DNA of 47,577 nucleotides, taken from positions 1-47,577 of the forward strand of contig CAMGEM010000003.1 of NCBI GenBank assembly GCA_946055095.1. Reading direction: 5' to 3'. Below, piece by piece: positions 1-47,577 of the stretch (positions are counted from its first letter, which is position 1; every line of letters begins with the position of its first letter). Below the pieces are notes generated by a model, which saw only the letters and a list, made by a program, of their open reading frames with translations, was not told the DNA's origin and ran no database searches. The position numbers were made by a program, and so were the translations under genes. This stretch comes from an uncultured Parabacteroides sp. GTDB taxonomy: Bacteria > Bacteroidota > Bacteroidia > Bacteroidales > Tannerellaceae.

Positions 1-2475
1 GGTAGCATGTTGAGCCGCGGTGATCTCTCCTACGTGATCCGTGGCATTGGCTTGGTAAAGGACTTGGAGGACTTGGGACGCATCGTGATCAAGACGGTTG
101 GGGGTGTACCGGTCTATTTGGACGATATAGGTACCCTTAAATATGGTAACTTGGAGCGTAAGGGTGTGCTGGGCTTCACCGATGCGGAACGAGACTATTC
201 CGATGGGGTAGAGGGCATCGTGCAGATGCTGCGTGGCGAGAATCCCTCGCAGGTGTTGGAAGGTGTGCATGCCGCCGTGGAGGAGTTGAACCGGGAGATC
301 CTGCCAGAAGGTACACGCATCCATCCCTTCATGGATCGGACGGAGTTAGTGAATACCACTTTGCATACCGTCTCGCACACGCTGATCGAGGGCATGGTGT
401 TGGTGGTGTTGGTCTTGATCCTCTTCTTGGGCAGTTGGCGAGGGGCTTTGTTGGTGGCGATCACGATCCCCCTCTCGCTGTTGATCGCTTTTATCTTGAT
501 GCACCTGACCGATATTCCCGCCAACCTACTCTCGTTGGGAGCGATCGACTTCGGTATCTTGGTGGATGGTTCTATCGTGATGATGGAGACCATCTTGAAG
601 AAGCGAGAGCGGCATCCGCATGAGCCGTTGCAAGAGGAGTCGATCTTGAAGCGGGCTACGGAGGTGGCTCGTCCGATATTCTTCTCTACCTTAATTATTA
701 TTACGGCCTACCTGCCGTTGTTCGCCTTCGAGCATATCGAGCGCAAGCTCTTCACGCCGATGGCTTATACGGTGGGTTATGCCTTGGTGGGTGCGCTGAG
801 CGTGGCCTTGTTGCTGATCCCAGGCTTGGCCTTCATGGCCTACCGAAAGCCGCAGAAGAGCTTTCATAACCGTTGGTTAGAGAAGCTCTCGGCTCTTTAT
901 CATCTGGAGATCGAGCGGATCATGGAGCGCCCCAAGCAGGTGATCGCCCCCTTGGTGCTGATTTTGATCGGTGCGGGTGTGCTCAGCTACACCGTGGGAA
1001 AAGATTTCCTTCCCCCTTTGGATGAGGGCTCCATCTGGATCCAGGTGCAGTTGCCACCGGGCATCTCGATTGAGAAGTCAAAGGCGATGGGTGCGGAGTT
1101 GCGGAAAACCTTGAGCGAGTTTGAGGAGGTCTCCTATGTGATGACGCAGGTCGGTCGTGATGACGAGGGTGCTGAGGCTTTCTCGCTCTCGCATGTGGAG
1201 TGTGGTGTCGGATTGAAACCATACAGCACTTGGAAGTTTGGCAAGTCGAAAGCGGATCTGATCGAGGAGATGGCGGAGCGGTTAGCCACGATGCCGGGCT
1301 ATACCGTAGGTTTCTCGCAGCCGATCATCGACATGGTGATGGATCAGATCGCGGGTGCGCATAGCGATTTGGCCTTGAAGATCTATTGCGAGGATGTGGT
1401 GGAGGGCCGACATTTGGCGGATCGCTTAGCGAACCTCTTGAAAGAGATCCCAGGCGCGGTGGATGTGGCTGTCGATCAAGAGCCACCTCTGCCACAGTTG
1501 CAGATTATCGCCGATCGTGATCGCATCGCGCAATATGGATTGAACGTCTCGGATGTGGCTGATCTGATCGAGTTGGCGATTGGTGGTGCCTCCATCTCGC
1601 AGATCTTCGTGGGCAGCAAGAGCTATGACGTGATATGCCGTTTTAATGATGAGAGCCGTAACTCGCCAGAGAAGATCGGTAACCTGTTGCTCACAACGGG
1701 ATCCGGGGCGAAGATCCCGCTCTCGCAGGTGGCCGAGGTACGGATGACGACCGGAGCCAGCACGATCTCCCGCGAGATGAATAAACGTCACCTGACGGTG
1801 CGTGTGAACCTGCGTGGCGTGGATCTGACCGCATTCTTGCAACAGGCGAACCAACGCATCGACAAGGAGATTACCTACGATCATCAGGTCACTCGCTTGA
1901 AGTGGGCGGGGCAGTTTGAGAATCAGCATCGTGCTTATAGCCGTTTAGGGGCAGTCGTTCCGTTGGTGTTGGGCGTGATGTTACTGCTTCTCTTTGCCGC
2001 CTGTGGCAAGTTTAGGCAGGCAGCGTTGATGATGAGTGTCGTTCCGTTGGCGCTTTTCGGCGGTATGTTGGCACTGAATCTGCGAGGCATGACGCTCAAT
2101 GTCTCCTCCGCTGTGGGCTTTATCGCCTTGATTGGCGTGGCGATCCAGAACGGTGTGATCATGCTCTCGCACATCAATAACCTGCGTGCGGAGGGGAAGG
2201 CGTTGAAAGAGGCGGTTATCTTAGGCACTCGCCACCGTTTCCGTCCGATCTTGATGACGGCTACCGTGGCCGTTTTGGGCCTGTTGCCGGCCTCTATCAG
2301 TACGGGCATTGGTTCCGATGTGCAACGTCCCTTGGCGACAGTGATTGTCTATGGCTTGCTTTTTGCCACGGTGATCACACTCTTTGTGCTCCCTGCGCTT
2401 TATTATTTGATCGAGCGACGTTATGAGAACAAGGATGTCTATGATTTGGAGAAAGGAGGAATGAGGAATGAATAA
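1..2475 (+). CDS. czcA: CzcA/CusA-family heavy-metal efflux RND transporter, 5'-truncated by window edge
   Basis: Frame is open to the window edge; RND TM4 motif DFGILVDGSIVMME and C-terminal RND transmembrane bundle; shorter than the ~1030 aa expected for the family. Confidence 0.93.
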   Translation, partial: GSMLSRGDLSYVIRGIGLVKDLEDLGRIVIKTVGGVPVYLDDIGTLKYGNLERKGVLGFTDAERDYSDGVEGIVQMLRGENPSQVLEGVHAAVEELNREILPEGTRIHPFMDRTELVNTTLHTVSHTLIEGMVLVVLVLILFLGSWRGALLVAITIPLSLLIAFILMHLTDIPANLLSLGAIDFGILVDGSIVMMETILKKRERHPHEPLQEESILKRATEVARPIFFSTLIIITAYLPLFAFEHIERKLFTPMAYTVGYALVGALSVALLLIPGLAFMAYRKPQKSFHNRWLEKLSALYHLEIERIMERPKQVIAPLVLILIGAGVLSYTVGKDFLPPLDEGSIWIQVQLPPGISIEKSKAMGAELRKTLSEFEEVSYVMTQVGRDDEGAEAFSLSHVECGVGLKPYSTWKFGKSKADLIEEMAERLATMPGYTVGFSQPIIDMVMDQIAGAHSDLALKIYCEDVVEGRHLADRLANLLKEIPGAVDVAVDQEPPLPQLQIIADRDRIAQYGLNVSDVADLIELAIGGASISQIFVGSKSYDVICRFNDESRNSPEKIGNLLLTTGSGAKIPLSQVAEVRMTTGASTISREMNKRHLTVRVNLRGVDLTAFLQQANQRIDKEITYDHQVTRLKWAGQFENQHRAYSRLGAVVPLVLGVMLLLLFAACGKFRQAALMMSVVPLALFGGMLALNLRGMTLNVSSAVGFIALIGVAIQNGVIMLSHINNLRAEGKALKEAVILGTRHRFRPILMTATVAVLGLLPASISTGIGSDVQRPLATVIVYGLLFATVITLFVLPALYYLIERRYENKDVYDLEKGGMRNE

Positions 2476-3742
2476 TAAGAAACGTGGGCTCAGCGTCCTG
2501 TTGGGGCTGTTCGGCTCAGTCCATTTGATTTTAGCGCAGACCCCGGTTAGATTGTCCTATACCCAGTATATGACCAGTGTCATCAACGATAACTTGGGTT
2601 ATGCAGCGGAGAAATTGAATGTGCCGGCCGCGCAGGCCGAGGTGACAGCGGCCAAGGTTTTCAACGATCCGAACTTGTCGGTATCCTATTATAATAATGA
2701 GAATAATACCCTCCAGATGGGCGAGGGGGTGGAGGTGGAGTTGAGCAAGACCTTCACCTTTGGCAAACGAGGGGCGAACATTGCGTTGGCTAAAAGTGAG
2801 CAGGCCCTTGCGGAGGCATTGCTTGCCGATTATTTCCGTCAGCTCAGAGCCGATGCCACGGTGACCTATCTGGAGGCGTTACGACAGCAGCGGCTCTATC
2901 AAGTGAAACAGCGCACGTACGAGCACATGCGCCAATTGGCCGAGAGTGATAGCCTCCGTTTCCGTTTGGGCGAGATCCGAGAGGTGGATGCCACCCAGAG
3001 CCTTGTGGAGGCGGGTGTGCTGCGCAACGAGTTAGCCCAGGCCCAATCGGAACTGTACCGGGCTTTTAGTGACCTGCGTTTGATGATGGGTACATTCGGT
3101 ACAGATACCCTTTTCGTGCCAGAGGGAGAGCTGCAACTGCCAGCCCGTAGCTTCGTGTTGGCGGAGCTATTGGATGAGGCGATGCGTGAAAGGACTGATC
3201 TCGTAGTGGCGTCGCGAAACAAAGAGGTGGCTTCAAAGGCGCTGAAGGTGACCCGTCGGGAGCGTAACACCGATGTGGATCTTTCGATTGCCGTCAGTCG
3301 CAACGCAAGGGTACACAACGAAGAGGCACCTGCACCCCCTTTCACAGGCGTGACGGCGGGAATCGCTATCCCCTTGAAATTCTCCAATTTCAATAAGGGG
3401 AGCGTGCGTGCTGCCCGGTTCCGTGAACAGCAAGCCGAGTTGCAATATCAAGAGGCTTGCTTGACGGTGCAGACGGAGGTGATGCAGGCCTATAGGACGT
3501 ATGAGGTATGCAGCCAGCAGGTTGAAGCGTATGATAATGGGCTTTTGCGCCAAGCGGCAGAGGTGATGGAAGGGAAAAACTACAGCTACCAGCGAGGTGA
3601 GGTCTCTCTGTTGGAGGTGCTTGACGCGCAACGTACCTACGATGACGTGCAGGCGCAATATATTGAAACCCTTTTCAACTACAGTGTAGCCTTGGTCGAG
3701 TTGGAGCGGGCCGTTGGATTATGGGACATTACCCTTGAGTAA
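2468..3742 (+). CDS. TolC/CzcC-family outer membrane efflux protein
   Basis: 424 aa with signal peptide, coiled-coil pattern and C-terminal GEVSLLEVLDAQRTYDDVQAQY typical of outer membrane efflux proteins; overlaps the end of the RND gene. Confidence 0.92.
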   Translation: MNNKKRGLSVLLGLFGSVHLILAQTPVRLSYTQYMTSVINDNLGYAAEKLNVPAAQAEVTAAKVFNDPNLSVSYYNNENNTLQMGEGVEVELSKTFTFGKRGANIALAKSEQALAEALLADYFRQLRADATVTYLEALRQQRLYQVKQRTYEHMRQLAESDSLRFRLGEIREVDATQSLVEAGVLRNELAQAQSELYRAFSDLRLMMGTFGTDTLFVPEGELQLPARSFVLAELLDEAMRERTDLVVASRNKEVASKALKVTRRERNTDVDLSIAVSRNARVHNEEAPAPPFTGVTAGIAIPLKFSNFNKGSVRAARFREQQAELQYQEACLTVQTEVMQAYRTYEVCSQQVEAYDNGLLRQAAEVMEGKNYSYQRGEVSLLEVLDAQRTYDDVQAQYIETLFNYSVALVELERAVGLWDITLE

Positions 3743-3770
3743 ATCACGTTGGATAAACGGATAAAAACAA

Positions 3771-3807
3771 GCATCCCTTGAGCGGTTAAGTACGTCTCAA
3801 GGGATGC
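3771..3807 (-). terminator. Intrinsic terminator of the minus-strand 70-aa ORF
   Basis: Perfect 12-bp stem GCATCCCTTGAG/CTCAAGGGATGC; on the minus strand it is followed by TTGTTTTTAT. Confidence 0.7.
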
Positions 3808-3821
3808 CTGTGTAAAGGGGA

Positions 3822-4034
3822 TTATTTGGATTTTTCCAAGATAATTTTCGCCAGTCGAACTTGCAGTTGTTGGAGGGTCTTTATATCCTCGTTTTCAAAG
3901 TCAATGTCGCTGATTTTCGGCGTGCCTTTGACCACGACGGGAGTACTCTTCACATTCTTCAATTCTTTCACCAATTCATCAACTTGTCTTTTGATTTTCT
4001 CACCTTTTAATGCGTAATCAACTGTTCTTGCCAT
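3822..4034 (-). CDS. Small charged hypothetical protein (70 aa)
   Basis: ORF with its own TATATTTG promoter-like element upstream and a terminator downstream on the same strand. Confidence 0.6.
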   Translation of the reverse strand: MARTVDYALKGEKIKRQVDELVKELKNVKSTPVVVKGTPKISDIDFENEDIKTLQQLQVRLAKIILEKSK

Positions 4035-4067
4035 AAGATAAAAACTTTAATATTCCTGTTCTGGGCA

Positions 4068-4075
4068 CAAATATA
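4068..4075 (-). promoter_or_regulatory. Bacteroidetes -7 element (TATATTTG) for the 70-aa ORF
   Basis: + strand CAAATATA, i.e. TAnnTTTG on minus; a 17-nt palindrome ATTCTAaattaTAGAAT lies directly upstream (4076-4092). Confidence 0.5.
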
Positions 4076-4314
4076 ATTCTAAATTATAGAATAGTCATCA
4101 TGTACTGTCGAATTTTTTAGGGTCTATTATTGAAAAAGTACGAGGGGAAGTCGGTCTGGATAACGACTAATGATGGGAACAACAAAGATACGAAGTCTTA
4201 TGGAGGAAATGATAAATTGTTCAGAAAAGATGCTCAAAAAAGACGAATTATTTGTTTCCCTTCTTTTTTTATAGAGATTTCACACGGAATTGTTTCTCAA
4301 TCCATGGAAAAGAA

Positions 4315-4322
4315 TAACTTTG
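4315..4322 (+). promoter_or_regulatory. Bacteroidetes -7 element (TAACTTTG) for the V-ATPase operon
   Basis: TAnnTTTG about 48 nt upstream of the subunit E start, with a T-rich -33 region. Confidence 0.55.
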
Positions 4323-4369
4323 TGCGCAATTACTGTGAGAAAATACAAAATCAAAATACAACATAGGAA

Positions 4370-4960
4370 ATGGATACTAAGATTCAAGAACTGACCGACA
4401 AAATCTACAGAGAAGGTGTAGAGAAGGGTAACGAGGAAGCGGGGCGTATCATTGCTGAGGCGAACGCCCAGAAGGAATCAATTGTGAAAGCCGCAGAAGA
4501 GCAGGCTGCTCAAATCGTTGCGGAAGCCGAGAAAAAGGTGGCTGAGCTGAAGAAGAATACGGAGGCTGAGCTGAAGCTGTTCGCTTCCCAATCCGTAGAG
4601 GCGTTGAAAAGTGAGGTGACGAACTTGATTACGGGAGACATTGTCAGCGCGAACGTGAAGGCGGCAGTGACAGACCCGGCTTACATGCAGAAGGTAATCC
4701 TGGAGCTGGTGAAGAGTTGGCCTGCACAGGAGTTCTTGACAATCCAAGCCTCGGAGGCCAGTGCGTTGAAGGCTTACTTCGAGGCGAACGCCAAGGCGTT
4801 GTTGAATAAGGGGTATAAGATTGAGCAGGTGAATGGCAAGAAGGCCTCCTTCTCCATCGTCCCTGCGGATGGTTCCTACAAGGTGACTTTCGGCGAGGAG
4901 GAGTTCGTGGAGTTTTTCAAGGAGTTCTTGCGTCCTCAACTGATCGAAATGCTGTTCTGA
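4370..4960 (+). CDS. ntpE: V/A-type ATPase subunit E
   Basis: 196 aa, charged coiled-coil N-terminus (EAGRIIAEANAQKESIVKAAEEQAAQIVAEAEKK); first gene of the ATPase operon. Confidence 0.88.
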   Translation: MDTKIQELTDKIYREGVEKGNEEAGRIIAEANAQKESIVKAAEEQAAQIVAEAEKKVAELKKNTEAELKLFASQSVEALKSEVTNLITGDIVSANVKAAVTDPAYMQKVILELVKSWPAQEFLTIQASEASALKAYFEANAKALLNKGYKIEQVNGKKASFSIVPADGSYKVTFGEEEFVEFFKEFLRPQLIEMLF

Positions 4961-4961
4961 T

Positions 4962-5840
4962 ATGGGTAAGTATTATTATTTGGTATCTGGACTTCCCGAC
5001 ATCTCCCTGGATGATGGCAAGTTGGCATACACCGTCGCCGATTTTCGGGCGGAGATGGAGGCTGCGCTGTCGGCGAAAGACCAGAAACTGATCGACCTCT
5101 TCTTCTTGAAGTATGACAATGCCAATCTGTTGGCTTGCCTGAAGGGGCCAGACACGCCGTTGGATCCTCGTGGACGTATTACCCGTGAGGCGTTCGAGAC
5201 GGTTTACAAGGCTTTGAAAGAGGAGGAGAAACTGCCGAAGAACGAGGCGATTCCTGCCTATCACGTGACGTTTATCCAACGCTACTTGGCGGAGGAGCAG
5301 AGTGAGCAGAAGGGCGAGAAGGCGCAGGTGTCCTGGGAGGATCAGTTGGCAGCCCTCTATTATGAGGCAGCCATGAAAGCCCCCAATCCCTTTGTGGCCG
5401 GATGGTTTGAGCTTAATCTGAATATTAATAATGTATTGACGGCGATAACGTGCCGTAAGTATGGTTTTGATAAATCCCTCTACATCGTGGGTCACAACGA
5501 GATAGCGGAACAGATCCGCACCTCTAACGCACGCGACTTCGGCCTGTCGGACGCTGTGGAGTACCTGCCAGAGTTGCAGCGTATCGCTGAGGAGACCGAC
5601 CTTTACGCCCGTGAGCGAAAGATTGACCTGTTAAAGTGGAAATGGTTGGAGGAGCAGACCTTCTTCAAGACCTTCGACCTTGAGCGTGTCTTTGCCTACC
5701 TGTTGCAGCTGGAGATGATCGAGCGCTGGGTAAATCTGGATAAGGCCCGGGGCGAGCAGACCTTCCGCGAGCTGGTCGGCGCGATGAAGAAAGGTAGTGA
5801 CCATGCGTTGGAAGAATTTAAAAGAAACAATATAAAATAA
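4962..5840 (+). CDS. DUF2764-like V-ATPase-associated protein (probable C/d-subunit equivalent)
   Basis: N-terminal YYYLVSGLPDISLDD; lies between E and A as in bacterial V-ATPase operons of this type. Confidence 0.75.
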   Translation: MGKYYYLVSGLPDISLDDGKLAYTVADFRAEMEAALSAKDQKLIDLFFLKYDNANLLACLKGPDTPLDPRGRITREAFETVYKALKEEEKLPKNEAIPAYHVTFIQRYLAEEQSEQKGEKAQVSWEDQLAALYYEAAMKAPNPFVAGWFELNLNINNVLTAITCRKYGFDKSLYIVGHNEIAEQIRTSNARDFGLSDAVEYLPELQRIAEETDLYARERKIDLLKWKWLEEQTFFKTFDLERVFAYLLQLEMIERWVNLDKARGEQTFRELVGAMKKGSDHALEEFKRNNIK

Positions 5841-5842
5841 TT

Positions 5843-7600
5843 ATGGCTACGAAAGGTATTGTAAAAGGAATCGTATCCAATCTGGTAACCGTGGAGGTTG
5901 ACGGTCCGGTTTCCCAGAATGAGATCTGTTACATTTCCGTTGGAGGCGTTAAGCTGATGGCGGAGGTGATTAAGGTTATAGGTAAGAATGCCTTTGTACA
6001 GGTGTTCGAGAGCACGCGTGGTATGCGTGTCGGCGATGAGGCCGAGTTCCAAGGGCACATGTTGGAGGTGACGTTGGGCCCGGGTATGCTCTCTCGCAAT
6101 TACGATGGTCTGCAGAATGACTTGGACAAGATGCAGGGTGTCTTCTTGAAGCGAGGTGAATATACGTTCCCGTTGGATAGTGAGAAGAAGTGGGCGTTTA
6201 AACCCTTGGCTAAAGTGGGCGATAGGGTAGGCGCTGGTGACTGGTTAGGTGAGGTGGATGAGAATTCCCAACCGCATAAGATCATGGTACCCTTTACGTT
6301 CCAAGGCACCTACACCGTGAAGGAGGTGGCTGCCGAGGGCGCATATACCATTAATGACACGATGGCTGTCTTGACTGATGCGAATGGTGCGGAGGTGAAG
6401 GTGACCATGGTGCAGAAATGGCCGGTGAAGCGGGCGATCACCTGCTACCGTGAGAAACCCCGTCCCTTCAAGTTGCTGGAGACAGGTGTCCGCACGATTG
6501 ATACGGTGAACCCCATCGTTGAGGGTGGTACAGGCTTTATCCCTGGTCCCTTCGGTACAGGAAAGACGGTGTTGCAACATGCGATCTCTAAGCAGGCTGA
6601 AGCCGACATCGTGATCATCGCGGCCTGCGGTGAGCGTGCGAATGAGGTGGTGGAGGTCTTCACGGAGTTCCCTGAGTTGATCGACCCCCATACAGGGCGT
6701 AAGTTGATGGAGCGTACCATCATCATCGCCAATACGTCTAACATGCCGGTGGCAGCCCGTGAGGCTTCCGTATATACCGCAATGACCATTGCCGAGTATT
6801 ACCGAGGCATGGGCTTGAAGGTGTTGTTGATGGCCGATTCTACTTCTCGTTGGGCACAGGCGTTGCGTGAGATGTCAAACCGTTTGGAGGAGTTGCCTGG
6901 ACCGGATGCCTTCCCGATGGACTTGTCTGCGATCGTGGCTAACTTCTATGCCCGTGCCGGATTCGTGCATTTGAAGAATGGGGCAACCGGATCAGTTACC
7001 TTCATCGGAACCGTATCTCCTGCTGGTGGTAACTTGAAGGAGCCTGTGACGGAGAACACGAAGAAGGTGGCTCGTTGTTTCTATGCGTTGGAGCAAGAGC
7101 GTGCCGACCGTAAGCGCTACCCGGCTGTCAACCCGATTGATAGCTATTCCAAGTATTTGGAGTATCCTGAGTTTCAGGAGTACATTTCTAAGCATATCTC
7201 TCCCAATTGGATCGAGAAGGTGAATGAGATCAAGACCCGTATGTTGCGTGGTAAGGAGATCGCCGAGCAGATCAATATCTTGGGTGACGACGGTGTGCCC
7301 GTGGCTTATCACGTCACTTTCTGGAAGTCTGAGTTGATTGACTTCGTCATCCTCCAACAAGATGCCTTCGACGCGATTGATGCCGTCACTCCGTTGGCTC
7401 GTCAGGAGTTTATGTTGGATCGGGTAGTGAATATTTGCCGTGCCGAATTCCAGTTTGACACTTTCTTGGATGTGATGGATTATTTCAAGAAGATGATCAA
7501 TATCTGCAAGCAGATGAACTACTCTGAGTACCAGAGCGAGGCATTCAAGCAGCACAATGCGGAGTTGGATGAGTTGTTAAAGGAGAGAATCGTAAAATAA
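5843..7600 (+). CDS. ntpA: V/A-type ATPase catalytic subunit A
   Basis: Walker A GPFGTGKTV, MADSTSRWAQALREMSNRLEELPGPDAFP, 585 aa. Confidence 0.98.
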   Translation: MATKGIVKGIVSNLVTVEVDGPVSQNEICYISVGGVKLMAEVIKVIGKNAFVQVFESTRGMRVGDEAEFQGHMLEVTLGPGMLSRNYDGLQNDLDKMQGVFLKRGEYTFPLDSEKKWAFKPLAKVGDRVGAGDWLGEVDENSQPHKIMVPFTFQGTYTVKEVAAEGAYTINDTMAVLTDANGAEVKVTMVQKWPVKRAITCYREKPRPFKLLETGVRTIDTVNPIVEGGTGFIPGPFGTGKTVLQHAISKQAEADIVIIAACGERANEVVEVFTEFPELIDPHTGRKLMERTIIIANTSNMPVAAREASVYTAMTIAEYYRGMGLKVLLMADSTSRWAQALREMSNRLEELPGPDAFPMDLSAIVANFYARAGFVHLKNGATGSVTFIGTVSPAGGNLKEPVTENTKKVARCFYALEQERADRKRYPAVNPIDSYSKYLEYPEFQEYISKHISPNWIEKVNEIKTRMLRGKEIAEQINILGDDGVPVAYHVTFWKSELIDFVILQQDAFDAIDAVTPLARQEFMLDRVVNICRAEFQFDTFLDVMDYFKKMINICKQMNYSEYQSEAFKQHNAELDELLKERIVK

Positions 7601-7609
7601 ACGTGACGT

Positions 7610-8929
7610 ATGGCAACAAAAGCATTTCAAAAGATATATACGAAGATTACCCAGATCACGAAAGCGACCTGCTCGTTGAAAGCGACAGGCGTAGGGTATG
7701 ATGAGTTGGCCTCTGTCGATGGCAAGCTGGCTCAGGTGGTTAAGATTGTCGGCGACGAGGTGACGTTGCAGGTTTTCTCCGGAACGGAGGGCATCCGCAC
7801 CAACGCCGAGGTGGTGTTCATGGGCAAGGCTCCCTCTTTGAAGGTGGGCGACCAGCTGGCAGGACGTTTCTTCAATGCCTATGGTGAGCCGATTGATGGC
7901 GGACCTATTCCTGAAGGACGTGAGGTGGAGATCGGTGGTCCCTCTGTGAACCCCGTGCGTCGTAAACAGCCTTCTGAGTTGATCGCGACAGGTATTGCCG
8001 GTATCGACTTGAACAACACGTTGGTGACAGGACAGAAGATTCCCTTCTTCGCGGATCCTGACCAGCCTTTCAATCAGGTAATGGCGATGGTAGCCCTTCG
8101 TGCGCAGTCAGATAAGATTATCTTAGGTGGTATGGGTATGACCAATGACGATTACCTCTTCTTCAAGAATACCTTCAGCAACGCGGGTGCCTTGGATCGT
8201 ATCGTCAGCTTCATCAATACGACAGAGGATCCCTCTGTGGAGCGTATCTTGATTCCGGATATGGCCTTGACAGCCGCAGAGTATTTCGCTGTGGAGAAGA
8301 ACGAGAAGGTGCTCGTCTTGTTGACCGATATGACCAACTACGCCGATGCCTTGGCGATTGTCTCCAACCGTATGGATCAGATTCCATCCAAGGACTCTAT
8401 GCCGGGTTCTCTTTACTCCGATTTGGCGAAGATTTACGAGAAGGCGGTGCAGTTCCCCGCAGGTGGATCTATCACGATTATCGCTGTGACGACCCTTTCG
8501 GGAGGTGATATTACCCATGCGGTGCCTGATAACACGGGTTACATCACGGAGGGTCAGCTCTACTTGCGTCGAGATAGCGATGTGGGTAAGGTTATCGTCG
8601 ATCCGTTCCGAAGCCTCTCTCGTTTGAAACAGTTGGTAACGGGTAAGAAGACCCGCGAGGATCACCCGCAGGTAATGAACGCGGCGGTACGACTCTATGC
8701 CGATGCGGCCAATGCGAAGACCAAGATGGAGAATGGTTTCGACTTGACCGACTACGACAACCGTGCCCTCGCTTTCGCGAAGGATTATTCATCGAAGCTG
8801 TTGGCGATCGATGTTAACCTCGATACCACCGAGATGCTCGACGTGGCATGGGGCTTGTTCGCTAAGTACTTCAATCCTGCCGAGGTGAATATCAAGCAGG
8901 TATTCGTGGATAAGTATTGGAAGAACTAA
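7610..8929 (+). CDS. ntpB: V/A-type ATPase subunit B
   Basis: 439 aa; SGTEGI, KIPFFADPDQPFNQ, LLTDMTNYADALAIVSNRMDQIPSKDSMPGSLYSDLAKIYEKA. Confidence 0.98.
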   Translation: MATKAFQKIYTKITQITKATCSLKATGVGYDELASVDGKLAQVVKIVGDEVTLQVFSGTEGIRTNAEVVFMGKAPSLKVGDQLAGRFFNAYGEPIDGGPIPEGREVEIGGPSVNPVRRKQPSELIATGIAGIDLNNTLVTGQKIPFFADPDQPFNQVMAMVALRAQSDKIILGGMGMTNDDYLFFKNTFSNAGALDRIVSFINTTEDPSVERILIPDMALTAAEYFAVEKNEKVLVLLTDMTNYADALAIVSNRMDQIPSKDSMPGSLYSDLAKIYEKAVQFPAGGSITIIAVTTLSGGDITHAVPDNTGYITEGQLYLRRDSDVGKVIVDPFRSLSRLKQLVTGKKTREDHPQVMNAAVRLYADAANAKTKMENGFDLTDYDNRALAFAKDYSSKLLAIDVNLDTTEMLDVAWGLFAKYFNPAEVNIKQVFVDKYWKN

Positions 8930-8948
8930 CGCATAGTAACATTCACAC

Positions 8949-9569
8949 ATGGCTATTAAGTTTCAATATAATAAGACATCGCTTCAGCAATTGGAGAAGC
9001 AGCTGAAGATGCGTGAGCGCTCCCTGCCTACGATCAAGAGCAAGGAGAGTGCCCTGCGTATCGAGGTGAAGCGCACCAAGGATGAGGTGAGTAAATTGGA
9101 ACTTCAGCTGGAGCAAGAGATACAGAGCTACGAGAATATGGTGGCGCTGTGGAACGAGTTCAATCCCGAGTTGATCGGCGTGAAGGATGTCTCCCTCTCG
9201 ACGAAGAAGATCGCGGGTGTGGTCGTTCCGTTGTTGGATGAGATTAAATTCGAGATCGGACATTACAGTCTCTTTAGTGCCCCCGCTTGGTATGCCGATG
9301 GTATAGACCTGCTGAAGAAGCTGGCACGTACAGGCATAGAGGCGGAGTTCGCGGGCATGAAGCTGGAGTTGCTGGAGCACGCCAGGAAGAAGACCACGCA
9401 AAAGGTCAACCTTTTTGAGAAGGTGCAGATCCCTGGCTATAAGGATGCGATCCGTAAAGTGAAACGATTCATGGAAGACGAGGAGAGCCTCTCCAAGTCT
9501 TCGCAGAAGATCATGAGGTCTAATCAAGAAAAGCGCAAAGCGAAAGAAGAGGAGGAGGTTGCCGTATGA
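8949..9569 (+). CDS. ntpD: V/A-type ATPase subunit D
   Basis: 206 aa coiled-coil, position after B; overlaps the next start codon by 4 nt (ATGA). Confidence 0.92.
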   Translation: MAIKFQYNKTSLQQLEKQLKMRERSLPTIKSKESALRIEVKRTKDEVSKLELQLEQEIQSYENMVALWNEFNPELIGVKDVSLSTKKIAGVVVPLLDEIKFEIGHYSLFSAPAWYADGIDLLKKLARTGIEAEFAGMKLELLEHARKKTTQKVNLFEKVQIPGYKDAIRKVKRFMEDEESLSKSSQKIMRSNQEKRKAKEEEEVAV

Positions 9570-11410
9570 TCGCTAAAATGGAGAAACTGACCTTCCTTAT
9601 CTATCATAAGGAATATGAGCGCTTCTTGACGGAGTTGCGAACGCTGGGTGTCGTGCATGTCGAGCTGAAGCAACAAGGAGAGAGCGACGAGAAATTGCAA
9701 GCCCTCTTGCAGCAGTATGCCGCCTATAAGACGGTTCTCAAGGAGATGTCGGCGTTCACGTCCAATGCGGCACCGGGTCATCTGGAGGGAGATGCCACGA
9801 TAGAGGCTACCCTGCGTGATTTCGAGGCTATGCAAGGTAGGCAACAGCAGTTGATGGCGCAGCTTCCGGCGTTGGATCGTGAGATAGCGATGCTGGAGCC
9901 TTGGGGAGAGTTCGATTGGCAAACGATCGACAGCCTGAAGGCTAACGGTTGGGTGATGCAGTTCTTCTGCTGCCCTGAGAAAGCGTTCGACGAGGCATGG
10001 CGGGATAGCTGCCATGCGACGGTGATCAGCGTGAAGGGTGGACAGGCCTATTTCGTGACCGTTAACCGGGAGCCAGTGGAGTTGGAGGCCGAGACGGTTC
10101 GCCTGCCTCATCATCGCCTTTCGGAGCTCAAGAGCCGTCGAGAGGTCTTGAGTGAGGAGATTGCAGCCTCCAAGCGCGACCTGTCTGCCTATTGCGTGAC
10201 ACATGTCCCCATTGTGGAGGCCGCTATGCGTGTCTTGCAGAGTGAGATCGATCTCTTGAAGGTGACATTGGGTGGTGAGCGCATGGCTGATGGTGCTTTG
10301 GTGTTGTTGGAGGGCTGGGTGCCCGAAGAGAATGGTGCGGCTGTCCGTCAGATGTTAGAATCGAGTGGCGTTTACTACGAGATGCGTCCTGCTGAGAAGG
10401 AGGAGAACGCACCGATCAAGCTGAAGAATAATGCGGTGACACGTCTCTTTGAGGTGCTCACGAAGATGTATGGAATGCCTGATTACGCAGAGTTCGACCC
10501 GACTCCGATGTTGGCGCCCTTCTATGCGCTCTTCTTTGGTCTCTGTGTCGGCGATGCGGGTTATGGCCTTTTGCTGGTCTTGTTAGGACTCTATCTTAAA
10601 CGGAAGGTGAGCCGTTCGATGGCCGGTATGATGAATCTGTTGATCACGCTGGGTCTGGCAACGACGATTGTGGGTGCTTTGGTGGGTACCTTCATGGGCG
10701 TAGAGCTGGTTAGTCTTGACCTGCCGGAATGGATCAAGCAAAGCATGATTGTCGGCAAGTTCGGTGATACGGCTTACGATAAGACGATGATTTTCGCCTT
10801 GATCGTGGGTATGTTCCACTTGATTTTTGCGATGACGGTGAAGGCTATTTGTGCGACTGCCCGTTTTGGCTTCAAGAATGCCCTCTCCGAATGGGGCTGG
10901 TGGCTCTTTGTCGGTGGTACGGTAGCTATTGCTACACTCAACTACTTGGATGTCCTCTCTATGGATCTTGCCAAGACAGCTTTCATTGCGATCAGTGGTG
11001 TGTCTGCAATCGGTATCTATTTACTCAACAACCTGAAACGGAATGTCCTCATCAATGTGGGTGCTGGCTTATGGGCTACCTATAATATGGCGACTGGCTT
11101 GATGGGAGACTTGCTTTCCTACCTCCGTCTCTATGCGCTTGGCTTGGCTGGCGGTATGTTGGGAGGTGTTTTCAACACGTTGGGTATGCAGTTGCGTGAC
11201 AGTCTCGACGGGGTGCTCTTCGGCATTCCGGGCTGGATCTGTTTCGCCCTCATCTTCGTCTTCGGTCATGGTTTGAACATTGCCCTCTCTTGTTTGAGCG
11301 GTTATGTCCACTCTATCCGTTTGACATTTGTCGAATATTTCAAGAACTCTGGTTATGATGGCAGAGGTGTTGCCTACAAGCCCTTCTCCACCACTAACGC
11401 AGAGGAATAA
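9566..11410 (+). CDS. ntpI: V/A-type ATPase subunit I (116-kDa a-subunit family)
   Basis: 614 aa, cytoplasmic N-terminal half then C-terminal TM bundle with FGLCVGDAGYGLLL and DLLSYLRLYALGLAGG. Confidence 0.95.
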   Translation: MIAKMEKLTFLIYHKEYERFLTELRTLGVVHVELKQQGESDEKLQALLQQYAAYKTVLKEMSAFTSNAAPGHLEGDATIEATLRDFEAMQGRQQQLMAQLPALDREIAMLEPWGEFDWQTIDSLKANGWVMQFFCCPEKAFDEAWRDSCHATVISVKGGQAYFVTVNREPVELEAETVRLPHHRLSELKSRREVLSEEIAASKRDLSAYCVTHVPIVEAAMRVLQSEIDLLKVTLGGERMADGALVLLEGWVPEENGAAVRQMLESSGVYYEMRPAEKEENAPIKLKNNAVTRLFEVLTKMYGMPDYAEFDPTPMLAPFYALFFGLCVGDAGYGLLLVLLGLYLKRKVSRSMAGMMNLLITLGLATTIVGALVGTFMGVELVSLDLPEWIKQSMIVGKFGDTAYDKTMIFALIVGMFHLIFAMTVKAICATARFGFKNALSEWGWWLFVGGTVAIATLNYLDVLSMDLAKTAFIAISGVSAIGIYLLNNLKRNVLINVGAGLWATYNMATGLMGDLLSYLRLYALGLAGGMLGGVFNTLGMQLRDSLDGVLFGIPGWICFALIFVFGHGLNIALSCLSGYVHSIRLTFVEYFKNSGYDGRGVAYKPFSTTNAEE

Positions 11411-11454
11411 ATGAACTCAGATCAATCAAACAAATTAAATCAGAATATTAATAA

Positions 11455-11898
<444 letters not shown>

Positions 11899-11937
11899 GC
11901 TAAGCGCTCATAATCATCATCCTATATTTTGGTAGAA

Positions 11938-11980
11938 GGGTGTGCCGTTGGGATTTGTCCCGGCTGCACACCCCTTTTTC
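11938..11980 (+). terminator. Intrinsic terminator of V-ATPase operon
   Basis: Stem GGGTGTGC/GCACACCC followed by CTTTTT. Confidence 0.75.
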
Positions 11981-12040
11981 ATGGATGATCCACCCATCTA
12001 CTCTTTCTTTGCGACAGAGAGAGGAGGAAGGGGGATAACA

Positions 12041-12070
12041 AAAAAAGGTGGCTGAAAGGCCACCTTTTTT
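12041..12070. terminator. Bidirectional intrinsic terminator between V-ATPase operon and fabD
   Basis: AAAAAAGGTGGC-tgaaag-GCCACCTTTTTT; T tracts on both strands. Confidence 0.85.
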
Positions 12071-12088
12071 GCTCAGTACAAGACTTGT

Positions 12089-12970
12089 TTATTGCAAACC
12101 TTCTATGGTCATGCTTTTGTCGATCTTAGCGACGAGGCCTTGAAGCACTTTACCCGGACCTAACTCGATGAAGTGCGTTGCCCCATCAGCGATCATGTGC
12201 TGTACGCTCTGTGTCCAACGGACAGGAGCTGTCAGCTGTGCGATCAAGTTTGCCTTGATCACCTCAGGATCTGTCTCACCTTTCGTGCTTACGTTTTGAT
12301 AAACAGGGCACTTGGGCGCATTGAAAACCGTGCTTTCGATGGCGGCTGCCAACTCAGCACGTGCGGGCTCCATCAACGGAGAGTGGAAAGCGCCACCCAC
12401 CTTCAACTTCAACGCACGTTTCGCACCCGCTGCCAACAGCTTCTCACAAGCGGCATCAATGCCAGGGATAGTGCCAGAGATAACCAACTGGCCGGGGCAG
12501 TTATAATTGGCGCAAACCACAACCTCATTCTCTATGCTGGCGCAAACCTCTTCCACTTTCTCGTCTGGAAGGGCCAACACTGCGGCCATGGTAGAGGGCG
12601 TTGCCTCGCAAGCCTTCTGCATGGCCTGCGCACGTTTGGAAACCAATACCAAACCATCCTCAAAAGAGAGGGCACCTGCGGCTACAAGGGCGGAGAACTC
12701 ACCGAGGGAGTGACCAGCTGTCATATCGGGCTGGAAAGCGTCACCAAGGGTTTTCGCTAAAATCACAGAATGGAGGAAAACGGCTGGCTGTGTCACTTTT
12801 GTCTGTTTAAGATCCTCATCCGTACCGGCAAACATCAAGTCTGTGATTCGAAATCCTAAGATCTCATTCGCTTTCTCAAATAGTTCTTTGGCAAGGGGAT
12901 TCTCATCGTAGAGGGCCTTTCCCATACCTACGAATTGCGCTCCTTGGCCAGGAAACACATAAGCTTTCAT
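12089..12970 (-). CDS. fabD: Malonyl-CoA:ACP transacylase
   Basis: MKAYVFPGQGAQFVGMG, GHSLGEFSALVAAG active-site motif. Confidence 0.97.
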   Translation of the reverse strand: MKAYVFPGQGAQFVGMGKALYDENPLAKELFEKANEILGFRITDLMFAGTDEDLKQTKVTQPAVFLHSVILAKTLGDAFQPDMTAGHSLGEFSALVAAGALSFEDGLVLVSKRAQAMQKACEATPSTMAAVLALPDEKVEEVCASIENEVVVCANYNCPGQLVISGTIPGIDAACEKLLAAGAKRALKLKVGGAFHSPLMEPARAELAAAIESTVFNAPKCPVYQNVSTKGETDPEVIKANLIAQLTAPVRWTQSVQHMIADGATHFIELGPGKVLQGLVAKIDKSMTIEGLQ

Positions 12971-13010
12971 CTTTCTAATAATTTTCTAATTTCAGATTTT
13001 TAATACCGCG

Positions 13011-13018
13011 CAAAGGTA
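13011..13018 (-). promoter_or_regulatory. Bacteroidetes -7 element (TACCTTTG) for fabD
   Basis: CAAAGGTA on + strand, about 41 nt upstream of the fabD start. Confidence 0.55.
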
Positions 13019-13058
13019 ATAAAATTGCGTTTACAGGGCGACTTTTCATAACAAATTG

Positions 13059-13066
13059 TATCTTTG
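13059..13066 (+). promoter_or_regulatory. Bacteroidetes -7 element (TATCTTTG) for tatA
   Basis: TAnnTTTG in the divergent fabD/tatA intergenic region. Confidence 0.55.
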
Positions 13067-13123
13067 TCCCCGTTCAAAGAGGAACTATTAACATTTTAAA
13101 TAAAGTATTAAAGTATAATTGTC

Positions 13124-13324
13124 ATGAATGAATTACTGTTTATTGGAAATTTAGGAACAGGTGAGATTATTATTATTGCGATCATCGTGCTGTTGCTCTT
13201 CGGTGGCAAGAAGATCCCTGAGTTGATGAAGGGAATTGGTAAGGGCGTGAAGAACTTCAAGGACGGTGTGAAAGGATTAGAAGACGACATTAAGATCGAC
13301 GATACGGACACTGATAAGAAGTAA
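13124..13324 (+). CDS. tatA: Sec-independent translocase subunit TatA
   Basis: 66 aa; one TM then [25 protein letters not shown] amphipathic helix. Confidence 0.95.
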
Positions 13325-13332
13325 GGCGGAAG

Positions 13333-14145
13333 ATGCAACAAGATGAGATGTCTTTCTGGGACCACCTGGAAGAGCTGCGCTGGACGTTATTCCGATCTAT
13401 TTTAGCCCTTTTCGTCTTTGCGATTGCGGGCTTCTCGGTGATGCCTTGGCTGTTCGACCATGTGATCATGGCGCCTTGCTCTTCCGATTTCATCCTTTAC
13501 AGGGAGTTGTGCAAGATCAGCGAGCATTTGCCTTTCCTGCCCGATTTCTGTAATGATGATTACCATGTGGATATTGTCAACATTAAGTTGGCGTCCCAGT
13601 TTTTCACACACATGACCAGCTCGTTCTGGTTGGCGTTACTGCTGACTTTCCCCTATTTGATGTGGGAGGTATGGAAGTTCATCAGTCCGGCGCTCTATGA
13701 GAACGAGAAGAAGAACGTCCGTTGGGTATTCCTTTTTGGCACGCTGATGTTCTTTGTAGGATGTGCCGTGGGTTATTTCCTGGTTTTCCCGATGACGCTG
13801 CGTTTCTTGGCTACTTACGAGTTGAGTGCCATGATCACGGAGCAGGTATCGCTGGATTCCTACATGGATAACTTCTTGATGTTGATCTTCGTGATGGGAG
13901 TGGTGTTTGAGATGCCTTTGCTCTCGTGGCTACTCTCACAGTTAGGGTTGCTGAACCGTTCTTTCTTCCATAAGTACAGAAGGCATGCGGTGGTAGGCTT
14001 GTTAGTTGCCGCTGCGTTTATTACGCCGAGTGGTGATCCATTCACGCTGAGCGTCGTCTTCTTCCCGCTTTATGGCCTCTATGAGTTGAGTGCCTTCTTC
14101 GTGAAGCGAGCGCCCGTGGAAGAGGAGGAAGAGGCTGAAGCCTGA
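13333..14145 (+). CDS. tatC: Sec-independent translocase subunit TatC
   Basis: 270 aa; MSFWDHLEELRWTLFRS N-terminus, multiple TM segments, FITPSGDPFT. Confidence 0.96.
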   Translation: MQQDEMSFWDHLEELRWTLFRSILALFVFAIAGFSVMPWLFDHVIMAPCSSDFILYRELCKISEHLPFLPDFCNDDYHVDIVNIKLASQFFTHMTSSFWLALLLTFPYLMWEVWKFISPALYENEKKNVRWVFLFGTLMFFVGCAVGYFLVFPMTLRFLATYELSAMITEQVSLDSYMDNFLMLIFVMGVVFEMPLLSWLLSQLGLLNRSFFHKYRRHAVVGLLVAAAFITPSGDPFTLSVVFFPLYGLYELSAFFVKRAPVEEEEEAEA

Positions 14146-14161
14146 CTTTATATCCCATTTT

Positions 14162-14238
14162 GAGTTTTGAGTTTTAAGCGTTTGGGAGGTATATGGAGCT
14201 TATTTGCTACACTACCTTGGGCTTAAAACTCAAAACTC
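14162..14238. repeat. Perfect 18-bp inverted repeat downstream of tatC
   Basis: GAGTTTTGAGTTTTAAGC (14162-14179) and its exact reverse complement GCTTAAAACTCAAAACTC (14221-14238), 41-nt spacer. Confidence 0.8.
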
Positions 14239-14284
14239 TACCTTATTTTATAAGATTCCAAACTAATAATTGATTGTTGACGAC

Positions 14285-16507
14285 ATGAAACACATGCTTT
14301 TAGGGGGTTGTTGCTTGGGACTGTTACTGTCTTGTGCCCCTAACCAGACAACGCAACAGGAAACAGCCGATCTGGCGGGAGTGGTAAATCCGATGATCGG
14401 TACTGACTTCACAGGAAATACATATCCGGGTGCGCAGGTGCCTTTCGGTATGGTGCAGTTGAGTCCCGATAATGGACTGCCAGGCTGGGATCGCATCTCC
14501 GGTTATTTCTATCCGGACTCCACGATAGCTGGATTCAGCCATACCCACCTCTCCGGTACAGGCGCGGGCGATCTCTATGATATACTTTTTATGCCTGTCA
14601 CTCGCCCCTACAAAGAGGCGGAGGGACCCTTAGGCATCTATTCTGGGTTCTCGCACGATGAGGAGAGTGCTTCGGCGGGTTACTATCGGGTGCGTTTAAA
14701 AGATTACGACATCGTGGCGGAGCTGACTGCCACCGAGCGTTGTGGCGTACAGCGTTATACCTTCCCCGAGGCTGATGCTTCTATCTTCTTGAACCTGAAG
14801 AAGGCCATGAACTGGGACTATACGCTCGATTCGCACATCGAGGTGGTGGATTCGGTGACGATCCGAGGCTATCGCTTCTCGCAAGGATGGAGCCCGAAGC
14901 AGCATGTCTTCTTTGAGACACGCTTCTCTAAGCCTTTCGAGGCCATGCAATTAGATACGACAGCGATCGCTACGAAGAGCCGAGGCCGCATCGGTACCGC
15001 TTCTGTCGCTCGTTTTGATTTTAAGACGGCTAAGGATGAACAGATTGTGGTGGTGACAGCCCTCTCCGGTGTCAGTGCTGAGGGAGCCCATAAGAACCTC
15101 GTAGCGGAGGCACCCGACATGAATTTTGAGGGGTATCGCCAACGGGCTACGGAGGTTTGGAACCAAGAGTTAGCCAAGATAGCGGTGAAGGGTGGTACGT
15201 CGGATGACCGGGTGAATTTCTACACGGCACTCTATCACTCCATGATCGCTCCTACGATCTATAGCGATGTGGATGGTGCTTACTTTGGGCCTGACGGGCA
15301 GACCCATGCGGGCGAGGGCTGGACAAACTACTCCACCTTCTCGTTGTGGGATACCTACCGGGCGGCTCATCCGTTGTTTACCTACACGCAACCTCAACGG
15401 GCCAACGATATGATCAAGGGCTTCTTGAAGTTCTATGAGCAACATGGGGCTTTGCCGTTGTGGAATCTCTATGGTTGGGAGACCGACATGATGATCGGTT
15501 ATCATGCCGTACCCGTCATCGTGGATGCTTATTTGAAGGGAATTGGCGATTTCGATGCGGAGAAGGCATTGGAGGCTTGCGTCGCTTCTGCGAATCGCGA
15601 TGATTACCGAGGCATTGGTGACTATAAGCGATTAGGCTATGTGCCGGCTTATAGCGATCAGAAGCGTTGGGAGAGCTGGTCACTCTCGAAGACGATGGAG
15701 TATGCATACGATGACTACTGCATTGCCCGTATGGCCGAGAAGATGGGTAAGGCTGAGATTGCCAAAGAGTTTTATGCGCGTTCGCAGAATTATCGCAACG
15801 TCTATAACCCGGCAACGAGCTTCTTCCAACCGCGGGACGAGCAGGGTCGCTTCAATCCGAAGTTCAATCCTGACGAATATACCGAGGACATTTGCGAAAG
15901 CAATGGCTGGCAATATATGTGGTCGGTGCAGCAAGACATTGATGGCTTGATCCAATTGGTGGGCGGCAAGGCTCGTTTCACGGAGAAGTTAGACAGCATG
16001 TTCACCTATACGCCTGCTTCCGACGAAGAGCTACCGATTTTCAGTACCGGAATGATTGGCCAGTATGCCCACGGCAATGAGCCGGGTCACCATGTGATCT
16101 ATCTCTTCAATAAAGTAGGTCAGCCGTGGAAGACGCAGCAATATGCTTCGAAGGTGATGCGTGAGCTGTATCTGAACACACCGGCGGGCTTGTGTGGCAA
16201 CGAGGATTGCGGACAGATGTCCGCTTGGTTGGTGTTCAGTGCGATGGGCTTCTATCCCGTGGATCCGATCAGTGGCCTGTATGAGATTGGCACGCCCCTC
16301 TTTGAGGAGGTGAAGATGCAGTTGGCGAATGGAAAGAGCTTTACGGTGAAGGCTCCGGGAGCCAGTGCTGAGCGCATCTATGTGCAGTCGGTTAAATTGA
16401 ACGGTGCTCCTTACAACAAGAGCTACATCACGCATGAGCAGATCATGAGCGGTGCAACGTTGGAGTTGGAGATGGGTGCTGAGCCGGGACCGGTTTGGTA
16501 TGAGTAA
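14285..16507 (+). CDS. GH92 family alpha-mannosidase, lipoprotein
   Basis: ATG at 14285 gives lipobox LLLSC; GTDFTGNTYPGAQVPFGMVQLSPD, SFSLWDTYRAAHPL, HGNEPGHHVIYLFN, GNEDCGQMSAWLVFSAMGFYPVDP motifs of GH92. Confidence 0.94.
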   Translation: MKHMLLGGCCLGLLLSCAPNQTTQQETADLAGVVNPMIGTDFTGNTYPGAQVPFGMVQLSPDNGLPGWDRISGYFYPDSTIAGFSHTHLSGTGAGDLYDILFMPVTRPYKEAEGPLGIYSGFSHDEESASAGYYRVRLKDYDIVAELTATERCGVQRYTFPEADASIFLNLKKAMNWDYTLDSHIEVVDSVTIRGYRFSQGWSPKQHVFFETRFSKPFEAMQLDTTAIATKSRGRIGTASVARFDFKTAKDEQIVVVTALSGVSAEGAHKNLVAEAPDMNFEGYRQRATEVWNQELAKIAVKGGTSDDRVNFYTALYHSMIAPTIYSDVDGAYFGPDGQTHAGEGWTNYSTFSLWDTYRAAHPLFTYTQPQRANDMIKGFLKFYEQHGALPLWNLYGWETDMMIGYHAVPVIVDAYLKGIGDFDAEKALEACVASANRDDYRGIGDYKRLGYVPAYSDQKRWESWSLSKTMEYAYDDYCIARMAEKMGKAEIAKEFYARSQNYRNVYNPATSFFQPRDEQGRFNPKFNPDEYTEDICESNGWQYMWSVQQDIDGLIQLVGGKARFTEKLDSMFTYTPASDEELPIFSTGMIGQYAHGNEPGHHVIYLFNKVGQPWKTQQYASKVMRELYLNTPAGLCGNEDCGQMSAWLVFSAMGFYPVDPISGLYEIGTPLFEEVKMQLANGKSFTVKAPGASAERIYVQSVKLNGAPYNKSYITHEQIMSGATLELEMGAEPGPVWYE

Positions 16508-16535
16508 TTAGTGTTTTTGATAGAGTAGTAATAAA

Positions 16536-17345
16536 ATGAAATCAATTTTGACAAATAGACCGGCCTTAGCAAAGGCGGTGAATGATGTGGCAGAGGTGGC
16601 AGGCTACCTCTGGCAGAAGGGTTGGGCAGAACGGAATGGCGGCAACATTACCGTGAACATTACAGAGTATGTGGATGAGGAGATCAAGGCTATGCCGGCT
16701 TTGACCGCCCCGACACCCATTGGCTCGCAACTCCCCTACCTGAAAGGATGCTATTTCTTTTGCAAGGGTACCAATCGTCGTATGCGCGACTTGGCTCGTT
16801 GGCCGATGGAGAATGGTTCGGTCATCCGTATCTTGGATGATTGTGCGCATTATGAGATCATTGCTGATGCGCCGGTGAAACCAACCTCGGAGTTGCCCTC
16901 TCACTTGGCCGTGCATAATCGTTTAATCGAGAAAGGATCCCCATACCGTGCCTCGTTGCACACCCATCCGATTGAGTTGATCGCCATGACACATAGCCCT
17001 CGTTTCTTGCAGGCTGACGAAGCGACAAGGGTATTGTGGAGTATGTTGCCGGAGTCACGTGCCTTCTGTCCCCGTGGCTTAGGCATGATTCCTTATAAGT
17101 TGCCGGGTTCTGTGGATTTAGCGGAAGCGACCATTCAAGCGTTGGAGAAGCAGGATGTGGCGATGTGGGAGAAGCATGGTGTCTTTGCGATCGATACGGA
17201 CATCATCTCCGCTTTCGATCAGGTGGATGTGATGAACAAGGCTGCTTTGATCTATATCGCCTCAAAGAACATGGGCTTTGAGCCTGACGGCATGACGCAG
17301 GCACAAATGGATGAGATCAAGGAGGTGTTCCATTTGCCGGGATAA
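16536..17345 (+). CDS. rhaD: Rhamnulose-1-phosphate aldolase
   Basis: 269 aa class II aldolase; AERNGGNITVNI, LHTHPIELIAMTH. Confidence 0.92.
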   Translation: MKSILTNRPALAKAVNDVAEVAGYLWQKGWAERNGGNITVNITEYVDEEIKAMPALTAPTPIGSQLPYLKGCYFFCKGTNRRMRDLARWPMENGSVIRILDDCAHYEIIADAPVKPTSELPSHLAVHNRLIEKGSPYRASLHTHPIELIAMTHSPRFLQADEATRVLWSMLPESRAFCPRGLGMIPYKLPGSVDLAEATIQALEKQDVAMWEKHGVFAIDTDIISAFDQVDVMNKAALIYIASKNMGFEPDGMTQAQMDEIKEVFHLPG

Positions 17346-17372
17346 AGCATAAACAGACATAAAACAATCAAC

Positions 17373-19532
17373 ATGAAACGATTCATGCTTACAGTGGCAG
17401 CGGCCTTGCTGGCTCTTCCGACGATGGCGGATGAGGGCATGTGGCTGTTGCCGCTGATGAAACAACAAAAGTATGCCGACATGCAGGCGTTGGGCTTGCG
17501 GTTGGCGGATACGGAGGTATATAACGCTGAGGGACCCTCGTTGAAGGATGCCGTGGTGCGTTTCGGGGGTGGTTGTACGGGTGAGATCATCTCGTCGGAT
17601 GGTTTGGTGCTGACCAATCACCACTGTGGTTATGGCAGTATTCAGAAACACAGCTCGTTGGAGCATGACTACCTGACGGATGGCTTCTGGGCTATGTCGA
17701 AAGCCGAAGAGCTGCCCAATCCTGGCTTGACCGTCACCTTTATTGATCGTATCGACGATGTGACCGATTATGTTTTGGCGGAGTGGGCCAAGCGGGGAGA
17801 GCCAAAGAGCATGGATTTCCTCAATGCTTCCTATCTGAATAAGTTGGCGAAGCAAAAGGTGGGAGAGGCTTACCTGAACAACCATCCCGGTACGGAGGTG
17901 GAGATCAAGGCTTTCTATGGCGGTAACAAGTATTATATGTTCACCAAGAAGGTGTATAGCGACGTGCGTTTGGTGGGAGCGCCTCCTTCGTCGATCGGTA
18001 AGTTTGGCGCTGATACCGACAACTGGATGTGGCCACGCCATACAGGTGACTTCTCGTTGTTCCGTGTATATGCGGATGCCAATGGTGAGCCGGCTCCCTA
18101 TGCTGAGAGTAATGTGCCGTTGCATCCCAAGCGTTGGTTGAAGCTCTCTCTGCAAGGCGTGCAAGAGAACGACTTCGCCATGATCATGGGTTTCCCTGGT
18201 CGGACCAATAAGTATTATACCTCCTGGGAGGTAGCCGAGCGGCGAGACATCGACAACCGGGTGCGTATCGGTATGCGCGAGGTGCGTCAGCAAGCCATGT
18301 TGGAGGAGATGTTGGCCGATCCGGCTGTGCGTATCCAGTATGCCAGCAAATATTCCTCCTCAACCAATGCCTATAAGAACGCCATAGGTAGCAACTGGGC
18401 GATCAATAAGCGTGATTTTGAGCAGGTAAAGGCAGAGGAGCAGAATCGGTTGCTGGATTGGGAACGTGCACGGGGCGGTCATACCTATGCGCAAGCGTTG
18501 TCGGAGATCGAGCAGATGGTGACGGCTCGTAGGTCATTGCGTTTCCGCAGTTGGATGCTCGACGAGGCGTTGCTGCGAGGCATCGAATGCTCGAAAGTAC
18601 CTACGGCCATCGACTCGTTGTGTTTAGCCTTGGAGGGCAAGGATGCGGAGGCGACAAAGCGCCACTTGGCCGTGTTAGAGAAGGCTTACCATGCGTTTGC
18701 CAACAAGGATTATGCCGTGGAGGTGGATCGGAAGGTGGCGAAAGCGATGCTGACTGCCTATCGGGAATGGATGGGCGAGGAGCCACAACCGAGTTATCTC
18801 GCTGAGATCGACAGCCGTTTCAAAGGCGATGTGGCGGCCTTTGTGGATGACCTGTTTGCCACCTCTATCTTCGGCAGTGACCAGCAGTTTACCCGTTTCC
18901 TCCAGAAGCCTACGGTGAAAGCCTTGCGTGAGGATCCGATGATCCGTTTTGCGTTGTCTATTCAGGCGGAGAAGAAGGCATTAGATAAGGCGTTGGCAGG
19001 GTTCGACACCGGCTATGCCTTGGCGCATCGCACCTATGTGAAAGGTCTGTTGGAGATGTATGGTGACCGGGCCAACTTCCCCGACGCAAATTCCACCTTG
19101 CGCCTTGCCTATGGACAGGTGAAAGGGTATAGCCCGAAGGATTGCGACTACTATGGTTATCAGACCACTTTAGAGGGTGTGATGGAGAAGGAGGATCCCA
19201 ACAACTGGGAGTTTGTCGTGCCTGATCGCTTGAAAGAGCTGTATCGAACGAAAGACTTCGGCCCTTATCAGACGGCAGCAGGAAAGATGCCGGTCGCTTT
19301 TTGTGCGACGACGCACACCACGGGCGGCAACTCCGGTAGTCCCGTGATGAATGCGGATGGAGCCTTGATCGGTATCAACTTCGACCGTAACTGGGAGGGT
19401 GTTGGTGGCGACATTCAGTATCTACCTGATTACCAGCGTAGCATTATCGTGGATATTCGCTATGTCCTCTTCGTGATCGACAAGTATGCCAATGCGGGTT
19501 ACTTGCTGAAAGAGATGGATTTAGTGAAGTAG
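17373..19532 (+). CDS. dpp11: S46 family dipeptidyl-peptidase (DPP11-type)
   Basis: Signal peptide, LTNHHCGYGSIQ, catalytic GGNSGSP; Arg at catalytic Ser +18 (IGINFDRNWEG), diagnostic of DPP11 over DPP7. Confidence 0.9.
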   Translation: MKRFMLTVAAALLALPTMADEGMWLLPLMKQQKYADMQALGLRLADTEVYNAEGPSLKDAVVRFGGGCTGEIISSDGLVLTNHHCGYGSIQKHSSLEHDYLTDGFWAMSKAEELPNPGLTVTFIDRIDDVTDYVLAEWAKRGEPKSMDFLNASYLNKLAKQKVGEAYLNNHPGTEVEIKAFYGGNKYYMFTKKVYSDVRLVGAPPSSIGKFGADTDNWMWPRHTGDFSLFRVYADANGEPAPYAESNVPLHPKRWLKLSLQGVQENDFAMIMGFPGRTNKYYTSWEVAERRDIDNRVRIGMREVRQQAMLEEMLADPAVRIQYASKYSSSTNAYKNAIGSNWAINKRDFEQVKAEEQNRLLDWERARGGHTYAQALSEIEQMVTARRSLRFRSWMLDEALLRGIECSKVPTAIDSLCLALEGKDAEATKRHLAVLEKAYHAFANKDYAVEVDRKVAKAMLTAYREWMGEEPQPSYLAEIDSRFKGDVAAFVDDLFATSIFGSDQQFTRFLQKPTVKALREDPMIRFALSIQAEKKALDKALAGFDTGYALAHRTYVKGLLEMYGDRANFPDANSTLRLAYGQVKGYSPKDCDYYGYQTTLEGVMEKEDPNNWEFVVPDRLKELYRTKDFGPYQTAAGKMPVAFCATTHTTGGNSGSPVMNADGALIGINFDRNWEGVGGDIQYLPDYQRSIIVDIRYVLFVIDKYANAGYLLKEMDLVK

Positions 19533-19549
19533 GCGATGGCCGCAAAAAA

Positions 19550-19791
19550 CGTTGCCCGTAGTTTGGGAAAACGTTGCCCATCGTTTTAAAAAACATTGCC
19601 GATCGTTTTAGAAAACGTTGCCCGTGGTTTTGGAAAATCATGGGCAATATTTTTTTGTCCGTTGCCCATCATTTTGGAAGGCATTGCCTGCCGCTTGACC
19701 AAGTCTGCCTGATTCGCCCCAAATAGTGTTCCTGTTAGTCCCCACTTTTTCCCCAGTTAGCGAAAAATATTTCTCCAGTTGGAGCCGAGAT
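19550..19791. repeat. Tandem array of 22-bp degenerate units
   Basis: Units at 19550, 19572, 19594, 19616, 19638 (inverted), 19660, 19682, 19704, 19726, 19748, 19770; consensus CGTTGCCCATCGTTTTGGAAAA changing to TTTCCCCAGTTAGCGAAAAATA, in constant 22-bp phase. Confidence 0.8.
19618..19656 (+). terminator. Intrinsic terminator of the S46 peptidase gene formed by array units 4 and 5
   Basis: TTGCCCGTG/CATGGGCAA (9 bp including one G-U), 12-nt loop, followed by TATTTTTTT. Confidence 0.7.
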
Positions 19792-19814
19792 TGGCGTGTG
19801 TGGGCGACAATAAA

Positions 19815-19845
19815 AAAGGCTGTCTCCCAATCAGAAACAGCCTTT
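19815..19845 (-). terminator. Intrinsic terminator of tRNA-fMet
   Basis: AAAGGCTGT/ACAGCCTTT stem; minus-strand T tract follows. Confidence 0.7.
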
Positions 19846-19850
19846 ATCAG

Positions 19851-19922
<72 letters not shown>

Positions 19923-20063
19923 ATGTCATTGCGATCAGTTACCCGATTGCGAGTGCAAAGGTAGGCATTATTTTTAGAAAAACAAATTTGGAGCACTTTT
20001 TTTTTGATATGCTTGGTAGAACCAATCTTTTTTGAGTACTTTGCGCACATTATTCAATAAAAT

Positions 20064-20666
20064 GTGCAATTCATGCCGACGACAGTTTCAAAGACACGCG
20101 ATATGTTAGTGGATGTGGCCAGACAGTTGTTTGCCCGCATGGGAGTGGACAATACAACGATGAACGACATCGCGCAGGCATCTCGCAAGGGCAGACGAAC
20201 GCTTTATACCTATTTTAAAAGCAAAAACGAGATCTTCTTGGCTGTAGTAGAGTCGGAGTTGGATCAGCTTTACAAGGTTTTGCTGGAGGTGACTTCCCGC
20301 AATATTCCTGCCGATGAGAAGTTGGTGGCTTTTATCTACGCCCGCTTGGATGCGGTAAAGGCGATTGTTTTTCGGAATGGCACGTTGCGTGCTACTTTTT
20401 TCCGCGATATTTGGCGGGTGGAGAAGGTGCGTAAGAGTTTTGACTTGCGTGAGATAGAGATGTTGCAAGGTATATTGGACGAGGGTGTTCGGACAGGAGT
20501 CTTTCAGATGCCCGATACCGACATCACGGCTTTGGTGCTTCACCATGCTTTGAAGGGGTTGGAGGTGCCCTATATTCGTGGGGTGATGGGCGATAATATC
20601 AATCAGCGCATCAAACGAAGAGAGAACGTGATTAACTTGATATTTAATGGAATAAGGGTGAAATAG
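20064..20666 (+). CDS. TetR/AcrR family transcriptional regulator
   Basis: DVARQLFARMGVDNTTMNDIAQASRKGRRTLYTYFKSKNEIFLAVVE helix-turn-helix. Confidence 0.93.
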   Translation: MQFMPTTVSKTRDMLVDVARQLFARMGVDNTTMNDIAQASRKGRRTLYTYFKSKNEIFLAVVESELDQLYKVLLEVTSRNIPADEKLVAFIYARLDAVKAIVFRNGTLRATFFRDIWRVEKVRKSFDLREIEMLQGILDEGVRTGVFQMPDTDITALVLHHALKGLEVPYIRGVMGDNINQRIKRRENVINLIFNGIRVK

Positions 20667-20721
20667 ATAGAGAAATATAAAGATAGAGTTTGAAAAAGGA
20701 TTAATTTAAGTAAAGGCAAAA

Positions 20722-21669
20722 ATGTTTATTAATGCGACTGGCTATTATGTGCCCGCGGATCGGGTAGATAATGAGCATTTCCGGGAGTTGAATGGATTGA
20801 CGAGCGAGTGGATCGAGCAGCGAACAGGTATCTTGACTCGCTCAAAGGCTAAGCCGGAAGAGAACGTGAATACGATGAGTTTAGAGGCAGTGCGGGATGC
20901 GCTTCCTCATTTACCGTATGATATCAAGGAGGTGGATCTGATCGTTTCCGCTTCCTATTCGCCGCATGACACGGTGGCGACGGCAGCGCATACCGTGCAG
21001 CATGTGTATCAGATCGCTGGAGCCAAGGCGCTTTATCTTTCGTCGGCTTGCTCCTCATTTATGAATGCCTTGGAGGTGGTGGAGGGCTATTTCGCTTCCG
21101 GCAAAGCCAAGAAGGCGTTGCTGCTCTCTGCGGATAAGAACTCGGCCTATTATAATGAGACAGATCCGAAGGCGGGACATCTTTGGGGAGATGCGGCAGC
21201 GGCCTTTTTCCTCTCGAAGGAGCCTGTCTGTGAGACCGATGCAGAGATCTTGGAGATTTATACTTGTGGCTTGGGCGATTTGCCCAAGGCGATGGAGGCG
21301 GTGCATTTGTTCCCGAAAGAGGGCGGTATCGCTATGCCGGAGGGTAGAGATGTCTTCATGCAGGCTTGTACCTACATGCCAAAGAATGTGCTTAACCTGT
21401 TGGCTAACCATGGTTATACCTTGGATGATCTCTCTTATTTCATTGGTCATCAAGCCAACATGCGCATCATGGCGAACATCGCGAAACAGCTTAAACTGCC
21501 GGAAGAGAAGTTCTTGCATAACATCGAGGAGTTGGGCAACACCGGCTCGGTTAGCTCCGCTTTGGTCTATGCGCAACATGTGAATCAGTTCAAGCCAGGC
21601 GATTTGGTGGCACTCACTGTCTTTGGTGGTGGCTATTCTACGGGAGCCTGCTTGATCAAACAACGATAG
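20722..21669 (+). CDS. 3-oxoacyl-ACP synthase III (FabH)-like thiolase-fold enzyme
   Basis: SSACSSF (Cys), FIGHQANMRI (His), LGNTGSVSSA (Asn): intact KAS III triad. Confidence 0.92.
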   Translation: MFINATGYYVPADRVDNEHFRELNGLTSEWIEQRTGILTRSKAKPEENVNTMSLEAVRDALPHLPYDIKEVDLIVSASYSPHDTVATAAHTVQHVYQIAGAKALYLSSACSSFMNALEVVEGYFASGKAKKALLLSADKNSAYYNETDPKAGHLWGDAAAAFFLSKEPVCETDAEILEIYTCGLGDLPKAMEAVHLFPKEGGIAMPEGRDVFMQACTYMPKNVLNLLANHGYTLDDLSYFIGHQANMRIMANIAKQLKLPEEKFLHNIEELGNTGSVSSALVYAQHVNQFKPGDLVALTVFGGGYSTGACLIKQR

Positions 21670-21695
21670 TATTTTCATTTAATAAACAAGGTTCT

Positions 21696-22442
21696 ATGAA
21701 GTTATTGGAAGGTAAGGTAGCAATCATTACGGGTGCTGCCCGTGGCATTGGCAAGGCCATTGCCTTGAAGTTCGCCGCTGAGGGTGCGAACATTGCGTTT
21801 ACGGATTTGGTCATCGACGAGAACGGCTTGGCTACACAGGCTGAGATCGAGGCATTGGGCGTGAAGGCGAAAGGCTACGCTTCAAACGCAGCTAATTTCG
21901 AGGATACGCACAATGTAGTGGCTGAGATCGTGAAGGATTTCGGTCGGGTAGATGTGTTGGTGAACAATGCCGGTATCACGAAAGATGGTTTGATGATGCG
22001 CATGAGCGAGGGTCAATGGGACGCTGTGTTGAATGTCAACCTGAAGTCTGCGTTCAACTTTATCCATGCCGTTTCTCCGATCATGATGAAGCAACGTGCG
22101 GGTAGCATCATCAACATGTCTTCTGTGGTGGGCGTGCATGGCAACGCTGGTCAATGCAACTATTCCGCATCAAAGGCGGGTATGATCGGTTTGGCTAAGT
22201 CTATCGCACAGGAGTTGGGCTCTCGTGGTATTCGTGCCAATGCGATCGCTCCGGGCTTCATCATCACGGATATGACCGCTAAGTTGCCTGAGGATGTGAA
22301 GGCTGAGTGGTGCAAGAAGATTCCTTTGCGCCGTGGAGGTACGGTAGAGGATGTGGCTAACATCGCGACGTTCTTGGCTTCTGATATGTCTTCTTATGTC
22401 TCTGGTCAGGTGATCCAGGTTGACGGTGGCATGAATATGTAA
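21696..22442 (+). CDS. fabG: 3-oxoacyl-ACP reductase
   Basis: SDR: GAARGIGKAIA, NNAG, YSASKAG, C-terminal VDGGMNM. Confidence 0.95.
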   Translation: MKLLEGKVAIITGAARGIGKAIALKFAAEGANIAFTDLVIDENGLATQAEIEALGVKAKGYASNAANFEDTHNVVAEIVKDFGRVDVLVNNAGITKDGLMMRMSEGQWDAVLNVNLKSAFNFIHAVSPIMMKQRAGSIINMSSVVGVHGNAGQCNYSASKAGMIGLAKSIAQELGSRGIRANAIAPGFIITDMTAKLPEDVKAEWCKKIPLRRGGTVEDVANIATFLASDMSSYVSGQVIQVDGGMNM

Positions 22443-22458
22443 TTAGGGTAATTTTGAG

Positions 22459-22499
22459 TTTTGGATCTTGTGTAGGCATAAAGCACGCAAGATCCAAAA
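22459..22499 (+). terminator. Hairpin/terminator downstream of fabG
   Basis: TTTTGGATCTTG ... CAAGATCCAAAA perfect 12-bp stem. Confidence 0.6.
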
Positions 22500-22517
22500 T
22501 TTATATCGGATTGTATC

Positions 22518-23195
22518 ATGGAGGTAATTTACGAAGATAACCATCTCATCGCGGTTGATAAGACCTGTCGAGAGATCGTCCAAGGAGACAAGACCGGTGA
22601 TACCCCTCTTTCTGAGCAATTGAAGGCTTGGTTGAAAGAGAAGTATCAGAAGCCAGGCAATGTCTTCGTGGGAGTCACGCATCGGCTGGATCGGCCGGTC
22701 AGCGGTGTGGTGCTTTTCGCCAAGACCAGCAAGGCGTTGGCTCGTTTGAACGAGATGTTTCGCTTGGGACAGGTGAAGAAGACCTATTGGGCCATCGTGA
22801 AGAACAAGCCTAAACAGGAAGAGGGGGAGTTAGTGAATTGGCTGGTGCGCAATGAGAAGCAAAACAAAAGCTATGCCTATGACACGGAACGTCCTGGGGC
22901 TAAGCAGGCGATCTTGCATTATCGGTTGATTGCCAGCTCTGATCGTTACTACCTGTTGGAGATAGACTTGAAGACAGGGCGTCACCACCAGATCCGTTGC
23001 CAGTTGGCGCACATGGGTTGTCCCATTAAGGGCGACTTGAAATATGGCTTTGAACGTTCTAACCGGGATGGTGGGATCAGTCTGCACGCACGCAGCGCGG
23101 CGTTCATTCACCCCGTATCTAAACAATCATTGGTTATAGAGGCTCCTGTGCCCGATGATCCCTTGTGGCGTGCGTTGGCAGAGGCTGTAGAATAG
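22518..23195 (+). CDS. RluA-family pseudouridine synthase without S4 domain
   Basis: THRLDRPVSGVVLFAKTSKA active-site motif, TGRHHQIRCQLAHMGCPIKGDLKYG. Confidence 0.95.
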   Translation: MEVIYEDNHLIAVDKTCREIVQGDKTGDTPLSEQLKAWLKEKYQKPGNVFVGVTHRLDRPVSGVVLFAKTSKALARLNEMFRLGQVKKTYWAIVKNKPKQEEGELVNWLVRNEKQNKSYAYDTERPGAKQAILHYRLIASSDRYYLLEIDLKTGRHHQIRCQLAHMGCPIKGDLKYGFERSNRDGGISLHARSAAFIHPVSKQSLVIEAPVPDDPLWRALAEAVE

Positions 23196-23285
23196 CTGCT
23201 GGATTAAGTTCAAGGGATGGTGTATTGCCGAATTTTTTCGTAAGTTTGCGCTATCATTATCATTGAACATAAAAACGAGTAAGCT

Positions 23286-24641
23286 ATGTCTGTAAAATCG
23301 TATATCGAATCCAATAAGGATCGTTTTGTGGAGGAGCTCTTTTCGCTCATCCGTATTCCTTCTATTAGCGCAAAACAGGAGCATCAATCCGATATGTGGG
23401 CTTGTGCCCAGCGGTGGGCTGAATTATTGTGCGCATCGGGTGCTGACCGGGCGGAGGTGATGCCGACGGAGGGCTTCCCCGTCGTTTATGCGGAGAAAAT
23501 GGTTGACCCCGTTGCGCCTACGGTACTGATTTATGCCCACTATGATGTGCAACCTGCTGAACCTTTGGAGTTATGGAAAAGCCAGCCTTTTGAACCGGAA
23601 ATACGTGAAGGCCGTATCTGGGCCCGAGGTGCCGACGATGACAAGGGGCAGGGCATGATCCAGGTGAAGGGATTTGAGACGGCCATTCATGAGGGATTGC
23701 TCCATTGCAATGTCAAGTTCATCTTCGAGGGTGAGGAGGAGATCGGTTCTCCCAGTTTGGAGGCATTCTGCCAGGCCAACAAGGAGCTGCTGAAGGCCGA
23801 TGTGATTTTGGTGTCTGATACCAGCATGGTGAGCAAAGAGACACCTTCGTTGACGACGGGTCTGCGTGGTTTGGCTTACTGGGAGTTAGAGGTGACGGGC
23901 CCTAACCGAGACCTGCATTCTGGCCATTTTGGTGGTGCGGTGGCCAACCCGATCAATGTGCTCTGCAAGATGATGGCTGACATCACCGATGCGGATGGCC
24001 GCATCACAATTCCGGGTTTCTATGATGACGTGGAGGAGGTCTCTCCGGCTGAGCGGGAGATGATCGCCCGTATTCCTTTCGATGAGGAGAAATACAAGCG
24101 TGCCATTGATGTGGATGCCCTGTTTGGTGAGAAGGGCTATTCGACGTTGGAGCGGAACAGTTGCCGTCCTTCGTTCGATATTTGTGGCATTTGGGGCGGC
24201 TATATCGGTGAGGGCAGCAAGACGGTGCTTCCCTCGAAAGCCTACGCCAAGGTGTCGGCCCGTTTGGTGCCGCATCAGGATCCGGCAAAGATCAACCAGC
24301 TTTTCATGGATTATATCGCTCGTGTCACACCTCCTTACGTGCGGGTGAAGGTGACACCCAGTCATGGCGGTTTGGGCTATGTTTGTCCGATTGATTTGCC
24401 CGCTTACCAAGCAGCGGAAGAGGCGGTAGGTATCGCTTTTGGGCAGAAGCCGTTGGCGGTACGTCGAGGTGGTAGTATTCCGATTATCTCCACTTTTGAG
24501 CAGGTGTTGGGCATCAAGACCGTTTTGATGGGCTTCGGTTTGGAACAGAATGCGATTCACTCGCCCAACGAGAGTCAAGAGTTGGATATTTTCTTCAAGG
24601 GTATCGAGTCTGTGGCTGAGTTCTATCGGATTTATAAATAA
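23286..24641 (+). CDS. M20 family dipeptidase/deacylase
   Basis: YAHYDVQPA, ARGADDDKGQ, FEGEEEIGS, HSGHFGG, GGSIPI. Confidence 0.93.
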   Translation: MSVKSYIESNKDRFVEELFSLIRIPSISAKQEHQSDMWACAQRWAELLCASGADRAEVMPTEGFPVVYAEKMVDPVAPTVLIYAHYDVQPAEPLELWKSQPFEPEIREGRIWARGADDDKGQGMIQVKGFETAIHEGLLHCNVKFIFEGEEEIGSPSLEAFCQANKELLKADVILVSDTSMVSKETPSLTTGLRGLAYWELEVTGPNRDLHSGHFGGAVANPINVLCKMMADITDADGRITIPGFYDDVEEVSPAEREMIARIPFDEEKYKRAIDVDALFGEKGYSTLERNSCRPSFDICGIWGGYIGEGSKTVLPSKAYAKVSARLVPHQDPAKINQLFMDYIARVTPPYVRVKVTPSHGGLGYVCPIDLPAYQAAEEAVGIAFGQKPLAVRRGGSIPIISTFEQVLGIKTVLMGFGLEQNAIHSPNESQELDIFFKGIESVAEFYRIYK

Positions 24642-24653
24642 GCGTAGGTCAGG

Positions 24654-25910
24654 ATGAGCCTATTGATTAAAAACGCATGGTTGGCGGGTGAGGCGACGGA
24701 TATTTATATCGAGGGCAATGAGATCCGTCGAGTGGGGTCTTCTTTGCCTTGCTCTGCCGATCGCCAGATAGACGCTACCCATAAGGCGGTGATTCCGGGT
24801 TTTGTGAATGGGCATACCCATGCGGCTATGACCCTGTTTCGAGGATTTGGCGATGATATGCCTCTCAAGCCTTGGTTAGAGGAGAAGATTTGGCCCAATG
24901 AGGCGAAGCTGACGCACGAGGATGTCTATTGGGGCGTGAAGTTGGCCTGCTTAGAGATGATCAAGAGTGGGACAACCACCTTCTTGGATATGTATATGCA
25001 CTTCGGTGCCGTGGCGGAGGCGACGGAGGAGATGGGCTTGCGAGCTGTCTTGTCGGGTGCCTGTTTCGACCATTTCGATCCGGAACTGTCGGAGCGTTGT
25101 AAGCGGTCGAATGAGCGTCTGCTGCAAACGGTCGGGCGGTATGGCTCCCGGATTCAGTTGGCTTTGGGCCCTCATGCGATTTATACGGTCTCAGGTCCGT
25201 TGTTGCAATGGTGCGATGCGTTTGCGAAGGAGCATGCTTTGTTGATCCATCTGCATTTGGCGGAGACGGAGGGAGAGGTGGCCGATTCCGTGCGCCGTTT
25301 CGGGCTTACCCCGGTTCGTTATTTGCATAAGTTGGGTGTGTTGTCGCCTCGCCTGGTGATTGCGCATGGGGTTTATGTGGATGAGGAGGAGCTGAGACTG
25401 CTGGCTGACCATGGGGTGAAGGTGATCCATAATCCAGCGTCTAACATGAAGTTGGCTTCTGGCTATCGATTCAAATACCAAGAGATGCGCGCTTTGGGTA
25501 TTCCGGTGGGAATTGGAACGGACGGTTGTGCCTCATCCAATAATTTGGACATGATAGAGGCGATGAAGTTGGCTTCGCTATTAGGTAAGGTATGGCGAAA
25601 GGATCCGGAGGCGTTGACATGCGGGGAGATGTTCGCCTCGGCTACGGAGATTGGTGCCTCACTATTAGGCCTGAAAGCGGGGAAGATTGCGGAGGGCTAT
25701 TTGGCGGATCTCTGCTTGATCGACCTGCGTCAGCCCGCCTTTACGCCCAATTTTGACTTTGTCTCCAATTTGGTCTATGCGGCGAATGGCAGTTGTGTGG
25801 ATACCGTCATTTGTGATGGGAAAGTATTGATGGAGCATCGGCATGTGCCAGGTGAGGAGGAGATCATGGAACGTGCCGCTGCGATGGCGTATGATTTGGT
25901 GAAACGATAA
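24654..25910 (+). CDS. mtaD: 5'-methylthioadenosine/S-adenosylhomocysteine deaminase-like amidohydrolase
   Basis: VIPGFVNGHTHAAMTLFRG, LGPHAIYTVS, HLHLAETEGEV, HNPASNMKLASG, IGTDGCASSNNLDM. Confidence 0.9.
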   Translation: MSLLIKNAWLAGEATDIYIEGNEIRRVGSSLPCSADRQIDATHKAVIPGFVNGHTHAAMTLFRGFGDDMPLKPWLEEKIWPNEAKLTHEDVYWGVKLACLEMIKSGTTTFLDMYMHFGAVAEATEEMGLRAVLSGACFDHFDPELSERCKRSNERLLQTVGRYGSRIQLALGPHAIYTVSGPLLQWCDAFAKEHALLIHLHLAETEGEVADSVRRFGLTPVRYLHKLGVLSPRLVIAHGVYVDEEELRLLADHGVKVIHNPASNMKLASGYRFKYQEMRALGIPVGIGTDGCASSNNLDMIEAMKLASLLGKVWRKDPEALTCGEMFASATEIGASLLGLKAGKIAEGYLADLCLIDLRQPAFTPNFDFVSNLVYAANGSCVDTVICDGKVLMEHRHVPGEEEIMERAAAMAYDLVKR

Positions 25911-25925
25911 AAAGGAGGAAAGGAA

Positions 25926-26750
25926 ATGGAGATGATACCTACACAACAGTATCAAGAGGCGGCTGCCTATTTGGCTACCCGAATCAAGGGCCAGCCGCGG
26001 ATCGCTATTATATTAGGTAGTGGTTTGGGGGCTTTGGCGGATCAGATCGAGGATCCGATCGTGGTGCCTTATGCGGAGATTCCGCATTTTGTGCGCTCCA
26101 CAGCAGTGGGGCACAAAGGTAATTTTATCTGTGGGCGATTGGGTGGCAAGGAAGTCTTGGCGATGCAGGGACGGTTCCACTATTATGAGGGCTATACGAT
26201 GCAACAGGTTACTTTCCCGGTGCGGGTGATGAAGCTGTTGGGCGTGCAAAACCTGTTGGTCTCGAATGCGGCGGGAGGTATCAATCCCTCGTTTAAGTTG
26301 GGCGATCTGATGATTATCCGTGACCATATCAATATGTTACCCAATCCCTTGATCGGCCCTAACAATGCCGATTTCGGTACTCGTTTCCCTGATATGACAA
26401 GGGCTTACGACCGGGAATGGATCCGATTGATGGAGGAGGTTGCGGCGCGGTTGTCTATCCCCGTGAAGAAAGGGGTCTATGTGGGATTGACCGGTCCTTC
26501 GTTTGAGACGCCAGCGGAGTATGCTTTTTATGGTAAGGCAGGAGGAGATGCGATAGGCATGAGTACGGTGCCAGAGGTGATCGTGGCACGTCATGCGGGT
26601 ATGCGTGTCTTTGGTATGTCGGTGATCACCAACGAAGGTTACCATTTTGCGGATGATTTCGTGAATGATGGGGCAGATGTGATCAAAGCGGCGAATAAAG
26701 CAGCAGCCATTATGAATCAGCTATTTACGGAAATGATCAAAAAAATGTAG
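25926..26750 (+). CDS. Purine-nucleoside phosphorylase (class I, trimeric type)
   Basis: [52 protein letters not shown]. Confidence 0.95.
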
Positions 26751-26769
26751 TAAAAAAGTGGTGCAAAGG

Positions 26770-26800
26770 TTTGGTGGTTTCTCAAAAATCACTACCTTTG
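26770..26800 (+). promoter_or_regulatory. Consensus Bacteroidetes promoter for the tRNA cluster
   Basis: TTTG (26770-26773), 19-nt spacer, TACCTTTG (26793-26800). Confidence 0.85.
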
Positions 26801-26831
26801 CAACCGCAATCGAGAGAGATTGATCAGCAAT

Positions 26832-26904
26832 GCGGAAGTAGCTCAGTTGGTAGAGCATAACCTTGCCAAGGTTAGGGTCGCGGGTTCGAGTCCCGTCTTC
26901 CGCT
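26832..26904 (+). tRNA. tRNA-Gly (GCC)
   Basis: GCGGAAG...CCTTGCCAAGG...GGGTTCGAGTCCC...CTTCCGC cloverleaf. Confidence 0.96.
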
Positions 26905-26920
26905 CTTCACATGATGGAAT

Positions 26921-27004
26921 GCCCAGGTGGCGGAATTGGTAGACGCGCTCGTTTCAGGTGCGAGTGGTTTTGCGATCGTGCAGGTTCGAGTCCTGTTCTG
27001 GGCA
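26921..27004 (+). tRNA. tRNA-Leu (CAG)
   Basis: Class II tRNA with long variable arm; anticodon loop TTCAGGT. Confidence 0.95.
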
Positions 27005-27013
27005 CACAAAGAT

Positions 27014-27098
27014 GCGTAGGTGGTGGAATTGGTAGACACGCTACTTTGAGGGGGTAGTGCCGGTTTACGGCGTGTGAGTTCAAGTCTCATCCTGCGTA
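27014..27098 (+). tRNA. tRNA-Leu (GAG)
   Basis: Class II tRNA; anticodon stem/loop CTACT-TTGAGGG-GGTAG, long variable arm. Confidence 0.94.
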
Positions 27099-27122
27099 CA
27101 ATTCATATCAAATAGTTGTTTT

Positions 27123-27162
27123 AATCAGGGGTGCGCATTGATGTGTGTCTCTGATTTTTTTT
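27123..27162 (+). terminator. Terminator of tRNA cluster
   Basis: AATCAG ... CTGATT stem extended by G-U pairs, followed by TTTTTT. Confidence 0.7.
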
Positions 27163-27206
27163 GTCCACAAGGGGACATCTGTGCATGAAGGAATCCAAAA
27201 TTTCTG

Positions 27207-27214
27207 TACTTTTG
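27207..27214 (+). promoter_or_regulatory. Bacteroidetes -7 element (TACTTTTG) for SGNH/MBOAT cassette
   Basis: TAnnTTTG 23 nt upstream of the first SGNH start codon. Confidence 0.5.
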
Positions 27215-27236
27215 TCGCCTTGCATAGCGAAGTGAG

Positions 27237-28691
27237 ATGAGAAAAGATGAGAATCAATTAGGCAGGGTGTGGGTGTTGATGCTTTTCACCTTGCTGTTTT
27301 GTTTAGGTGCCTATTTCTTACCGGAGCGGATCGCTGGTCATGCGTTGAAGCGTTTGGATTTGCTGTCTGATTTCAGCGATACACAGCGCACAACCGCGTT
27401 GATGGACTCCCTTCGTCAACAATTGACGATGGAGATGGATGCTGTAGAGGTTGATTCCGTGGTGATGGAGGGTGAGCAGTTCCCATCTGTTGGGATTGAT
27501 TCCACGGCGTTGGCACAGCGGGATTCCTTATATAGGGCGATGTATGCCATTGAGGGAGCGGATAGTTTAGGAAGTCGCATAGAGGATTATTCCATCGGAC
27601 ATATCGGTTTGAGTCGTTTTTTAGCGGCATTGACGCATGAGGCCACACAACGCCCTGTGCGCATAGCGGTCTTGGGCGATTCCTTTATCGAGGGAGATAT
27701 TATGGTTGGCGATCTCCGTAGCGGTTTGCAGCGGCAATACGGCGGGCGCGGTGTTGGCTTCGTGCCTGTCCATGCTGTAGCGGCTCAATATCGACCTACG
27801 GTGTCGGAAGAAGCGGAGGGTTGGGAGACATGGTCTATTTTGAATGACCACCAAAAGGCTTATACCTTGCCGGGTATGTTGTTTAATGGGGTCGAGGAGG
27901 AGGCCTCGATACATGCGAAGATGAGCGATCGTTATCCGGAATTGCAGGAGGCCTCTACGCTGAAGGTGATCTATGCGCAGAATCAGCAGACTATTATGCA
28001 CTTATCGACAAATACACAGACAGATACGTTGACGTTGCCTCTTCCGGCTACGGATCAAATCACACAGATGGAGTGGCAGGGGGCATTCAATGAAGTGGAT
28101 ATTCGCTTCACGCATGCGAAAGGCTTTCAGGCATTGGGCATTGCGATGGAGGATTCCGTAGGCGTTGTGGTGGATAACTATTCGTTGCGAGGTCATTCCG
28201 GATTAAGCTTGGAACGGTTGGATTCTGCCTCTTGTGCGGCTTTTCGTCAGATTCGCCCCTATGATCTGATCATCTTGCAATATGGATTGAATGTGGCGCA
28301 AGATAGCGTGATGAACTATGATTGGTATGCACACCGCATGTTAAAAGCCATTGCGCAGGTCAAACGTTGTTTCCCAGAGGCAGACCTTCTCCTGCTGAGT
28401 GTGTCGGATCGCAGTCGGCAGGGTGAACAGGGGTTTGAGACGATGCCGGCCGTATTGGCCTTGCTTCATGCGCAACGTAAGGTAGCCAAACGAGCGGGTA
28501 TCCCCTTTTGGAATCTGTTTGGAGCGATGGGTGGAGAGAACAGTATGGTGCGTTATGTGGAGAATAATTGGGCAAGTAAAGATTATACACATTTAGGTTT
28601 CCGGGGAGGCCGGGAGGTGGCTAACGCCTTGTTGGAGGCTTTGGCGGCCGAAAAGGATTTTTATGAAGAGATGGAGAAAAAGATGGAATAG
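27237..28691 (+). CDS. Membrane-anchored SGNH/GDSL-type hydrolase or acyltransferase
   Basis: N-terminal TM helix; LGDSFIEGD block I, LQYGLN, and D-x-x-H (KDYTHLG). Confidence 0.8.
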   Translation: MRKDENQLGRVWVLMLFTLLFCLGAYFLPERIAGHALKRLDLLSDFSDTQRTTALMDSLRQQLTMEMDAVEVDSVVMEGEQFPSVGIDSTALAQRDSLYRAMYAIEGADSLGSRIEDYSIGHIGLSRFLAALTHEATQRPVRIAVLGDSFIEGDIMVGDLRSGLQRQYGGRGVGFVPVHAVAAQYRPTVSEEAEGWETWSILNDHQKAYTLPGMLFNGVEEEASIHAKMSDRYPELQEASTLKVIYAQNQQTIMHLSTNTQTDTLTLPLPATDQITQMEWQGAFNEVDIRFTHAKGFQALGIAMEDSVGVVVDNYSLRGHSGLSLERLDSASCAAFRQIRPYDLIILQYGLNVAQDSVMNYDWYAHRMLKAIAQVKRCFPEADLLLLSVSDRSRQGEQGFETMPAVLALLHAQRKVAKRAGIPFWNLFGAMGGENSMVRYVENNWASKDYTHLGFRGGREVANALLEALAAEKDFYEEMEKKME

Positions 28692-30015
28692 GGGAGCACT
28701 TTTGGGCCTGTGGCAGTTAGTGATGCTTGCTTGGCTTCCGCTGGCGGCGCAGACTTCAGTCTCTGAAACGGTAGTGTCTGATTCGGTGGTACAGGCAGGG
28801 CGAGACACTGTTGCTTTGCCGTCGTTGCACTATTCCATGCGTGTAGGAGCGGACACGTTGATGTGGCCCGATACAGCTGTGGCATGGCACCGTTTTTTCG
28901 GAGAACTGGATGCGTTGCGTGCGGGCAAAGACACGGTGATCAGTATTGTGCAGTTAGGTGATTCGCATATTCAGGCGGGGCATTTCAGTGGGCAGGTGAT
29001 GCGTGAGTTTCACCGTGTCTTCGGCAATGCTGGCCGTGGATGGATCGCTCCCTTTAAATTAGGTAAGAGTAACGAACCAGATGATTATTTCATCAAGTCG
29101 AATGTAAAAGATTGGATATGTGGCAAGTGCATACAGCACGAGCGGAAAACACCCATCGGGATCGGAGGCATTGGCATTCGTTCGTTGGCTTCCTCTATCC
29201 AATGGGATGTGATTATTACGCCAGTCAATGGTGCTGGCTATGCGTTCAATCGAGCGATTCTGTATCGAGGAGATAAGGCGATGCCTTTTGTGCCGACGGG
29301 ACGTTCAAAGGCCGAGGTGCGTTTGGCCAAGGCGGATTCGCTTTGTGCCGCCGGCGTGAAGGCAGATACCCTCTATTGTGCCCACTTGGTCGATACGCTG
29401 TTCTTACAGAGCAGCCGACGTGATCCGGAGAGTGGGGCCTTACTACCCGCTTCCACCTTTAAGAACCTCTATTACGGATTGTCATTGACCAATGACTCAT
29501 CCGGAATCTTGTATCACGGCATCGGTGTCAATGGGGCGATGTTTACCCATTATACCGATACCGCTTATGTGAAGCAGTTAGCGCTTTTGCAACCCTCTCT
29601 CCTGATTATTTCCTTGGGTACCAATGAGAGTTTTGGTCGTCGTTTCCAGTCGGCTGAGTTTGAGGGACAGGTTAAACAGTTCTTGGCGATGGTGAAGCGC
29701 TTTCTGCCAGAGACGGCCGTATTATTGACCACACCTCCAGAGTGCTACAAGCGTATCTGGGTCAATAAAAAGCGGCAGTTTACACGCAATACGCAGACCG
29801 AGTTAGTGGCAGCGACACTTCGCAAGGTGGCGAAGGAAGAGGGTGTCGCTTGTTGGGATCTGTTTCAGACAACGGGCGGTAAACAATCCTGTAAGCGTTG
29901 GCTCAACCAGCATCTGTTGGGGAGAGATCGTATCCATTTTACGCGTGAGGGCTATCATGAGCAAGGTCTGTTGCTTTTCAGAGCACTCATGCAGGCTTAT
30001 AATCAGTTTGAATAA
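28663..30015 (+). CDS. Secreted SGNH/GDSL-type hydrolase or acyltransferase
   Basis: Signal peptide ending LAAQ; LGDSHIQAG block I, SLGTNESFG, DRIHFT block V; overlaps the preceding gene by 29 nt. Confidence 0.85.
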   Translation: MKRWRKRWNRGALLGLWQLVMLAWLPLAAQTSVSETVVSDSVVQAGRDTVALPSLHYSMRVGADTLMWPDTAVAWHRFFGELDALRAGKDTVISIVQLGDSHIQAGHFSGQVMREFHRVFGNAGRGWIAPFKLGKSNEPDDYFIKSNVKDWICGKCIQHERKTPIGIGGIGIRSLASSIQWDVIITPVNGAGYAFNRAILYRGDKAMPFVPTGRSKAEVRLAKADSLCAAGVKADTLYCAHLVDTLFLQSSRRDPESGALLPASTFKNLYYGLSLTNDSSGILYHGIGVNGAMFTHYTDTAYVKQLALLQPSLLIISLGTNESFGRRFQSAEFEGQVKQFLAMVKRFLPETAVLLTTPPECYKRIWVNKKRQFTRNTQTELVAATLRKVAKEEGVACWDLFQTTGGKQSCKRWLNQHLLGRDRIHFTREGYHEQGLLLFRALMQAYNQFE

Positions 30016-30021
30016 TACAAT

Positions 30022-31545
30022 ATGGAGATCATAGCAATAGGTACACAGTGGTTAGAGGCACATCACTTCTCCTGGGAGAGGCTGATCGACCTGCTGGCTT
30101 ATCATCCAGAGGCTCCGATGCTGTTTAGTAGCGGATTGTTCTTTTTTCTCTTTTTCGGCTTTCTTTCCATCTATGTGTTACTGCGGAGGTGCACCTTGGC
30201 ACGTCTGGCGTATGTGACACTGTTCTCGCTCTATTTCTATTATAAGAGTAGCGGATTGTGGTTTGTCCTGCTCTTGTTCACCGCCTCGTCGGATTACTAT
30301 ATCGCACGGGCGATGCGGGAGACTACGCAAGTCGCCCGTCGCAAAGCCTGGGTGACACTCAGCCTTTGTGTGAATTTAGGGCTGTTGGCCTATTTCAAAT
30401 ACTTCAACTTCCTGGGGGAGACCATCACTCAACTGCTGGGTGGCGAATGGGAGAAGTTGGATATATTCTTGCCAGTCGGTATCTCTTTCTTTACCTTCCA
30501 GAGCCTGAGTTACGTGATTGATGTGTATAGGGGGCGTATCGAGCCGCTCAATCGTTGGATCGATTACCTCTTCTATGTCTCTTTTTTCCCGCAGTTAGTT
30601 GCCGGTCCGATCGTGCGGGCGCGGGATTTTATTCCGCAAATCTACCGCTCGCCCAGGGTCAGCCAGTCGGAGTTTGGCGAGGGTCTTTTCTTGGTGATAT
30701 GTGGGCTGTTCAAGAAGTGTGTCATTTCGGATTACATCAGCCTGAACTTTGTCGATCGGGTGTTTGATGCCCCTTTGCTCTATACCGGAGTGGAGAATCT
30801 GTTGGGTGTCTATGGCTATACGTTACAGATTTATTGCGATTTCTCGGGTTATTCCGATATGGCGATTGGTATTGCCCTACTTCTGGGATTCCGATTCAAT
30901 ATTAACTTTGATTCGCCCTACCAGTCGGCTACGATCACGGAGTTTTGGCGGCGTTGGCATATCTCACTCTCCTCCTGGTTAAAAGACTATTTGTATATCT
31001 CGTTAGGAGGTAATCGCCGAGGGAAGGTGCGTACCTATATCAATCTGCTGATCACGATGCTCTTAGGCGGTTTATGGCATGGAGCCTCAATGCGTTTTAT
31101 TTTGTGGGGAGCGTTGCATGGTGTCGCTTTAGCCATCCATAAGTGGGTGATGGGGCTTATACCGAGTTGTAAGGCTACTGGAGCGGAAATGCCAGTTTGG
31201 AGACGGATCATCGGCATCTGCTTGACCTTTCATGTGGTTTGCTTCGGCTGGATTCTGTTTCGAGCTACCTCGATGCAGCACGTAGGTGAGATGCTTTCGC
31301 AAATTGTGACACAGTTTCACCCGGAGGTATTCCCACAGTTTGTTTGGGGGTATAAGGGCGTATTCAGCTTGATGTTGATCGGGTATATCATCCATTTCCT
31401 GCCACGAGGCTGGGAGAATCGGTTACGCCAAATGGTATCCGATTCTCCGGTGCTTGTACAGGCCTTTTTCTTAGCTGTCGCGATCTATCTTGTCGTGCAG
31501 TTAAAGAGCGCAGGGGTGCAACCCTTTATCTACTTCCAATTTTAG
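30022..31545 (+). CDS. MBOAT family membrane-bound O-acyltransferase (AlgI/DltB-like)
   Basis: LPVGISFFTFQSLSYVIDVYRG, FFPQLVAGPIVRA, FWRRWHISLSSWLKDYLYISLGG, GGLWHGAS catalytic His. Confidence 0.95.
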   Translation: MEIIAIGTQWLEAHHFSWERLIDLLAYHPEAPMLFSSGLFFFLFFGFLSIYVLLRRCTLARLAYVTLFSLYFYYKSSGLWFVLLLFTASSDYYIARAMRETTQVARRKAWVTLSLCVNLGLLAYFKYFNFLGETITQLLGGEWEKLDIFLPVGISFFTFQSLSYVIDVYRGRIEPLNRWIDYLFYVSFFPQLVAGPIVRARDFIPQIYRSPRVSQSEFGEGLFLVICGLFKKCVISDYISLNFVDRVFDAPLLYTGVENLLGVYGYTLQIYCDFSGYSDMAIGIALLLGFRFNINFDSPYQSATITEFWRRWHISLSSWLKDYLYISLGGNRRGKVRTYINLLITMLLGGLWHGASMRFILWGALHGVALAIHKWVMGLIPSCKATGAEMPVWRRIIGICLTFHVVCFGWILFRATSMQHVGEMLSQIVTQFHPEVFPQFVWGYKGVFSLMLIGYIIHFLPRGWENRLRQMVSDSPVLVQAFFLAVAIYLVVQLKSAGVQPFIYFQF

Positions 31546-31581
31546 TACGTCGCAGCCTATCTCATTCCCGTACAATCCCAC

Positions 31582-32670
31582 TCATTGCAATTGGGCGGCT
31601 AAGCTGCGACAGGCGGGGCGATTGATCTTTCCTGTTTCAGTCAGGGGGATCTCTTGGGTATATAAAATAGCCTTTGGACGTTGATATTTGGGTAGGATGT
31701 CCAGTTTGTCGGGCGCCAAGGCTTTACCGGTGTATAAGAGGACAATCCGTTCGCCCAATTTAGGATCGGGTAGGGAGGTGATGGCGAACGGTTGGCTGAG
31801 GATGGACTTGAGGGCTTGCTCCACCTCCTCAATCTGAATCTTGATGCCTCCGGTGTTGATGACGTTATCTTTTCGGCCTAAGATGGTAAAACTCCCATCG
31901 GGATAGAGGCGAGCTATATCGTTGGTGATTAACGGTTGGTCGCACACCAACGGAGCCTCGATACATAGCGTCCCCGCTTCCGATAACGCAACATGTACAC
32001 CTTCGAGTGGGGTGTAGTGAGGGGAGGCTTGCTTGCCGTTCAAACGTCGTAAAGCAATATGAGAGAGTGTTTCCGTCATGCCATAGGTGGAATAGATGGC
32101 ACCGGGAAGGGTGCGAATGGCCTGTTCCAATGCGGTGTCGATAGCACCACCGCCAATCAGCAACTGTTTGATGCCCATTAGCTTGATCTGTTCTTCCTTG
32201 CGCTGGATGCTGTTGTAGATTTGCAGGGGAACCATGGCTGCAAATGTGGGGGTACGTGCGATGCGGGCCAACGGATGGCCGGAGGGTACCGCTAAGCATA
32301 GGTCTAACTGGGCGACCAATGCCCGTACGACAACCATCTTTCCGGCGATGTAACGCAAGGGCATACAAAGCAGTGCGCTGTCACCCGCTCGCAAGCCTAA
32401 AAAGCGGCAGGTCATCTGTGCGCTCTGCATCATCTGTGCTTTTCGTACGCAGAGGGCTTTGGGAATGCCCGTTGATCCGGAGGTGTGGACGGTCAACGTA
32501 GGAGAGGGATCAAACCATTCTTGCAGGAAGCTCTTCAGCTCCTCCACGAAATGCTCCATCTCCGGCGTGCTTTCAGGCACGGAGATACGGCCGATCTCCG
32601 CTGCCGTGTAGGTCACTCCCTCCACCGTGATCCGTTGTTGAGAACGATCAAGTTGATAGGTTGGGTTCAT
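31582..32670 (-). CDS. menE: o-Succinylbenzoate--CoA ligase
   Basis: AMP-binding TVHTSGSTGIPKAL, YGMTETLSHIA, LGRKDNVINTGGIKI; start placed at MNPTYQ (32670), ATGA overlap with menC. Confidence 0.9.
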   Translation of the reverse strand: MNPTYQLDRSQQRITVEGVTYTAAEIGRISVPESTPEMEHFVEELKSFLQEWFDPSPTLTVHTSGSTGIPKALCVRKAQMMQSAQMTCRFLGLRAGDSALLCMPLRYIAGKMVVVRALVAQLDLCLAVPSGHPLARIARTPTFAAMVPLQIYNSIQRKEEQIKLMGIKQLLIGGGAIDTALEQAIRTLPGAIYSTYGMTETLSHIALRRLNGKQASPHYTPLEGVHVALSEAGTLCIEAPLVCDQPLITNDIARLYPDGSFTILGRKDNVINTGGIKIQIEEVEQALKSILSQPFAITSLPDPKLGERIVLLYTGKALAPDKLDILPKYQRPKAILYTQEIPLTETGKINRPACRSLAAQLQ

Positions 32671-33752
32671 CGGGTGAAAGTTTCTATGTTCGGGAAGGTG
32701 CCGTTGGGATTGAACCAAAGACTCTCTTGCCGGATCTGAAGGGGCATGTCGATGTTGTCCGTATAAAGCATACCTGTTCCCAACCCTTGGGGCAGTGTTG
32801 GCTTCATCTGCGCGGTCCACTGCGCGATCGCATTGAGGCCGATATTGCTTTCCAGTGCGGAAGTGACCCACCAACGCTCCTCTTTCTGCTCGTTATTGAG
32901 CAGTTGCATCAAACGGATCCATTCTGCACAACCACTGATACCGCCGTGGAGCGAGGGCTTTAAGATGATATAGTGTGGTTTGATGGTTTGTAAGAGGATC
33001 TGCTTCTCTTCTGGGGTGTGGATGCCGATCAATTCCTCATCCAAGGCGATGGGAATCGGACTCTCATGCACTAAATAGGCCATTCGATCCCATTGGCCGG
33101 CGGCAATAGGTTGTTCGATCGAATGGATGTTCCATTCTGAGAGACGTTTGAGTTTCTCCAAAGCCTCGTTGGGTGAGAAAGCTCCATTCGCATCCACACG
33201 CAGTTCGATGTCTTGATAGGAGAACGCTCGGCGGATGCGTTTAAGCAGGGTGAGTTCCTGCTCAAAGTCGATATTTCCGATCTTGATCTTGATACACCGG
33301 AAGCCTGCCGCTAACTTTTCCTCGACCTGTTTGAGCATGAAGGGATAGTTGCCCATCCAGATCAATCCATTGATGGAGATGCCAACTTTGCCATGGCCAA
33401 ACAGGCTGTTTTCATGCCAGGCACTTTGCCGCTGAAGCTGTCTCAATCCGGTCTCGAAAGCGAAGAGGAGGGAGGAGTGGTGCGTGATCTCTTGCAACCG
33501 GATCTGCCGAAAGCTCTCAATGGTCTCCAGTTTTTGCGTGGCTTTCAGCAGCTCATTTTCAAACGTGGAGGTCAGCTCTGGGCTTAAGCCGGGAAGTGGC
33601 GCACATTCACCAATGCCAAACTGTCCGGGCAGTAGGGGCGAACGGAAGAGCAGATACCACACTTTTCGTTGCAAGAGCACACCCCTTGAGGTACCAGCCG
33701 GACGCTTGAAATGAAGCGTCCGGGGGATGATTTTAATGTTTAATACCTGCAT
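32667..33752 (-). CDS. menC: o-Succinylbenzoate synthase
   Basis: Enolase superfamily: KIKIG, ELRVDANGAF, IALDEELIG; operon position. Confidence 0.9.
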   Translation of the reverse strand: MQVLNIKIIPRTLHFKRPAGTSRGVLLQRKVWYLLFRSPLLPGQFGIGECAPLPGLSPELTSTFENELLKATQKLETIESFRQIRLQEITHHSSLLFAFETGLRQLQRQSAWHENSLFGHGKVGISINGLIWMGNYPFMLKQVEEKLAAGFRCIKIKIGNIDFEQELTLLKRIRRAFSYQDIELRVDANGAFSPNEALEKLKRLSEWNIHSIEQPIAAGQWDRMAYLVHESPIPIALDEELIGIHTPEEKQILLQTIKPHYIILKPSLHGGISGCAEWIRLMQLLNNEQKEERWWVTSALESNIGLNAIAQWTAQMKPTLPQGLGTGMLYTDNIDMPLQIRQESLWFNPNGTFPNIETFTR

Positions 33753-33755
33753 CGA

Positions 33756-34580
33756 TCAAGGGAATTTAGGGTAATCTTCAAAACGTGGACGACGTTTTTC
33801 CAAAAAGGCTTTGCCGCCCTCTTGCGCCTCATCGGTCATGTAGTAAAGCATGGTAGCGTCACCTGCCAGCTCTTGGATGCCGGCTTGTCCATCCAGTTCG
33901 GCATTCAATCCGGCCTTGATCATGCGAAGCGCCAAGGGACTGAGCAGCATCATCTCTTCCGCCCAGGCCACATATTCATCCTCCAATTGCTCCAAGGGTA
34001 CGACCTTATTGACCATACCCATCTGGAGTGCCTCTTGGGCGTTGTATTTCCGGCAGAGGAACCAGATCTCACGTGCTTTCTTCTGGCCTACGATACGTGC
34101 CAAATAGGAAGAACCGAATCCGGCATCAAAGCTACCCACACGGGGACCTGTCTGCCCGAAGATCGCATTCTCCGAAGCGATGGTCAGGTCACAGACCACA
34201 TGCAGCACATGGCCGCCACCGATGGCGAAACCGTTCACGGCTGCGATGACCGGCTTGGGAAGTGAGCGGATCTGCTTTTGCACGTCGAGCACATTGAGAC
34301 GGGGAACGCCATCCTTACCGACATAGCCGCCACGTCCCTTGACGTGCATATCACCACCTGCACAAAAGGCGGTGTCTCCGGCACCCGTCAAGACAACGAT
34401 ATTGATGTCTGGGCGTTCACGGCAGATGTACAGTGCGTCACTCATCTCGGTGGTGGTAGTAGGAGTGAAGGCGTTGCGATACCGCTCACGATTGATCGTG
34501 ATGCGGGCAATGCCCTTGTAGAAATCGAATAAGATCTCTTCGTATGATTTAATGGGGGTCCATTCTCTATGTGTATTCAT
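33756..34580 (-). CDS. menB: 1,4-Dihydroxy-2-naphthoyl-CoA synthase
   Basis: Crotonase fold: [44 protein letters not shown]. Confidence 0.97.
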
Positions 34581-36283
34581 TGTGCGAAACTATTTTTAAG
34601 TTGATGATAATAAGCTTTCAATAAGGCCATGTCATGGGCGGCATCCGTGAATACCTCGATCAGCATGGGCTGAGTAGAGGCAGTCTCTGTCTGGGTGAAC
34701 GGAGGCAGTGCGACGGCCAACTCCTCTGCGTTGTGTACCGCTTGGTAGTGGAAGCCTCGTTCTTCTGCCCATCCCTTGGCGGAGGTTTGGTGTTGGCCTG
34801 TCACGAGCTGATGCGCGGTCTCGGAGAGCTGTAATCCCGGTAGGGATTGGAAAATCTCGCCACCGCCGTTGTTCAGTAACAGAATGCGTAAATTCGATCG
34901 TAGGTTACGATTCCACAGGGCATTCATGTCGTAGAAGAAACTGAGATCGCCAATTACCACGAAGTTGAGGCGAGCAGAGGCCAACGCATATCCCATAGCG
35001 GTAGAGAGTGATCCTTCGATGCCGTTTACGCCTCGGTTACAGCAAACCTCCACACTGTCGGGGAGGGTGTAGAGCTGTGCATAGCGTACCGCCGAACTGT
35101 TGGCTAAGTGCAGGGCCGATTCAGCGGGTAGCGCATGGAGCAATGCGCCGACAGCTGCCATCTCGGAGTAGTCAAACTGGGGCTCGGGAATCCGTTTGGA
35201 ACGATACTCCCAGCCTTTCGGGTACTCTACCTGACGATTCTCCAAAAGGTAGGCGATCTTCTCTAAAAACTCGAAGGGATCCATCTCGATGACGGTCGTC
35301 AGGCAACCGAAGGTATCGACCACCTCTCCATCGAGTGAGACATGCCAATGCTCCTTGGGTGGATGATTCCGTAAATAGGTCTTTAATCGTTTGGAGACAA
35401 TATGTCCGCCGTAGGTGATCACCAATTCGGGCTTCAGCTGCTCTTGCTCCGCTTCGGGAAGCGCATACAACAAGGCATCGAAATTCTTGATAGGCAGTCC
35501 TGGCACGATGCGGTTGCCGATGTGCTCCGTCAGCCAAGTGAAATGCTTGTAGAGCAGTTTACAGATCTTCTTCTCGAACAGGTAGATCAAGCTCATCTGT
35601 CCGGCAATGACCATTCGTTTGCTATAACTGTTCAAGCGAGCGATCAACTCGTCATATTGACGGTCATAGACGTTCAACCCCTGATAGCGGGTGATCACAC
35701 GCACCTCAGGTAGCTTCTCGGTAGTGAACTGGAAGAGTGGCTCAGCGATGGGTACGTTGATGTGTACCGGACCTTTCCCGTGGTGATGCGAAGCGAGCAA
35801 AGCCTCGTTGATCAATCGGTTGCAATGCCATTCCTCTTCCGCTGTATGGATCTCCGGCAGTTGTACGGAGCATTTGACCAACGAGCCGAACACGCCTGGT
35901 TGTGGCAGGGTTTGTCCATCCATCTGTCCGATCCATGCGGCGGGGCGGTCAGCGGAGATAACCACTAAAGGAACCTGTTGGTAGAAGGCTTCCGCCACCG
36001 CGGGATGGATATTCAGCAAGGCCGATCCAGAGGTACAACAGATAGCGGCCGGTTTACCTCCATGCAGGGCCAATCCCAAAGCGAAGAAGGCACCACTTCT
36101 TTCGTCGGTGACCGCATGGCATTGAAAAGATCCCTCCGCATGCAACGTTTGTAAGAGGGGTGTGTTGCGGCTACCCGGACAGCAAACGATGTTGCGTACG
36201 CCGTGCGCTTTCAAGAGCGCCACTAATTGGAGAATATTCTTTTTATCACTAAACACCTGTTTCTGAATTTCAAAGTTTAACAT
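34577..36283 (-). CDS. menD: SEPHCHC synthase
   Basis: ThDP-enzyme: [53 protein letters not shown]; start at MLNFEI (36283). Confidence 0.96.
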
Positions 36284-37359
36284 GTTTGACGAATCAGTCT
36301 GCGCATCGTGTTTAACTTGATCTCTGTCTCTTGCCACTCCTCTGTCAGCTGGGAGGCTCCCAAGAGGCCCCCTCCGGCATACAGCTCGAAATGGGTAGGC
36401 TTGATTTGCATACAACGCAGATTGACGTAAAGATCACTATGCCCTTTGGGGTCGAGCCAGCCAATAAAGCCGGAATAGTAGGTGCGATCATATCCCTCTG
36501 CCGCTTGGATGAAACGCAGTGCCCACGCTTTGGGCAAGCCGCAGACAGCCGGTGTGGGATGTAGTCGCTCCAACAGCTCACCGACCAGCGCGGGATCTGG
36601 CAGGGAGAAATAGAAGTCGCTTTTGAGGTGGCAGACCTCTCCCGCACGGACAGGATAGGGACCCTGCTCTTTTCCCTCGATACCCAGGGTTTGCAGCTGA
36701 TCATGGATATATTGCGCGACCAACCGTTGCTCATGTCGGTTTTTGGGATTCCATTGCTCCTCAACTTTCCCATTGCTTAGGGGCTGAGTCCCGGCTAAGG
36801 CCACGGTATGCCAATCGCACTGTTTGCCGGAAAGCAGGATCTCGGGTGTACTGCCCATCCAAGTACCCGTCTGTGGCGTGTGGCAGAGATAGACAAACGA
36901 ACGGATATAACGGGTCACAGCCGCAAGGAAACTCTTTCCGATAGAGAATCCCTCCTGTCTCGGTATCAATTGCTTGCGCGAGAGAACTAATTTACGATCC
37001 GGGTGGTGGAGCAACGGCTGTGTGAAGTTGGCAAACCGCTGGGCATAATCTACCTCTGGCACAGGGAAGGTGTGCTCCAGGACAGATGCCTCCTTATCGG
37101 CTGCTGCACTTGGCGCAGGAACCGCCCATTCCCCAAGTTCTTCTGGCTCTAACACCACGATGGGATGCGCTTCGCTCAGCTGGAAAGGTGCCATCACGAA
37201 GCCTCGCACCCCCTTTAGCTCGGCGATAGCAGGTAACTCTCGCGGGTGACCTTGCCGCTGGATAGCGTAATGAATCTGTTGTTCACCTGGCCCAATCCAA
37301 GCGGCGAAAGCGTAGCCCGCGGCGATGTAATTGTCGATTGTTTGGTCTATAGGATCCAT
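36277..37359 (-). CDS. menF: Isochorismate synthase
   Basis: Chorismate-binding: [47 protein letters not shown]; start at MDPIDQ (37359). Confidence 0.93.
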
Positions 37360-38591
37360 TATTTCTTTTTCAAAATGCTGTTCACGACACGCACACTGGA
37401 GACCAGTTTGTCGGTCGAAGTGAACACATCTACATTCCACACGTGCGAGGAGCGTCCCTTATGGATAATGGTACCTACCGCACGCACGGTATCGCCCTCA
37501 TGGGCCGAGGAGACATGGTTGCCGCTTACCTGCATGCCCACCACGATCTCGTCTGGCTTGGCTAAGATCATAGAGCCCATACCGGCTACCGTCTCTGCCA
37601 AAGCCAAGGTAGCACCACCATGCAGAATGCCGAAGGGCTGCCGGGTTCGCTCATCCACCGGCATCGTGGCCTCGACTCGGTCTTCGGAAGCGTAGGTGTA
37701 TTGAATGCCCAGATTGCCCATCAAGGCATGCTTAGAACGGGCATTCAGCTGATCCAAGGGTACATCTGCGGGGCGGATCGAGGCTAAGATCGCCTTCTCG
37801 ATCGCTACCGCCACGCCATCCATCGTGTTTGGCAAGGTGGTGAGATCGGCGCAGGCCTTCACGGAATCTCGTGCGTTGCCCATCGCCACGCCTGTCCCGG
37901 CCAATTGCAGCATCGAGACATCCGCCACACCATCGCCAATGGCTACCACCTCCTCAGTCGATACCTTCAGCATCTCCATCAAGACGGCCAACGTGTTGCC
38001 CTTATTGATGAAATGGGGCGCTACCTCCAGGAAGTAATCCTCCGTCAGGAAAGCCTCCAGCACACCATCTAACCGCCGTTTCCAATGGTTCTCCAAACCA
38101 CGCAGGGCCTCGCCGTCATCGCTGGTCAAGATGCACTTGCAAGGTGAGAAATCGACCGCCTCGATGAACTTGTCCGTCCCGATAATGCGCATCTTGTTCA
38201 ATGCCGCCTCCTCCTGAACATGTGGGTTATGTGGATCGTTCGTCAAAATGAAATCTTGGTGATAGGTGAAAATGGTAAAGCCATTCTCGTTCGCTTTCCG
38301 GTAGAGATAAGGGATCATTTCCGGATTGATCCGCTTCTCAAACAGCAGCTCCCCCGTCTGGGCATTGATGATTTGTCCACCATTGTAGGAGAGAATGAAT
38401 CCCCCATAATGATTCAGCTCCAGGGCTTCCGCCAAGGGTTGTACCCCTTTGGTGGGGCGTCCGGAAGCCAATACGATATGTACGCCCATTTGTTGTGCCT
38501 TCAATAAGGCGGCATGGGTACGCTGTGTAATTTCCTTTTGGTCATTGAGTAATGTACCATCTACGTCTAAGACTAATAATTTGCACTGCAT
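37359..38591 (-). CDS. Fusion of Cof-type HAD-IIB phosphatase and PaaI/YdiI-like hotdog thioesterase (candidate MenI)
   Basis: HAD: LLVLDVDGTLLNDQKEI, IAIGDGVADVSML; C-terminal hotdog: QPFGILHGGATLALAETVAG; continuous ORF of 410 aa. Confidence 0.92.
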   Translation of the reverse strand: MQCKLLVLDVDGTLLNDQKEITQRTHAALLKAQQMGVHIVLASGRPTKGVQPLAEALELNHYGGFILSYNGGQIINAQTGELLFEKRINPEMIPYLYRKANENGFTIFTYHQDFILTNDPHNPHVQEEAALNKMRIIGTDKFIEAVDFSPCKCILTSDDGEALRGLENHWKRRLDGVLEAFLTEDYFLEVAPHFINKGNTLAVLMEMLKVSTEEVVAIGDGVADVSMLQLAGTGVAMGNARDSVKACADLTTLPNTMDGVAVAIEKAILASIRPADVPLDQLNARSKHALMGNLGIQYTYASEDRVEATMPVDERTRQPFGILHGGATLALAETVAGMGSMILAKPDEIVVGMQVSGNHVSSAHEGDTVRAVGTIIHKGRSSHVWNVDVFTSTDKLVSSVRVVNSILKKK

Positions 38592-38667
38592 AGCGATCCG
38601 ATTTTAAAGTGAGTGATCCACGGACGGCTTCCTGATCGTTGGAGAGTCGTATGATGGATTGAGCGAG

Positions 38668-38675
38668 CAAAAATA
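38668..38675 (-). promoter_or_regulatory. Bacteroidetes -7 element (TATTTTTG) for the men operon
   Basis: CAAAAATA on + strand, about 77 nt upstream of the HAD-hotdog start. Confidence 0.4.
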
Positions 38676-38739
38676 ACGATTCTCCACGCATTCCCCAAGT
38701 CTTTTCCCTCGTTTGTTCTGGAAAAAACAATTGACGACC

Positions 38740-39414
38740 TTACCTCAATAGATCTGGCCGGAGGCGAGCGGTTCGCTCTTGGGCTTGTTGCAGGCGCCAC
38801 TCTTCAATCTTGCGTTGGTGGCCGGAAAGGAGTACGTCGGGCACTCGCCACCCTTTGTATTCCGCTGGGCGGGTATAGACCGGAGGGGCCAATAGGTTAT
38901 CTTGGAAAGAGTCGGAGAGGGCACTCTGCTCGTCGCCAATGACACCGGGAATGATCCGGACTACGGCATCGGTGATGATCGCCGCGGCCAGTTCGCCACC
39001 GGTCAGCACATAATCGCCCACGGAAATCTCTTTGGTGATCAGGTGCTCGCGGATGCGATAGTCTATGCCCTTATAATGTCCGCAGAGAATGATCAGGTTA
39101 TTGAGGAGCGACATTTGGTTGGCCATGGGTTGGTTGAAGGTCTCACCATCAGGGGAGGTATAGATCACCTCATCGTAGTCTCGCTCGCTTTTAAGGGCTG
39201 TGATCGCCCGATCAATCGGCTCGATTTGCATCACCATGCCAGCTTCGCCGCCAAAGGGATAGTCATCTACCCGACGCCACTTGTTGGTGGTGTAATCACG
39301 GAGGTTGTGTAAATGGATTTCGGCCAATCCTTTATCTTGTGCTCGCCCCACGATAGAGCAATTGATCATGCCTTCGATCATCTCGGGCAAAACGGTCAGA
39401 ATATCTATACGCAT
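38740..39414 (-). CDS. trmD: tRNA (guanine-N1)-methyltransferase
   Basis: [55 protein letters not shown]. Confidence 0.97.
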
Positions 39415-39440
39415 ACTTCTATTTCTTCACTTAGACGGAG

Positions 39441-39448
39441 CAAAAGTA
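39441..39448 (-). promoter_or_regulatory. Bacteroidetes -7 element (TACTTTTG) for trmD
   Basis: CAAAAGTA on + strand, 27 nt upstream of trmD. Confidence 0.5.
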
Positions 39449-39456
39449 CGCGATTA

Positions 39457-39488
39457 TTTCCGAATGTTAGAAAATAGATTTAAATTTG
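39457..39488 (+). promoter_or_regulatory. Promoter of GH109-like gene
   Basis: TTTC (39457-39460), 20-nt spacer, TAAATTTG (39481-39488). Confidence 0.55.
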
Positions 39489-39524
39489 TGGCGGTAAATA
39501 TCATAAACTAATTAAAAAGCATAT

Positions 39525-40925
39525 ATGGAAAACACGCGTCGTTCTTTCCTGAAAAAGGTTTCTGCTGCCGGATTGGGGGCAGCAGGGTTAGCAATGGCTG
39601 GTTCAGCCAATGCGGCAACATCGGTGGCCGAAGTGCCACAGAAGAAGAAAACAGCTGGTAAAGATGATGGCAAACTGCGTTTTGGCTTCATTGGCACTGG
39701 CTCTCGTTGTCAGGAGCACATCAACAATGTGTTGGCGATTCCTGGTAATAAGATCGTAGCGATCTGCGATATTCAGCAGGGGCCGATCGACAGTACGTTG
39801 AAGCATATCGCCAAGTTCAACGTGCCTGCACCGAAGGTTTATAAAGGGGGTGAGCGAGAGTTTGAGCACATGTTGAATAATGAGGAGTTTGATTGTGTGA
39901 TCATTGCCAGCCCGTGGGAGTGGCACGTGCCAATGTCGATAGCGGCCATGAAGGCGGGTGTACCCTATGTGGGTGTGGAGGTCTCGGCTGCCAATTCATT
40001 AGAGGAGTGCTGGGATTTGGTGAACGTGTCGGAGGCGACAGGCAGCCATTTGAACATCATGGAGAATGTATGCTATCGTCGGGACTGCATGGCCGCCCTC
40101 AATATGGTGCGGCAGGGGTTGTTCGGCGAGTTGCTGCATGCTACTTGTGGCTATGAGCATGACCTGCGCGATGTGAAGTTTAACGATGGTACGCACTATA
40201 CCTATCAACCGGGTGGTGAGTTGCGTATGGGACCGACCGCTTACGCTGAGGCGCAGTGGCGTACGAACCATTCCGTGCATCGCAATGGCGACATCTACCC
40301 GACGCATGGCATCGGTCCGGTAGCGAACTGCTTGGACATCAACCGAGGCAATCGCTTTGTCGCACTCTCTTCGATGGCGACACAGAGTCGGGGTTTGCAT
40401 AAGTTCATCGTCGATAATGGTGGTGAGCATCATCCGTTGGCTAACGTGCGTTTTAACTTGGGCGACATCGTGACGACCATGATCAAGTGTGCCAATGGGC
40501 AGACCGTGATCGTGACGCACGATACCAACTCGCCACGTCCCTATTCTTTGGGTTTCCGCATTCAAGGAACGGAAGGTCTTTGGATGAACGATGGCGATCA
40601 TGTTTATGTGCAGGGTAAGTCGAAACCGCACCGTTGGGACGATTCCGAGCCTTGGTTCAAGCAATACGACCATAAACTGTGGGCTACTCATGGTGATGCG
40701 GCTGCGGAGGCTGGACATGGTGGCATGGACTATATCATGATGTATGATTTCATTCAGGCGATCCATGATAAGCGTCCCGCTCCGATGGATTGCTACGATG
40801 CGGCGGCTTGGAGTGCGATCTCAGCCTTGTCGGAGATGTCGATTGCCCGTGGAGGTGCGTTGGTGGATTTCCCCGACTTTACACGTGGTCATTGGATTCA
40901 TCGTCAGCCGGCATTCGCCTTATAA
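39525..40925 (+). CDS. Tat-exported Gfo/Idh/MocA family protein, GH109 (alpha-N-acetylgalactosaminidase)-like
   Basis: NTRRSFLKKVSAAGLGAAGLAMAGSANAA Tat signal; FGFIGTGSRC Rossmann, YPTHGIGPVANCLDINRGNRF, GHGGMDYIMMYDFIQAI. Confidence 0.9.
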   Translation: MENTRRSFLKKVSAAGLGAAGLAMAGSANAATSVAEVPQKKKTAGKDDGKLRFGFIGTGSRCQEHINNVLAIPGNKIVAICDIQQGPIDSTLKHIAKFNVPAPKVYKGGEREFEHMLNNEEFDCVIIASPWEWHVPMSIAAMKAGVPYVGVEVSAANSLEECWDLVNVSEATGSHLNIMENVCYRRDCMAALNMVRQGLFGELLHATCGYEHDLRDVKFNDGTHYTYQPGGELRMGPTAYAEAQWRTNHSVHRNGDIYPTHGIGPVANCLDINRGNRFVALSSMATQSRGLHKFIVDNGGEHHPLANVRFNLGDIVTTMIKCANGQTVIVTHDTNSPRPYSLGFRIQGTEGLWMNDGDHVYVQGKSKPHRWDDSEPWFKQYDHKLWATHGDAAAEAGHGGMDYIMMYDFIQAIHDKRPAPMDCYDAAAWSAISALSEMSIARGGALVDFPDFTRGHWIHRQPAFAL

Positions 40926-40968
40926 TGCGTAATTAATCTATTCAATTTCATATTCTAATAAGTGTACT

Positions 40969-42225
40969 ATGAAGACAAACAGAAGAGACTTCCTGAAAAC
41001 CTTGGGTGGTATCGCGGCCTTTACGATCGTGCCGCGCCACGTGTTGGGTAAGGGATTTATCGCCCCGAGTGATCAATTGACCAAGGGTATCATTGGTACA
41101 GGTGGTATGGGTCGTGGCCATGTGAACTATGCCGGCACCCGTCTGGTCGCCGTCTGCGATGTGGATAAGAACCATCTGGAATTAGGCAAGCAATTAGTGA
41201 AGGAGAAGATCGCCGCCTATCACGATTTCCGTGATTTGATCTTGGATCCGAACGTAGATATTGTACATATCGCCACTCCTCCCCATTGGCATGGCATCAT
41301 GTCTGTGGAGGCAGCGAAAGCGGGGAAGGATATTTGGTGTGAGAAGCCGATGACCCGTACGATTGGCGAGGGCAAGCGAGTGATGGAGGCCGTGAAGCAG
41401 TATGGCCGCATGTTCCGTCTGAACACTTGGTTCCGCTTCGCCGATCCTTTCTATGGCTTGGGCACGCCAGTTAAGCCGTTGAAGAAGTTGGTTCAAAGTG
41501 GTTTGTTAGGTTGGCCTTTGAAGGTGACGATCAGCAAGCATACCGGCTTTGACTGGAAGTTCTATTGGGTAGGAAAGGAATACTTGGAGCCGCAACCGGT
41601 TCCTGCGGAGTTGGATTATGATATGTGGCTCGGCCCGGCTCCTTATAAACCCTATAACGCGCACCGTGTGCATCAGACTTTCCGTGGTTATTGGGATTAT
41701 GATGGCGGTGGCTTGGGCGATATGGGTCAGCACTACATCGACCCCGTGCAGTATTTCTTGGGTAAGGATGAGACCAGTCCGGTGAAGGTGGAGGTGGATG
41801 CGCCCCAACAGCATCCGGATGCGGTTGGCACTTGGCGATCCATCACCTATACGTATGAGGATGGTTGCCAGATCGTGCTGTGGGGTGGTGATTATGGCGA
41901 TCCCAATACGCCTTACATCGCTGGTCCGAAGGGAAATGTCTATAAGAACTTTGTATGCGACATTCCCGACTGGGAGAAGAAGTTGGCGGAGTATCCGGAG
42001 CCGGAGCCTCAAGTCACAGACTTTATCCAGTGCGTGAAGACCCGTCAACCGTTTGCGTTGAATGAGCGCAATGGATTCCGTTCGGCGACGATTGTCAATA
42101 TGGGAGCCGTAGCGTTGCGTTTGAACCGGACCTTGCATTTCGATCCGGTGAAATTGGAGTTTATCAATGATGAGGCCGCTAACCGTTTGCTTGACCAGCC
42201 GATGCGTGCGCCTTGGAATATCTAA
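40969..42225 (+). CDS. Tat-exported Gfo/Idh/MocA family oxidoreductase
   Basis: KTNRRDFLKTLGG twin-arginine motif; CEKPMTRTIGEGKRVMEA, GGGLGDMGQHYIDPVQYFLG. Confidence 0.93.
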   Translation: MKTNRRDFLKTLGGIAAFTIVPRHVLGKGFIAPSDQLTKGIIGTGGMGRGHVNYAGTRLVAVCDVDKNHLELGKQLVKEKIAAYHDFRDLILDPNVDIVHIATPPHWHGIMSVEAAKAGKDIWCEKPMTRTIGEGKRVMEAVKQYGRMFRLNTWFRFADPFYGLGTPVKPLKKLVQSGLLGWPLKVTISKHTGFDWKFYWVGKEYLEPQPVPAELDYDMWLGPAPYKPYNAHRVHQTFRGYWDYDGGGLGDMGQHYIDPVQYFLGKDETSPVKVEVDAPQQHPDAVGTWRSITYTYEDGCQIVLWGGDYGDPNTPYIAGPKGNVYKNFVCDIPDWEKKLAEYPEPEPQVTDFIQCVKTRQPFALNERNGFRSATIVNMGAVALRLNRTLHFDPVKLEFINDEAANRLLDQPMRAPWNI

Positions 42226-42246
42226 TCTTACACGCAATTTATCAAT

Positions 42247-45200
42247 ATGAAGAAGGTATATATTTCCATAGCGAGCTTGTTGCTCTTGGGTAATGTGATG
42301 TTGGCGCAGAGTCCGGCTAATCGTACCGCCCAGACGGTGGTGGCGGATGTGTTGGCGCAGATGCCGGCACAGCAACAGGCAGAATACAATAAGTTGATCA
42401 ATGATTTGGCGACAACTGGTGAGGCGGGTGTCGAGCAGTTGATCCGTAAGATCAACGCACCGGGTAAAGGCAGCAATGCCAATGTGGATTATGCGTTGAG
42501 CGGCTTAAGCCATTTCGTGATGGCAAAAGGCAACGAGCAGGCACGTCAGACCGTGGCAAAAGCGTATGTGAACGCATTGAATCAAGTGACAGAGCGTGAG
42601 ACAAAGGCCTTTATCATTCGCCAGTTGCAGATCATGGGAGCCAATGAGTCGGTGGATGCGTTGGCTGGTTACTTGAGCGAGGAGAGCTTGAGCGGTCCTG
42701 CCGCACGGGCACTTTCCGCTATTGGCTCTGAGCAGGCTAAGCAGGCGTTGCTCTCCTCCTTGAAGCGCCGGATGGGGACACCAAAGACCCAGAAAGACGC
42801 GATCCGTGCTATTGCCGACGTGCACATGGCCGAGGCTGAGCCCTTGTTGCAGGCCCTGTTAGGCAATGAGGATCCGGATATGCAGAAAGAGGTGTTGTAT
42901 GCGTTGAGTCAATGCGGTTCAGTCGCTTCACTGAAGGATTTGGCCAATGCGGCAGCGGCGGTGAATTACACCATGGAGCGTACGGGTGCGAATGAGGCTT
43001 ATATCGCTTTGATCAAACGTATTGCGGCGAATGGTGCTGCGAAAGAGGCTGAGAAAGCGGCGAATGACTTGCTCAAGAAGGCTACGAAAGCTGGGGCTAC
43101 CCAGACGCGTGAGGCTGCCTTGGAGGTGCTTTTCGCGCTACAGCCGGCTAACACCAACAAATTGTTGCAGACAGCGTTGAAAGATGCCAATAAGGATTAT
43201 CGCAATGCGGCCCTGAACTTCGCTTCTGCTTATGCGGATCAAGCGCTCTATGTGGAGTTGATGAAGACCGTGATGAAGGCGAAACCGGAGGTGAAGGTGG
43301 ATGTGCTCAACTGGATTGGCCGGGAGAGTAAGCGTCCGAACCAGCATGACGTGATCAAGAATTTGGAGGTACGTTTCGACTTACCGGCGAAGCAGGTGAT
43401 CTTGAATCAGCTGACCGATACCAATTTCGATGTTTGTCAGGCCGCTGTCTGGGCATTGGTGAAGATAGGTGACAAGAGCGTGATCCCTGCGTTAGCGGAT
43501 CTTTTGAAGAGCGATGATAAGCAGGTGGTCTTGTTGGGACAGGATGCTTTGTTCGCTTTTGCGGGTGATATAGACCAGGCCGTAGCGAAGGTGATCCCCG
43601 CAGCAGGTGAGGCTGGAAAGATTGCCGGATTGGAGCTGTTGGCCAATCGCAAGGCTGACGCAAACTTGAATACGGTCTTGGATCAGATCAAGAGCGGTAC
43701 GCCTGCGGTGAAGACGGCTGCTTATACCGCTTTGAAGGATGTGGTGGCCGAGAAGGACTTCACGTTGCTGTGTGGCATGTTGGAGACGGCTGATGCGGAT
43801 GCGATTGCTCCTATACAGGATGCCCTCATTGCGGCCATCGCCAAGCAGACTCCTAAGACGATGGTGCAGAACGTAAACCGTCGGATGGTGCAAGCGGGCG
43901 ATAGCAAGAAACATCTGTATTATAAGGTACTCTCCGCTACCGGTGAGGCTGATGCGTTGAAGATGATCGTGTCAGGATTCATGGAGGGTAAAGGCGCGGC
44001 GAAGGAGGCCGCTTTGGAGGCTTTGTTGGTTTGGAAGGGTGATGAGGCCGCTGATCCGTTGTATGTGATCGCGAAGAACACTACCGATGAGCAGGTACGC
44101 AACAAGGCGTTGACTCGCTATGTGCAGCTCGCTTCCAACCCGAAGATGACGGGTGAGAACCGATTGATCCGTCTGCGTCAGGCGATGGAGATCGCAAAGG
44201 ATAACAAGCAAAAGGTGCAGATCTTGCAACAGGTGCAACAGACGGGCACTTTCATTGGCTTGATGTATGCTTCGCAATTCCTCGATGATAGCAATGCGGA
44301 GGTACGCTCTGCGGCTACCTATGCCGTTTGGAACATCGCCCGTAGTCATCCCGAGTACTCAGGCAAGAACGTGAAGGCGATCTTGACTCGTGTGCTGGGT
44401 ATGTTCGATGGTGAGGATGCCCGTTATGACATTGACGCCTTGAAGCAGCACTTAGAGAAGTTAGGCGACGAGGAGGGTTTCGTATCGCTTTTCAACGGCA
44501 AGGATCTGACAGGCTGGAAGGGTATGGTTGGCAAGGATGGCGATGGCAATCCTTACAAACGTTATAAGATGACACCGGCCCAGTTGGAGAAGGAGCAGAA
44601 GGCGGCTGATGAGCGGATGCGCAAAGACTGGTTCGTGAAAAACGGCCTGATTGTCTTTGAGGGCAGTGGCTATGACAACCTCTGTACGGAGAAACAATAT
44701 GGTGATTTCGAGATGTATGTGGATTGGATGCTTGATCCGAACGGTAAGGAGCCGGATGCCGGTATTTACCTTCGTGCGACACCGCAGGTACAGATCTGGG
44801 ACACTTCTCGTGTCAATGTGGGTGCGCAGGTCGGTTCAGGCGGACTCTACAACAACGCAAAGAACGAGCGCATCCCGTTGAAGGTGGCTGATAATAAGTT
44901 GGGAGAGTGGAACAGTTTCTATATCAAGATGGTGGGCGATCGTGTGACTGTCAAGCTCAACGGAGAGTTGGTGGTTGATAATGTCATCATGGAGAACTAT
45001 TGGGATCGTAGCCAACCGATTCTCCCGATCGAGCAGATCGAGTTGCAGGCACATGGCAGCCGTTGCTTCTTCCGTGATATTTACGTGAAGGAATTGCCGA
45101 AACAGGAGCCGTTCCAGCTTTCTGAGCAGGAGAAGAAGGAGGGCTTCAAGGTGCTGTTTGACGGTACGAACATGCACGAATGGACAGGCAACACGGTGGA

Positions 45201-45726
45201 TTACATCTTGCAGGATGGGTGCATCGCTTGCGTGCCGACCAAGAGCTTCGGTGGCAACCTCTACACAAAGGATGAGTATGCTAACTTTATCTATCGGTTT
45301 GACTTCCAGTTGACACCGGGTGCCAACAACGGTATTGGCATTCGTACACCGATGGAGGGTGATGCGGCCTATGTGGGTATGGAGATCCAGGTGTTGGATT
45401 GTGAGCATCCCATCTATAAGGACATCACACCTTTGCAGCACCACGGTTCGGTCTATGGCATTATCCCGGCAAAAACGGATCACCACAGTGCTTTCAAGCC
45501 TGCGGGAGAGTGGAACACCGAGGAGATCATCGCCGATGGCGACAACATCAAGGTAACAGTCAATGGACAGGTCATCTTGGAGGGCAATATCCGTGAGGCG
45601 ACGAAGAACGGTACGGCGGATCATAAGGAGCATCCGGGTCTTTTCAATAAGAAGGGACACATTGGCTTCTTAGGGCATGGTTCGCCTGTGAAGTTCCGTA
45701 ATATCCGTATCAAGGAGTTGAAATAA
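42247..45726 (+). CDS. Secreted HEAT-repeat protein with two C-terminal DUF1080 (3-keto-disaccharide hydrolase-like) domains
   Basis: Signal peptide; helical HEAT-like repeats over roughly residues 30-735; FVSLFNGKDLTGWKG and FKVLFDGTNMHEWTG each begin a DUF1080-like domain. Confidence 0.88.
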   Translation: MKKVYISIASLLLLGNVMLAQSPANRTAQTVVADVLAQMPAQQQAEYNKLINDLATTGEAGVEQLIRKINAPGKGSNANVDYALSGLSHFVMAKGNEQARQTVAKAYVNALNQVTERETKAFIIRQLQIMGANESVDALAGYLSEESLSGPAARALSAIGSEQAKQALLSSLKRRMGTPKTQKDAIRAIADVHMAEAEPLLQALLGNEDPDMQKEVLYALSQCGSVASLKDLANAAAAVNYTMERTGANEAYIALIKRIAANGAAKEAEKAANDLLKKATKAGATQTREAALEVLFALQPANTNKLLQTALKDANKDYRNAALNFASAYADQALYVELMKTVMKAKPEVKVDVLNWIGRESKRPNQHDVIKNLEVRFDLPAKQVILNQLTDTNFDVCQAAVWALVKIGDKSVIPALADLLKSDDKQVVLLGQDALFAFAGDIDQAVAKVIPAAGEAGKIAGLELLANRKADANLNTVLDQIKSGTPAVKTAAYTALKDVVAEKDFTLLCGMLETADADAIAPIQDALIAAIAKQTPKTMVQNVNRRMVQAGDSKKHLYYKVLSATGEADALKMIVSGFMEGKGAAKEAALEALLVWKGDEAADPLYVIAKNTTDEQVRNKALTRYVQLASNPKMTGENRLIRLRQAMEIAKDNKQKVQILQQVQQTGTFIGLMYASQFLDDSNAEVRSAATYAVWNIARSHPEYSGKNVKAILTRVLGMFDGEDARYDIDALKQHLEKLGDEEGFVSLFNGKDLTGWKGMVGKDGDGNPYKRYKMTPAQLEKEQKAADERMRKDWFVKNGLIVFEGSGYDNLCTEKQYGDFEMYVDWMLDPNGKEPDAGIYLRATPQVQIWDTSRVNVGAQVGSGGLYNNAKNERIPLKVADNKLGEWNSFYIKMVGDRVTVKLNGELVVDNVIMENYWDRSQPILPIEQIELQAHGSRCFFRDIYVKELPKQEPFQLSEQEKKEGFKVLFDGTNMHEWTGNTVDYILQDGCIACVPTKSFGGNLYTKDEYANFIYRFDFQLTPGANNGIGIRTPMEGDAAYVGMEIQVLDCEHPIYKDITPLQHHGSVYGIIPAKTDHHSAFKPAGEWNTEEIIADGDNIKVTVNGQVILEGNIREATKNGTADHKEHPGLFNKKGHIGFLGHGSPVKFRNIRIKELK

Positions 45727-45752
45727 AACGGAGCATACGTATGAACAGAGAA

Positions 45753-45783
45753 AGACGTCACGGATTTGTGGCGTCTTTTTTTT
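45753..45783 (+). terminator. Intrinsic terminator downstream of HEAT-DUF1080 gene
   Basis: AGACGTCAC/GTGGCGTCT stem followed by TTTTTTT. Confidence 0.8.
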
Positions 45784-45816
45784 GATCGTAATAGACTGCG
45801 AATACATCGTTTTCGT

Positions 45817-45824
45817 TACATTTG
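45817..45824 (+). promoter_or_regulatory. Bacteroidetes -7 element (TACATTTG)
   Basis: TAnnTTTG 22 nt upstream of the lipoprotein start. Confidence 0.45.
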
Positions 45825-45846
45825 CCGCAACAAACAACCCAGAAAG

Positions 45847-46356
45847 ATGAAACAAAGCATTATAACCTTGATGTTAGTGTCTGCCGGAATCGTGGCAGGA
45901 TGCAGTAGCAGCCGGGAGAGTGCCCAGCGAGCGGCTATACAAGCACCAATGACGCAAAATTCCCAACAAATCGTAGCGGCTACACCGAAGGTAATTATCT
46001 ATAAGATGCGCAAAGATTACAGTCGCCATGTGCCGGTTACGTTGAGTGCCGATCGGAAAAGGCTTGTGGCTTATCCTGCGATCAGCGATATTCAAATAGG
46101 CGGACAGTTTACTTATCCAACCGCTTTGCTCAAAGGGTGGTGGTTGGATAACCGGGGTATTTCCCGCTATGTGGCTTTCCTGACTTATACTTACGAAGAA
46201 TATGCCGCTTTGCCCGCTACACCAGCCCCCTCTGAGTTGATGGAGCACATCTTGGATAGTGATCCCTTGACAGACATGCGTTTCATGGGCAATCGCTATC
46301 AATACAAGGATCTGGTCGATGAGCTGAACGCCAAGATCAAAAACGGACTGGATTAA
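45847..46356 (+). CDS. Hypothetical lipoprotein
   Basis: MKQSIITLMLVSAGIVAGCSSS lipobox; ATG at 45847 fits better than the ORF-track start. Confidence 0.75.
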   Translation: MKQSIITLMLVSAGIVAGCSSSRESAQRAAIQAPMTQNSQQIVAATPKVIIYKMRKDYSRHVPVTLSADRKRLVAYPAISDIQIGGQFTYPTALLKGWWLDNRGISRYVAFLTYTYEEYAALPATPAPSELMEHILDSDPLTDMRFMGNRYQYKDLVDELNAKIKNGLD

Positions 46357-46455
46357 ACGGAATGGTTTCGGGGAAACAGCTCAACCTGACTTAACCCTAT
46401 TGCCTGCTTTTCAAAGATAATTCGGTTATTTTTAGGTGGTTTAAAATCTTCTTTA

Positions 46456-46463
46456 TACTTTTG
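46456..46463 (+). promoter_or_regulatory. Bacteroidetes -7 element (TACTTTTG) for the capsule operon
   Basis: TAnnTTTG with T-rich -33 region (TTTA 46431-46434, 21-nt spacer). Confidence 0.5.
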
Positions 46464-46477
46464 CCGATGATTATATC

Positions 46478-46496
46478 CATCTCTTACCAAGAGATG
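46478..46496 (+). promoter_or_regulatory. Leader hairpin near the predicted 5' end of the upxY transcript
   Basis: CATCTCTT-ACC-AAGAGATG, perfect 8-bp stem with 3-nt loop, 14 nt after the -7 element. Confidence 0.6.
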
Positions 46497-46664
46497 AATG
46501 AATCAGAGGTGAAAACAGGATTGTTGAATGTAGTCAACTTCCATATTCAATCTTTGTAACTGCTTGTATCTCAGAAAGAAAGAGAAAAAAAGCAGGACTA
46601 AGAGGTATGTCTTCATCTACAAACGCTCACCCCTAAACACTCAACACTCAACTCACACAGGATT

Positions 46665-47207
46665 ATGGAAGATTGCTGGTATGTGTTGCGCGATTTGGCA
46701 CGTCCTAACGCCAAGAAACCCGCTTACAAGCAACTGCAAGCGATGACTGAACTGAATGGCTGCGTGTTCGTGCCGCTCAAGCAGCAGGTTTTCAGGGCTT
46801 TCGGTAGGTGTGTGGTGCGCTTCGTCCCCTATATGCGCGACCTCATCTTCGTGCATAAGTCTAAGGAAGAGCTCGACCCTATCGTTCGTCGGATGCCACT
46901 GTTGCAGTACCGCTATGTGCGTGGTGGCAAGCGGGATGAGGCAATGAGTGTGCGCCACAAGGACTTTGAAGTCTTTCGGCGTGCCGTCGAGCAGACCGAC
47001 AATGTGGAGTATTTCAGTTATGAGGAGGTCTCTCCCCGGCTTTATGGCAAACAGATCCGCATCATCGGTGGTTGTCTCAACGGCTTTGAAGGCCGTCTGA
47101 TGAGCAAACGCGGCAGTAAATACAAACGCTTGCTCATCGACCTTCAGGAGTGCAATCTCTCCGCAGCCATTCAAGTGGAATCTGAGTTTATTCAGTTGTT
47201 GAAGTGA
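46665..47207 (+). CDS. upxY: UpxY-family NusG-like transcription antiterminator of a capsular polysaccharide locus
   Basis: WYVLRDLARPNAKK NGN-domain start, C-terminal KOW-like IRIIGGCLNGFEGRLMSKRGSKYKRLLIDL. Confidence 0.9.
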   Translation: MEDCWYVLRDLARPNAKKPAYKQLQAMTELNGCVFVPLKQQVFRAFGRCVVRFVPYMRDLIFVHKSKEELDPIVRRMPLLQYRYVRGGKRDEAMSVRHKDFEVFRRAVEQTDNVEYFSYEEVSPRLYGKQIRIIGGCLNGFEGRLMSKRGSKYKRLLIDLQECNLSAAIQVESEFIQLLK

Positions 47208-47226
47208 ACATAAAAGAACAACTTTT

Positions 47227-47243
47227 GCGTTAACAGTTAACGC
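47227..47243. repeat. Perfect palindrome GCGTTAAC-A-GTTAACGC downstream of upxY
   Basis: 8-bp arms around a single central base. Confidence 0.7.
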
Positions 47244-47251
47244 TTGCTGAT

Positions 47252-47361
47252 GCTTGACCCCGAAAAAATGAAAGCGCTTTCAAGTGCTCACGCAAGCGCT
47301 TTCGATGGCCTATGATAGCGCTTTCATCGGGCTATGAAGGCGGCTTCGTTGAAAAACCTAT
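47252..47361. repeat. Second tandem array of 22-bp units
   Basis: GCGCTTTC at 47274, 47296 and 47318 (exact), GCGGCTTC at 47340, degenerate GCTTGACC at 47252; spacing exactly 22 bp. Confidence 0.75.
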
Positions 47362-47402
47362 TTATAGCCCATCCACAGTAGCAAATAGAATTACATAAGT
47401 AT

Positions 47403-47577
47403 ATGCTAAACAGAAATTCGAGAATATACGTCGCAGGCCATCGAGGGCTTGTAGGCTCCGCCATCTGGAACAACCTGATGCGGAGAGGTTACACCAATCT
47501 GGTCGGTCGAACCCATAAGGAGCTCGACCTTACCGACCCGTATGCCGTGAAGCGGTTCTTCGACGAGGAGAGACCCG
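47403..47577 (+). CDS. fcl: GDP-L-fucose synthase, 3'-truncated by window edge
   Basis: Translation MLNRNSRIYVAGHRGLVGSAIWNNLMRRGYTNLVGRTHKELDLTDPYAVKRFFDEERP; GxxGxxG SDR motif; absent from the ORF track because it runs off the window. Confidence 0.88.
   Translation, partial: MLNRNSRIYVAGHRGLVGSAIWNNLMRRGYTNLVGRTHKELDLTDPYAVKRFFDEERP

Follow-up and report, generated by a model that had tools for sequence, protein, structure and literature searches.

A 22-bp-phased dyad array behind upxY in a Parabacteroides genome and intergenic arrays of the same period in the Tannerellaceae

Organization of the upxY–fcl locus

The window, that is, the whole stretch of 47,577 nucleotides analyzed here, is the entire contig C3 in the assembly of an uncultured Parabacteroides sp. 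(G000; 2.47 Mb, 256 contigs, 84% complete). Toward its end lies upxY (46665–47207, + strand), which encodes a UpxY-family transcription antiterminator of 180 amino acids (NCBIfam NF033644, E-value 2e-29, above cut-off). The −7 promoter consensus of Bacteroidetes is TAnnTTTG, and a match to this pattern, TACTTTTG (46456–46463, + strand), is the likely candidate promoter of the upxY transcript. Directly behind the upxY stop, the sequence contains an inverted repeat, GCGTTAACAGTTAACGC (47227–47243, no strand assigned), which is predicted to fold into an RNA hairpin and lies outside the 22-bp phase described below. The next gene is fcl (47403–47577, + strand), encoding a GDP-L-fucose synthase (Pfam Epimerase; fragment match to NCBIfam GDPFucSynFcl), of which only the start is present. 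Truncation of fcl by the contig end at 47577 leaves the remainder of any capsule operon out of view.

A spacer of 195 nt separates the upxY stop (47207) from the fcl start (47403) and harbors the array, which lies 61 nt behind the upxY stop. On the + strand, GCGCTTTC starts at positions 47274, 47296, and 47318, all 22 bp apart, and a degenerate fourth copy, GCGGCTTC, follows at 47340 with the same 22-bp step. Each copy of GCGCTTTC forms the core of a dyad, and the array is preferably described as four dyads with centers 22 bp apart, none of which has a strand. The phased-dyad scan described below yielded dyad 1 (TGAAAGCGCTTTCA, 47269–47282), a perfect palindrome, dyad 2 (CGCAAGCGCTTTCG, 47291–47304), dyad 3 (TGATAGCGCTTTCA, 47313–47326), and the degenerate dyad 4 (TGAAGGCGGCTTCG, 47335–47348). 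The array is thus small, with four units, one of them degenerate.

The recurrence had already been noticed in a sequence-only reading of the window and was confirmed. An identical 8-mer occurring three times at equal spacing was found in none of 100 dinucleotide shuffles of the window, and the self-identity of the region 47266–47350 was 65% at offset 22 and 63% at offset 44, with at most 38% at the remaining offsets from 5 to 43. The call by TRF covers only 47295–47337 of the array. In the phased-dyad scan, in which four equally spaced 14-bp dyads were scored at every window position and at spacings from 12 to 40, the array ranked first with 24 of 28 pairs (runner-up in the window, 19), and the maximum in 300 first-order Markov randomizations was 22. 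Across 811 kb of the 2.47-Mb genome (spacings 14–40), it was the only phased-dyad set with at least 22 of 28 pairs. The array is therefore real and lies between upxY and fcl, where it had been placed before. Two details of the earlier description did not hold: the stretch 47252–47273, listed as the first part of the array, is not a repeat unit, and the array is located in the spacer 3' of upxY rather than in the leader before this gene.

Intergenic arrays with a 22-bp period in related genomes

Tandem arrays were surveyed with TRF (score of at least 50, period of at least 10), and the intergenic ones were selected by a crude ORF call. In the genome to which the window belongs, of which the survey covered 811 kb of 2.47 Mb, 11 of the 24 intergenic arrays had a period of 22, three a period of 23, and two a period of 44. 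The preference was similar in a second Parabacteroides genome (G016; period 22 in seven and 23 in three of 18 arrays) and complete in a genome of a sister genus of the same family (G068; 22 in all eight arrays). The periods in G037 were spread over 21–24 and 41–46, and those at other Bacteroidales loci were 21 (10 arrays), 22 (11 arrays), and 23 (five arrays) among 54. No intergenic tandem arrays were detected in 320 kb from other classes of the phylum or in 100 kb of E. coli. In G037 (loci L159–L178), many arrays with periods of 41–43 were present in coding as well as intergenic DNA, alongside those of 21–24 bp.

In the four genomes of the family, the units exceeded their shuffled versions in dyad symmetry (Fisher P 0.001, 0.001, 0.03, and 8e-6; combined approximately 1e-9). 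For the units of the other Bacteroidales, no dyad excess over shuffles was found (P 0.66). The phased-dyad counts of G068 were excluded, because four or five matches appeared at every spacing, probably due to runs of N. In a third genus of the family (G055, 2.4-Mb genome), one hairpin word, GCAGYCGCYCGGCTGC, followed by a 6-bp spacer of varying letters, accounts for 98 adjacent pairs with a distance of exactly 22 bp in about 30 loci (control, 0); examples are C124:377–634, C11:254–473, and L035:1455–1570. The expectation that two arrays with the same period and different words indicate a wider class was borne out, as the period of 22 is preferred in the own genome, G016, and G068, and a single 22-bp word recurs in G055. 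Searches of the open-access literature returned no account of such repeats in Bacteroides, Parabacteroides, Bacteroidales, or P. gingivalis except BrickBuilt, which is weak evidence of novelty, and the 22-bp-phased arrays of Parabacteroides are apparently an undescribed class. The interest of the window array rests on this class and its strict phase and not on the upxY–fcl locus.

The window word itself, GAAAGYGCTTTC, was found again at 22-bp spacing on two contigs of the own genome, C27 (18332–18365, at the contig end; L144) and C110 (91–168). As both may stem from a single array that was broken apart, the genome has just one or two additional arrays with this word. Weaker matches at 22 bp were present in G012, G013, G016, and G037, compared with one match for the reversed control, and a three-copy match with up to three mismatches was absent from 60 other genomes of the phylum. 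The recurrence on C27 is located near a gene 5' end. Both C27 and C110 carry their arrays at or near contig ends, and arrays of this kind may break the assembly.

Strictness of the phase and genomic location

A second array of the window (19546–19669, + strand) has another word and consists of five TTGCC[CG][AG]T units at multiples of 22 bp, about 20 bp downstream of a gene on the + strand. In the sequence-only reading, both arrays were connected by CATCG at unit positions 8–12. This motif occurs in only one of the four units of the upxY–fcl array, and a shared run of five was obtained in 33% of shuffled unit pairs; the common register is attributed to chance and was rejected as a link between the arrays.

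The TTGCC[CG][AG]T word was present at nine sampled loci of the own genome. Its copies are spaced by 22 bp (28 times), 44 bp (21 times), or 66 bp (12 times), and not a single spacing deviated by one base. Thirty neighboring copies differed by 193 substitutions in 660 positions. At an assumed indel-to-substitution ratio of 0.03, the probability of observing no phase shift among them is 0.003, and it is lower at higher ratios. Among 39 Parabacteroides species, the TTGCC word was found in three. Two of these three, G007 and G024, contained 75 and 72 adjacent pairs of the TTGCCC word per genome, respectively. Several of their arrays correspond in every unit and differ by one or two substitutions (e.g., G007:C11:460483–460566 and G024:C58:826–909, or G007:C3:43328 and G024:C32:19831) and look orthologous as judged from the sequence. 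The positions fixed in the TTGCCC word were left out as evidence for conservation, because the search pattern imposed them. Copy-number variation, which had been proposed for the upxY–fcl array, is not supported; the evidence comes from this other word, whose arrays in G007 and G024 look conserved unit for unit.

The location of the class was tested with 49 arrays (period 20–24 or 43–46) from four genomes, using crude gene calls and an expectation derived from intergenic length. Intervals between convergent genes contained 19 arrays vs. 7.4 expected (P 5e-5), intervals between divergent genes six vs. 11.5 (P 0.04), and tandem intervals 24 vs. approximately 30. Convergent genes flank seven of the nine TTGCC arrays. 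The arrays of the class are thus found mostly at gene 3' ends, above all in convergent intervals.

Arrays at other upxY loci

The untranslated region on which UpxY acts is the leader before upxY. The window array resembles the UpxY-dependent capsule leaders of Bacteroides in that it adjoins upxY and precedes a sugar-nucleotide gene; it differs from them in its position after upxY and in that nearly every other upxY locus lacks it. The untranslated region is where UpxY keeps premature termination from occurring (PMC9409006). About 95 upxY loci were examined, comprising those of UpxY relatives within the genus and 80 from named genomes, and a comparable dyad array directly behind upxY was detected at one other locus only (G037:C2, L005:2111–2300). 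There, an eight-unit array, each unit being TTACCAGACTATGGTAA with 5 bp added, runs with a 22-bp period between upxY and feoA/feoB, which are not capsule genes. The arms are constant, the spacer is variable, and the word differs from that of the window. Behind upxY of a Prevotella assembly (L118), a 22-bp array of a different, non-palindromic kind was present, and two more loci had short 21-bp repeats. The scan for 22-bp units behind other upxY genes, which the sequence-only reading had suggested, was therefore positive for G037 and L118, but nearly all other loci were without a comparable array, including that of the nearest upxY relative in the genus (P. distasonis An863, 80% identity). In a rough comparison, the number of arrays behind upxY corresponds to the general frequency of such arrays.

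Since the only other comparable array among the approximately 95 upxY loci has another word and precedes feoAB, the capsule-specific role put forward earlier is not supported. For the window array, a chromosome-wide feature is a likelier reading than a switch of the capsule. For work on capsules, this means that further proof is needed before the array behind upxY is taken for such a switch.

Comparison with known repeat systems

REP elements and BIMEs are small dyad-symmetric intergenic repeats with species-specific words, which are clustered and dispersed (PMC2817692, PMC3733652) and occur preferentially downstream of genes, in convergent and unidirectional arrangements (PMC3733652). The class described here shares with them the high copy number, the extragenic location, and palindromes in the range of 20–40 bp, and it likewise favors convergent and downstream positions (19 vs. 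7.4 arrays in convergent and 6 vs. 11.5 in divergent intervals). It differs in the head-to-tail arrangement with one exact period of 22 bp. The REP palindrome carries a GTAG or CGTC tag at one end (PMC3733652); neither tag occurs in the window array (47269–47348). The cognate RAYT, a Y1 transposase (PF01797), was not found in G000 (84% complete), G037, G016, and G055, and a single match was obtained in G068. RAYT as the driver of the arrays was rejected, given its absence from four of the five family genomes searched. Binding of gyrase, IHF, or Pol I is a further REP feature, and gyrase and IHF are bound by REP/BIME in enterobacteria (PMC2817692). It is the GTAG/CGTC tag and RAYT on which REP/BIME membership of the arrays fails.

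By taxonomy and shape, the nearest relative of the class is the BrickBuilt minisatellite of Porphyromonas gingivalis (PMC4596501), which also belongs to the order Bacteroidales and also consists of imperfect intergenic units arranged head-to-tail at many loci per genome, with a length of about two helical turns. Its period is 23, whereas that of the window array is exactly 22. BrickBuilt has one word per species and is flanked by a leader and a tail with inverted ends.

Iterons of plasmids and phages are likewise direct repeats of about 22 bp, corresponding to two helical turns. They mark replication origins beside a rep gene, whereas the 22-bp arrays have differing words; the neighbors of the window array are upxY and fcl and not a replication initiator gene. 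The assignment to an iteron superfamily is not supported, because the arrays are scattered over many sites of the chromosome, beside ordinary genes.

Possible functions of the arrays

We tentatively favor the interpretation that the window array is a REP/BIME-like row of DNA sites in helical phase, placed at the 3' end of a gene, and a small member of the class dispersed through Parabacteroides and sister genera. The arrays of this class are rows of dyad-symmetric sites that keep a spacing of 22 bp, equivalent to about two turns of B-DNA, and the word differs between species and array families. Because the arrays combine dyads, a two-turn spacing, substitutions without phase shift, and a position at gene ends, we infer that they may be bound as double-stranded DNA, on one face of the helix, by a putative dimeric or oligomeric protein, for which a nucleoid protein or a topoisomerase-recruiting factor would be candidates. 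Such an array would mark or insulate the end of a transcription unit, as REP/BIME do in enterobacteria. At the upxY–fcl locus, this would be the 3' end of upxY, and fcl would be touched only secondarily via read-through or supercoiling. Counting against phased sites, the window array has few units, one of them degenerate, its recurrence on C27 is near a gene 5' end, the period of 22 is not universal (21–24 in G037, 21–23 in other Bacteroidales), and the strict phase could instead reflect a low indel rate of the lineage. The more far-reaching proposal that the Tannerellaceae carry undescribed gene-end marks, in which a conserved architectural protein reads 22-bp-locked dyads and drifts in sequence preference between species, with a changing word and a constant phase as the outcome, is speculative and in our view doubtful. 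A functional phase would point to an as yet unknown chromosome-organizing or transcription-boundary protein in abundant gut bacteria, for which the clear sequence signature of the arrays could serve as bait.

The main rival is a neutral origin, which we regard as somewhat unlikely. Hairpin-prone units of about 22 bp would be amplified through replication slippage or template switching and persist only where they are harmless, away from promoters, so that phase and palindromes would have no function. The many unrelated words, the periods of 21–23 without dyads in other Bacteroidales, and the lack of the array at the nearest related upxY locus are consistent with such minisatellites, and the location bias could arise passively if arrays are purged from promoters and coding sequences. 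The absence of any phase shift among copies with 193 substitutions, however, argues against this origin, as do the orthologous-looking arrays of G007 and G024, which retain unit number and order. In addition, local slippage does not explain the occurrence of one word at dozens of loci per genome. Even if neutral, the arrays provide a clear example of a lineage whose minisatellite period is fixed.

An RNA element of the upxY–fcl transcript, whose hairpins would either limit read-through into fcl by attenuation or shield the upxY mRNA at its 3' end, possibly under modulation by UpxY, is improbable. The site between both genes would suit an attenuator, and REP elements are often transcribed (PMC3733652). 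The spacer also folds better than shuffles (z −2.5): in an alternative reading of the same bases (47259–47331, + strand), a long imperfect RNA stem is predicted, in which 47259–47263 and 47269–47278 pair with 47317–47331 and thereby dyad 1 with dyad 3. The opposite strand, however, folds equally well (z about −2.5 on either strand). Wobble pairs would be expected to be more common on the sense strand if mRNA hairpins act; when G·U was scored against A·C mismatches, wobble pairs numbered 29 on the sense and 41 on the antisense strand (P 0.19), and this lack of a sense bias argues against a role at the RNA level only. No covariation between the inner arm columns was detected for the TTGCCC word, and the array has neither a terminator-like site of the intrinsic type on the + strand nor a match in Rfam. 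Moreover, an exact 22-bp phase is unnecessary for an RNA hairpin, and such arrays are present at almost no other upxY locus. Taken together, the results on folding, wobble pairs, covariation, terminators, and Rfam lean toward DNA over RNA.

A row of operators through which a LacI/GalR-type repressor controls fcl is very improbable. A central CG dyad is typical of operators of this family, dyad 1 (TGAAAGCGCTTTCA) has this center and fits the general family pattern AANCGNTT, and the genome encodes two LacI-family proteins; yet, the related copies on C110 are centered on TG, CA, or TA, near matches to the dyad are few elsewhere in the genome, and the other arrays of the class bear unrelated words. 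Equally remote is a remnant of a mobile element, in which a MITE or REP-type element would have carried the array: the words are species-specific and dispersed, and the 23-nt BrickBuilt minisatellite of the same order is carried by a MITE (PMC4596501), but G000, G037, G016, and G055 lack a Y1/RAYT transposase, and the viral contigs contained no exact three-copy match to the window word.

Relatives of the UpxY protein

Relatives of the UpxY protein of the window with 69%–84% identity were found in records labeled Prevotella, Mediterranea, Prevotellamassilia, and Bacteroidales (L059–L076), and most relatives from the same genus are less than 50% identical to it. This distribution suggests that the upxY found in the window was transferred between families.
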